Shown here in pieces: positions 1 through 44,113 of a stretch of DNA of 44,113 nt. Position 1 is the stretch's first letter, and every line of letters begins with the position of its first letter. The stretch spans positions 1 to 44,113 of the forward strand of contig SHYM01000003.1 in the NCBI GenBank assembly GCA_009692805.1. Reading direction: 5' to 3'. Position numbers and translations under genes: made by a program. Under the pieces are notes generated by a model. The model did no database searches. It was not told the origin of the DNA and saw only the letters and a program-made list of their open reading frames with translations. Origin of the DNA: Dehalococcoidia bacterium. GTDB lineage: Bacteria; Chloroflexota; Dehalococcoidia; SHYM01.

Positions 1-77
1 ATGCGTCAGGGGCCGCAGCCGCGTCCCCTCGCCACCAGCCAGTATGAGCGCTTGCGTGATACTCACAGCTGCCAAGT
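1..77. other. Window edge downstream of ahcY, no gene called
   Basis: This is the 3' flank of ahcY. A 26-codon plus-strand frame opens at base 1 and closes at 79-81, but it has no visible ribosome binding site and resembles nothing I know. I see no clear terminator. It may be intergenic or the edge of a neighbouring gene. Confidence 0.3.
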
Positions 78-1382
<1,305 letters not shown>

Positions 1383-1432
1383 TCATCGGCTGGCGTGGCG
1401 TGGTCTACAGGTGAGGGATTGTAACAGATTCC

Positions 1433-1452
1433 GCCTGCCGGTTCAGGCGGCT
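1433..1452 (-). terminator. Small inverted repeat between the kinase gene and ahcY
   Basis: Perfect 7-bp arms CCGCCTG and CAGGCGG surround a 6-nt loop just after the kinase stop. No T-tract follows on the minus strand, so this is at best a weak terminator or an RNA stability hairpin. A TACAAT hexamer a little downstream could be a -10 box for ahcY, but I see no convincing -35. Confidence 0.3.
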
Positions 1453-1455
1453 TCA

Positions 1456-3075
1456 TCAGGGGAGAGCCTGAGAGCCACCGGACATGCCGCCTCCGGCGCC
1501 CAGCGCCTGGAGCGCAGCCTCGACATTGTCCGCGATAGGGCGCGCCGTGTCCACCACCAGGTGGAGCGAGTCCGAGCGCACGGGGTCGAAGTCCTGTTCC
1601 TGTGCCGCCAGTATCTCCGGCCGGCCGTCGGATGGCACCGGCGCTCCCGCTACCCGACGCCGCAACCGCTCCAGCGCCAGTTCGCGCGGGCAGACCACCT
1701 CCAAGGCCCAGAACTGAGCCCCCAGCTCCTGGGCCAGGAGGCGGGGGCCCTCCCGCCAGGCCTGCTTGCGGTAGGAGGCGTCCAGCACCACGGAGCGCCC
1801 CGCCTCCAGGTGCTCCCGCGCCCGCTCCAGCAGGGCGTCGTAGGTACGCGCCGTCGCCTCCGGGGCGTAGAGCCCCTGGCCCCAGGGCTCGTAGCGGCGT
1901 TCGGCGGGGCCTAGCCCGGCCAGCTCCTTGCGGAGGGCGTCGGAGCTGATGACGGCCGCGTCCAGGCGTGCGCCCAGCGCCTCCGCAACGGTGGTCTTGC
2001 CTGTGCCCGCCAGACCCACGGTAATCAGCAGCCGCAGCGGCCGGTCGGGCCCGCGCGCGTAACGGTGGGCAGCGCGGAAGTAGGCCTGGGCCTGCCGGCG
2101 CAGCCCCTCGCGCTCGGCCTCCGCCAGGCCAGCGTCCGCCAGGCGGAACCCCGCTACCTTGCCCCGCACGTAGGCGCGGTAGCACTGATAGAAGGGCAGC
2201 AGCTCCTCCAGGGCGTCGTCCTTCGTCTGGACGACATAGCGCTGGACGAAGGCGCGGCCCAGGCCGGGGCGGCCCCGGACGTCCAGGTCCATGGCCAGGA
2301 AAGCCACCTCGGCGGCCACGTCGCCGAAGCGGAAGCGCTCGTTGAACTCGATGCAGTCGTAGATGTAAAGGCCATCCTCCACGCAGATGTTGCCGGCGTG
2401 AAGGTCGCCGTGGCAGTCCCGGATGCGGCCCTGGCTCACCCTGGAGGCGAAAAGCGGCGCCCGCTGGGCCAGGAACTGGCGCGTGTAGGCGACGATGGCC
2501 TCGTACTGCTCCATGGTGACGGTCTGGCCGATGAAGGGCGCGGTCTGCTGGAAGTTCTCCTCCGTGTTGACCCGGATGGTTTCCATCGACCCGCCGATCT
2601 CGTCCACCCGGCCGCCAGTCTCCGCCGCGGCATGGAAACCGGCGACCCTATCGGCGATGCGCTCCATAATCTCCACGCTGGCCTGCCCGCGTTCCACCAG
2701 AGCATCCAGCATGCGGTCTGCCGGCAGGCGCACCATCTTGACGGCGTAGTCCACAGTCTCGCCGCGCCCGCCGAGGGCGATGCTGCCGTTGGGTTTGCGG
2801 GTGAGCGGCACAACACCCAGGTACATCGTGGGCGAGAGGCGCCGGTTGAGGCGCACCTCCTCCTGACAAAAGAAGCGGCGGCGCTCCAGGCTGGTGAAGT
2901 CGGCGAAGCCCAGGTTGACGGGACGCTTCAGCTTGTAGACGTGGCGGTCGGTCAGGAAGACCCAGGAGAGGTGAGTCTGCACCAGCTCGACCCGGCTCGT
3001 GGGCTCCGGGTAGGCGCTGGGCTCCAGCAGGGCCACGGGCAGGGCGTTGCGATCACTCATAACGCCGTCCGCCAC
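1456..3075 (-). CDS. Fusion of an aminoglycoside-phosphotransferase-like domain and a P-loop kinase
   Basis: This 539-residue protein has two domains. Residues about 30-330 resemble the APH/choline-kinase fold, with the catalytic motif HGDLHAGN at 222-229 and a following acidic motif in 'IYDCIEFNERF'. Residues about 345-520 form a P-loop kinase with Walker A GLAGTGKTT at 354-362. This combination is a known family of bifunctional phosphotransferase/ATP-binding proteins. The substrate is unknown, and the family does not necessarily act on aminoglycosides. The start is ambiguous: GTG at 3075 has GAGG very close to it, while ATG at 3060 has GGCGGA at good spacing. It sits between the lipoprotein gene and ahcY, and repeat copy A lies directly upstream, so it may have its own promoter or depend on read-through. 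Domain calls are sure; the reaction is not. Confidence 0.85.
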   Translation of the reverse strand: MADGVMSDRNALPVALLEPSAYPEPTSRVELVQTHLSWVFLTDRHVYKLKRPVNLGFADFTSLERRRFFCQEEVRLNRRLSPTMYLGVVPLTRKPNGSIALGGRGETVDYAVKMVRLPADRMLDALVERGQASVEIMERIADRVAGFHAAAETGGRVDEIGGSMETIRVNTEENFQQTAPFIGQTVTMEQYEAIVAYTRQFLAQRAPLFASRVSQGRIRDCHGDLHAGNICVEDGLYIYDCIEFNERFRFGDVAAEVAFLAMDLDVRGRPGLGRAFVQRYVVQTKDDALEELLPFYQCYRAYVRGKVAGFRLADAGLAEAEREGLRRQAQAYFRAAHRYARGPDRPLRLLITVGLAGTGKTTVAEALGARLDAAVISSDALRKELAGLGPAERRYEPWGQGLYAPEATARTYDALLERAREHLEAGRSVVLDASYRKQAWREGPRLLAQELGAQFWALEVVCPRELALERLRRRVAGAPVPSDGRPEILAAQEQDFDPVRSDSLHLVVDTARPIADNVEAALQALGAGGGMSGGSQALP

Positions 3076-3098
3076 CTACCTCGAAGGGGTCCCCCGGA

Positions 3099-3304
3099 GC
3101 CTTCCACAAAAACCGCACCCTGCCGGAACGGAGGGAGTGCAGAGTCCCGACGTGTCGGGACTCTGCCGGGGGCCAAAGGGGGGTCCCCCTTTCTCCCTCT
3201 TTTATGTTACCCCCTTCCTGGCCAGGAAGGGGGCCAGGGGGATGGTCGGTGGCATCCTTGGGGCAGAGCCGGATCGAAGACAACGAGAGCTTTTCGTGCA
3301 TGTC
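3099..3304 (+). repeat. MITE-like intergenic repeat, copy A
   Basis: This is one of four related elements in the window. The degenerate ends are GCCTTCCACAAAAA on the left and TTTTCGTGCATG on the right. Inside are a hairpin AGAGTCCCGAC/GTCGGGACTCT, a G-run/C-run hairpin (AAAGGGGGG/TCCCCCTTT), and the palindrome CCCCCTTCCTGG/CCAGGAAGGGGG shared with the other copies. It fills most of the gap between the lipoprotein stop and the kinase start. No flanking direct repeat is evident, so this may be an old, decayed copy. Confidence 0.8.
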
Positions 3305-3344
3305 GCTCTCCGGCAGAGGGTGCGAGGGTCCATCGCGCCGCATC

Positions 3345-4340
3345 CTAGCGCCGCTGGAGGGCGCCGTCCAGGAGCGCCTGGGCCCGGGCCTCGTCGGGGG
3401 AGAAGCTGATGTAGAGCTTGTTGCCCAGGTTGGCGACGTACAGCCTCTGGGATCCCAGGCTGCGCGTGAAGGCCGGACCGCTCGGAAGCGCTGCCTCTTG
3501 TAGTCCCAGGCCGCCGGCTGCGGAGCGCAGGACGGTCCCTACCACCGACGCCGGCAGCCGCGCCGGCGCTACCACAATCCCCGCCGCGTGGTCCCCCAGC
3601 TGCTCCAGGTCTCCCAAGGTCGCCAGGGGCAGCCCCTCGGGGGCGTAGACAGCCACGGCCGCGCGGCTAATGCGGGCGCTGCGTATCCCCACCGCTACAT
3701 CGGCCAGCTCCTGGTTCCCCGTACGCTGGGCCAGGTGCTCCAGCACCGCCTCGCTCAGGCGGGCATAGGCCACGACGTCGGGCGGCGCCGCCGTCTGGGC
3801 GGGAAGCCACTGGATGACCTCCATCGCCTGAGGGTTGCGGGACGCAAACGCGACCAGCCCGTCGCGCTCGATGGCCGCCGCCAGGCCCGCCGCGGCCGTC
3901 GAGTCGCCCTGGACGACAACCACCTGGCGCCCCAGGGCCAGGGCGCGGCTTGTTCTCACCCCGAGCTCAGCCGCCGCCAGGCGCGCCGTCTGCTCGGAGG
4001 GCAGTTCCACCGTCGCGCCCAGGACAAGCTCGCCTTCCCAGGGCGCCAGCCAGACGGAGAGCGAGCCAGCTGGCACTTCCGCCGAGAAGCCCAACTCTCG
4101 TGCGACCGCGCCGCCGGTGGGCCCAACGATGTAGACAAAGGCCTCCAGCTCCACGTCGGGCACCCTGGCCTCCGCCAGACCGGCTGGGAACGACGCCGGC
4201 TCGGCGGGCTGCCCGATGCCGCAGCCGGCGGCGACGATGCTGATTGCGAGCAGCAGGGGGATGAGTCCCGAGAAGGGCGCGAGCCCCCTTCTCGGGCGGG
4301 GGGCCTTGGGGGGTGTCCCCCCAGCCAGCGCTTTGCTCAC
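3345..4340 (-). CDS. Putative lipoprotein of unknown function
   Basis: This is 331 residues if it starts at the GTG that overlaps the mtnP stop by 4 nt (GTGA). The track start further upstream reads through mtnP in another frame and is not credible. After a long basic n-region (about 25 residues) comes a hydrophobic stretch 'LIPLLLAISIVAAGC' ending in a lipobox-like AAGC, so the mature protein is probably a lipid-anchored extracytoplasmic protein. The rest is a soluble, Ala/Leu/Val-rich domain with no motif I recognise. The n-region is encoded by a GC-rich hairpin (GGGGGG TGT CCCCCC) resembling part of the intergenic repeats, so the N-terminus may be partly repeat-derived. The translational overlap with mtnP suggests co-expression but does not give a function. 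Confidence 0.75.
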   Translation of the reverse strand: MSKALAGGTPPKAPRPRRGLAPFSGLIPLLLAISIVAAGCGIGQPAEPASFPAGLAEARVPDVELEAFVYIVGPTGGAVARELGFSAEVPAGSLSVWLAPWEGELVLGATVELPSEQTARLAAAELGVRTSRALALGRQVVVVQGDSTAAAGLAAAIERDGLVAFASRNPQAMEVIQWLPAQTAAPPDVVAYARLSEAVLEHLAQRTGNQELADVAVGIRSARISRAAVAVYAPEGLPLATLGDLEQLGDHAAGIVVAPARLPASVVGTVLRSAAGGLGLQEAALPSGPAFTRSLGSQRLYVANLGNKLYISFSPDEARAQALLDGALQRR

Positions 4341-5203
4341 GGCAAGTACTTGCCGATGAGGGGCGCCAGCCGGCGCTTCACGTCCACCGGGATGGCCGCG
4401 GGCGCGGTGATGATGGCATTTTTGAGGGCGCTGGCGCAGGGGCAGGTGCGCGACGCCGGCAGATGAGGGATGGCGCGACGCAGCACTTCCTGGGAGACGG
4501 CGACGTTGCTCAGCAGGTTCTGCACCACCAGCTCCACCGACACCGGCTCCTCGCTCTCGTGCCAGCAGTCGTAGTCCGTGGCGCAGGCCAGGGTGGCGTA
4601 GCACATCTCGGCCTCGCGGGCCAGCTTCGCCTCTGGCAGCGCCGTCATCCCGATGACGCTGGCGCCCCAGGAGCGGTATAGGTGCGACTCCGCCTTGGTG
4701 GAAAACTGGGGGCCCTCCATCACCACCATGGTGCCGCCCAGGTGGGAGCGGGCGCCCGACGCCTGGGCCCCTTGGTGCAGCAGCGAGCGCAGCTCGGCGC
4801 AGAAGGGCTCGGCGAAGGCCACGTGGGCCACGATGCCGCCCTCGAAGAAGGTGCTGGGGCGCCCGCGGGTGCGGTCGATGAGCTGGTCCGGCAGCACCAG
4901 ATGCAGGGGGCGGATGCGCTCCTGGAGCGAGCCCACGGCGCTGACGGAGATGAGCCGCTCCACGCCCAACAGCTTGAGGGCGAAGATGTTGGCCCGCGCC
5001 GGCAGCTCGCTGGGGCTGAGGCGGTGGCCGACGCCGTGGCGCGGCAGGAAGGCGACGGCGACGCCTTGCAACTCGCCCAGGACGATGGCGTCGCTGGGCG
5101 GGCCGTAGGGCGTGTGGGGCCTGACCTGGCGGACGTCCGTCAGCCCCTCCAGGTCATACAGCCCCGACCCACCTATTATGCCGATACGAGCAGTGTCAGG
5201 CAT
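4337..5203 (-). CDS. mtnP: S-methyl-5'-thioadenosine phosphorylase
   Basis: This cytosolic enzyme phosphorolyses 5'-methylthioadenosine, the polyamine-synthesis by-product, to adenine and 5-methylthioribose-1-phosphate. The product is the substrate of MtnA, encoded just upstream. The 288 residues match the family. Visible signatures are the N-terminal phosphate-binding 'IGIIGGSGLYDLEGL', 'LPRHGVGHRLSPSELPARAN', 'VVMEGPQFSTKAES' and 'VIGMTALPEAKLAREAEMCY', typical of the MTAP branch of purine phosphorylases. An archaeal-type enzyme that also accepts other 6-oxo/6-amino purine nucleosides cannot be excluded from sequence alone. It lies 50 bp after mtnA and overlaps the lipoprotein gene by 4 nt, so the three are probably one transcript. 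Confidence 0.95.
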   Translation of the reverse strand: MPDTARIGIIGGSGLYDLEGLTDVRQVRPHTPYGPPSDAIVLGELQGVAVAFLPRHGVGHRLSPSELPARANIFALKLLGVERLISVSAVGSLQERIRPLHLVLPDQLIDRTRGRPSTFFEGGIVAHVAFAEPFCAELRSLLHQGAQASGARSHLGGTMVVMEGPQFSTKAESHLYRSWGASVIGMTALPEAKLAREAEMCYATLACATDYDCWHESEEPVSVELVVQNLLSNVAVSQEVLRRAIPHLPASRTCPCASALKNAIITAPAAIPVDVKRRLAPLIGKYLP

Positions 5204-5253
5204 GATGTTTCAAAGCACCTGCCATCCAACAACCCAGCCTTGCTGACAGCTTT

Positions 5254-6324
5254 CTACCTGCCATGATCCTCCCCCATCACCAGCTTCAGCCCCTCGGTAT
5301 ACGGCTCCCTCACGACGCCCTTCTCCGTGATTATCGCCGATACGTAGCGGTGGGGCGTGACGTCGAAGGCGGGGTTGGCGGCGCGCACGCCCTCGGGAGC
5401 GATGCGTGCCCCCTGGATGGCGGTCACCTCCTCCTCGCCACGCTCCTCGATGGGGATGCGGTCGCCGTCGGGCAAACTCAGGTCGATGGTGCTGGTGGGC
5501 GCGGCGACGTAGAAGGGCAGGCCGTTCTCCTTGGCCAACACTGCCACCTGGTACGTCCCGATCTTGTTGGCGACGTCGCCGTTGGCGGCGATGCGGTCGG
5601 CCCCCACCACCACGCAGTCCACCTGCCCCCGGCGCATCAGGTGGCCGGCGGCGGTGTCGCTGATGAGGGTGACAGGAATGTTGTCCTGCATGAGCTCCCA
5701 GGCGGTGAGGGCCGCGCCCTGGAGGCGCGGGCGCGTCTCGTCGGCCCAGACGGAGATACGCTTGCCCTGCTCGACGGCGGCGCGGATGACGCCCAGGGCG
5801 GTGCCGTAGCCGACGGTGGCCAGAGCGCCGGCGTTGCAGTGAGTCAGGACGCGGGCGCCGTCGGGCAGCAGGGCGGCCCCGTGGCGGCCCAGGGCGCGGT
5901 TGGCGGCAACGTCGGCCTCGGCCAGACGTTGCGCCTCCGCCAGGGCCGCCTGCGCGATGGAGGCGGCGTCTGCGCTCCCTTCCGCCCGGCGGGCGGCCTG
6001 CATGACCTTGTCCAGCGCCCAGGCCAGGTTCACTGCCGTGGGCCGTGTCGCGGCGAGCTCGTCCCGGATGGCTTGCAGTCTCGCCAGGAGCCCCTTGGGT
6101 GGGTGATCTCGCAGCGAGCTTGCCCCCAGGGCGAGGCCGAAGGCCGCCGCCACGCCGATGGCTGGGGCGCCGCGCACCTGCATCGTCTTGATGGCGTGGG
6201 CCACCTGCTGGGGCGTCGTGAGCTCCATATAGACGACGCGGTGCGGGAGCTGCGTCTGGTCCAGCAGCCGCAGGGCCCCTCCCGGGCCAATCGAAGCGTC
6301 CCACTCCAGGGTGCGGAAGCCCAT
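5254..6324 (-). CDS. mtnA: S-methyl-5-thioribose-1-phosphate isomerase
   Basis: MtnA converts 5-methylthioribose-1-phosphate to 5-methylthioribulose-1-phosphate in the methionine salvage pathway. The family catalytic cysteine lies in '[20 protein letters not shown]' and the catalytic aspartate in '[20 protein letters not shown]'. I chose the ATG at 6324, giving 356 residues (MGFRTLEWD...). It has GGGAG at good spacing, and the ten extra residues of the track ORF are not family-like. The protein is homologous to eIF2B-alpha-type subunits, but the catalytic residues and the adjacent mtnP point to the isomerase. It is the first gene of the salvage group, behind a plausible promoter at 6367-6396. 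Confidence 0.95.
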
Positions 6325-6366
6325 CCCGACTCCCTTCGGCAAGCGCAGGCACAACCTTGCGGCTGC

Positions 6367-6396
6367 ATCCTAGCCGACGGCTGTTGGCAGCGTCAA
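6367..6396 (-). promoter_or_regulatory. Candidate sigma70-type promoter for mtnA-mtnP
   Basis: Read on the minus strand, TTGACG (6396-6391) and TAGGAT (6372-6367) are separated by 18 nt, about 40 nt before the mtnA start codon. The -35 is one base from consensus and the -10 matches four of six bases. Repeat copy B begins just upstream, at 6423. Confidence 0.45.
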
Positions 6397-6422
6397 CGTT
6401 AGGGCCTTCTGAAGGCGTCACG

Positions 6423-6606
6423 TGGCTTTGCACAAAAGACCGCATTTTCTTCGATCTGGCTCTCCCTGAGGGTGCCCACGACCATCCCCCTGTCCCCCTT
6501 CCTGGCCAGGAAGGGGGACACCCCCTTCGACCCCCGGCAGAGGGAGGCCCCTCTGCACTCCCTCCCGCCGCAGGCGGGCCGGCAGGATGCCATTTTTTGT
6601 GCAAGC
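6423..6606 (-). repeat. MITE-like intergenic repeat, copy B
   Basis: This is the same element as copy A in the opposite orientation, about 184 bp. The ends are TGGCTTTGCACAAAA and TTTTTTGTGCAAGC, a clear terminal inverted repeat. Internal shared modules are the CCCCCTTCCTGG/CCAGGAAGGGGG palindrome, GGGGGACACCCCC, CCCCCGGCAGAG, and a CCCGCC/GGCGGG hairpin. It lies between the divergent mtnA and the plus-strand acyl-CoA synthetase gene. No target duplication is evident at these ends. Confidence 0.85.
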
Positions 6607-6660
6607 TAGCGTAGCCGAAGGGAGCTGGTCGAAGGGCGTGGGCAGCCACTCCCGTCCAGG

Positions 6661-6666
6661 TATAAT
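6661..6666 (+). promoter_or_regulatory. Consensus -10 box before the acyl-CoA synthetase gene
   Basis: A perfect TATAAT lies 26 nt before the ATG at 6693, which would leave a leader of about 20 nt carrying the GGAGG ribosome site. I see no good -35 at 16-18 nt upstream. The call rests on the hexamer and its position. Confidence 0.45.
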
Positions 6667-6692
6667 GGCGGCACTCAAGGGGGAGGTCGAGG

Positions 6693-8126
6693 ATGGCCCC
6701 GGGCGAGCATCCTTTGGAGTTCGTCTTCCGGCCGCGCTCCATCGCCGTGGCTGGGGCCTCGCCGCAGCGGGGCGGCTCCGGCAACGAGTACGTCCGCCAG
6801 CTCCAGCACTGCGGCTTCGCGGGGCCCATCTACCCGGTGCACCCCGCCGCGACGGCGGTGGAAGGGCTGCCCGCCTACCGCTCGGTGCTGGACGCGCCCG
6901 GCCCGGTGGACTACGTGATCTCGGCGGTGCCGGCGGCGGCGCTGCCGCAACTGGTGGACGAGTGCGGCCGCAAGGGCGTGCGCGTCCTCCACGCCTTCAC
7001 CGGGCGCTTTCGGGAGACCGGCAGCTCGGAGGCGGCCGCCCTGGAGCAGGAGGTGCTGCGCCGGGTACGCAGCGCGGGCCTGCGCCTCATCGGCCCCAAC
7101 TGCATGGGCCTGTACGTGCCCCAGCAGGGGATCGGCTTCAAGTACAACTTCCCCCAGGATCCGGGGCCCATCGCTTTCCTCAGCCAGAGCGGCGGGAACT
7201 GCGCCGAGCTGGTCTATCGGGGCAGCCTGCGGGGGCTGCGCTTCAGCAAGGTGATCAGCTACGGCAACGGCCTTGACCTGACGGAGAGCGACTTCCTGGA
7301 GTATCTGGCCGCCGACCCGGAGACCACCGTAGTGGGCGCCTACACCGAGGGAGTGCGGGATGGGCGGCGGTTCCTGGCCGCCGTGAAGGGCCTGGCCGCC
7401 AGCAAGCCCGTCGTTCTCCTCAAGGGCGGCCGCACCGGCGCCGGCGCCCGCTCCGTGGCGTCCCATACCGGCTCCCTAGCCGGGGCGACGGCGGTCTGGG
7501 ACGCCGCCTGTCGTCAGGCCGGCGCCGTCCAGGTCGCCGACCTGGAGGAGATGATCGACGTCTTGGTGGCTTTCCGCTTCCTCAAGCCCGTCCGGGGACT
7601 GGCGGTAGGCGTGGTGGGAGGCGGCGGCGGGCGCACCGTCCAGTCGGCCGACGACTGCGAGGCGGCGGGGCTCACCGTGGTGCCCCTGCCTTCGGAGGTC
7701 AGGGAGAGGCTGCGGCCCCTGGCGCCGGCCTTCGCCGACTGGATCGGCAACCCCCTCGACGTCTCGATCCTGGCGGGGGCCAACGTCCTGCCAGAGATGA
7801 TCAGGCTTATGGGCGCCCATCCCGCCTTCCATGCCCTTATCGCCAACGTGGGAGAGGACTGGTCCCTGGATACCCCCGAGAGCGCGGGCCGCATGCTGAC
7901 CGGCACCCTGAAGAGCTTCCTGGAGCTAGGCCCGCTGCAGCCCAAGCCCTTCGCGGTGGTCCTGGGGACCAGCGAGGGGCCCGAAGAGTGGCGCTGGCGC
8001 GCCATCGAGGAGGCGAAGCGCCGTTTCTGGGAGGCAGGGCTGCCGGTCTTCCCCACCATCGCACGCGCCGCGCGGGCGCTGGTCAACGCCCATGCCTACT
8101 ATCGCTGGCGAGAGAGTGTGAGCTAG
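6693..8126 (+). CDS. NDP-forming acyl-CoA synthetase, alpha-subunit type (CoA-binding)
   Basis: This 477-residue protein is built like the alpha subunit of ADP-forming acetyl/acyl-CoA synthetase and succinyl-CoA synthetase. It has a CoA-binding Rossmann domain at about 8-130 ('FRPRSIAVAGASPQRGGSGN'), a first succinyl-CoA-ligase-like flavodoxin domain ('LIGPNCMGLYVP', 'IAFLSQSGGNCAEL'), and a second one from about 300. The motif 'SVASHTGSLAGA' carries His258, the expected phospho-histidine of this family. There is no ATP-grasp (beta) domain in the protein or as a separate gene here, so the partner must be encoded elsewhere, or the protein binds acyl-CoA without full synthetase activity. The start is set by GGAGG six nt before the ATG. 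It stands alone on the plus strand and ends 10 bp from the convergent small gene. Fold is sure; substrate is unknown. Confidence 0.88.
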   Translation: MAPGEHPLEFVFRPRSIAVAGASPQRGGSGNEYVRQLQHCGFAGPIYPVHPAATAVEGLPAYRSVLDAPGPVDYVISAVPAAALPQLVDECGRKGVRVLHAFTGRFRETGSSEAAALEQEVLRRVRSAGLRLIGPNCMGLYVPQQGIGFKYNFPQDPGPIAFLSQSGGNCAELVYRGSLRGLRFSKVISYGNGLDLTESDFLEYLAADPETTVVGAYTEGVRDGRRFLAAVKGLAASKPVVLLKGGRTGAGARSVASHTGSLAGATAVWDAACRQAGAVQVADLEEMIDVLVAFRFLKPVRGLAVGVVGGGGGRTVQSADDCEAAGLTVVPLPSEVRERLRPLAPAFADWIGNPLDVSILAGANVLPEMIRLMGAHPAFHALIANVGEDWSLDTPESAGRMLTGTLKSFLELGPLQPKPFAVVLGTSEGPEEWRWRAIEEAKRRFWEAGLPVFPTIARAARALVNAHAYYRWRESVS

Positions 8127-8136
8127 GGAGGGGCCT

Positions 8137-8385
8137 CTAGGGCGCGAACTGAGAGTGCTCCATCTTTTTCCAGGGCCGGCGTATCTTGCGTCCCGCCCGC
8201 CGGGGGTCCTCGATCATCTCCTTGCCCTTGAAGATCTCGTTGATCCACATGGTGCCGCCGGGGGGCCAGACCTGCTGGCTGATCTCGATGGCCTCCTGTT
8301 TGTTGCGCGCCCAGATAAAGTAGTGCTCGCAATCACCGCGATTACTCTTGCTGGCGAAGAAGACCTTGTCGCTGTCGTCAGGCAT
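8137..8385 (-). CDS. Small hypothetical protein (82 aa)
   Basis: I do not recognise this protein. It is soluble, with aromatic residues early (HYFIWARNKQEA) and a basic C-terminal third (RRAGRKIRRPWKKM). It has no membrane segment and a single Cys. It starts 12 nt after the stop of the 84-residue Cys-rich gene, so the two are probably co-transcribed. It looks real because of that spacing and its balanced, protein-like composition, but no function can be offered. Confidence 0.6.
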   Translation of the reverse strand: MPDDSDKVFFASKSNRGDCEHYFIWARNKQEAIEISQQVWPPGGTMWINEIFKGKEMIEDPRRAGRKIRRPWKKMEHSQFAP

Positions 8386-8397
8386 CGTCAGGCCCCG

Positions 8398-8652
8398 CTA
8401 TCCTAACTCGTTGTCGTCGTCGGGCGGCAACTCCATCTCGCTCCACGCTGGACAGCCTTGCTCGCCGGGGACGGCGGGAAAGGCGCAGCGGTCCAGGTGC
8501 ATGCCTGGCAGCCAGCCCTCCAACTGCCCGTCCTCGACCTCGCAGGAGCAATCGAAATCGTCCCGCTCGGTGAGCGTTACCGCGTGATGGGCGCAGGTGG
8601 AGCAGCGCCCCGGCCGCGGGCGGAACCACTCGTGGAATTGCCGGTCCACCAT
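8398..8652 (-). CDS. Small Cys-rich protein, possible metal-binding (84 aa)
   Basis: I do not recognise the family. The 84 residues contain C17-x2-C20, CSC at about 35-37, and further cysteines at about 56 and 67 with adjacent His, a layout that could bind zinc or an iron-sulfur cluster. It has no membrane segment, and the C-terminus is acidic (PPDDDNE). It lies directly upstream of the 82-residue gene. A 123-bp gap separates it from the B-box gene behind it. Confidence 0.6.
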   Translation of the reverse strand: MVDRQFHEWFRPRPGRCSTCAHHAVTLTERDDFDCSCEVEDGQLEGWLPGMHLDRCAFPAVPGEQGCPAWSEMELPPDDDNELG

Positions 8653-8744
8653 TTGTCTAACCTACACCATCGCCGTCGCTAATGGTAGGTGGCCGCCCAT
8701 GTCGCCTGTGGCCCTGCCCCCGCCCTGGGGCTGGTTTTCGCTTG

Positions 8745-8762
8745 CCGTGGCCGGGGCCACGG
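8745..8762 (-). terminator. Hairpin after the B-box membrane protein gene
   Basis: Perfect 8-bp arms CCGTGGCC/GGCCACGG with a 2-nt loop lie 14 nt past the stop of the B-box gene. The sequence downstream on the minus strand (CAAGCGAAAACC) lacks a T-tract, so factor-independent termination would be weak. Confidence 0.35.
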
Positions 8763-8775
8763 TCTCTCCTCGTCG

Positions 8776-9324
8776 CTAACGGAGCCGGGTGATGGCCACC
8801 GCCACGCCAATGATTAGGCCCAGGACGTCTGGGAGTTGGAAGCCCCTGAGCAGGGCTTGGGGCAGGTAGGCCAGCGCCATGCCCAGCGCCGCGGCCGCCT
8901 GGAGCGCTGGCCCCCGCTTGTAGCGGGCGGAGCGGGTGACCGCCTCGGCGATCAGGTAGCCCACCCCCGCGGCCAGCAGCAGGTCCAGGAACAGGATTAG
9001 TCGCAGCGCCCCGCCCAGAATAAGCCAGGCGAACCCCAGGGCAAGCCCCGCGCCCAAGGCAGCCCCCAGCCCCCGCAGGTACAGGATGGGCGACACCTGA
9101 TAGGTAGGGACGCGCTTGAGCCGAGCGCAGTCGCGGCAGCGGGCCCCCACAGGCGTTGGGATGGCGCAGCGGGGGCAGATGGGCTGCTCGCACTTGGAGC
9201 AGCGAAGCCCGGTCTCCACACGAGAGTGGCGCGGGCACGGCACCGACACCCCCGCTGGTGGGGCTGGCGGCAGCCCTATGTCCGCCGGCGGCAGCTCGGT
9301 ATCGGATGATCGGGTCGCTGCCAC
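8776..9324 (-). CDS. B-box zinc-finger membrane protein
   Basis: This 182-residue protein has a Pro-rich N-terminus followed by a B-box-like zinc finger: C30, H33, C42, C45, C50, C53, C63, C66 in 'CPRHSRVETGLRCSKCEQPI' and the next 20 residues. Two or three hydrophobic helices follow from about 82 ('ILYLRGLGAALGAGLALGFA'). Such bacterial proteins are usually membrane-anchored with the zinc finger in the cytosol, and their role is unknown. Rhomboid-family proteins sometimes carry the same finger, but no Ser/His protease motif is present here. The start is GTG with a rather distant GGAGAG, 22 nt after fabZ. The last residues form an additional short helix and a basic end. Confidence 0.8.
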   Translation of the reverse strand: MAATRSSDTELPPADIGLPPAPPAGVSVPCPRHSRVETGLRCSKCEQPICPRCAIPTPVGARCRDCARLKRVPTYQVSPILYLRGLGAALGAGLALGFAWLILGGALRLILFLDLLLAAGVGYLIAEAVTRSARYKRGPALQAAAALGMALAYLPQALLRGFQLPDVLGLIIGVAVAITRLR

Positions 9325-9346
9325 GGCTGGCGTCTTCTCTCCAGTC

Positions 9347-9796
9347 CTAGCTCTTGATCGCTTCTGGATCCGCCAGGGCGAAGGTCAGCTCCCCTTGGGC
9401 GACTACCGTATCGCCTACCCTGGCCACACCGGTCCCTTTGCCGACGGGCCCTCGGATCCTGTCCACGGTGACCTCTAGCCGCAGGGTGTCCCCCGGGACC
9501 ACGGGCCGGCGAAAGCGGAAGTTATCAATGCCGGCGAAGAGCCCCAGCTTCCCTCGGTTCTCCGGCAGGCTCAACAGCGCGACGGCTCCCACCTGGGCCA
9601 GGGCCTCCACGATGAGCACCCCGGGCATGATGGGATTGCCCGGGAAATGGCCTTGGAAAAAATAGTCGTTGGCGGTAACGTTCTTGATACCGACGGCGCG
9701 CACGCCCGCCTCGAGCTCGACGATCCGGTCAATCATGAGGAAGGGCCAGCGGTGGGGGATAATCTCCTGGATCTCCTTGGCGCCCAGCACCGTCAT
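9347..9796 (-). CDS. fabZ: 3-hydroxyacyl-[acyl-carrier-protein] dehydratase
   Basis: FabZ removes water from 3-hydroxyacyl-ACP during each cycle of type II fatty-acid synthesis. The 149-residue hot-dog-fold protein has the opening '[20 protein letters not shown]' and the active site '[20 protein letters not shown]', with His50 and Glu64 as the catalytic pair. Length and motifs fit FabZ rather than FabA. Its ATG overlaps the stop of the PHP gene by 4 nt, so the two are translationally coupled. No other fatty-acid synthesis gene is adjacent. Confidence 0.96.
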
Positions 9797-10644
9797 GGCT
9801 CCACCACGTTGGCGCCGCGGTCCTTGGCTAGGGCGAGGAGCCGCTCCGCTGCTTCCTGGGGCACATCCGCGCCGCCAGGCAAGACCTCGGCGTCCCGCCT
9901 GAGGCCGTGGTAGTCGCTCCCTCCCAGGGGGAGCAGGCCGTGGCGCTGCGCCAGGCCCAGCAGCCGTGCCCGGACCTCGGGGCCATATCTCTTGTAGTAG
10001 ACCTCCATGCCCGCCAGACCCGCCGCCACCAGCTCGGGGAGCAGTGCCTCCGTCAGGCCGGGGACCTCGTCGGGGTGGGCGAGGACGGGGATTCCGCGCA
10101 CGCTCAGCACCAGGCGCACGGCCTCCTGGGGGCTCAGCCTAGCTCGCTCCACGTAGGCCTTCCCGCCGAAGGCGATGTAGCGGTCGAAGGCCTCCTGTAT
10201 GCTGCCCACGTGGCCCACCTCCACCATGGCCTGGGCCACGTGGGGACGCCCCACCGACCCGCCATTGCTCAGCTCCAGCACCCGCTGCCAGGAGATGGGG
10301 AGGCCGAGGCCGGCCAGCTTGTCCACCATCCGGCGGCCCCGGTCCAGCCGGCCCGCGCGCAGCCCCGACAGGGTCTGCTGGAAGGCCGGTGCCTGGTAGT
10401 GGAGGCAGTAGCCCAGGATGTGCACCTCGCCACCAGGCACCTCGGTGTTCAGCTCGACGCCGGGGATCAGGCGCAGGCCGGGATGGCGTTTGCTGGCCGC
10501 AAAGCCTTCCGCCAGCCCTTCCGTGGAGTCGTGGTCGGTGATCGCCATCGTCCGCACACCCTGGCTAGCCGCCAGCTCCACCAGCTTGGTGGCGGAGAGG
10601 GTCCCGTCGGAGGCGGTGGTATGCAGGTGAAGGTCTACGTGCAT
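9793..10644 (-). CDS. PHP-domain phosphoesterase
   Basis: The 283 residues show the four PHP motifs. These are '[11 protein letters not shown]' at the N-terminus, '[11 protein letters not shown]', the middle region with '[20 protein letters not shown]', and '[11 protein letters not shown]' followed by 'GGSDYHG' near the end. These His/Asp clusters bind a trinuclear metal site. Stand-alone proteins of this kind include 3',5'-nucleoside bisphosphate phosphatases and the RNase AM/YciV group, which fits best by length and motif order. The exact substrate cannot be read from sequence. It overlaps fabZ by 4 nt and lies 18 nt after ymdB, so an operon ymdB-PHP-fabZ is likely, with two possible RNA/nucleotide phosphodiesterases together. 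Confidence 0.88.
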
Positions 10645-10662
10645 TCGGTGCTGCTCGCTGCC

Positions 10663-11430
10663 CTATTCCACCTCTCGGTCGATGCGCTGGATGGCGCTGG
10701 CCCGCCCGGTGGCGCTGTCCACCTCGACCAGCACGGAGGAGAATCGCACCGGCCCCGCGGCGACCTCCAGGCGGTTGGGGAGCAGGGTGAGGAATCGCTC
10801 TAACACCGACTCCTTGGTGTCGCCGATGACGGAGTCCCGAGGCCCCACCATGCCCACGTCGGTGACGAAGGCGGTGCCTCCAGGCAGGACACGGGCATCG
10901 GCCGTGGGGACGTGGGTATGGGTGCCCAGGACGGCGCTCACCCGGCCTGCCAGGTACCAGCCCATGGCCTGCTTCTCGGAGGTGGCCTCGGCGTGAAAGT
11001 CCACCACGATCACCGGGGGGCGGTCGCTGAGGCCATTCAAGAACTGGTCCATGGTCAGGAAGGGGTGCTCCAGGGGCTGCATGAAGACCCTACCCATGAG
11101 ATTGACGACCATGACGCCACCCAACCGCAGGGCGCCCCGGCCGGGAGTCCCCGGGGGAAAGTTCAGGGGCCGTAGCAGGGGCACCTCCTGGTCCAAATAT
11201 GGCACGATCTCTTTCTGGTCCCAGATATGGTTACCGCTGGTCAGGACATCCACCCCGGACTCCAACAGCTCCTGGGCGGTGGCGGGCGTGATGCCATAGC
11301 CGCCGGCGGAATTCTCGCCGTTGGCGATGACGAGGTCTAGGCCGAGCTCCTTTCGCAAGGCAGGCACCAGGGCCCGCACGGCGCGCCGCCCCGGCCTCCC
11401 CACCACGTCACCTACCATCAAGATGCGCAT
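10663..11430 (-). CDS. ymdB: YmdB-family metallophosphoesterase (cyclic nucleotide phosphodiesterase)
   Basis: This family of calcineurin-like phosphoesterases hydrolyses 2',3'- and 3',5'-cyclic nucleotides. In Bacillus its gene is linked to rny, and the protein influences biofilm decisions. The metal-binding motifs are 'ILMVGDVVGRPGRRAV', 'NGENSAGGYG', 'TSGNHIWDQKEI', 'VVDFHAEATSEKQAMG' and 'GTHTHVPTADARV'. The 255-residue length is typical. It is downstream of rny on the same strand, the conserved neighbourhood, but here separated by about 300 bp containing repeat copy C. It may therefore be transcribed separately or by read-through. Confidence 0.93.
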   Translation of the reverse strand: MRILMVGDVVGRPGRRAVRALVPALRKELGLDLVIANGENSAGGYGITPATAQELLESGVDVLTSGNHIWDQKEIVPYLDQEVPLLRPLNFPPGTPGRGALRLGGVMVVNLMGRVFMQPLEHPFLTMDQFLNGLSDRPPVIVVDFHAEATSEKQAMGWYLAGRVSAVLGTHTHVPTADARVLPGGTAFVTDVGMVGPRDSVIGDTKESVLERFLTLLPNRLEVAAGPVRFSSVLVEVDSATGRASAIQRIDREVE

Positions 11431-11447
11431 CTACTCACTTAGGGACA

Positions 11448-11491
11448 GAGAGGGGCGAGGTAGCCCTAGTGCAGGGTTCCTCGCCCCTCTC
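11448..11491. repeat. Long inverted repeat beside repeat copy C
   Basis: Perfect 13-bp arms GAGAGGGGCGAGG (11448-11460) and CCTCGCCCCTCTC (11479-11491) flank an 18-nt loop in the leader of ymdB. It is separate from copy C, which begins at 11508. It could act as a terminator or attenuator in the rny-ymdB gap, but no T-tract follows on the minus strand. Confidence 0.6.
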
Positions 11492-11507
11492 CCTTCTGTA
11501 TGCTGGG

Positions 11508-11720
11508 TGGCTTTGCACAAAAAGCCGCATTTTCTCGTTCAGGCTCTCTCTATGAGTATGCCCGCAACCATCTCCCTGGCCCCCTTCCTAGCCAGGAAGG
11601 GGGTAGTTTGAATGGGATGGAAGGGGGACACCCCCTTCCATCCCCGGCAGAGTCCCGACACGTCGGGATCTGCACTCTCTCCCGCCGCAGGCGGGCCGGC
11701 AGGATGCCCTTGTGCAAAGC
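11508..11720 (-). mobile_element. MITE-like element, copy C, with 9-bp target duplication
   Basis: This 213-bp element has ends TGGCTTTGCACAA and TTGTGCAAAGC, whose 11-bp core GCTTTGCACAA is a perfect terminal inverted repeat. It is flanked by an exact 9-bp direct repeat TATGCTGGG (11499-11507 and 11721-11729), as left by transposition. Internal modules shared with copies A, B and D are the CCCCCTTCCT/AGGAAGGGGG palindrome, a GTCCCGAC/GTCGGGA hairpin, GGGGGACACCCCC, and a CCCGCC/GGCGGG hairpin. There is no coding capacity, so any transposase must act in trans. It sits just past the rny stop at 11736. Confidence 0.88.
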
Positions 11721-11735
11721 TATGCTGGGGCTGTC

Positions 11736-13283
11736 TTACTTGGCGAAGTCCACGGCCCGGGTTTCACGGATTACCGTCACCTTGATCTGTCCCGGGTACT
11801 GCAAGCTCTCCTCGATCTTTTTGCCGATGTCCCGCGCTAGCCTAACGATGCCTAGGTCATCGATGCGCTCTGGCTTCACCATAATCCGCACCTCACGACC
11901 GGCCTGGATGGCGTAGGACTTCTCCACGCCTTCAAAGCTGTTGGCGACCCCTTCCACGGCCTCGAGCCGCTTGAGGTAGCTCTCCAGCGACTCCCGGCGG
12001 GCGCCGGGCCGGGCGCCCGTTATGGCGTCGGCCGCGGCCACGATCCAGGTTTCAGCGCTCTCCACCCGTTCCAGACCTTCCAGGTGCCCGTCTTCATGGT
12101 GGCCGATGACCGCCTGGGCCACGGCCTTGGGCAGGCCAAAGCGTAGCATCAGGTCGGCCCCAATGACGTGGTGGGCCCCCTCCACTTCGTGGGTCAAGGC
12201 CTTGCCGACATCGTGGAGCAGCGCCCCCAGCTTGCAGACCTTGACGTCGGCGCCGATCTCGGCGGCCATCAAGGCGGCCAACTGCGCCGCCTGGACGCTG
12301 TGCTGCAGAATGTTTTGCCCGTAGCTGGTGCGGTACTTGAGCCGCCCTATGAGCTTCACCAGCTCCGCCGGAAGCCCTTGCACACCCAGCTCGTAGACGG
12401 CCTGTTCCCCTGCCTGTTTGATGGTGTTTTCCACTTCCTTCTCGGCCCGCTTCACCTCTTCCTCGATGCGGGCGGGCTGGATGCGCCCGTCCTGGATCAG
12501 CCTGGTGAGGGCGATCCGGGCCACCTCCCTACGGACCGGGTCGAAGCAGGAGATCGAGATCGCCCCGGGGGTATCGTCGATAACGAGGTCCACACCGGTG
12601 GCGGCCTCCAGGGCGCGGATGTTGCGCCCCTCGCGGCCGATGAGGCGGCCCTTCATCTCGTCGTTGGGCAGGGGCACGGCGGAGGTCGTTGTCTCCGATG
12701 AGACGTCGCCGCCCAGGCGCTCGATGGCGGAGGTGATGATTTCGCGGGCCCGCTCGTCAGCCTCCTCCCGGGTCTGGGTTTCGATCCTACGTACTAGGCG
12801 ATTGGCTTCGTTACGGACCTCGGTCTCGATCAAGGCCAGCATCTGGACCTTGGCCTGCTCCACGGTGAGCCCCGAGACGGCTTCTAGCTTGCTCCGCTGC
12901 TGCGCTTTCACGGCCTCGACCTCGGCCAGACGGTCGTCTATGGCCTTCTCCCGGTTGACCAAGCCTTGCTCGCGTCGCTCGGTCTGCTCAATCTTCCGGT
13001 CTAGGTTCTCCTCTTTTTGAACGGCTCTCCGCTCCTGGCGTTGCAGTTCGGCCCGGCGGTCCCGTAGCTCCGCCGCCACCTCACGTTCCCTGGCGCTGAT
13101 CTCAGCCTCGGCTGTCTCCTTGAGCTTGATGGCCTCGTTCCTGGCATCAAGGACGATCTTCCCGGCGTCTTTCTGGGCGGCTTGGAGCTTGCGGGACTGG
13201 AACATCTCCCTTAGGAGGTACCCCAAGCCTCCTCCCACGGCCAGGGCCGCCAGGGCCACGGCGACCACGATTCCTGGATTCAT
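11736..13283 (-). CDS. rny: Ribonuclease Y
   Basis: RNase Y is a membrane-anchored endoribonuclease that starts mRNA decay. The 515 residues have an N-terminal membrane helix ('VVAVALAALAVGGGLGYLL'), a long Arg/Glu-rich coiled coil to about 190, a KH domain with 'GRLIGREGRNIRALE' at 212-226, and an HD domain with the catalytic pair in 'LLHDVGKALTHE' at 356-367. The C-terminal region is typical. AGAGG precedes the ATG at good spacing. It has its own strong promoter (13359-13387) with a perfect palindrome just upstream. Downstream is ymdB, as in Firmicutes. This is a confident assignment. Confidence 0.97.
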   Translation of the reverse strand: MNPGIVVAVALAALAVGGGLGYLLREMFQSRKLQAAQKDAGKIVLDARNEAIKLKETAEAEISAREREVAAELRDRRAELQRQERRAVQKEENLDRKIEQTERREQGLVNREKAIDDRLAEVEAVKAQQRSKLEAVSGLTVEQAKVQMLALIETEVRNEANRLVRRIETQTREEADERAREIITSAIERLGGDVSSETTTSAVPLPNDEMKGRLIGREGRNIRALEAATGVDLVIDDTPGAISISCFDPVRREVARIALTRLIQDGRIQPARIEEEVKRAEKEVENTIKQAGEQAVYELGVQGLPAELVKLIGRLKYRTSYGQNILQHSVQAAQLAALMAAEIGADVKVCKLGALLHDVGKALTHEVEGAHHVIGADLMLRFGLPKAVAQAVIGHHEDGHLEGLERVESAETWIVAAADAITGARPGARRESLESYLKRLEAVEGVANSFEGVEKSYAIQAGREVRIMVKPERIDDLGIVRLARDIGKKIEESLQYPGQIKVTVIRETRAVDFAK

Positions 13284-13358
13284 TTCTTTCCTCTCTTTTG
13301 CGAAGCGGGGAGATGGATGGCCCGCTCCATCTCCCGATGGCGTTCTTATAACTTATTC

Positions 13359-13387
13359 ATGTTAGTGTTTTAGCCAGATAGTGTCAA
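13359..13387 (-). promoter_or_regulatory. Sigma70-type promoter for rny
   Basis: On the minus strand a consensus TTGACA (13387-13382) is followed after exactly 17 nt by TAACAT (13364-13359). This gives a start near 13352 and a leader of about 70 nt before the rny ATG. The region is distinctly AT-richer than its surroundings. Confidence 0.75.
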
Positions 13388-13390
13388 CGT

Positions 13391-13413
13391 GTGTAGGAAA
13401 TTGTTTCCTACAC
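13391..13413. promoter_or_regulatory. Perfect palindrome next to the rny -35 box, operator or recA terminator
   Basis: Arms GTGTAGGAAA and TTTCCTACAC flank a 3-nt centre, beginning 3 bp upstream of the rny -35 hexamer. The symmetric 23-bp site looks like a dimeric regulator's operator. It is also about 80 bp past the recA stop and could fold in RNA, but no T-run follows on the minus strand. Confidence 0.55.
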
Positions 13414-13495
13414 GACAGGCGTGTTGGGGGTCGTTAGGCGGGAGGGCGGACGGCCCTCCGGAGGGGCATGCTCACCTGGGGAGAGGGCGGCCAGG

Positions 13496-14539
13496 CTAGG
13501 GCTCCTGCTCGCCTTCTCCTTCTGGGGATGCCCCCTCCAGGCTGGCGGCGGCGGTGGCGGCCGCGGCGCGGACCCTGGCCTCGATCTCCTTGGCCAGAGG
13601 GGAATTATCCCTGAGGAAGGCCTTCACGTTCTCGCGACCTTGGCCCAGGCGCACCTCTCCAAAGGAGAAAAAGGCGCCGCTCTTCTTAATCGCCCCCGTC
13701 AGCACCCCAAGATCGACCAGGTCGCCTTCCTTGCTGATCCCACGATTGAACATGATGTCGAACTCGGCTAGGCGGAAGGGCGGCGCCACCTTGTTCTTGA
13801 CCACCCGCGCCTTGACCCGGCTGCCGATGACCTCCGTGCCCTGCTTGATTTGCTCCAGCCGGCGCATGTCGATGCGGACGGAGGCGTAAAACTTCAGGGC
13901 TCGCCCCCCGGGGGTAACCTCGGGGTTGCCGAATATGATGCCCACCTTCTCGCGCAGCTGATTGATGAAGACGACGGACGTTCGGGAACGGGCGATGGCG
14001 GAGGTGAGCTTGCGCAGGGCCTGGGACATCAGCCGGGCCTGGAGCCCCACGTGCGTGTCGCCCATCTCTCCCTCGATCTCCGCTCGGGGCACCAGGGCCG
14101 CCACGCTATCGATGACTACCACGTCCAGGGCAGCCGAGCGCACGAGGGCCTCGGTGATCTCCAGGGCTTGCTCGGCATTGTCCGGCTGCGAGATGTAGAG
14201 CTCGTTCACGTCCACGCCAATGCGGCGGGCGTAGGAGGGGTCCAGGGCGTGCTCGGCGTCGATGTAGGCCGCAATACCGCCGTTCTGCTGCGCGCTGGCC
14301 ATGATGTGCAGGGCCAGGGTGGACTTGCCCGAGGACTCGGCACCGAAGATCTCGGTGACCCTCCCCCGCGGGATGCCTCCCACTCCCAGCGCGAGGTCCA
14401 GGGAGAGCGAGCCCGTGGGTATGCTCTCCACCGTCAGCTTCGTCTGGGCCTCCCCGAGCTTCATGACGGTGCCGCGGCCAAACTGCCGCTCGATCTGGCT
14501 CAACGCCATCTCCAGGGCCTTCACCCTCTCGTTCTCCAT
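13496..14539 (-). CDS. recA: Recombinase RecA
   Basis: RecA forms filaments on single-stranded DNA, drives homologous strand exchange, and triggers LexA self-cleavage. The 347 residues have Walker [10 protein letters not shown] at 66-74, the conserved '[18 protein letters not shown]', Walker B in '[12 protein letters not shown]', the loop '[20 protein letters not shown]', and '[10 protein letters not shown]'. The C-terminal tail is acidic, as usual. AGGAGG lies 5-6 nt before the ATG. It follows an 83-residue membrane protein gene by 57 bp and probably shares the promoter at 14920-14947, which carries a LexA-like sequence. Confidence 0.98.
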
Positions 14540-14596
14540 GGCGCCTCCTGGTATCTCGTCTTATAGTCCATCCCATCTTGCGGCGAGGGGCACATT

Positions 14597-14848
14597 TTAT
14601 CGCCGGCTGCGGTCGCCTAAGAGCCCTAAGCGCCTGGCCAGGTAGGTCAGCAGGATAACGAAGCCCGCCAACAGCCCTACGAACGGCAGGAGGCTGGCGG
14701 AATGAAGCACCCCGGCCGTAAGAAAAAAGCTGGCGAAATAGGCGACGAGCCCGATGCCGGTGTACACCAGGTATTGCCTCCCCCGCCGCGGCCTCGCCTG
14801 ACCCTCCGGGGCCCTGGGCGCACGCCCTCCGCTATCCTCTTTGGCCAT
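14597..14848 (-). CDS. Small two-helix membrane protein upstream of recA
   Basis: This 83-residue protein has a basic, Pro/Arg-rich first 27 residues, then two hydrophobic helices ('YTGIGLVAYFASFFLTAGVL' and 'LLPFVGLLAGFVILLTYLA') and a basic tail. By the positive-inside rule both ends should be cytosolic. I do not recognise the family. It is the first gene behind a strong promoter and precedes recA, so it may be induced with recA. The start is ATG with only a weak AGGA upstream. Confidence 0.7.
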   Translation of the reverse strand: MAKEDSGGRAPRAPEGQARPRRGRQYLVYTGIGLVAYFASFFLTAGVLHSASLLPFVGLLAGFVILLTYLARRLGLLGDRSRR

Positions 14849-14919
14849 GGGCCCATCCTATCACGGCGCCCTCCTATTGCACGGCCAGGGTTTGCCTCAA
14901 CGTGCCGACGCCTGGAGTT

Positions 14920-14947
14920 ACTATAGAACAGCCGTCCTATTTGTCAA
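14920..14947 (-). promoter_or_regulatory. Strong sigma70-type promoter for the recA transcript
   Basis: On the minus strand a consensus TTGACA (14947-14942) and TATAGT (14925-14920) are spaced 16 nt apart. Transcription would start near 14913, about 65 nt before the 83-residue gene that precedes recA. It lies in a 130-bp stretch between that gene and repeat copy D. Confidence 0.78.
14926..14937. promoter_or_regulatory. LexA-like operator between the -35 and -10 boxes
   Basis: GAACAGCCGTCC fits the Gram-positive type SOS box GAAC-N4-GTTC with one mismatch. It fills most of the spacer of the recA promoter, where a bound repressor would block RNA polymerase. The motif is short, and no LexA gene is in the window, so this is a candidate only. 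Confidence 0.4.
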
Positions 14948-14979
14948 GCCGCCACTTGTCGGGCTCGGGACGAGGGGTG

Positions 14980-15202
14980 GCCTTGCACGAAAAGTCGGTC
15001 AATGTAGCGGGAGTGCAGAGTCCCGACGTGTCTGGACTCTGCCGGGGGCCAAAGGGGGTGTCCCCCTTTCTCTGCTTTTATGTTACCCCCTTCCTGGCCA
15101 GAGCCTGCCCTGAGCCTGCCGAAGGGAAGGGGGCCGGGGGATGGTCGATGGCATCTTCAGGGAAGAGCCAGATCGAAGAAAACGAGACTTTTTATGCAAG
15201 GC
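14980..15202 (+). repeat. MITE-like intergenic repeat, copy D, interrupted
   Basis: The ends are GCCTTGCACGAAAAG and CTTTTTATGCAAGGC. Its inner order matches copy A: AGAGTCC.GAC/GTCtGGACTCT hairpin, AAAGGGGGTGTCCCCCTTT, then the CCCCCTTCCTGGCCA palindrome, which is split by 24 extra bases at 15101-15124. The rest of the gap to the fpg stop (15203-15277) shows nothing recognisable. Confidence 0.82.
15101..15124 (+). repeat. 24-bp mini-repeat inserted in copy D
   Basis: Two GAGCCTGCC units separated by CT and followed by GAAG interrupt the palindrome that is intact in copies A and B. Sequences of the type CCTGAGCCTGCCGAAGGG recur in many bacterial genomes. A degenerate relative (GTAGCCGAAGGG...GGTCGAAGGG) lies right after copy B, at about 6611-6637. 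Confidence 0.65.
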
Positions 15203-15277
15203 TGCGACGGGGCTAGATGGTGGACGTGGGCTCTCCACGAAGGGTCTCGGCGCCCCTGCGGCGGAAGCTCACGCTGC

Positions 15278-16123
15278 TCAGAGCGCCGCGAGTCTCCCCT
15301 TGACCGGCCGGCGAGGCTGGCATCCGGGACAGAAGTGGGCGCTGCGCTGGCCCACCACCGTGCGCTGGATGGCGGTGCGACAGCGCGGGCAGGGCTCGCC
15401 GTCCCGCTGGTAGACGCGCAGCGCCAGCTGGTTGGAGCCCGTGTTGCCATAGCCGTCGCGGTAGGTATCGAAGCTGGTGCCGCGGTTGCGTATGCCCTGT
15501 TCGAGCACCGTCACGATAGAGTCCCGCAGCCGGGCAACCTCGGCCCGCCGGAGGCCGTCGGCCCGCCGCAGGGGGTGGACACCGGCCAGGAAAAGGGCCT
15601 CGTCGGCGTAGATGTTCCCCACCCCGGCCACCACCTTCTGATCGCACAGGCAGGCCTTGATGGGCGCCCGGCGGCCCTTGAGGGCCTGGGCGAGCCGCTC
15701 CGCCGTGAAGGCAGCGTCCAGAGGCTCGGGGCCCAGGGCCGGGAGGGCCTGGGCGAGGTCGTCCACCAGCCAGAGGCGCCCGAACTTGCGGATGTCGGTG
15801 AAGCGCAGCTCGTGGCCGCCGTCCAGGGCGAAGACGGTCCGGGTGAAGCGGTCGGGCGGCTCGCTGGCGCGGCGCCAGAGGAGCGCCCCCGTCATCTTCA
15901 GGTGCAGCACCAGGAAGCGTCCGCTGGCGAGGGGCAGGGCGATGTACTTGCCCCGGCGTTCCATCCCGACGATCCGCTGACCGCGCAGGCCCAGGACAAA
16001 GCCCTCCACGTCGGGCGCCCCCACGGCCTTGGGCCAGGCTAGCCGGACGTCGGTGATGGTGCGGCCCTTCAGATGCGGGAGCAGGTCGTCGACGATGGTC
16101 TGGACTTCTGGCAGCTCGGGCAT
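15278..16123 (-). CDS. mutM: Formamidopyrimidine-DNA glycosylase
   Basis: MutM/Fpg excises 8-oxoguanine and formamidopyrimidines and nicks the DNA by beta/delta elimination. The 281 residues begin with the catalytic PELPEV motif (Pro2, Glu3). They contain the conserved lysine in 'GMERRGKYIALPL', the helix-two-turn-helix block with 'KACLCDQKVVAGVGNIYADE', and a complete C-terminal zinc finger with C245-x2-C248 and C265-x2-C268. All expected catalytic residues are present. A TATAAT lies only 6 nt before the ATG, with no ribosome site between, which suggests leaderless expression. It belongs with recA as a second DNA-maintenance gene but probably has its own promoter. Confidence 0.96.
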   Translation of the reverse strand: MPELPEVQTIVDDLLPHLKGRTITDVRLAWPKAVGAPDVEGFVLGLRGQRIVGMERRGKYIALPLASGRFLVLHLKMTGALLWRRASEPPDRFTRTVFALDGGHELRFTDIRKFGRLWLVDDLAQALPALGPEPLDAAFTAERLAQALKGRRAPIKACLCDQKVVAGVGNIYADEALFLAGVHPLRRADGLRRAEVARLRDSIVTVLEQGIRNRGTSFDTYRDGYGNTGSNQLALRVYQRDGEPCPRCRTAIQRTVVGQRSAHFCPGCQPRRPVKGRLAAL

Positions 16124-16129
16124 GGCCCC

Positions 16130-16135
16130 ATTATA
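16130..16135 (-). promoter_or_regulatory. -10 box placed 6 nt before the fpg start codon
   Basis: On the minus strand TATAAT is followed by GGGGCC and then the ATG. Transcription would then begin at or within a base or two of the start codon, giving a leaderless mRNA. No -35 match is visible at 16-18 nt upstream. Confidence 0.45.
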
Positions 16136-16215
16136 GGCCAGCTATACCGAGCACCTCCTGGCGCAGCCGAGGACTTCAAGCTGGGTTTGGGGTGCCCTTG
16201 GAGAGAGTAGCGAGG

Positions 16216-17142
16216 CTATGATACAAATCTCTGAGCCTTGAAGTAGCCTAGTATCTCAAATTGCAACACCGACAGCGCAAGCGCCTCGGATTCGCGCAAC
16301 AGACTATGCGTTATTCGGTCACGTAGGGCGGCCTTAAATACATTGTGGCGTGCCCTATACAGGCGGTCGAAGCACTGGCACACCGGCTCTACTCTGTCCA
16401 GAAGATTCAAATGATGGGTGAAGTACGCGCGTGCTTTCGCCCTTGGAGAGTCATTCTTGCCACCGTCATCTTCCCTGGGTGGAATCAGCGAGGGGTTTAG
16501 GCCGGCCCACTCCTCAATCACAGCCAAAATTGCCAAAAACAGCTTGGTGAACCGCGCAGTGGCATCCGTCTCCCAGTAGGCAGACTGAAACCATTGCAAA
16601 CTCCTCTTGAGCCCATAGGATGTCTTACTAAGGTCTACAGACTTGATATCACGCTCAAATTTCTTTAGGTTGAACCCCTCTACTCCCACCCTGGAGCGTG
16701 CGACCAGTTCCAAATGCTTACCCTCAGAACCGGGCGCCATGAAGCTTTCGAAAACGCGCTCTAGGAGCGGAATCCCCTTGAGACACAGACATAGAGTCGA
16801 TTCTATCTCGCGCAATCTCTCTTTGCCAACTAGAGCCGCTTTCTGCATGCCACTTTCGCCCGTTTGGACAATAACCCTTATACACGGCCCCTCAGCAGAA
16901 CGTTCCACGCTTTTGCCGAACTCGTCTGGGCCCATGAAAGTGGCCCCATCAGGAGACAGTGTAACGCTAAAAGTCTTCGGCACTCTAACTGGCAAAGACA
17001 CCACATCTGGCAAGGTCAAGGCGCCCAAAGGAACTCGATAGATAGCTACATAGAGAAGTTGGCCTTCTGCCAGAAACTTAGAGGCGACATCCGGAGGGAC
17101 GGCTACAAACGGATTTTGCCGGTGGAATGCCAGGCCGTCCAA
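16216..17142 (-). CDS. Unrecognised 308-aa protein in a low-GC islet, possible HEPN-like C-terminus
   Basis: I do not recognise this protein. Its DNA is visibly AT-richer than every neighbour, and codon choice is unlike theirs, which suggests horizontal acquisition. The N-terminal half is beta/mixed in character, and the C-terminal half (about 190-308) is helical. Near the end, 'RLYRARHNVFKAALRDRITH' recalls the R-x4-6-H motif of HEPN-type RNases; this resemblance is weak and is inference. The track start is TTG, placed immediately after an in-frame TAA with no ribosome binding site, so the 5' end may be lost or wrongly placed. The gene stands alone between fpg and the split transporter. Confidence 0.65.
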   Translation of the reverse strand: MDGLAFHRQNPFVAVPPDVASKFLAEGQLLYVAIYRVPLGALTLPDVVSLPVRVPKTFSVTLSPDGATFMGPDEFGKSVERSAEGPCIRVIVQTGESGMQKAALVGKERLREIESTLCLCLKGIPLLERVFESFMAPGSEGKHLELVARSRVGVEGFNLKKFERDIKSVDLSKTSYGLKRSLQWFQSAYWETDATARFTKLFLAILAVIEEWAGLNPSLIPPREDDGGKNDSPRAKARAYFTHHLNLLDRVEPVCQCFDRLYRARHNVFKAALRDRITHSLLRESEALALSVLQFEILGYFKAQRFVS

Positions 17143-17170
17143 TTAGGTATCCATACTGCTCAGCCCCTCT

Positions 17171-17269
17171 TCAAGAGACCTTTAGCCGCACCTTGACCCG
17201 CTCCGTCAGGGCTGGCAGCGCCTCGCCCGTGGGCGCCTTGACGGCAGGCCTAGGACGCCGGTCCTCCAT
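17171..17269 (-). CDS. Possible 32-aa peptide or gene remnant after the transporter
   Basis: An ATG frame of 32 codons (MEDRRPRPAVKAPTGEALPA...) starts 14 nt after the transporter stop with GGAG upstream, and is GC-rich like the host genome. It ends just before the low-GC islet. It could be a real basic micropeptide, or the 5' stub of a gene cut off when the islet arrived. Nothing in it is recognisable. Confidence 0.3.
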   Translation of the reverse strand: MEDRRPRPAVKAPTGEALPALTERVKVRLKVS

Positions 17270-17283
17270 GGCGCCGCTCCGCC

Positions 17284-17835
17284 TCACAACAGGCGCGATA
17301 CGGCTATCACGGCCACGCCAGCCGTGACCATGAGCGCCCCCAGCACCAGCCGCAGGGTAACCCTCTCCAGGTCGCGCAGGAACAGGTAGCTGAACAGGAT
17401 GGCGAACAGGGGGTGGATCCCCACCAGGGGCGATACCACCACCACGGGGGCGATGCTCAAGGTGTAGTAGAACAGTCCCACCCCCAGGGCGGAGAAGCAG
17501 CCCGATAGCAGCAGGAAGAGGATACCCTTGCGCTTGCTGACCTGAAGCAGGGACGGACTCTCCCGCGCCATCATCAAGAACAGGACACCCGTGCCCACGG
17601 CCAGGGAGAAGAGCAGAGCGACCATGGAGGGGCCCTTGGCCGGCACCGTGTGCTTGACAACGATCTGGGCGCCGGCGTAGGAAAGGGCGGCGGCCAGGGC
17701 GAAGCCGTAGCCCAGGACGAGCTGGCGCGAGAGGCGCGGTGCCCTGTCGGGCGCCGGCTGCGAGGCCCCGGTGGACGCGGTGGCCACGCTGGGAGCCGCG
17801 GGCTCCGCGCGGCGCAGGGACCAGAGGCGTTTCAT
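17284..17835 (-). CDS. EamA/DMT transporter, C-terminal half as a separate gene
   Basis: From the ATG at 17835 this encodes 183 residues: a 35-residue Ala/Pro-rich linker-like N-terminus, then five membrane helices of one EamA repeat ('LVLGYGFALAAALSYAGAQI' through 'LRLVLGALMVTAGVAVIAV'). Full DMT permeases carry two such repeats of five helices in one chain. The ATG overlaps the stop of the upstream half by 4 nt (ATGA). The track ORF begins further upstream only because the other half reads open in this frame. A heterodimer of the two halves, formed by coupled translation, is the simplest reading. The substrate is unknown. Confidence 0.85.
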   Translation of the reverse strand: MKRLWSLRRAEPAAPSVATASTGASQPAPDRAPRLSRQLVLGYGFALAAALSYAGAQIVVKHTVPAKGPSMVALLFSLAVGTGVLFLMMARESPSLLQVSKRKGILFLLLSGCFSALGVGLFYYTLSIAPVVVVSPLVGIHPLFAILFSYLFLRDLERVTLRLVLGALMVTAGVAVIAVSRLL

Positions 17836-18266
17836 TTCGATGTCACCACCAGCAGGATGCCGCCCAGGATCAGGGCCGCGCCCACGACGATGGGCGCCGT
17901 GAGGCTCTCGCCCAGGAAGAGGACGGCCATGACAATGGCGAAGAACGGCCCCACTGCCAGCACCGGCGAGGAGCGGGCCACGCCGATCTGCTGCACCGAG
18001 CTGAAGTTCAAAAAGCGTCCCAGGGGAAAGTTCAGCACGCCGATGAGGGCGAACCAGGCCACGGCGTTCAGCGATACCGCCAGGAGGGCATCGCGGAAGG
18101 CCAGGGCGGTGATCAGCGCGATGATCGCCAGCGTGGCCGCCATGGAGACGAATGTCCCCACCACCGGGCTGAAGTGCTGCAGCCCCAGCCGGGTGAAGAT
18201 CGCGGCGACGCCCCACGATGCAGCGGCCAGGATGCTCAACAGGAAACCCAAGCCAGCCTCCCTCAC
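17832..18266 (-). CDS. EamA/DMT transporter, N-terminal half as a separate gene
   Basis: This encodes 144 residues if it starts at the GTG at 18266, preceded by GGGAGAGGG at workable spacing. It has five membrane helices ('GFLLSILAAASWGVAAIFTR', 'AIIALITALAF', 'AVAWFALIGVLNFPLGRFL', 'GVARSSPVLAVGPFFAIVMA', 'IVVGAALILGGILLVV'), a single EamA repeat. The long track ORF (684 aa) is a polA shadow for most of its length. The start region lies inside a widespread palindromic repeat (18260-18292) next to the polA stop, so the start codon and ribosome site may be repeat-derived. It is probably co-transcribed with polA. Confidence 0.82.
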   Translation of the reverse strand: MREAGLGFLLSILAAASWGVAAIFTRLGLQHFSPVVGTFVSMAATLAIIALITALAFRDALLAVSLNAVAWFALIGVLNFPLGRFLNFSSVQQIGVARSSPVLAVGPFFAIVMAVLFLGESLTAPIVVGAALILGGILLVVTSK

Positions 18267-18292
18267 CCTAGCCCTCTCCCAGAGGGAGAGGG
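18260..18292. repeat. CCCTCTCCC-type palindromic intergenic repeat
   Basis: CCCTCACCCTAG is followed by perfect arms CCCTCTCCC and GGGAGAGGG with a 3-nt loop. Repeats of this sequence type are common between genes in many unrelated bacteria. It fills the gap between the polA stop (18299) and the transporter start (18266) and extends over that start codon. Confidence 0.65.
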
Positions 18293-18298
18293 AACTCG

Positions 18299-21091
18299 CT
18301 ACTCCATGTCGCCCCAGGTGCGGCCCGCCTTCAGGTCCACCTTGATGGGCACGACCAGCTCCACGGCGGAGGGCATTATCTCCAGACAGAGCCCCTTCAG
18401 ATGCTCCATCTCCTCCTCCGGCGCCTCGAAGAGCAGCTCGTCGTGGATCTGGAGCAGCATCAGGGAGCGCAGCCCCTCGCGGCGCATCCGTTGGTGGAGC
18501 CGCACCATCGCCACCTTGATGATGTCGGCCGAGGTCCCCTGGACCGGCATGTTGATGGCGATGCGCTCCGCCCCCTGGCGCTGGGCGTAGTTGCTGGCGT
18601 GGACCTCGGGGATATAGCGCCGCCGCCCCAGGAGGGTCTGGACGTAGCCCTCCTTGCGGGCCTGCTCGACGGTGCGGTCCATGTACCCCCGGACCTGGGG
18701 GTAGCGCTGGAAGTAGGCGTCGATGAACTTGCCGGCGTCCTCCCGGGAGAGCCCCTCGATGCGCTCGGAGAGGCCGAAGGGGCTGATGCCGTAGACGATG
18801 CCGAAGTTGATGGTCTTGGCCATGCGCCGGTGATCGGCATCCACCTGGTCGGGCGGCAGGCCGAAGATCTGGGACGCCGTGGCCCGATGGATATCCTGGT
18901 CTTGCCGGAAGGCCGCGATCAGCTCCTGGTCTCCCGACAGGTGGGCCAGCACCCGCAGATCGATCTGGGAGTAGTCGGCCCCCAGCAGCGTCCAGCCCTC
19001 GCGCTCGGCGCGGAAGGCCTTGCGTATCTCCCGTCCCAGCTCGGTGCGCACGGGGATGTTCTGAAGATTGGGCTCGTTGCTGGAGATGCGCCCCGTGGCG
19101 GCGCCAGCCTGGTTGAAGGTGGTGTGCAGGCGTCCCGTGCGGGGATGGACCAGGGCGGGCAGGGCGTCCAGGTAGGTGGACTTCAGCTTGGAGAGCTCCC
19201 GGAACTCCAGCACATGTTCGATGACGGGGTCGGCGCCCCGCAGCTTCTCCAGGACCTGGGCGTCGGTGCTCCAGCCCGTCTTGGTCTTCTTGCTCTGCCG
19301 CCGGTCTATATTCCGCTCTTCGAAGAGCACCTGCCCGAGCTGTTGGGGGGAGTTGATGTTGAACTGGTGCCCGACGTCGTTGTAGACCTGCACCTCCAGC
19401 TCTTGCAGCCGCCGGGCCATCCCCTGAGACATCTGTACTAGCACCTGGGTGTCCACGGCGATGCCGTTGCGCTCCATGGTTGCCAGCACCGGGATCAGCG
19501 GCATCTCCACCTGGCTGTAGAGATCCCAGAGGCCCTGCTCCTTCAGCTCCTGCTCCATGCCTGGAACCAGGCGGGCCACCATGTCCGCCTCGGCGCAGGG
19601 GCCTTCGGGCCAGAGGGGCCGAGTTAAGGCCATGCCCGCCGTGGGGAAGAGCGCCGCTCCACCCTCGCCCTCTTCCTCCGCAGCCTTCTTGTGGGCGCCC
19701 CGGCGGGAGGCCGGTTTCGGCGGCTCGGGCAGCTCGACCTTCAACCGCCCTAGCGCCAGGGCCTTGAGGGAGAGGGCCTTCTCGCCCAGGAGGTGGGCGG
19801 CGAGCATGGTGTCGAAAGCCACGCCTTGCAGCTCGATGTCCTGCTGGCTGAGCGCCACCACCGCCCGCTTGATGTCGTGCCCCCACTTAGGCACGGCGGA
19901 GTCCTCCAGCGGCGCCTTCAGGAGCGCCCGGGCTTCTTGGGGCGCGACGCTTCCCGCCGAGCCCGCCAGGGGCACATAGGTAGCCTGACCGGGCTGGTGG
20001 CAGATCGCCAGCCCCAACACCTGGGCGTACATGGGGTTCTCGCCCACGGCATCCAGCGCCAGGGCGTACAAGTCGCCCGCCTGGGACGCCGCCAGGGTGA
20101 TCTCTGGCACGGTGGGGGCGGTGATGTAGCGGACCTGTTCGGGGACTGCGTGCCCTGGGACTGCGGGATTGGCCTCGGCCGCCGTGGTGGGCCGCCCCGC
20201 CGCGGCGGCAAGGGGGAGGTCCTTCACGATGCTGTTGAACTCCAGCTCGCGGAGGAGCTCCACCACGCGGGCTCGGTCGTAGCCGCGGGCGTCGCAGGCT
20301 TCCAAGTCCAGCTCCAAGGGCACGCTGACGACGATGCGAGCCAGGTGGGCGCTCTGCTTGGCCTGGGCCTCGTGCTGGCGCAGCAGCGCCTGCCGCTTGG
20401 CCGGCTGCACCTCCTCGATGCGTTGGTAGATGCCCTCCACCGAGCCGAACTGCTGCAACAGCTCCGTCGCCGTCTTCTCGCCGACTCCGGGTACGCCCGG
20501 TATGTTATCCGAGGTGTCGCCCTTGAGCCCCTTGAAGTCCACTATCTGCGCCGGGGCGAGGCCATACCGCTCGCTCACCCTCTCCGGCGTGTAGGCGACG
20601 GTGTCGGTGGCCAGGCTGCGGCCCGGCAGCATCACCGTGACGTGGGGGGTCACCAGCTGCAACATGTCGGTGTCGCCCGTCAGTACCACCGTCTCCAGGC
20701 CGCGCTCCTCAGCCTGGCGGGCCAGGGTGCCCAGGACATCGTCGGCCTCGTAGCGGTCGAGCTCGTAGCTGGGCATGCCGAAGGCCTGCAGGAACTGGCG
20801 GACTCGGAGGAACTGGCGGCGCAGGTCGTCGGGCATCGGGGGGCGGGTGGCCTTGTATTCCTTGAACTCCAGGTGGCGGAAGGTGGGAGTCGGCAGGTCG
20901 AAGGCAGCGGCGTAGAAGCGGGGCTGGAACTGACGCAAGGCCACCAGGAGCATGCGGGCGAAGACGAGGACTGCCTCCACGGGCTCCCCGGCCTTCGTGG
21001 TCAGGGGCTTGCCCTGGCCCCGCATGGCGTGGAAGGCGCGGTGGACCAGGGCCGGAGCATCGATAAGCAGGAGAACTGGCCGGTCGGCCAT
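18299..21091 (-). CDS. polA: DNA polymerase I, proofreading domain degenerate
   Basis: Pol I fills gaps and removes RNA primers. From the ATG at 21091 there are 930 residues; the 130 residues added by the track ORF run back through the promoter and the divergent gene. The 5'-3' exonuclease/flap domain (about 1-290) is intact: 'VLLLIDAPALVHRAFHAMRG', 'YEADDVLGTLARQAEE', 'GDTDMLQLV', 'DNIPGVPGVGEKTA'. The 3'-5' exonuclease region lacks the DxE motif ('ALDAVGEN') and reads GHDIKRA where Asn and Asp ligands are expected, so proofreading is probably absent, as in Taq. Polymerase motifs are complete: A 'DYSQIDLRV' from 706, B 'RRMAKTINFGIVYG' around 755-768 with Phe763, and C 'QIHDELLFE' with HDE at 883-885. 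Confidence 0.97.
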   Translation of the reverse strand: MADRPVLLLIDAPALVHRAFHAMRGQGKPLTTKAGEPVEAVLVFARMLLVALRQFQPRFYAAAFDLPTPTFRHLEFKEYKATRPPMPDDLRRQFLRVRQFLQAFGMPSYELDRYEADDVLGTLARQAEERGLETVVLTGDTDMLQLVTPHVTVMLPGRSLATDTVAYTPERVSERYGLAPAQIVDFKGLKGDTSDNIPGVPGVGEKTATELLQQFGSVEGIYQRIEEVQPAKRQALLRQHEAQAKQSAHLARIVVSVPLELDLEACDARGYDRARVVELLRELEFNSIVKDLPLAAAAGRPTTAAEANPAVPGHAVPEQVRYITAPTVPEITLAASQAGDLYALALDAVGENPMYAQVLGLAICHQPGQATYVPLAGSAGSVAPQEARALLKAPLEDSAVPKWGHDIKRAVVALSQQDIELQGVAFDTMLAAHLLGEKALSLKALALGRLKVELPEPPKPASRRGAHKKAAEEEGEGGAALFPTAGMALTRPLWPEGPCAEADMVARLVPGMEQELKEQGLWDLYSQVEMPLIPVLATMERNGIAVDTQVLVQMSQGMARRLQELEVQVYNDVGHQFNINSPQQLGQVLFEERNIDRRQSKKTKTGWSTDAQVLEKLRGADPVIEHVLEFRELSKLKSTYLDALPALVHPRTGRLHTTFNQAGAATGRISSNEPNLQNIPVRTELGREIRKAFRAEREGWTLLGADYSQIDLRVLAHLSGDQELIAAFRQDQDIHRATASQIFGLPPDQVDADHRRMAKTINFGIVYGISPFGLSERIEGLSREDAGKFIDAYFQRYPQVRGYMDRTVEQARKEGYVQTLLGRRRYIPEVHASNYAQRQGAERIAINMPVQGTSADIIKVAMVRLHQRMRREGLRSLMLLQIHDELLFEAPEEEMEHLKGLCLEIMPSAVELVVPIKVDLKAGRTWGDME

Positions 21092-21133
21092 GGCCGCTGC
21101 TTTCCGTGAGGCCAAGTGACGGCTGGATTCTGG

Positions 21134-21142
21134 ATTATAGCA
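21134..21142 (-). promoter_or_regulatory. Extended -10 promoter for polA
   Basis: On the minus strand TGCTATAAT is a perfect extended -10 element, 42 nt before the polA ATG. An extended -10 can work without a good -35, and none is visible here. Confidence 0.55.
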
Positions 21143-21170
21143 TCGGCCATGGGGGATCCCTCGGCGTGCG

Positions 21171-21323
21171 TATAATGGCGGCAAGCTATGGTCGCGGCTC
21201 GACCGGCGAGGTGCTCCTCTTCGACCTCGCGTAGAAGAGAGCAGGAACCGACGAGAGGTACTTCGTGCGCTCGGGGCGTTGCCAATCACGGCAGCCTCCT
21301 GCTCGCGGCGGGAGCAAGATACC
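21171..21323 (+). promoter_or_regulatory. -10 box and long leader of the dioxygenase gene
   Basis: TATAAT at 21171-21176, preceded by TGCG, is followed by about 145 nt before the chosen ATG. The leader has no clear ORF. It contains short G/C-rich inverted segments (TTGCC/GGCA, GCTC/GAGC near the end), but I could not match it to a known riboswitch or T-box. Its function, if any, is unknown. Confidence 0.35.
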
Positions 21324-22130
21324 ATGACGACGCAGATAGAGGACAAGCGAAACCAATCGAGCGGACGGATGCCCGCCATCTTCGCGGCGCACGGCGCGCC
21401 GATCCTGCTCGACGACGCTGGGTGGATGGGTGAGCTCGCTTCCTGGGCGAATGCCATGCCGAAGCCGAAGAGCATCCTCATGGTCTCGGCTCACTGGGAA
21501 GAGCGGCCGACGACGCTGGGCGCCACCCGGACGGTCCCTCTCGTCTACGACTTCGGCGGCTTCCCCGAGAAGTATTACCAGACCAAGTACCCAGCGCCGG
21601 GCGCGCCCGAGCTCGCGGGTCGTGTACGCGACCTCTTACGCCAGAAAAACATCGCGGTCACCGACGATCCGGAGCGCGGCCTCGATCATGGGGCCTACGT
21701 GCCGCTCGTAGCCATGTATCCCGGCGCCGACGTGCCGGTGCTCCAGGTCTCGATGCCCGGCCTCGACGCGCAGGAGCTCTTCAACCTTGGCCATGCCCTG
21801 GCGCCCCTGCGCGACGAGGGAGTGCTCGTGTTCGGGAGCGGCTTCCTCACACACAACATGAGCTACGCCTTCCGCCCTGGCGTCCCGTCGTGGGCGCGGG
21901 AGTTCGACGGCTGGGTGGCCGACGCGTTGTCGCGCTTCGATGTCGACGCCCTCGTCGACTTTCAGACTCGCGCACCGGCGGCCCGGATGGCCCTCCCGAC
22001 TTGGGAGCACTACGCGCCGGTCCTCCTGGCCACCGGGGCGGTGGCAGACGGGCGGCCTCGGACAACCTTCCCCATCACAGGTTGGTGGATGGAGGGGGCG
22101 TTCACGCGGCGCTCGGTGCAGTTCGGCTGA
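21324..22130 (+). CDS. LigB/DODA-type extradiol ring-opening dioxygenase
   Basis: This family uses Fe(II) or Zn(II) to cleave catechol-type rings such as 4,5-DOPA. Chosen start ATG 21324 gives 268 residues, close to the family's usual 260-280, with GGAG 10 nt upstream. Candidate metal ligands are His in 'AIFAAHGAPILLDD' and 'ILMVSAHWEERP', and active-site His in 'GLDHGAYVPLVAMYP' and 'SGFLTHNMSY'. The closing 'FPITGWWMEGAFTRRSVQFG' is a family-like end. The substrate cannot be stated; the bacterial YgiD group acts on DOPA. It starts a plus-strand trio with arsM and an SRPBCC protein and is divergent from polA. Confidence 0.88.
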   Translation: MTTQIEDKRNQSSGRMPAIFAAHGAPILLDDAGWMGELASWANAMPKPKSILMVSAHWEERPTTLGATRTVPLVYDFGGFPEKYYQTKYPAPGAPELAGRVRDLLRQKNIAVTDDPERGLDHGAYVPLVAMYPGADVPVLQVSMPGLDAQELFNLGHALAPLRDEGVLVFGSGFLTHNMSYAFRPGVPSWAREFDGWVADALSRFDVDALVDFQTRAPAARMALPTWEHYAPVLLATGAVADGRPRTTFPITGWWMEGAFTRRSVQFG

Positions 22131-22182
22131 GCGCCTTGTATCTGACGAGGGCAGAGGGCGCGCTGGATAGCGGGAGGCAGTC

Positions 22183-22923
<741 letters not shown>

Positions 22924-22974
22924 CGCCGCGGCGCTAGTCGGAACAACATCGGCGGCCCCGCGCAGGAGGATAGC

Positions 22975-23397
22975 ATGGCCACTGTCCAGGACGTCATCAC
23001 GGTCGCCGCGCCGGTCGAGCGCGTCTGGGAGGCGCTGGTGGACTTCGAGGCGCGCCCCCGTTGGTCGCCCCGCGTCAAGGAGGCCCGCATCCTCGATGGC
23101 GGGCCGCTTAAGGTGGGGAGCCGCATCCGCCTCCACGTGGACCGCGACCGCTTCACGCCCGTCGTGGTGGAGCTACGGCCGCGGGAGCGGCTGGCGCTGC
23201 TAGTCAAGGGGCCCGGCTTCCATGCCCGCCACGCTTACGAGCTGCGGGCCGCCGGCGAGGCCACCACGGTGACTATGAGCGCCCAGCTCGGTGGCCTCCT
23301 GGGCACCCTGGCCCAGCAGTTCATGCGCGGTTCGGTGCGGCGCGACCTGGCCGACGAGCTGGCGGCTATCAAGCGCGCCGCTGAGTCGGTCCGCTAG
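22975..23397 (+). CDS. SRPBCC-family protein (START/polyketide-cyclase-like)
   Basis: The 140 residues fit a helix-grip fold: 'QDVITVAAPVERVWEALVDF' opening, 'RWSPRVKEARIL', a beta-sheet-rich middle, and a long C-terminal helix ('FMRGSVRRDLADELAAIKRA'). Such proteins bind hydrophobic ligands in a deep cavity and rarely show diagnostic residues. GGAGG lies close before the ATG, and the gene follows arsM by 51 bp, so they may be co-transcribed. Whether it takes part in arsenic handling or in the chemistry of the upstream dioxygenase is unknown. Confidence 0.82.
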   Translation: MATVQDVITVAAPVERVWEALVDFEARPRWSPRVKEARILDGGPLKVGSRIRLHVDRDRFTPVVVELRPRERLALLVKGPGFHARHAYELRAAGEATTVTMSAQLGGLLGTLAQQFMRGSVRRDLADELAAIKRAAESVR

Positions 23398-23440
23398 ATC
23401 CGGCTGTCCTTCTGACCCGCCCTAGGCCAGCGTGGCCGCG

Positions 23441-23773
23441 CTACCTTCCCGGGGGCCGGTAGACGGCGGCAGCGGCGCCTGCCTTTTTTAGCGCCGCCAC
23501 CGCTTCCTTGGCGGTCAACAGGACAGTCGTCTTGGTGGACTTGGTGGCGCCCGAACCGACGACGGCAACCATGGCTGCCGCCACTGAGACGTTGTCGGGA
23601 GCCTCCGCGATCAGGACGCCGTCGTATTCCCCGAAGGAGTACCACAACCCCACCAGCTTGCCCCCCAACCTCTCGAGCAGGGCGCCGATGGCGGCAGTGC
23701 GGTCCTCAGGCTTCTTCGCCAGGCCCGCCCAGGTCTCCGCGCTGTAGGTGAACTGGGTCATGTAGTAGGGCAT
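23441..23773 (-). CDS. GYD-domain protein
   Basis: From the ATG at 23773 this is 110 residues, with GGAGG 6 nt upstream. The 31 extra residues in the track ORF come from the flanking palindrome region. The opening 'YYMTQFTYSAETWAGLAKKP' and the middle 'LVGLWYSFGEYDGVLIAEAP' carry the family's GEYD/GYD-like signature. These small ferredoxin-fold-like proteins are common next to metabolic genes and have no established activity. It converges with the SRPBCC gene, leaving about 43 bp between stops. Confidence 0.85.
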   Translation of the reverse strand: MPYYMTQFTYSAETWAGLAKKPEDRTAAIGALLERLGGKLVGLWYSFGEYDGVLIAEAPDNVSVAAAMVAVVGSGATKSTKTTVLLTAKEAVAALKKAGAAAAVYRPPGR

Positions 23774-23814
23774 CGCTAGCCTCCGTTCCATCTGGCGCCA
23801 TCTAACCGTCAGCA

Positions 23815-23833
23815 AAGCTTGGCCGCCAAGCTT
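23815..23833. repeat. Perfect 19-bp palindrome in the GYD leader
   Basis: Arms AAGCTTGGC and GCCAAGCTT flank a single central base, in the 164-bp gap between the coiled-coil gene and the GYD gene. About 45-75 bp away, on the minus strand, is GGCTGCTGAAAAAGGAAG, a sequence type often seen near insertion-sequence ends. No transposase is present. It could be an operator for the GYD gene or a relict element. Confidence 0.5.
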
Positions 23834-23937
23834 CTCAAGGAGGTCGATGAAAACCCTCTCGACCACCCCTCTGGACTTCCTTTTTCAGCAGCCTGCTAGG
23901 GTAGCCGCGCCCTGACGCTGGGAGCAGCGCCGGGGCG

Positions 23938-24468
23938 TTAGCTCCGGGCGCTCTCGCGCGGAGCGCTCTCCCGTGCGTTCTCTCGGGAGCGCTGACCCTT
24001 TTCGAGAAGCTCGATGCCCCCCTTGATCTCTTCCAGGGCATTGCCCAGCCGCCCATCGATACCCTGGAGGATCTGCATGGCGTAGGCGTCCGCATCCTGG
24101 CGGCGGGCCTGGGCCTGCTTCTCAGCGGCGGCGATGATGTTGTTGGCCTTGCGCTCGGCCTCGGCGACCATCTGGCCACCGTGGGCCTCGGCGTCTTTGG
24201 CTATGCTGCTCTCGCGGACCTTGATCCGGGCCTCCTCCTCCGCCGCCGAGAGGATGCCCTTGGCCTGCATGAGGCCCTGGTTGATGACGGAGTCGCGCTT
24301 CTGCAGGACCTGGGCCGCCTCCTTGATGTCCTGGGGGACAGCCACCCGCATCTGGTCGATGAGGTCCAGAATGTCCTCGGTGTTGATCATGCGCTTCTGC
24401 GCCAGGGGCACCTTGGTGCTGGCCCCTATCAGGGCCTCCGCGCGATCGATGAGCTCCAGGATTTCCAT
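23938..24468 (-). CDS. Coiled-coil protein next to coaD
   Basis: This 176-residue protein is almost wholly helical and Ala/Glu/Gln/Arg-rich, with heptad-like spacing from about 45 to 165 ('AEEEARIKVRESSIAKDAEA', 'AEAERKANNIIAAAEKQAQA'). It resembles V-type ATPase subunit H or DivIVA-like stalk proteins in composition only, and there is no membrane segment. The N-terminal 'MEILELIDRAEALI' is distinctive. GGGAG precedes the ATG at 8 nt. Homologues of this type sit beside coaD in some Chloroflexota, to my recollection, which would fit a cell-envelope or scaffold role, but none is shown here. Confidence 0.75.
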   Translation of the reverse strand: MEILELIDRAEALIGASTKVPLAQKRMINTEDILDLIDQMRVAVPQDIKEAAQVLQKRDSVINQGLMQAKGILSAAEEEARIKVRESSIAKDAEAHGGQMVAEAERKANNIIAAAEKQAQARRQDADAYAMQILQGIDGRLGNALEEIKGGIELLEKGQRSRENARESAPRESARS

Positions 24469-24539
24469 GGGTGGACTCCCTTCACCGGTCCGGCGAGCAC
24501 CGCCGCCCCGGACTTAGTTGACACCCCACCCGATGGTTG

Positions 24540-25019
24540 TTACCGGCCCAACTTCTGCCGCAGCGCTTGGGCTACATGCTGCGGCACTAGATGGTCAATA
24601 GTACCGCCCAGGTTCGCCACTTCCTTCAGCAGCCTGGCGCTGAGGAACTGGAAGGCTAGGTCTGATACCAGGAAGACCTGCTCCACCTCGGGCGCCATGT
24701 GCTTGTTCATCATGTTCATCTCGAACTCGCTCTCGAAATCGGTGGCGCTGCGCAGCCCTCTTACGATGACCTTGGCCCCCATTTTCTTGGCGAAGTCCAC
24801 GGTCAGGCCGTTGTAGGGGGCCACCTTCACGTTCTTTAGCTTGGCCACCGCCAGGGAGAAGAGCTCCACCCGCTCCTTAGTGCTGAACATGAGGCTCTTC
24901 TGGGGGATATCGTAGACCCCCACCACCAGCTCATCGAAGAGGCCCGCCGCGCGGGTGGCGATGTCCAGATGCCCGTTGGTCACCGGATCGAAGCTGCCGG
25001 GATAGGTGGCTCTGATCAC
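24540..25019 (-). CDS. coaD: Phosphopantetheine adenylyltransferase
   Basis: CoaD transfers AMP from ATP to 4'-phosphopantetheine, the fourth step of coenzyme A synthesis. The 159 residues show the nucleotidyltransferase signature 'TYPGSFDPVTNGHLDIATRA' with the (T/H)xGH-type site, 'VRGLRSATDFESEFEMNMMN', and 'LSARLLKEVANLGG' near the end. All are typical of bacterial hexameric PPAT. The start is GTG, overlapping the rsmD stop by 4 nt (GTGA), the common rsmD-coaD pair. It is transcribed from the rsmD promoter. Confidence 0.97.
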   Translation of the reverse strand: MIRATYPGSFDPVTNGHLDIATRAAGLFDELVVGVYDIPQKSLMFSTKERVELFSLAVAKLKNVKVAPYNGLTVDFAKKMGAKVIVRGLRSATDFESEFEMNMMNKHMAPEVEQVFLVSDLAFQFLSARLLKEVANLGGTIDHLVPQHVAQALRQKLGR

Positions 25020-25576
25020 TCCTCTGCTCCCTGCCAGCGATAGATAGCGATGACGGAGTCGCCGTGGCGCCGCTCCCTCACGCGTCCGAAAGAACCCTGC
25101 TGCTCCAGCAAGGACGTGCGTCGGAAGTGGCGCACCATGATGGTGCTGCCCGCCCCGACCAGGCCCGAGCCGGTGAGGCTCTGGAGCACCTCCGGCAGGT
25201 CCGGGGCGGAAAAGGGCGGGTCCACGAATACCAGAGAGAAGGGCCCCTCCGTTAGGTTACCCAGCGCCCGTCGCACCGGCATCCGCCACACCCTGCCCCG
25301 CTCGCCGTAGCCCGTGCGCCCTAGGTTCTCCCGGATCGCCGCGCAGCCTAGAGCGGTCTGTTCTATGAACAACACCTCCTTGGCTCCCCGGCTCAGGGCC
25401 TCGATCCCCAGGGACCCCACGCCTGCGTACAGGTCGAACACGCTGGTGAAGTCGGCGCCCAGCGCCTCCAGCATCGAGAAGATCGCCCCCCGCACCAGGC
25501 CGGTAGCCGGCCGCGCCAGGGTGCCTTTGGGTCCCCTCAACCTCCTGCCCTTGGCCTCTCCGGCGATGACTTGCAT
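25016..25576 (-). CDS. rsmD: 16S rRNA (guanine(966)-N2)-methyltransferase
   Basis: RsmD methylates G966 of 16S rRNA during 30S assembly. I chose ATG 25576 (MQVIAGEAKGRRL, 186 residues). The track's TTG start lies at or before the expected transcription start, and AGAGG precedes the ATG. Motifs are the N-terminal 'VIAGEAKGRRLRGPKG', SAM motif I 'VFDLYAGVGSLGIEALSRGA' and the catalytic 'LVFVDPPF'. The rsmD-coaD order with a 4-nt overlap is widespread in bacteria. Confidence 0.95.
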   Translation of the reverse strand: MQVIAGEAKGRRLRGPKGTLARPATGLVRGAIFSMLEALGADFTSVFDLYAGVGSLGIEALSRGAKEVLFIEQTALGCAAIRENLGRTGYGERGRVWRMPVRRALGNLTEGPFSLVFVDPPFSAPDLPEVLQSLTGSGLVGAGSTIMVRHFRRTSLLEQQGSFGRVRERRHGDSVIAIYRWQGAEE

Positions 25577-25614
25577 TGGGTTGCCTCTACCACTGGCCCG
25601 CCGGAACAAGGCCC

Positions 25615-25642
25615 ATTATACACACACCTCTGGTTTCGTCAA
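25615..25642 (-). promoter_or_regulatory. Sigma70-type promoter for rsmD-coaD
   Basis: On the minus strand TTGACG (25642-25637) and a perfect TATAAT (25620-25615) are spaced 16 nt apart. Transcription would start near 25608, about 32 nt before the chosen rsmD ATG. Confidence 0.75.
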
Positions 25643-25686
25643 GGTCTAAAACCCAGTTGTGATAATTCGCCTCTACAGGGGCCTGC

Positions 25687-26484
25687 TCAGCGCTTCTTCT
25701 TCAGCAGAGAGGTCAAGGAGGAGCTGCCCGCGCTGGGCGGTCGCAGACGGGTCATGGCGTTCATATGGCTGTGGAAGCGGAAGGCGGCGTCCAGGTTCGT
25801 CATGATTTCGATGGCGGTGTTGAGGGCCTCTTTGTTCAGCCGCAGGCCATCGGCGGGGACCTGCGCCATCTGCTCCGCCAGCTCCAGCACGGCCTCCTCC
25901 AGCTTCTCCCCCGGGACGGCCCGGTTGATGAGCCCGATGCGCTCCGCCTCTTTGGCGTCTATCAGCTTGGCGGTGAAGAGCATCTCCTTGGCCCGCTTGG
26001 GCCCCAGCAAGTAGACCCATAGCGGCATGCTGGATACTCCGCCGACTTTCTGGGCCGGATGGCCGAAGACGGCGTCCTCAGAGGCTATGGCGATGTCGCA
26101 CAGCATCGTTAGGTAGCAGCCTCCCGCCAGGCAGTAGCCCCGGACCATGGCGACGGTGGGCTTGGTGGCGTTCCAGATCTGCTGGTACATCTCGCGGACG
26201 CGGCGAGTGGTGGTGAGGGCGGCGTCCAGGGTCCAGTGGTCGGCGCCCTCGCGCAAGCTGGTGTAGTAGCTGCCTCCCACGATGTCGTAGCCGGAGGAGA
26301 AGGCCTTGTCTGCGCCGGTGATGATGATGACCCGGATCGCGGGGTCGGCGTCGGCCTGGGCGACGGCGGCGAAGAGGTCGTCCAAGAGCTGGTGGTTCAA
26401 GGCGTTGCGCTTCTCGGGGCGGTTCAGGGTGATCTTGGCGAACTGGCCCCGTAATACCTCGTAGAGGGCCGTCTTGAACGCCAT
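25687..26484 (-). CDS. Crotonase-fold protein lacking the classical hydratase glutamates
   Basis: The 265 residues are an enoyl-CoA hydratase/isomerase-superfamily protein, with the oxyanion-hole regions 'SSGYDIVGGSYYT' and 'VRGYCLAGGCYLTMLCDIAI' and the C-terminal helices of the fold. In classical hydratase the two catalytic glutamates sit in a GGGCE motif and in FGQPE; here these positions read GGCY and FGHPA. Ordinary hydration of enoyl-CoA is therefore doubtful. AGGAGG suits the second ATG (26484) better than the first (26487). It is divergent from the acyl-CoA dehydrogenase gene and near an acyl-CoA ligase, so an acyl-CoA substrate is likely. Confidence 0.85.
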   Translation of the reverse strand: MAFKTALYEVLRGQFAKITLNRPEKRNALNHQLLDDLFAAVAQADADPAIRVIIITGADKAFSSGYDIVGGSYYTSLREGADHWTLDAALTTTRRVREMYQQIWNATKPTVAMVRGYCLAGGCYLTMLCDIAIASEDAVFGHPAQKVGGVSSMPLWVYLLGPKRAKEMLFTAKLIDAKEAERIGLINRAVPGEKLEEAVLELAEQMAQVPADGLRLNKEALNTAIEIMTNLDAAFRFHSHMNAMTRLRPPSAGSSSLTSLLKKKR

Positions 26485-26579
26485 CATCCGCCTCCTAGCG
26501 CTGTGAAGCCACCATAAACGTGGGCCACTGACCTGGCAACGAGGGCCTGCCCCTGGGGCTAGCGAGTGGTTATTGTCCG

Positions 26580-26634
26580 GTTGCGCCGGGGGCGGGCAGT
26601 TGCGCCAGATCGAGCGTGATAAAATGGGCGCAAC
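26580..26634 (+). promoter_or_regulatory. Promoter with GTTGCGCC operator-like sites before the acyl-CoA dehydrogenase
   Basis: GTTGCGCC occurs at 26580-26587 and 26599-26606, and its exact complement GGCGCAAC at 26627-26634. The second and third copies flank a TAAAAT -10 box at 26620-26625. A regulator dimer bound across this inverted pair would cover the promoter. No -35 match is clear. The gap also serves the divergent crotonase gene. Confidence 0.5.
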
Positions 26635-26666
26635 GCAAGGGTGTCAACGCCCTGGGAGGATTGGGT

Positions 26667-27854
26667 ATGGACTTCAGATTTTCGCCGCACGAGCAAGCCT
26701 TCAAGCAGGACGTACAGGAGTTCATCAAGAAGGAGTGGCCCAAGGAGCCGGTGGCTGACACCGACGATATGGAAGAGGAGTCGAAGCAGTCGCACCTGCG
26801 GGGCCGCGCCTTTGCCAAGAAGCTGGCCAAGAAGGGCTGGCTGGCCATGGCCTGGCCCAAGCAGTACGGCGGGGGCGGGGCCTCCCACATCGAACAGCTC
26901 ATCTACCATGAGGAGATGAGCTACCGCGGGGCTCACATCGATACCCCCATCTCCATGGGTCTGAGCTGGGTGGGGCCCTCCCTGCTGCTCTACGGGACTG
27001 AGGAGCAGAAGAAGACCTTCATCCCCAAGATCCTGAACGCCGAGGAGGGGTTCTGCACCTTCTACAGCGAGCCCGGCGCCGGCTCCGATCTGGCCGCGAT
27101 GCAGACCCGTGCCGTGGCTGACGGCGATGATTTCGTGGTCAATGGCCAGAAGATCTGGACTACCGGCGCCCATCACGCCGAATGGGGCTGGCTGGCTGCC
27201 CGCACCGACACCACCGTGCCCAAGCACAAGGGCATCAGCATGTTCCTGGTGGACATGAAGACGCCGGGGCTCACGGTGAAGCCGCTGGTCAACATGGCCC
27301 ACGTACATTCTTTCAACGAGGACTTTTTCGACAACGTGCGCATCCCCAAGCAGAACGTGGTGGGCGAGCTGAACCGGGGTTGGTACCTGCTGGCGGTAGC
27401 CTTGGACTTCGAGCGCTCAGGCGTGGGCACCTTCGCCGGCCACACCCGCAACTTGGAGCAGCTCCTCGACTTCGCCCGCAACACCAAGAGCAACGGAGGG
27501 CGGCTCTCCGATAACCCCACTCTGCGCGCCAAGCTGGCGGAGCTGAAGGTGGAGATCGAGGCCGGCCGCTTCCTGGCCTACCGCATCGCCTGGATGCAGA
27601 GCAAGGGGCTGGTGCCCAACAAGGAAGCCTCCATCTCCAAGCTGTTCGGCTCCGAGCTAGGCCAGCGGCTGTACAAGGCCGGGATGGAGATGCTGGGGTT
27701 GTACGGGCAGTTGGACAAGGGCAGCAAGTGGGCTCCCCTGAAGGGGGCCATTGAGCGCGGATACCTATCGTCGGTCTCGGCTACGATCGCCGCGGGCACC
27801 TCAGAGATCCAGCGCAACATCATCGCCCAGCGGGGGCTGGGCCTGCCACGCTAA
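26667..27854 (+). CDS. Acyl-CoA dehydrogenase
   Basis: From the ATG at 26667 (GGAGG 7 nt upstream) this is 395 residues of the FAD-dependent acyl-CoA dehydrogenase fold, which makes the alpha,beta double bond in acyl-CoA and passes electrons to ETF. Visible motifs are 'FCTFYSEPGAGSDLAAMQTR', 'VVNGQKIWTTGAHHAEWGWL', and the C-terminal 'AAGTSEIQRNIIAQRGLGLP'. The medium-chain enzyme's catalytic Glu two residues before the C-terminal GT is Ala here, so the base must come from another position, as in some family members. Chain-length or substrate class cannot be assigned. The extra 17 residues of the track ORF overlap the promoter. Confidence 0.93.
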   Translation: MDFRFSPHEQAFKQDVQEFIKKEWPKEPVADTDDMEEESKQSHLRGRAFAKKLAKKGWLAMAWPKQYGGGGASHIEQLIYHEEMSYRGAHIDTPISMGLSWVGPSLLLYGTEEQKKTFIPKILNAEEGFCTFYSEPGAGSDLAAMQTRAVADGDDFVVNGQKIWTTGAHHAEWGWLAARTDTTVPKHKGISMFLVDMKTPGLTVKPLVNMAHVHSFNEDFFDNVRIPKQNVVGELNRGWYLLAVALDFERSGVGTFAGHTRNLEQLLDFARNTKSNGGRLSDNPTLRAKLAELKVEIEAGRFLAYRIAWMQSKGLVPNKEASISKLFGSELGQRLYKAGMEMLGLYGQLDKGSKWAPLKGAIERGYLSSVSATIAAGTSEIQRNIIAQRGLGLPR

Positions 27855-27891
27855 GCGTCGCTGAAACTGCTGGCTCGGTAGCAGAATTGGA

Positions 27892-27925
27892 AGGGGGCAT
27901 CCCGCGGGGAGGCCCCCCTCTGTTT
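27892..27925 (+). terminator. Hairpin terminator after the acyl-CoA dehydrogenase gene
   Basis: Arms AGGGGGC and GCCCCCCT with a 13-nt loop are followed by CTGTTTCC, 38 nt past the stop. This is a moderate factor-independent terminator. The rest of the gap to 28022 shows no gene. Confidence 0.5.
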
Positions 27926-28022
27926 CCCCAGGACAGCGCGCCTGCTGGGGACTGCCAGGCGCGTTCGTAGCTGGCTGAGCTCTCTACAGCAAGGACTCTA
28001 GCTCTGCTGGGCGTGGCGCTCC

Positions 28023-28340
28023 TCAGACGTGAGAGTAGCTGGTCGGCAGGCCCCAGGCGTCGATGAACACCCGGGTCTTCGTCGGCTGCTCCAGCAAGCG
28101 TTCGATGCCCTTGACGATCTCCTGGCGTTGGGCGTTCGCGGCCCACTTGCGCCACTCGTCCAGGCTGTGCCATTCGCTGATGACGATTTGGGTGCGGGGC
28201 TGGTCCACATCTAGAAGCGTCTCGCCGGAGATGTAGCCGGGCTGGCGCAGCGCCCGCGAGCGGAGCTCCTTAAGGAGCTCCGCGAGCTCTTTCTCTTTAC
28301 CGGCCTTTACCGTCCGCTCCATAATGACCTTCACGCTCAT
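28023..28340 (-). CDS. ABM-domain (antibiotic biosynthesis monooxygenase-like) protein
   Basis: This 105-residue protein has a ferredoxin-like alpha+beta fold: 'VKVIMERTVKAGKEKELAEL' opening, 'QPGYISGETLLDVDQP' and 'QIVISEWHSLDEWRKWAANA'. The ABM group includes cofactor-free quinol monooxygenases and heme-degrading enzymes, and many members have no known activity. The heme-oxygenase triad is not evident. GGAGG precedes the ATG at good spacing. It follows the acyl-CoA ligase gene by 32 bp containing a short GGGGCC/GGCCCC palindrome, so co-transcription is likely. Confidence 0.83.
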   Translation of the reverse strand: MSVKVIMERTVKAGKEKELAELLKELRSRALRQPGYISGETLLDVDQPRTQIVISEWHSLDEWRKWAANAQRQEIVKGIERLLEQPTKTRVFIDAWGLPTSYSHV

Positions 28341-28372
28341 GGCGCCCTCCTCGGCGGGGCCAGGCCCCGCTA

Positions 28373-30097
28373 CTAACGACTTTTAGGGGCCAGCTTCTGG
28401 CGCTCCTCCTCTACCAGTACCCGTCGGAGCACCTTGCCGATGGCGCTCTTGGGCAACTCCTGGCGGAACTCCACCAGGGCAGGGACCTTGTAGCGGGCCA
28501 GCCTCTCGCGGCAAAAGGCTATGAGCTCCTCCTGGGTAGCGCTTTGTCCCTCCTTGAGGACAACCAGCGCCTTGAAGGTCTCGCCCCGGTACGGGTCGGG
28601 GACGCCGATGACGGCGGCCTCCTTTACCCTGGGATGCTCGAAGAGCACCTCCTCCACCTCCCGGGGGTAGATGTTGTAGCCACCAGCGATGATCATCTCT
28701 TTCTTGCGGTCGACGATGGTGAAGAAGCCATCGACGTCGACGGTGGCGATGTCGCCGGTGTATAGCCACCCGTCGCGCAGGGTTGCCGCCGTCTCCTCGG
28801 GGCGGTTCCAGTACCCTTTCATGACCTGCGGGCCGCGCAGCGCCAGCTCGCCCGGCTGGCCGGGAGCCGCGTCGCTCGCCCCCGTCTCCAGGTCCACGAT
28901 CCGGCACTCCACATCCGGGAAGGGGATGCCGATGGTGCCGTTCTTCCGCGTCCCGAAGATGGGGTTGGAGTGGGTGGCGCCCGCGGCCTCGCTGAGGCCG
29001 AATCCCTCGATCAGCCGGGCGCCGGTGAGGGCTTCGAACCGCTCGCGCACCTCCAGAGGCAGGGGCGCGCCACCGCTCAGGCAGACCCGGATGGAGCGCA
29101 GGTCGTAGCGGGCCGTTTTAGGGTGGTTATTGATCGCTACGTACATGGTGGGCACGCCATGGAAGTAGCTGGGCTTATACCTTCTTATCAGCTTTAAGAC
29201 GTCCTCGGTCTCAAACCGGGGGACGAGCACCAGGGTGTCGCCCAAGTGCATTCCCAGACAGAGGACCACCGCCATGCCATAAACGTGAAAGAAGGGCATC
29301 ACCGCCAAGAAGCGCTCCTGCCCCTCGCGTGCCGAGGGCAACCACGCTCTCAGCTGTGTCACCTCGGCCACCAAGTTACCATGGGTGAGCACCGCTGCCT
29401 TGGGCAGTCCCGTGGTGCCGCCTGTGTACTGAAAAAGGGCCACGTCGTCGGGCCCCACTCTCACGGACGGCGCTTTGGCGGGATAGCTCTGGAGGAGCCG
29501 GGGCAGAAGAAGCACGCCCTCGGAGCGGCCCAGCTCTACCCGCTCCCCCTCTTTCCTCTCCCGCAGCAGGCCGTACAGGAAGCGGCTGGGTTGGGGAAGA
29601 AATTCCTTGACGTTGGTGACGATGAGGTGCTGCAGCGCGCCTTGCCCCAGCATCCGGGCGACGGCGGGATAGAACCGGCGCAGGACAACCAGCGCCTTGG
29701 CCCCGGAGTCCTCCATGGTGTGTACCAGCTCGCGGGTGGCCTGCACTTTGGGGAGCGATGTGACGTAGAGGGGGTTAGCAGCCACCACCGTGGCGCCCGC
29801 TTTCAGGGCGCCGAAGTAGGCGATTAGGAACTGGGGCGAGTTGGGGAGTAGCAAGGCTACGCGGTCGCCCTTTTCGATACCCAGACCGATGAGGGCGTTG
29901 GCCATCCGGTTGGCGAGGCCGTCCAAGGCGCGGTAGGTCAGCCGGTAGCCGTCGCCCAAGCGCCCGGGGAAGATGGCGGCCGCATGCCTGGGGTAGCGGA
30001 GGGCTGCGTCTTCCAAGAACCGGTGCACGGGGATTCGAGGATACTCCAGCGTGGCTGGGATGCCTGGCTCGTAGTGTTGGAGCCACGGCTTCTCCAT
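28373..30097 (-). CDS. fadD: Long-chain-type acyl-CoA ligase (AMP-forming)
   Basis: This 574-residue member of the adenylate-forming superfamily activates a carboxylic acid to acyl-AMP and then to acyl-CoA. It has the P-loop-like A3 motif 'YTGGTTGLPKAAVLTHGN', 'GFGLSEAAGATHSNP', the A7-type 'GWLYTGDIATVDVDGFF', 'DRKKEMIIAGGYNIYPREVE', and a C-terminal catalytic lysine in 'PKSAIGKVLRR'. Length and motif spelling fit the FadD class; the symbol indicates class, and the true substrate is unproven. GGAG precedes the ATG. A TACAAT hexamer at 30122-30127 could be its -10. With the ABM gene, and with crotonase and acyl-CoA dehydrogenase nearby, it forms an acyl-CoA metabolism neighbourhood. Confidence 0.93.
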   Translation of the reverse strand: MEKPWLQHYEPGIPATLEYPRIPVHRFLEDAALRYPRHAAAIFPGRLGDGYRLTYRALDGLANRMANALIGLGIEKGDRVALLLPNSPQFLIAYFGALKAGATVVAANPLYVTSLPKVQATRELVHTMEDSGAKALVVLRRFYPAVARMLGQGALQHLIVTNVKEFLPQPSRFLYGLLRERKEGERVELGRSEGVLLLPRLLQSYPAKAPSVRVGPDDVALFQYTGGTTGLPKAAVLTHGNLVAEVTQLRAWLPSAREGQERFLAVMPFFHVYGMAVVLCLGMHLGDTLVLVPRFETEDVLKLIRRYKPSYFHGVPTMYVAINNHPKTARYDLRSIRVCLSGGAPLPLEVRERFEALTGARLIEGFGLSEAAGATHSNPIFGTRKNGTIGIPFPDVECRIVDLETGASDAAPGQPGELALRGPQVMKGYWNRPEETAATLRDGWLYTGDIATVDVDGFFTIVDRKKEMIIAGGYNIYPREVEEVLFEHPRVKEAAVIGVPDPYRGETFKALVVLKEGQSATQEELIAFCRERLARYKVPALVEFRQELPKSAIGKVLRRVLVEEERQKLAPKSR

Positions 30098-30156
30098 GTT
30101 CGTCTCCTCGGCGGTGAGCCTATTGTACCACCGCCTGGAGGCGATAAGGTGCGCTG

Positions 30157-30190
30157 CAACAAAGAGGGGGAGCGATCCGTCGCTCCCCCT
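30157..30190 (-). terminator. Terminator of the ribosomal protein operon
   Basis: On the minus strand, perfect 11-bp arms AGGGGGAGCGA and TCGCTCCCCCT with a 4-nt loop are followed by CTTTGTT, 22 nt past the rpsI stop. This is the strongest terminator in the window and marks the 3' end of the long ribosomal operon. Confidence 0.85.
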
Positions 30191-30211
30191 CCTGTCCGCG
30201 TCTGGGGCGGG

Positions 30212-30613
30212 CTAGCGCTTGGTGTATTGGGGCGCCTTGCGGGCCCGTTTCAAGCCGTACTTCTTGCGCTCCTTCATCCTGGAGTCTCGCGTCAACAGGC
30301 CCTGCTTCTTGAGCTGGCCTCGGTATGTGGGGTCGGCCTCCAGCAGGGCGCGGGAGATGCCGTGGCTGATGGCTCCCGCCTGCCCGCTTACGCCTCCGCC
30401 GCTTACCTTCACCACGACATTGAACTTGTTTATCACGTTGGAAACACGCAGAGGATTGAGTATCTGGCTCTTGTGGATGGGACTGGGGAAGGCCACCGCC
30501 AGGGTCTTGCCATTGACGAGGATGGCGCCGTTGCCGGGCACCAGCCGTACCCGAGCCACCGCCGTCTTGCGCCGCCCCGTCCCGTAATAGTAGCTCTCGC
30601 CTTGGGTGGTCAC
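30212..30613 (-). CDS. rpsI: 30S ribosomal protein S9
   Basis: S9 sits in the 30S head, and its C-terminal Arg contacts P-site tRNA. The 133 residues show '[20 protein letters not shown]', '[20 protein letters not shown]' and the family end '[15 protein letters not shown]'. The start is GTG with AGGAG 8 nt upstream. It follows rplM by 3 bp, the near-universal L13-S9 pair, and is the last gene before the operon terminator. Confidence 0.97.
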
Positions 30614-30616
30614 TGC

Positions 30617-31081
30617 TTACTCCTTCCCTTGAGCGGGCCCCTGGGCGGGGCCCTTGCCGGCACGCACTTGGGCCTGGTGAGGATGAGACGCGTCAGGGAA
30701 GACCCGCAGGCGCCGGCGCAACTGTTTGCCCAGCTTGTTCTTGGGCAGCATCCCCCACACGGCGTGCTCCAGCGCGCGCTCCGGATGGTCCTGTAACACC
30801 TTCTCCAGCATGGTCACCCGTAGCCCTGACGGGTAGCCGCTGTAGCGGAAGTAGCGCTTATCGGTTAGCTTCCTCCCGGTAACGGCGATCTTGCGGGCGT
30901 TGACCACAACCACGTAGTCCCCCATCGGAAGGTGGGAGCTGAAGGTGGGCTTGTTCTTCCCTCGCAGGATGGCTGCGATGCTGCTGGCCAGCCGCCCTAG
31001 GACCTGCCCCTCGGCGTTGATGAGCTGCCATTGAGGCGCCAGGTCCGCCTTCTTCAGCGTGTAAGTCTTAAACATACTCAT
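30617..31081 (-). CDS. rplM: 50S ribosomal protein L13
   Basis: L13 is an early-assembly 23S rRNA-binding protein. The 154 residues contain 'WQLINAEGQVLGRLASSIAA', 'LPMGDYVVVVNARKIAVTGR', 'KRYFRYSGYPSG' and 'AVWGMLPKNKLGKQLRRRLR', with a short Lys/Gln-rich tail. GAGGA precedes the ATG; a second ATG two codons on is also possible. It lies 15 bp after truA, continuing the operon. Confidence 0.97.
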   Translation of the reverse strand: MSMFKTYTLKKADLAPQWQLINAEGQVLGRLASSIAAILRGKNKPTFSSHLPMGDYVVVVNARKIAVTGRKLTDKRYFRYSGYPSGLRVTMLEKVLQDHPERALEHAVWGMLPKNKLGKQLRRRLRVFPDASHPHQAQVRAGKGPAQGPAQGKE

Positions 31082-31096
31082 GCTGTCCTCTGTCGG

Positions 31097-31939
31097 TCAA
31101 CGGGTTACGCCCGCGGCCACCGCTAACTTCTCGTGCTGGACCCCAGCCTCGTCGCCGCAGCCAGACGGCGGGGCTGGGCGGTAGGTCACCTGCATCAAAT
31201 AGAGACCGAAGGCCGGTGCCGCCGGGCCGGCTTGGCCAACCCCCTCGCCTCGGCAGAGGGAGCCGAACTCCCGCACCGTCATCTGGCCCCGGCCGACCTG
31301 GACCAGGGTGCCCACGGTGCGGCGCACCTGTTGGGCCAGGAAGGCATCGCCCTCCAGCTCCACCGGCACCAAATCCCCCTCCCGCCAGGCTTGAGCGCGG
31401 TAGATGGTGCGCAGGGTGTTCCGGCCCCTCTTGGCTGAGGCGCTGACGAAGGGGCCCACATCTCGCCGCCCCACCTGGCATTGTAGGGCGTCATCCATGA
31501 GGCCCACGTCCAGGGGCGCTGGCACATGGTAGGCCCGCCGCCACCACAGAGGCGAGCGCTGGGGCGTATTCACGATCATATACCTGTACCGGCGCCGCGT
31601 GGGCGCCCGCCGGACGTCGAAATCAGAGGGGGCCCACCACGCCTCTTGGACGGCTATGCTCTCCGGTAGATAGTAGTTCAGTCCCGTCACCAGGCGTCCC
31701 TCACCCAACCGCGAAGTTAGCACCGCGCTGGCCACCTGCCCCTGAGCGTGGGCGCCCGCGTCCGTCCGGCTAGCGAAAGCAAGGCGGGGCTCCTCGCCGG
31801 TGAGCTGATAGAGCGCCCGCGCCAACTCGCCGTGAATGGTGGGTTGGCCGCGTTGGACCTGGGACCCCCGGTACGCCGTGCCCTCGTATGCCAGCACCAT
31901 CACCAACCGCCGGGCCTCCCCCTCCTCGCCCTCGGTCAT
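31097..31939 (-). CDS. truA: tRNA pseudouridine(38-40) synthase
   Basis: TruA converts uridines 38-40 in the tRNA anticodon stem to pseudouridine. The 280 residues have '[20 protein letters not shown]', the catalytic Asp60 in '[15 protein letters not shown]', and '[15 protein letters not shown]'. Unlike most homologues, which read G(F/W)Q, this reads RGSQ near the N-terminus, a mild deviation. It overlaps rplQ by 4 nt, so it is translationally coupled within the ribosomal operon, an arrangement shared with Firmicutes and Chloroflexota. Confidence 0.96.
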
Positions 31940-32325
31940 CGCGCCGCCGGGGGCTCCTCCTTGGTCGGGGGCGCGGGCAGCAGCTCGATCTGGGCGATGC
32001 GGGCGGCGTCGCCCTTGCGCGGGCCCAGGTGAACAATCCTGGTATAGCCACCCATTCGATCGCGGTAGCGCGGGGCTAGGTCGTGAAAGACCTTGTCCAC
32101 CACTCCTTTGTCGTACAGGAACGCCAGCGCCCGGCGGCGGGCGGCCAGGTCGCCTCGCTTGCCCAGGGTGATCATCCCCTCGGCGAAGCCCCTGATCTCC
32201 TTGGCCTTGGCCTCGGTAGTCACGATGCGCTCGTGGCGCAGCAGGCTGGTCACGAGGCTGCGGTAGAGGGCCAAGCGCTGAGCGGTAGGGCGGTCCAGCC
32301 GACGCCCGGCGACTCTATGTCTCAT
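31936..32325 (-). CDS. rplQ: 50S ribosomal protein L17
   Basis: I chose ATG 32325 ([17 protein letters not shown]), the family start, with GGAGG 7 nt upstream. It gives 129 residues against the usual 115-130. The first codons overlap the rpoA end by 11 nt. Motifs are '[20 protein letters not shown]' and '[20 protein letters not shown]'. The final 20 residues are a Pro/Glu/Ala-rich tail. The 11 residues added by the track ORF are a shadow of rpoA. Confidence 0.96.
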
Positions 32326-33334
32326 CGGGCTCCTCCGCGGCCTCTGCCGCCTCTTCACCGGCGGCGCCGGCGCCTGCCTCCTCCCGCTCTTCCGAGACCA
32401 GGCCCCGGTCCTTCAGCTTGCTCCAGAGCTCCTCGTACGACTTCTGGCCGAAGTTGCGAATGGCCAGCAGCTCCGCCTTACTCTTCTCCAGGAGCTGTCC
32501 CAGGGTATTGATGCCCGAGCGCTTGAGGCAGTTGAACGTCCGCACCGAGAGTTCGAGCTGCTCCACGGGCAGCCCGAACTGCTCTGGCAAAATGGGGACC
32601 CCGCCCAGGAAGACTTTTTCTATGGCCTTCCCCTGGGGCCGGCCCAACTCGCCGAAGATGGAGAAGTGTTTGACCAGGAGCTGGGCGCTGCGGAGGACGG
32701 CCTGGGTGGGGGTGATGGTGCCGTCGGTCCACACCTCCAGGGTCAGGCGGTCATAGCTGGTCACCTGGCCAACGCGGGTCGGCGACACCTTGTAGCTTAC
32801 CTTGCGGACGGGGGTGAAGATGGCGTCCACCGGGATGACCCCGATGGGCTGGCCATCGGCGTGGCTGGCGGGCACATAGCCCGTCCCGCGCTCCACCGTG
32901 AAATCCACCGCCAGCCGGGCCTCGGACGATCCCAGGGTAGCCAGGTGGAGATCCGGGTTCACCACCTCGTAATCCGCGGAGGGCTCCACATCGCCGGCTA
33001 CCACCTCGCCCTCGCCCGACACTTCCATGTGGAGAGTCCCCGGCCGCTCGCTATGGTACCGCAGCCGGATGGCTTTGATGTTCAGGAGGAAGTCGGTGGT
33101 GTCCTCCTTAACATGGGGGATGGTGGAAAACTCGTGCTGCACCCCGATAATGCGGACCGAGGTTATGGCGGCGCCGGGCAGGGAGCCCAGTAGCACCCGG
33201 CGCATGGCGTTGCCCACGGTGAGGCCGAAGCCACGCTCCAGGGGCTCGACTACGAAGGTAGCGTAGTTCTCGTGGGACTCCACGCATTCGACTTTGGGGC
33301 TGATCTCTTGGGCTAAGACAATCTCCTGGGTCAA
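32315..33334 (-). CDS. rpoA: RNA polymerase alpha subunit
   Basis: Alpha dimerises to nucleate RNA polymerase assembly, and its C-terminal domain contacts UP elements and activators. The 339 residues comprise the N-terminal dimerisation domain (about 1-230, with '[20 protein letters not shown]') and the alpha-CTD (about 255-315, '[20 protein letters not shown]' and '[12 protein letters not shown]'). An acidic Glu/Ala-rich tail of about 25 residues follows. It lies 20 bp after rpsD and overlaps rplQ, the usual rpsD-rpoA-rplQ order. Confidence 0.98.
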
Positions 33335-33354
33335 GTCGTATGGACCTCCTGCTG

Positions 33355-33987
33355 TTAGCGGGAGTAGTAGGCGACGATGGCCTGATCGTTGATCTTGGAG
33401 GCGATCTCATCGCGCCCGGGCAGCTTCAGCACCTTGCCGGTGAGGCGCTGCAAGTCCAGGCTCAACCAAGCTGGTATCTGCTTGCTCTTGGCCTCTCGGG
33501 CTATCTGCTTGTAGTGCTCCAGCTTGGTGCTGCCTTCTTTCCAGGCGATGACGTCGCCGACCTTGACTGAGCGAGATGGGATATCGCACTTGCGCTCGTT
33601 GACGGTGAAGAACCCGTGGCTGACTAGCTGCCGCGCCTGGGGGCGGGAGTCGGCGAAGCCGAGCCGGAAGACCACGTTGTCCAACCTGCGCTCCAGCAGC
33701 TCGAGCATCAGCTCTCCGGTGATCCCGGGCTTGCGGAGGGCCTCGGCGAAGTAGTTGCGGAACTGCCGCTCCAAGACGCCGTAGGAGAAGCGCGCCTTCT
33801 GTTTCTCCTTCAGCTGAAGGCCGCGTTCTGATACCCTGCGACGCCTCCGGCTGCCGCCATGATCCCCGGGAGGGGTCCCGCGGCGGTCCACCGCGCACTT
33901 GGGGGTGAAGCAGCGGTCGCCCTTGAGGAAGAGCTTTTCACCCACTCGGCGACAGAGGCGACATTCAGGACCGATGTAGCGAGCCAT
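33355..33987 (-). CDS. rpsD: 30S ribosomal protein S4, zinc-binding form
   Basis: S4 is a primary 16S rRNA binder that starts 30S assembly, and in several bacteria it represses the alpha operon. The 210 residues have an N-terminal zinc site C9-x2-C12...C26-x4-C31 and the S4 RNA-binding domain ('[20 protein letters not shown]'), with the expected end '[12 protein letters not shown]'. GAGGAG precedes the ATG. A perfect 9-bp hairpin lies in the 73-bp gap upstream, a possible control site. Confidence 0.97.
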
Positions 33988-34004
33988 TGGTTCTCCTCAC
34001 TGGG

Positions 34005-34025
34005 GCCGGCGGGTGTCCCGCCGGC
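34005..34025 (-). promoter_or_regulatory. Perfect stem-loop between rpsK and rpsD
   Basis: Arms GCCGGCGGG and CCCGCCGGC (9 bp) flank a 3-nt loop, 17 nt before the rpsD start codon on the minus strand and just ahead of its ribosome site. There is no T-run, so it is unlikely to end transcription. It could be an S4 feedback site, an RNA processing site, or a dispersed palindrome. Confidence 0.5.
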
Positions 34026-34060
34026 GATAAGGGTCGATCGTATCAATCACCCGGCGGCCA

Positions 34061-34450
34061 CTACACCCGGCGCCGCTTGCGCGGGCGGCAGCCGTTGTGG
34101 GGTATGGGGGTGACATCGCGGATGCTGTTGACGAAGAGCCCGGCGGACTGCAAGGCGCGGATGGCGGCCTCCCGTCCGCTGCCTGGCCCTTTGACAAACA
34201 CGTCCACGTTACGCATGCCCTGCTCCTGAGCGCGCCGGCCGGCGGTCTCCCCGGCCATCTGCGCGGCATAGGGAGTGCCCTTGCGCGACCCTTTGAAGCC
34301 CGCCGCCCCGGCGCTGCCCCAGGCGACGACGTTGCCCAGAGGATCGGTCAGCGTCACCAGGGTGTTGTTGAACGTGGACTGCACATAAGCCCGCCCCGAA
34401 GGGATAGACTTTTTTTCACGACGCTTGGTCTTGCCTGCTCGCTTCGCCAT
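34061..34450 (-). CDS. rpsK: 30S ribosomal protein S11
   Basis: S11 lies on the 30S platform and helps shape the mRNA path. The 129 residues have '[20 protein letters not shown]', '[20 protein letters not shown]', '[20 protein letters not shown]' and the end '[18 protein letters not shown]', all family hallmarks. GAGGAG precedes the ATG. It follows rpsM by 43 bp, a gap with a weaker G/C hairpin. Confidence 0.97.
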
Positions 34451-34493
34451 CCTCGCTCCTCAAGCCGGGGTCTGGCCCCAGCCCTCGTGCCCC

Positions 34494-34877
34494 TTACTTC
34501 TTGGCCGCCACTCGGCGCCTTCCGGCCACGGTCTTGCGGACCCCCTTCTTGGTGCGGGCGTTGGTGCGCGTGCGTTGCCCACGCGAGGGCAAGCCCCGCC
34601 GGTGGCGGACCCCACGGTAGCAGCCGATGTCGATGAGTCTCTTGATGTTCTGGCCGATCTCACGGCGCAGGTCGCCCTCCACCCGGTACTCGCGGTCGAT
34701 AATCCCCCGCATGCGGGCGACCTCGTCCTCTGTCAGGTCCCGGACTCGCTTATCGGGATCGACACGCGCCTGGTACAGTATAGCCCTGCCGTTGGAGGCG
34801 CCGATGCCGAAGATGTAGCGGATCCCCACGTCCACGCGCTTGTTGTTGGGGAGGTCGACCCCGCCGATCCTTGCCAT
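34494..34877 (-). CDS. rpsM: 30S ribosomal protein S13
   Basis: S13 forms intersubunit bridges in the 30S head and contacts P-site tRNA. The 127 residues have '[20 protein letters not shown]', '[20 protein letters not shown]', '[20 protein letters not shown]' and '[14 protein letters not shown]' near the basic end. GGAGAG lies 4 nt before the ATG. It follows rpmJ by 9 bp in the standard infA-rpmJ-rpsM-rpsK order. Confidence 0.97.
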
Positions 34878-34886
34878 AGCTCTCTC

Positions 34887-35000
34887 CTAACCCTGGCGCT
34901 GCTTGTGCTTGGGGTTTTCGCAGATCACCCGCACCACGCCCTCGCGGCGGATGACCTTGCACTTTTCACAGCGTGGCTTCACCGCCGCGCGCACCTTCAT
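34887..35000 (-). CDS. rpmJ: 50S ribosomal protein L36, zinc-binding form
   Basis: This gene is too short for the ORF track. ATG at 35000 to TAG at 34887 encodes 37 residues, '[20 protein letters not shown]' onward to '[11 protein letters not shown]', matching L36 almost residue for residue. The zinc ligands C11, C14, C27 and H32 are present. It lies between infA and rpsM in the universal order. L36 binds 23S rRNA late in assembly. Confidence 0.96.
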
Positions 35001-35038
35001 GCCAGGGACCTCTTTCAGCCGCCCGACTCGGGCCGGCG

Positions 35039-35257
35039 TTACTTGAACCGATAGGTGATACGCCCTCGGGCTAGGTCGTAGGGGGACAGCTCGACCAGGA
35101 CCCGGTCGCCGAGCAATATCTTGATGAAATTCTGCCGCATCTTCCCGGAGACGTGGGCTAACACCCGATGCCCGTTGGCCAGCTCTATCCGGAACATGGC
35201 GTTGGGCAGGGGCTCCGTCACCTTCCCCTCCACCTCGATAGAGTCTTTTTTAGGCAT
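35039..35257 (-). CDS. infA: Translation initiation factor IF-1
   Basis: IF-1 blocks the A site during 30S initiation. ATG 35257 gives exactly 72 residues ([20 protein letters not shown]...), the family length, with GAGGTGAGG upstream; the ten extra track residues are not family-like. The OB-fold hallmarks '[20 protein letters not shown]' and the end '[12 protein letters not shown]' are present. It follows map by about 50 bp. Confidence 0.97.
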
Positions 35258-35306
35258 ATACCTCACCTCTGCGGGAGTCGGCACCAAAGCTACATGTTAA
35301 CACGCC

Positions 35307-36125
35307 TTAGGCGCTACTGCCACGGGAGACCCCGCTGGACAGCCCCCACGCGTGCGCCCAGATGTCCTCGGTGCCGACCAGCTTGGTCAGCACCTCCGCG
35401 TGGTCTTGGTGGATGGCGATGGTGTGCTCGAAGTGGGCCGAGAGGCTGCCGTCAGCAGTGGAGACGGTCCACTGGTCGGCCCCCACCGTGGTGTGCCAGT
35501 CGCCCAGGTTCACCATGGGCTCGATCGCCAGGCACATGCCCGGCACCAGCCGCAGCCCGCGTCCGGGGACGCCGTAGTTGGGGACTTGGGGCTCCTCGTG
35601 CATCTGGCGGCCGATGCCGTGCCCCACGTACTCGCGCACCACGGAGTAGCCCCGGGACTCCACGTGCTCCTGGATGGCGGCGCCGATATCGCCCAGGCGG
35701 GCGCCGGCGCGGGCCCGCTGAATGCCCACCTCTAGGGAGCCCCGTGTCACTTCTATGAGCTGCCGCGCCTCCTGGCTAATCTTGCCCAGGCCCACGGTGA
35801 CGGCCCCGTCGCCCTGCCAGCCCTGGTAGATGGCGCCCACGTCCAGAGAGACGACGTCTCCCTCCCTCAGCACCCGCTCGCCAGGGATACCGTGGACGAT
35901 CTCCTCGTTGACGCTGACGCAGATGCTGGCGGGGTATCCCTTATAGCCCAGGAAAGACGGCGTAGCGCCGCGGCTGCGTATCTCCCGCTCGGCGATGTCG
36001 TCCAGCTCAGCGGTGCGCATCCCCGGCCGCAGGGAGCTGACGAGGGTGGCGATGGTGGCGGCCACGACCTGGCCCGCCTGACGCATTAGCGCCAGCTCCT
36101 CCGGCGACTTGATAGTGATAGCCAT
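35307..36125 (-). CDS. map: Methionine aminopeptidase, type I
   Basis: Map removes the initiator methionine from new proteins. The 272 residues have the metal-binding Asp, His and Glu ligands in 'VVSLDVGAIYQGWQGDGAVT', 'GHGIGRQMHEEPQVPNYG', 'LVPGMCLAIEPM' and 'DGSLSAHFEHTIAI', with substrate His in 'VNEEIVHGIPG'. There is no N-terminal zinc extension, so it is the short type Ia form. A Ser-rich tail of about 20 residues follows. It lies 3 bp after adk and before infA, a common bacterial arrangement. Confidence 0.97.
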   Translation of the reverse strand: MAITIKSPEELALMRQAGQVVAATIATLVSSLRPGMRTAELDDIAEREIRSRGATPSFLGYKGYPASICVSVNEEIVHGIPGERVLREGDVVSLDVGAIYQGWQGDGAVTVGLGKISQEARQLIEVTRGSLEVGIQRARAGARLGDIGAAIQEHVESRGYSVVREYVGHGIGRQMHEEPQVPNYGVPGRGLRLVPGMCLAIEPMVNLGDWHTTVGADQWTVSTADGSLSAHFEHTIAIHQDHAEVLTKLVGTEDIWAHAWGLSSGVSRGSSA

Positions 36126-36128
36126 CGC

Positions 36129-36806
36129 CTAGCCCTTCCTCGCGGCGGGTCGCGCCGGGGAGCCATGGCCTAGGGCGTGGAGCAGTCGCTGCCTGACTTC
36201 CTGGACACTCCCCTCGCCCTCCACGGTAAAGAGCTTGTGAGCGCCCCGGTAATAGTCAACCAGCGGGACGGTCTGCTGGGAATAGACCTCCAGGCGCCGG
36301 CGGGCCGTATCCCGGGAGTCGTCGGACCGCTGGTAGAGCTCGCCCCCGTCCTGGTCGCAGCGGCCAGCCACCCGAGGCGACGCGGTGACCTCGTGGTAGA
36401 GGGTCTGGCAGAGACGGCAGACCCAGCGGCCGCCCAGGCGCCGCAGCAGCTCCTCCTCCGAGACCTGGATGTACAGCGCCTTGTCCACCCCCTCGCCGCG
36501 CGGGGCCAGGGCTGCGTCCAGGGCCTGGGCCTGGGCCAGGGTGCGAGGGAACCCGTCCAGGATATAGCCCTGGGAGCAATCGGCCTGGGCGATACGGTCC
36601 AGGAGCATCCTTATGGTTATCGCGTCTGGCACCAGCTCGCCCTTCTCCATGTACCCCCGGGCCAGCTTCCCCAGCTCGCTGCCCCTGGCTTGGTGCTCCC
36701 GGAACAGGTCGCCGGTGGCCACATGGGGCGCCTGGAGCTCGTCGGCCAGGGCCTTGGCCTGAGTGCCCTTCCCGGAGCCCGGGGCACCGAGGAGGATGAT
36801 GCGCAG
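36129..36806 (-). CDS. adk: Adenylate kinase, apparently starting at CTG
   Basis: Adk interconverts AMP+ATP and two ADP. The track begins at an internal GTG and so misses the P-loop. The open frame upstream encodes the family N-terminus [CTG]-RIILLGAPGSGKGTQAKAL, with Walker A GAPGSGKGT. The codon in the expected Met place is CTG (36806), and no in-frame ATG/GTG/TTG occurs earlier after the secY stop 14 nt away. GGGGCGGGG lies just upstream. From CTG there are 225 residues, normal for the long form. The lid carries a zinc site of C-x2-C...C-x2-D type ('CRLCQTLYHEV' and 'RCDQDGG'), as in Bacillus Adk. A sequencing error (ATG to CTG) is the alternative. Confidence 0.9.
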   Translation of the reverse strand: MRIILLGAPGSGKGTQAKALADELQAPHVATGDLFREHQARGSELGKLARGYMEKGELVPDAITIRMLLDRIAQADCSQGYILDGFPRTLAQAQALDAALAPRGEGVDKALYIQVSEEELLRRLGGRWVCRLCQTLYHEVTASPRVAGRCDQDGGELYQRSDDSRDTARRRLEVYSQQTVPLVDYYRGAHKLFTVEGEGSVQEVRQRLLHALGHGSPARPAARKG

Positions 36807-36820
36807 GGACGTCCCCGCCC

Positions 36821-38149
36821 CTATTTCAGGAATCCTTCGTAGTTGCGCATGAGCAGCTGGGCCTCCAGCTGGCGCATGCTGTCCAGCACCACGCCCACCA
36901 CAATCAGGAGCGCGGTGCTGCTGATGGCCTGGGCCCCAGCGCTCAAGCCGGCGCCGGGCAATAACAGCCCTATCAGATAGGGGGCGACGGCCACCAAGCC
37001 CAGGAACACGGCGCCGGCCCAGGTGATGCGGGTGATGACGCGGAGCAGGTAGTCCTGGGTCGGTTTCCCTGGTCGGATGCCGGGTACAAACCCCCCCTGC
37101 TTTTGCAGAGTATCAGCCAGGTTCTGCTGTTGGAAGATTACCATGGTATAGAAGAAGGTAAACGCCACCACCATGAAGAAGTACAGCGCCCAGTAGAGCC
37201 AGTTGGTGACGCTGAACAGGTCCCTGATGGTGTTGGCCAAGGAGGAGCCGGGGAAGTAGCTGGCCACGGTGAAGGGCAGGATCAGGATGGAGATGGCGAA
37301 GATGAGGGGGATCATACCGGCGGAGTTGACCCGCAGGGGGATGAAGCTGGAGCCAGCCTGGCGGTACATGCGCCCCCCTCGAAAGAGGCTGCGGGAGTAC
37401 TGGACCGGCACCCGCCGCACCGCCTCCTGGAAGAAGACGATGGCGAAGACCAGCAAGACAGCCACACCGCCCACGGTAAGGATCCTGAAGACTGGGTTTC
37501 CCGACAGGAAGGAGCCGCCCACCACCGTGGGTATGCTGGCTACAATGCCGCCGAAGATGATGATGGAGACGCCGTTGCCAATGCCGTTTTCGGTGATGAG
37601 CTCACCGAGCCATACCAGGAAGAGGGTGCCCGCCGTCATCGCCACCAGCATCGCCAGGGTGGGCAGCAGGTTGGGGCCGCTGAAGCCGAAGTTGCTGATG
37701 GCGCCCTGGTTCTGGAGCAGCACCAGCTGGCCGTAGCCCTGGCCGAAGGCCAGCGGCACCGTGAGCCAGTGGGTGTAGCGATTGAGCCGCAGGCGGCCCT
37801 GCTCTCCCTCTTTGGATATCTCCTGGAGCTTGGGTATCACGGGCACCAGCAGCTGGAGGACGATGGAGGCGGTGATGTAGGGATACACGCCCAATGAGGC
37901 TATGCTGAGGTTCTGCAGGGCGCCGCCGCTGAACAGGCTCAGGGTGCCCAGGAGGACATTGTTCTGAAAGATCCGGTCCAGCTGGTCGAAATCCACTCCC
38001 GGCACCGGCACGTGGGCCACGAAGCGGAACACCACCAGGAGCCCGAAGGTGAAGAGCAGCTTCCGGCGCAGGTCCGGCTGCCTGAATGAATCTATGACCG
38101 CCTGGAGCAGCTTAGGCCGGGTGGCTTCCGCTGCCGTTGCTTGACGCAT
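36821..38149 (-). CDS. secY: Preprotein translocase channel subunit SecY
   Basis: SecY is the ten-helix membrane pore of the Sec pathway. The 442 residues contain 'QAVIDSFRQPDLRRKLLFTF' leading into helix 1, the plug-region 'LSLFSGGALQNLSIASLGVY', 'SISKEGEQGR'-type cytosolic loop 'LQEISKEGEQGRLRLNRYTH', and 'QQNLADTLQKQGGFVPGIRP'. The ATG start overlaps the rplO end by 38 nt; no later start is available before helix 1. It is followed by adk and map, as in most bacteria. Confidence 0.97.
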   Translation of the reverse strand: MRQATAAEATRPKLLQAVIDSFRQPDLRRKLLFTFGLLVVFRFVAHVPVPGVDFDQLDRIFQNNVLLGTLSLFSGGALQNLSIASLGVYPYITASIVLQLLVPVIPKLQEISKEGEQGRLRLNRYTHWLTVPLAFGQGYGQLVLLQNQGAISNFGFSGPNLLPTLAMLVAMTAGTLFLVWLGELITENGIGNGVSIIIFGGIVASIPTVVGGSFLSGNPVFRILTVGGVAVLLVFAIVFFQEAVRRVPVQYSRSLFRGGRMYRQAGSSFIPLRVNSAGMIPLIFAISILILPFTVASYFPGSSLANTIRDLFSVTNWLYWALYFFMVVAFTFFYTMVIFQQQNLADTLQKQGGFVPGIRPGKPTQDYLLRVITRITWAGAVFLGLVAVAPYLIGLLLPGAGLSAGAQAISSTALLIVVGVVLDSMRQLEAQLLMRNYEGFLK

Positions 38150-38591
38150 CCTTCAACTCTTCTACTCTGCCTCCCGCCGCCTCGATCTTGGCCCTCGCGG
38201 ACTGGGAGAAGCGATGGGCCTTCACCACCACGGGATGGGACAGGTCGCCCTGCCCCAACACCTTCACGGGCAGATTTCGTCGGATAAGGCGGGCGGCCCG
38301 CAGCACGGCCAGGGTCACATCGGTGCCCGCCGGGAAACGGTCTAGCTGCCCCACGTTGACCACCTCGTACTCCACCCGAAACGGGTTGCTGAAGCCCCGC
38401 CGGAAGGGTAGCCGGTGGACGATGGTCGTCTGGCCGCCCTCGAAGGTGCCGCCCTTGGCCCCGCCGCTGCGGGACTTTTGGCCTTTAAGGCCGCGGCCGC
38501 TATAGGTGCCGCGCCCGCTGCCGTCGCCGCGGCCGACGCGACGGCGCCGATGGTGGGAGCCGGGGGCAGGGCTTAGCTGGTCTTGTCTCAT
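38112..38591 (-). CDS. rplO: 50S ribosomal protein L15
   Basis: L15 is a late-assembly 23S rRNA binder. The 159 residues have the basic glycine-rich N-terminus ('RRVGRGDGSGRGTYSGRGLK', 'KSRSGGAKGGTFEGGQTTI') and the C-terminal domain ending 'ARAKIEAAGGRVEELKDASS'. About 10 residues of Ser/Gly-rich tail extend past the usual end and produce the 38-nt overlap with secY. It overlaps rpmD by 4 nt. Confidence 0.96.
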   Translation of the reverse strand: MRQDQLSPAPGSHHRRRRVGRGDGSGRGTYSGRGLKGQKSRSGGAKGGTFEGGQTTIVHRLPFRRGFSNPFRVEYEVVNVGQLDRFPAGTDVTLAVLRAARLIRRNLPVKVLGQGDLSHPVVVKAHRFSQSARAKIEAAGGRVEELKDASSNGSGSHPA

Positions 38592-38791
38592 GCCAACTCC
38601 GTCGAACTGTCCGCTAGCTCTTCCACCCGCACCAGGTGGCGGACCTTCACCACCGTACCTCGTACCACGGGGTTATCGGGCAGCTGAACCGTTTGCTGGA
38701 GCCGGCGTAGCCCCAGGGAGCGTACCGCGGCCCGCTGGTCCCGGGGATACCCGATGCCGCTGCGGGTCCAGGTGATGCGCAGCTGGCCCAT
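38588..38791 (-). CDS. rpmD: 50S ribosomal protein L30
   Basis: The 67 residues match L30: 'LRITWTRSGIGYPRDQRAAV', 'SLGLRRLQQTVQLPDNPVVR' and 'GTVVKVRHLVRVEE'. This small protein sits near the 5S rRNA region. It starts directly after the rpsE stop and overlaps rplO by 4 nt, the standard rpsE-rpmD-rplO order. Confidence 0.95.
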   Translation of the reverse strand: MGQLRITWTRSGIGYPRDQRAAVRSLGLRRLQQTVQLPDNPVVRGTVVKVRHLVRVEELADSSTELA

Positions 38792-39358
38792 CTAGCGCGC
38801 CCCTGGATTCGTCGGCGCCTCGGCTGGGGGCTTGATCAGGGCCTCCGCGGGGGCAGAGGGCCTGGCCTTGCGCCGCGCCGCCAGTAACACCGGGTCTTGC
38901 AGCTGGCTCAGCGCCTTCATGGTGCAGTGGACCACATTGGCCGCGTTGGAGCTGCCCAAAGACTTACTGACGATGTCGCGAATGCCGACCAGCTCGACCA
39001 CCGCGCGGACACCGCCGCCCGCTATGACGCCGGTACCGGGCTTGGCTGGCTTCAGCAGCACCCGGGCCGCGCCGAAGGTGGTCATCACCTGGTGATGGAT
39101 GGTGTGGCCTTTCAGCGTTACCGGCATCATGTGTTTCTTGGCCTTGGCGGTGGCCTTGCGGATCGCCTCGGGCACCTCACGCGCCTTGCCCAGGGCCGCT
39201 CCCACGTGCCCTTGGCCATCGCCCACCACGACCATAGCGGTGAAGCTGAACCGGCGGCCGCCCTTCACTACCTTGGCGACCCGGTTTATGAATACTACCT
39301 TGTCTTGCAGGGTCAGGTCCTGGGGCTCCGCTCGCTGACGTGGCTGGCGGGATTGCAT
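38792..39358 (-). CDS. rpsE: 30S ribosomal protein S5
   Basis: S5 supports decoding accuracy and mRNA unwinding at the 30S entry channel. The 188 residues have '[20 protein letters not shown]', '[20 protein letters not shown]', '[20 protein letters not shown]' and '[20 protein letters not shown]'. A Pro/Ala-rich C-terminal tail of about 20 residues follows. Its start overlaps the rplR stop by one base (TAATG). Confidence 0.97.
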
Positions 39359-39729
39359 TAGAACTCTAGACCCCCTTCTCTCGCCGCTTCGGCCACCGCC
39401 TTGACGCGGCCATGGTATTTGTATCCGCCGCGGTCGAAGACCACGCGGCTGAGGCCTTGCTCCTTGGCGCGCTGGGCTATCAGGACGCCAACCTGGCGTG
39501 CGGCCTCCAGCTTGCTCTTTCCCGTCAGTTGCTGGCGCAGGGCTGGCTCCAGGGAGGAGGCGGCCGCCAGGGTATGGCCCCGGCTATCGTCGATGATCTG
39601 AGCGGCCACCTGGCGCAGGCTGCGGAAGACGCTCAGCCGGGGCCGGGCGCTGCTGCCCGTCACCCGCTTCCGCACCCGCAGGTGGCGCAGTTGACGCATT
39701 TCCCTGGCATCCTTGGCTCTGGCGACCAC
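39358..39729 (-). CDS. rplR: 50S ribosomal protein L18
   Basis: L18 binds 5S rRNA and joins it to the 50S subunit. The 123 residues have '[20 protein letters not shown]', '[20 protein letters not shown]', '[20 protein letters not shown]' and the end '[20 protein letters not shown]'. The start is ATG or GTG a little into the frame; the track start is acceptable. It follows rplF by 10 bp and overlaps rpsE by one base. Confidence 0.96.
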
Positions 39730-39739
39730 TAGCTGCTCC

Positions 39740-40285
39740 TTAGGCTTTCTTGACCACGGCCTTGCCGGCCTTACGCCGGACCCGTTCGCCGGCGTAGGTG
39801 ATACCTTTGGCCTTGTAGGGGTCGGGCGGCCTTACCGCGCGGATGAGGGCGGCGGTCTGGCCCACGGCCTGCTTGTCCGCCCCGCTGACCACCAGATGGA
39901 TGCCTGCCTCCACGTCCACCTGGATGCCGGGCGGAGGGGAGACCACTACGGGGTGGCTGAAACCCACCGCGATGCTCAGCTTATCGCCCACCTTCTGGGC
40001 CCGGTAGCCGACACCGCTGATCTCCAACTCCCGCCGGAATCCCTGGGTTACCCCCAGCACCATGTTGTTGAGGAGGCTCCGGCTGAGCCCGTGCAGGGCC
40101 CGGTACACCCGGCCCTCGCCCAGCCGTTCCACTCGCAGCACGCCATCGTCTTGGCGGATGCTGACCTCGGGACGGAAGGCGCGGCTCAGGGTGCCCCGGG
40201 GGCCCTTGACGGTTACCGTCTGGCCCTGGATCTGCACCTCTACGCCCTTGGGGACACTCACCGGTTGCTTGCCGATCCGCGACAT
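39740..40285 (-). CDS. rplF: 50S ribosomal protein L6
   Basis: L6 lies near the sarcin-ricin loop, where elongation factors bind. The 181 residues have '[20 protein letters not shown]' at the start, the internal duplication typical of L6, and the C-terminal signature '[20 protein letters not shown]'. It follows rpsH by 13 bp and precedes rplR, the standard spc order. Confidence 0.97.
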
Positions 40286-40298
40286 AAAAAGCTACACC

Positions 40299-40694
40299 TC
40301 ACCACACGTAGCAGAGCACCTCGCCGCCCAGGCCCTGCTTCCAGGCGTCCTGGCTGGTCATGATCCCCTTGGGGGTGGAGATGATGGCTAGGCCCAGGCC
40401 TCGGTAGGCCCGCCGCAGGTCATTGCGGCGGGCGTAGATGCGCAGCCCGGGCTTGCTCACTCGACGCAACCCCAGGATGGCGGGCTCGCGCTTGCCCAGG
40501 TAGCGCAACCGAATCCGCAGCACAGGCGGGGCGGCGCGGTCCCTCACCACCTCGAAGTCCTCGATGAACCCCTCGTTTTTGAGGACCTGCAGCAGCGGAA
40601 TTTTAAGTTTGGAGGAGGGCACTCTGAGGTCCTCCTTCCGCATGGCCACGGCGTTGCGGAGGCGAGTCAACATATCAGAGATGGGGTCGGTCAT
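40299..40694 (-). CDS. rpsH: 30S ribosomal protein S8
   Basis: S8 is a primary binder of the central 16S domain and, in E. coli, the translational repressor of the spc operon. ATG 40694 (MTDPISDMLTRLRNAVAMR) is the family start and gives 131 residues. A TTG at 40706 with AGGAG close by and an ATG at 40697 are alternatives. The C-terminal signature 'YRGLGLAIISTPKGIMTSQD' and end 'GGEVLCYVW' are present. Confidence 0.97.
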   Translation of the reverse strand: MTDPISDMLTRLRNAVAMRKEDLRVPSSKLKIPLLQVLKNEGFIEDFEVVRDRAAPPVLRIRLRYLGKREPAILGLRRVSKPGLRIYARRNDLRRAYRGLGLAIISTPKGIMTSQDAWKQGLGGEVLCYVW

Positions 40695-40722
40695 CATACC
40701 TTGCAAACGCTCCTCTGCACCA

Positions 40723-40908
40723 TCACCAACTCGCCTTGCGGACCCCTGGGAGTTCGCCCACTAGGGCCCGCTGCCGGAAACAGATGCGGCAGAGGCCGAA
40801 CTTGCGCATGTAGCCCCGGGAACGGCCGCATAGCTGGCAGCGGTGGTGCATGCGTACCGCGAACCTGCGGGGCTTGTCCATGTTCACTATGTCTACGGTC
40901 TTGGCCAT
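40723..40908 (-). CDS. rpsN: 30S ribosomal protein S14, type Z (zinc-binding)
   Basis: The 61 residues are the short zinc form of S14, with C24-x2-C27 and C40-x2-C43 in '[20 protein letters not shown]' and the end 'LPGVRKASW'. S14 lies in the 30S head. Together with the zinc forms of S4 and L36 this shows a zinc-dependent (C+) ribosomal set with no C- paralogues in the window. It follows rplE by 10 bp. Confidence 0.97.
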
Positions 40909-40918
40909 GGTCCCCTTC

Positions 40919-41659
40919 CTAAGCGCGGCTGAAGGGCAGGCCCAGCAGCTCCAGCAGCCGTTGGGCCTCGGGGTCGGTCCGGGCAGTGGTGACTATGGTC
41001 GCCTGAAAGCTCCGCACCTTATCGACCTTATCGTACTCGACCTCTGGGAACACAATCTGTTCCCGTATGCCCAGAGAGTAGTTGCCACGACCGTCGCAGG
41101 CCGACCGGGGCACCCCCCGGAAGTCCCGGATGCGGGCTAGGGCGACGTTGGTAAGCTTGTCGAAGAAGTCGTACATGCGGTTGCCCCGCAGGGTGACCAT
41201 CGCCCCGATGGGCATGCCTGCCCGGAGGTGGAAGTTGGCGATGGACTTCTTGGCGCGGGTAACCACCGGCTTCTGGCCGCTGATCGCGGTCAGCTCCGCC
41301 GTCAGCGCTTCCAGCGCTTTGGGGTTCTGGATGGCCTCCCCCAGCCCCACGTTGAGCACCACCTTCTCCAGCTTGGGGACCTGGAAGAGGTTCCGGTAGC
41401 CGAACTCTTTCATGAGCGCGGGGGCCACCTCCTGGCGGTAGCGCTCCCGCAGCCGTGAAGGCGGCGCCTTCGCCGCCTCTGGGATCTCGGCCCGGGGCCG
41501 GCCCGGGGCTCGGGCCTCGGCAGCCGGCGCCGTCCCCGGAGCCCGCGCCTTCCCCGACGCCCCCGCCTTGGGTGTGCGGCCGCCAGGCGGGGCTTGGGCG
41601 CCCTTAGCGGACGCAGCGGCCTTGGTGGCCTTGATGGGTGGGTTTTCCTTCTTCGCCAT
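40919..41659 (-). CDS. rplE: 50S ribosomal protein L5 with long N-terminal extension
   Basis: L5 binds 5S rRNA and contacts P-site tRNA. The core begins near '[20 protein letters not shown]' and runs to the end '[16 protein letters not shown]', with '[20 protein letters not shown]' and '[20 protein letters not shown]'. Ahead of it are about 68 extra residues rich in Ala, Pro, Lys and Gly, with no in-frame ATG/GTG/TTG that would shorten the protein, so the extension appears real. ATG 41659 has AGGCAGG 9 nt upstream; GTG 41665 is the alternative. Total 246 residues against the usual 180. Confidence 0.96.
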
Positions 41660-41673
41660 CTTCACAAACCTGC

Positions 41674-41985
41674 CTAGCCTACCTGCTCACCGGTGCGCCG
41701 GGCGACCCGCGCCTTCGTCCCGTCCGACAGGGTCGTAAAACCAACCCTAGTGGGTTCGCCGTTTACGAGTAGCATCACTTTGGAGACGTAGAGCGGCGCC
41801 TCTTTTTCCACGATCCCGCTCTGCCGCACGCCGGGCCGTGCCCGCTGGTGCCGCTTGACCAGATTCACTCCCTGGACGAGGAGTTTGCCATCGCGCGGGA
41901 AGGTGCGCAGCACCTTCCCGCTGCGGCCCCGGTCCTTCCCGGTGATGACCAGCACCGTGTCGTCCTTGCGGATCTTCAAGGCCAT
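41674..41985 (-). CDS. rplX: 50S ribosomal protein L24
   Basis: L24 is an assembly initiator at the 5' end of 23S rRNA, near the exit tunnel. The 103 residues have the KOW motif '[20 protein letters not shown]', '[20 protein letters not shown]' and '[12 protein letters not shown]', then a basic end. It follows rplN by one base and precedes rplE. Confidence 0.96.
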
Positions 41986-41986
41986 C

Positions 41987-42355
41987 TTAGAGGACCTCCG
42001 GCGCCAGGGAGACGATCTTGGTGAAATTCTTGTCGCGCAACTCCCGGGCCACTGGTCCGAAGATACGCGTGCCCCTGGGATTGTTGCCCTCTAACAGCAG
42101 CGCGGCGGCGTTCTCGTCGAAGCGTATATAGGAGCCGTCGGGGCGCCGATAGGGCTGTTTGACCCTGACCACCACGGCCCGCACCACGTCGCCCTTCTTG
42201 ACCGGCGCGTGGGGTGTTGCCTGCTTCACCGAGGCCATAATCACATCGCCCACGCTGGCGTAGCGACGCCTGGAGTAGCCGGGGATGCCGATGCACATTA
42301 TCACCCGGGCGCCCGTGTTGTCAGCCACCTTCAGCCGCGTGTAAGTCTGGATCAC
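41987..42355 (-). CDS. rplN: 50S ribosomal protein L14
   Basis: L14 forms intersubunit bridges and binds the silencing factor RsfS in many bacteria. The 122 residues match the family length, with '[20 protein letters not shown]', '[20 protein letters not shown]', '[20 protein letters not shown]' and the end '[13 protein letters not shown]'. Its start overlaps the rpsQ stop by 4 nt. Confidence 0.97.
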
Positions 42356-42696
42356 GCCGGGACCTCCTGCTGGGCCGCGCCACCCGCCTTGGCCTCCGGC
42401 GGCACCGGCACCTCGGCGGGTTGGATCTCGGCCAGCTGAGCCTTGCGCAGGACCTCCAGCACCCGCCAGCGCTTGGTCTTGGAGAGGGGCCTGGTCTCAA
42501 TGATTTGCACCACATCGCCCAGGGAGCAGATACGCTCCGGGTCGTGCACATGGAAGGTGCGCTGGCTCCTGACTACCCGTTGGTAGCGGTGGTGCCGACG
42601 CAACGACTCCACGGCTACGACCACCGTCTTCTCCATCTTGGCGCTGGTGACGGTGCCGGTCCGTTTCTTGCGGATGATAGCTTTTTCTTTGTCCAT
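42352..42696 (-). CDS. rpsQ: 30S ribosomal protein S17 with C-terminal tail
   Basis: S17 is a primary 16S rRNA binder of OB fold. The 114 residues have '[20 protein letters not shown]', '[20 protein letters not shown]' and '[20 protein letters not shown]'. About 28 residues of Ala/Pro/Glu-rich tail follow the usual end. It follows rpmC by 21 bp and overlaps rplN by 4 nt. Confidence 0.96.
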
Positions 42697-42717
42697 CGTA
42701 TCCTGCCTCGAGGCCCT

Positions 42718-42927
42718 CTAGCCTCCGGTTGCCAGCTCTCGCTCTCTCATGACGGAGGCCAGTTGAGCGATATGCCGCCTGGTCGCCCGGAGGGCGCGGT
42801 GGTTTTCCAACTGCTTGGTGGCGAGGCGAAACCGCAGGTTGAACAGCTCCCGCCGCGTCTCCTCTAGCTGCTTGCCGAGCTCCTCTGAGGTGAGCCCGCG
42901 AATCTCTTTTGCCTTGGTTCTGGCCAC
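42718..42927 (-). CDS. rpmC: 50S ribosomal protein L29
   Basis: L29 lies at the polypeptide exit, next to the signal recognition particle docking site. The 69 residues form two helices with 'AKEIRGLTSEELGKQLEETR', 'RELFNLRFRLATKQLENHRA' and 'LRATRRHIAQLASVMRERE'. The start is ATG or GTG in the usual place, 23 bp after rplP. Confidence 0.95.
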   Translation of the reverse strand: MARTKAKEIRGLTSEELGKQLEETRRELFNLRFRLATKQLENHRALRATRRHIAQLASVMRERELATGG

Positions 42928-42950
42928 GGCTCAAATCCTGGGGGGCGGCC

Positions 42951-43376
42951 TCAGCCGCCGATCCCCAGCTCCTCCTTGCTCACGATCTTGGTGCGCACGG
43001 CAAGCTTGAAGGCGGCGAGGCGGAGCGCCGCCCTGGCCGTCTGCTCCTGCACTCCCGCGATTTCGAACAGCATGCGCCCGGGCTTCACTACGGCTACCCA
43101 ATGGTCCGGGGGGCCCTTGCCCTTGCCCATGCGCGTCTCCGCCGGCTTCTTGCTGACCGGTTTGTCGGGGAAGACCCTTATCCAGACCCGGCCTCCCCGC
43201 CTCAAGGTGTGGGTGATCGCGCGGCGCGCCGCTTCGATCTGGCGCGCGGTCATCCAGTCCGCTCCCTGGGCTTGCAGGCCGAACTCTCCGAAGGCCAAGG
43301 TGGCTCCGCTGGTGGCCACGCCGCGGCGGTGGCCCCGCTGCGATTTCCTGTACTTGACCCGTTTGGGCTGCAGCAC
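42951..43376 (-). CDS. rplP: 50S ribosomal protein L16
   Basis: L16 helps organise the 23S peptidyl-transferase region and A-site tRNA. The 141 residues have '[20 protein letters not shown]', '[20 protein letters not shown]' and '[20 protein letters not shown]', followed by 'MLFEIAGV'. It follows rpsC by 5 bp and precedes rpmC, the standard S10/spc order. Confidence 0.97.
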
Positions 43377-43381
43377 TTGCC

Positions 43382-44113
43382 CTACTCCTGCGCCGGTGCT
43401 TCAGACGGGTCGGAGACGGTCTCGAGGCTGGTGGCGGCGCCGGCCGCCTCCGGGACCCCTGGTGCCTTAGCGCCGGCCCTGGGCTTGGGGGCTGCTCGGC
43501 TACGTGGCGCCCTCGGCTTCGCCTCGGCAGCGGCCGGGGCGCCCTGCTTGGTGGCTGCCGCCTCCCCGGTCCTGGCCGCCGGCGTCGCGGCCGTGGCGGT
43601 GGCCTTGGGGCTTGGAACGCGGGCGCGGGCTGCCCTCGGCTTGGCGGGCGCCGCCACCTTCGCCTCATGGGTGGGGACGGCTGGCGCTGATGAGGCTGGC
43701 GCCGATGCTGATGCCATCGCCTCCCCTAGGCGGGCCAGCACCGCTGCGCCCAGGGGCTCTGCGGCCGCTTCGGTGCTGGCGGGCAGCGCCGTGGCCGCGG
43801 GCGCCGCCGCCTTGGCCGCCTCGGCGGCGGGCCGCTCCACCCGCTCCGGGAGCACATCTCCGCGATAGATCCAGACCTTGACCCCAATGCGTCCGAGGGT
43901 GGTCTGAGCTTCGGCGATGCCGAAATCCACATCGGCCCGCAGGGTGTGCAGGGGCACCCGCCCCTGGCGTTCCGTCTCCACGCGCGCCATCTCGGAGCCC
44001 CCCAGCCGCCCGGCGCAGCGCATGCGGATGCCGCGGGCCCCGGCCTGCATCGTCCGCAGCACTGACTGCTTCATGGCCCGGCGGTAGGCGACCCGACGCT
44101 CGATCTGGTCGGC
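43382..44113 (-). CDS. rpsC: 30S ribosomal protein S3, partial, with ~150-aa C-terminal tail
   Basis: The gene enters from the right edge, so the N-terminal KH domain and start are missing; the frame is open to base 44113 ([16 protein letters not shown]...). The visible core has '[20 protein letters not shown]', '[20 protein letters not shown]' and '[20 protein letters not shown]', ending at '[16 protein letters not shown]'. S3 lies at the mRNA entry channel. About 150 further residues follow, very rich in Ala, Pro, Lys and Arg ([16 protein letters not shown] and similar), with no hydrophobic core. No frameshift is visible across this tail. It is the first gene here of the minus-strand ribosomal run. 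Confidence 0.95.

Follow-up and report, generated by a model that had tools for sequence, protein, structure and literature searches.

The window, which is the whole 44,113-nucleotide stretch of DNA analyzed here, comes from a Dehalococcoidia draft assembly (G000) of 1.35 Mb in 86 contigs that is 71% complete. Between its genes for RNase Y and a YmdB-like phosphoesterase lies a short repeated element, copy C. The features discussed below are as follows.

3098 to 3305 (approximate limits), reverse strand: copy A, with degenerate ends.
6424 to 6607, forward strand: copy B, same family as copy C, with a duplication that is not recognizable.
10663 to 11430, reverse strand: ymdB (YmdB-like phosphoesterase; PF13277, E 2.8e-102), downstream neighbor of copy C.
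11500 to 11508, forward strand: left target-site duplication, ATGCTGGGT (in the sequence-only reading, TATGCTGGG at 11499 to 11507).
11509 to 11721, forward strand: copy C, a miniature inverted-repeat transposable element (MITE) of 213 bp, delimited by frame comparison over 33 copies (11508 to 11720 in the sequence-only reading).
11509 to 11522, forward strand: left terminal inverted repeat, GGCTTTGCACAAAA.
11565 to 11603, forward strand: conserved core of 39 nt, CAACCATCTCCCTGGCCCCCTTCCTAGCCAGGAAGGGGG, which includes hairpin 1 (11580 to 11603); from alignment A1 and a class-wide search.
11614 to 11644, forward strand: hairpin 2, GGGATGGAAGGGGGACACCCCCTTCCATCCC; from the fold.
11647 to 11673, forward strand: hairpin 3, GCAGAGTCCCGACACGTCGGGATCTGC, with an inner stem interchangeable between copies; from the fold and alignment A1.
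11681 to 11695, forward strand: hairpin 4, CCCGCCGCAGGCGGG, found in only part of the copies; from the fold and alignment A1.
11708 to 11721, reverse strand: right terminal inverted repeat, CCTTGTGCAAAGCT (reverse complement, AGCTTTGCACAAGG).
11722 to 11730, forward strand: right target-site duplication, ATGCTGGGG (in the sequence-only reading, TATGCTGGG at 11721 to 11729).
11736 to 13283, reverse strand: rny (RNase Y; PF12072, PF01966, PF00013), upstream neighbor of copy C.
14979 to 15203, reverse strand: copy D (L205), same family, with flanks that match at 6 of 9 positions.

The rny stop codon lies 14 nt away from copy C and 5 nt away from the duplication. On the other side of copy C, toward ymdB, there is also a strong, G+C-rich hairpin (11446 to 11491) that is terminator- or attenuator-like. 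All the window copies are intergenic, and copy C is better preserved than the other three.

Copy C belongs to a family that is abundant in its genome. As a query against G000 it gave at least 56 matches among those listed, from 171 first-look candidates, and its 14-base end GGCTTTGCACAAAA has 97 matches at ≤2 mismatches (reversed control, 0). Once merged, the matches fall in 83 places; 80 of these were taken as short stretches, and in 33 of the stretches both ends are recognizable. An end of this family is therefore present at ≥80 places in the 1.35 Mb. The 33 full copies are 178 to 245 bp long, contain no transposase gene because they are too short for one, and differ from one another by roughly 10 to 20%.

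The sequence-only reading had rested on the 9-base repeat TATGCTGGG, which it took to be a target-site duplication marking the ends of copy C to the base. This repeat is indeed present exactly at 11499 to 11507 and 11721 to 11729 and has no other occurrence on either strand of the window. By chance, 0.27 matches would be expected, and two matches anywhere were seen in 5 of 100 shuffles; the weight of the repeat comes from its being placed exactly against the inverted repeats. When the best flank match was sought for all 33 copies, the family frame was a 9-bp duplication directly outside GGCTTTGCAC...GTGCAAAGC(C/T). The left end begins with G or A (GGC or AGC) in 31 of 33 copies and the right end finishes with C or T in 32 of 33, and therefore we place copy C at 11509 to 11721, where its flanks ATGCTGGGT and ATGCTGGGG match at 8 of 9 positions. 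The perfect TATGCTGGG pair represents this duplication displaced by one base to the left, so that it borrows the terminal T of the element (11721). Thus, the element is bounded by the repeat as had been proposed, but its true ends are one base to the right and the ninth matching base is its own. An alternative is that the original frame (11508 to 11720, with a perfect TATGCTGGG) applies to copy C, with the position of the ends varying by one base from insertion to insertion. This would give a 9/9 rather than an 8/9 match, and three other copies (L198, L202, and L217) also fit best with a one-base shift or a 10-bp repeat. However, it requires an extra T ahead of the left GGC and the loss of the last base on the right, against the end composition of nearly all copies, and since 15 of 33 copies finish with T, finding one at 11721 by chance would not be surprising. 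We consider this alternative unlikely.

The 9-bp duplication is a property of the whole family. With copy C excluded, the flanks of the other 32 copies match at a mean of 5.34 of 9 positions, compared with 2.85 for shuffled pairings (standard deviation, 0.26; maximum of 2000, 3.78). Per-site identity is 0.594 for a duplication length of 9 bp, compared with 0.42 for 8 bp, 0.44 for 10 bp, and a background of ~0.27. In the family frame, 9 of 33 true flank pairs match at ≥8 of 9 positions, compared with 0.09% of mismatched pairs (33 × 32), and a 9/9 match anywhere within ±1 base is found in 8 of 33 true pairs and in 0.19% of mismatched pairs (33 × 32). Because true pairs are so far above mismatched pairs, we conclude that the TATGCTGGG repeat is not a chance match, as had been argued from copy C by itself. 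In the strict frame, about half of the full copies match at fewer than 6 of 9 positions, with a one-base shift in some and decay in others. Exact duplications are found around L161 (GGCGCGGCC), L183 (CCCCTGGAG), and L224 (AGTCGCCCC), and that of L226 (CCTAACGGC) is exact once the right end is moved by one base. The duplications of L191 (ACGCCAGCC), L199 (CTCCCAGGT), and L192 (GGCTGGATG) serve as illustrations only, since these copies were selected with the duplication in the score. An apparent 9/9 pair at L350 was set aside because the sequence taken for its left end has a poor end score and may be due to chance.

The only genome of the same family that was available for comparison, G001 (a Chloroflexi groundwater metagenome-assembled genome of a different genus; contig JACQGV010000184.1), has a YmdB that is 85% identical to that of the window, and its rny-ymdB gap lacks the element. 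This gap is 82 nt long, compared with the 83 nt predicted for the window (305 − 222), and it contains CCAGC once, whereas the window gap contains it twice. The single TATGCTGGG that had been expected in a relative without the element is not visible in G001 because the gap is too diverged. The alignment of the two gaps is weak (2.3% of shuffles are as good), and therefore the argument rests on gap length and on the absence of the element. In class relatives other than G001, the gene order at this site is lost or the gap cannot be aligned. At another site (L306), G001 does carry a copy, and the 9-bp duplication around it, GGTGCGGGC, is exact. Unless G001 has lost copy C, the insertion took place after the two genomes had split.

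A candidate mobilizing enzyme comes from a different family within the class. In G016 (L333/L339), an insertion sequence of 2140 bp has the ends GGCCTTGCACAATAAG...CTTTTTGTGCAAGGCC and a 9/9 duplication, TACCTTTAA, and its open reading frame encodes 409 amino acids with a DDE_Tnp_1 domain (E 1e-19) together with a SWIM zinc finger. The best named model for such DDE_Tnp_1/SWIM transposases is NF033579 (IS5 family), at 116.9 to 131.4 bits, which is under its cut-off of 140 bits. Relatives of the 409-amino-acid transposase are present in 24 of 393 class genomes, with none in G000 or G001, and several of them adjoin GGC(C/T)TTGC-type ends. In G338 (L348), a 9/9 duplication surrounds 2736 bp with the ends GGCTTTGCCTCAG and GAGGCAAGGCC. 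Another genome from a different family, G037, has elements of 110 to 250 bp whose ends are the same but whose interiors are unrelated, again with 9-bp repeats (L247, L248, and L250; e.g., AGGACTTGC in L250). Searches of the 71%-complete G000 found no match to PF01609, PF00872, or NF033579 and no relative of the 409-amino-acid transposase; the PF13737 profile is uninformative here, since it matched none of the control genomes. Genes adjacent to end-like matches in G037, G016, and G001 proved to be ordinary host genes.

We infer that copy C was moved by a transposase of the DDE_Tnp_1/SWIM kind rather than by a different one with similar ends, and that the source of this transposase either lay in the missing part of G000 or has since been lost. 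Acting in trans, such a candidate DDE transposase would have placed copy C between rny and ymdB by cutting the target with a 9-base stagger, and gap repair would then have produced the 9-bp duplication; the gap before insertion would have been about 83 nt long, with one ATGCTGGG(T/G). Since no such transposase was found in the 71%-complete assembly, the insertion can be called recent, as it had been, only relative to the other window copies; the divergence among family copies also bears on this point. ISAba12 is grouped with IS903 (IS903-like group, IS5 family), and an IS5-family enzyme of the IS903/ISAba12 type is an example of a different transposase with similar ends that might have moved copy C. 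The ISAba12-type ends GGCTTTGTTGCACAAA(G), together with 9-bp duplications, resemble GGCTTTG---CACAAA (PMC6382973), and both the duplication length and the DDE_Tnp_1 domain agree with an IS5/IS903-like system. Against this, GGCTTTGCACAAAA lacks the TTG of GGCTTTGTTGCACAAA, the score for the IS5 model NF033579 stays under its cut-off and that model has no match in G000, and the G016 element, which is from the same class, fits the ends without the 3-base difference. We therefore regard an origin through such an enzyme as quite unlikely and favor the DDE_Tnp_1/SWIM kind.

The interior of the element is highly structured. Copy C folds into four hairpins inside paired ends (z score for the whole element, −6.7), and in an alignment of 24 copies (A1), column identity is 96.6% in the core, 78 to 79% in the arms, and 82 to 88% at the ends. 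The strength of these hairpins, a conservation that is highest in the central palindrome, and the intergenic positions of the window copies would all be in keeping with a REP/BIME-like palindrome cluster or a structured RNA that involves no DDE transposase and has a flanking repeat only by coincidence. This is contradicted by the statistics for the 9-bp duplications across the family, which are far above chance; a REP/BIME would be a palindromic repeat without flanking duplication. The inverted ends, the matching insertion sequence with a duplication of equal length, and the empty site in G001 also argue against it, and an Rfam search returned 0 families. We consider this explanation highly improbable.

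Copy C and its relatives have terminal inverted repeats, a duplication of constant length, a short and gene-less body, and many dispersed copies, and they share their ends with an autonomous element, the G016 insertion sequence from another family of the class. We are highly confident that copy C is a gene-less MITE with imperfect inverted ends, GGCTTTGCACAAAA, transposed by a DDE enzyme with a 9-bp duplication. The element is thus of an ordinary kind, and the duplication around copy C is genuine.

The hairpin core, which occurs with at least two other kinds of ends in class relatives, is a more interesting lead than the MITE itself. The core motif CCATCCCCCTN{0,4}CCCCCTTCC is found in 38 of 393 class genomes (32 genera; reversed control, 0); since part of these are looser, C-rich relatives, 38 is the maximum for true homologues. 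Outside G000, the core is mostly framed by ends other than GGCTTTGCAC. It lies between CTAGCAGG...GAAAAA ends (CTAGCAGGNTGNTGAAAAA-type) in L067, L069, and L288 and also within G000 in L299 (G000:C2:8830-9230), in which a core of the copy C family sits inside a MITE-like element with quite different ends. Such ends are probably served by a transposase of the IS5_4 type found in G001 (L332). In L063 and L279 (G019) it lies between GAGNNNGTTTANNAAC ends and is identical at 39 of 39 positions. The core is 97% constant, far above the 78 to 88% of the ends and arms. Tentatively, and with slightly less than even confidence, we suggest that the hairpin core is a passenger module of several unrelated transposition systems and that its constancy points to maintenance and swapping by something beyond transposase recognition; gene conversion, a role in the host, and template switches from one hairpin to another are examples.

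Several further features of these elements were observed. In G001, the core is inside MITE-like elements with quite different ends (L302, L304, and L305). The same genome has a likely complete insertion sequence (L332:188-1547, on G001:C157) with the ends CTAGCAGGCTGCTGAAGAA...TTTTTCAGCAGCCTGCTAG and a 374-amino-acid transposase that scores 262.6 bits, over the cut-off of the IS5_4 model; it is probably the partner of the CTAG-ended elements. In L161, L205, L232, and L233 (G000) and in L302 and L304 (G001), the hairpin 1 loop contains a nested repeat of ~25 bases, CTTCGGCAGGCTCAGGGCAGGCTCT. In alignment A1, the inner stems of hairpins 2 and 3 are interchangeable cassettes (GTCCCGACACGTCGGGATC, ATCCCGAGCATCGGGACT, and a short GGGA..CCC) that occur in both orientations. 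Left or right arms differ among copies with the same core (L182 and L183 versus others; right arms of L184, L205, L208, and L306), and therefore the elements look mosaic.

Starting from one 9-base repeat, the analysis defines a transposon family, places its ends to the base, gives it a 9-bp signature, and proposes a candidate transposase. Hairpins of this family are densely scattered between the genes of a small genome, and the common core makes it possible to test whether the interiors of mobile elements move between different transposition systems. A literature search found no described MITEs in Dehalococcoidia. The unclassified DDE_Tnp_1/SWIM insertion sequences (L333/L339 of G016, and L348) share GGC(C/T)TTGC... 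ends and the 9-bp duplication with the copy C family but differ from it in being 2.1 to 2.7 kb long and in carrying a transposase gene. In Acinetobacter, MITEAba12 and ISAba12 have the ends GGCTTTGTTGCACAAAG and 9-bp duplications (PMC6382973). Like the copy C family, MITEAba12 is short and gene-less, with ends that start with GGCTTTG and contain CACAAA and with 9-bp duplications (PMC6382973). It is mobilized in trans, by the DDE transposase of an element that shares its ends, whereas for the copy C family such an enzyme is a candidate only. The two also differ by the 3 bases TTG in their ends; MITEAba12 is 113 bp long, 78% A+T, and homogeneous among copies, whereas members of the copy C family are about 200 bp long, G+C-rich, folded into four hairpins, and 10 to 20% apart. 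We treat the resemblance between these sequences as a lead and not as membership. Correia/NEMIS, RUP, and other bacterial MITEs are likewise nonautonomous, under about 200 bp, mostly intergenic, and equipped with inverted ends, duplications, and stable hairpins (PMC2229807). These elements mostly have TA ends and are A+T-rich (PMC2229807), in contrast to the copy C family, which makes 9-bp duplications of mostly G+C-rich targets.
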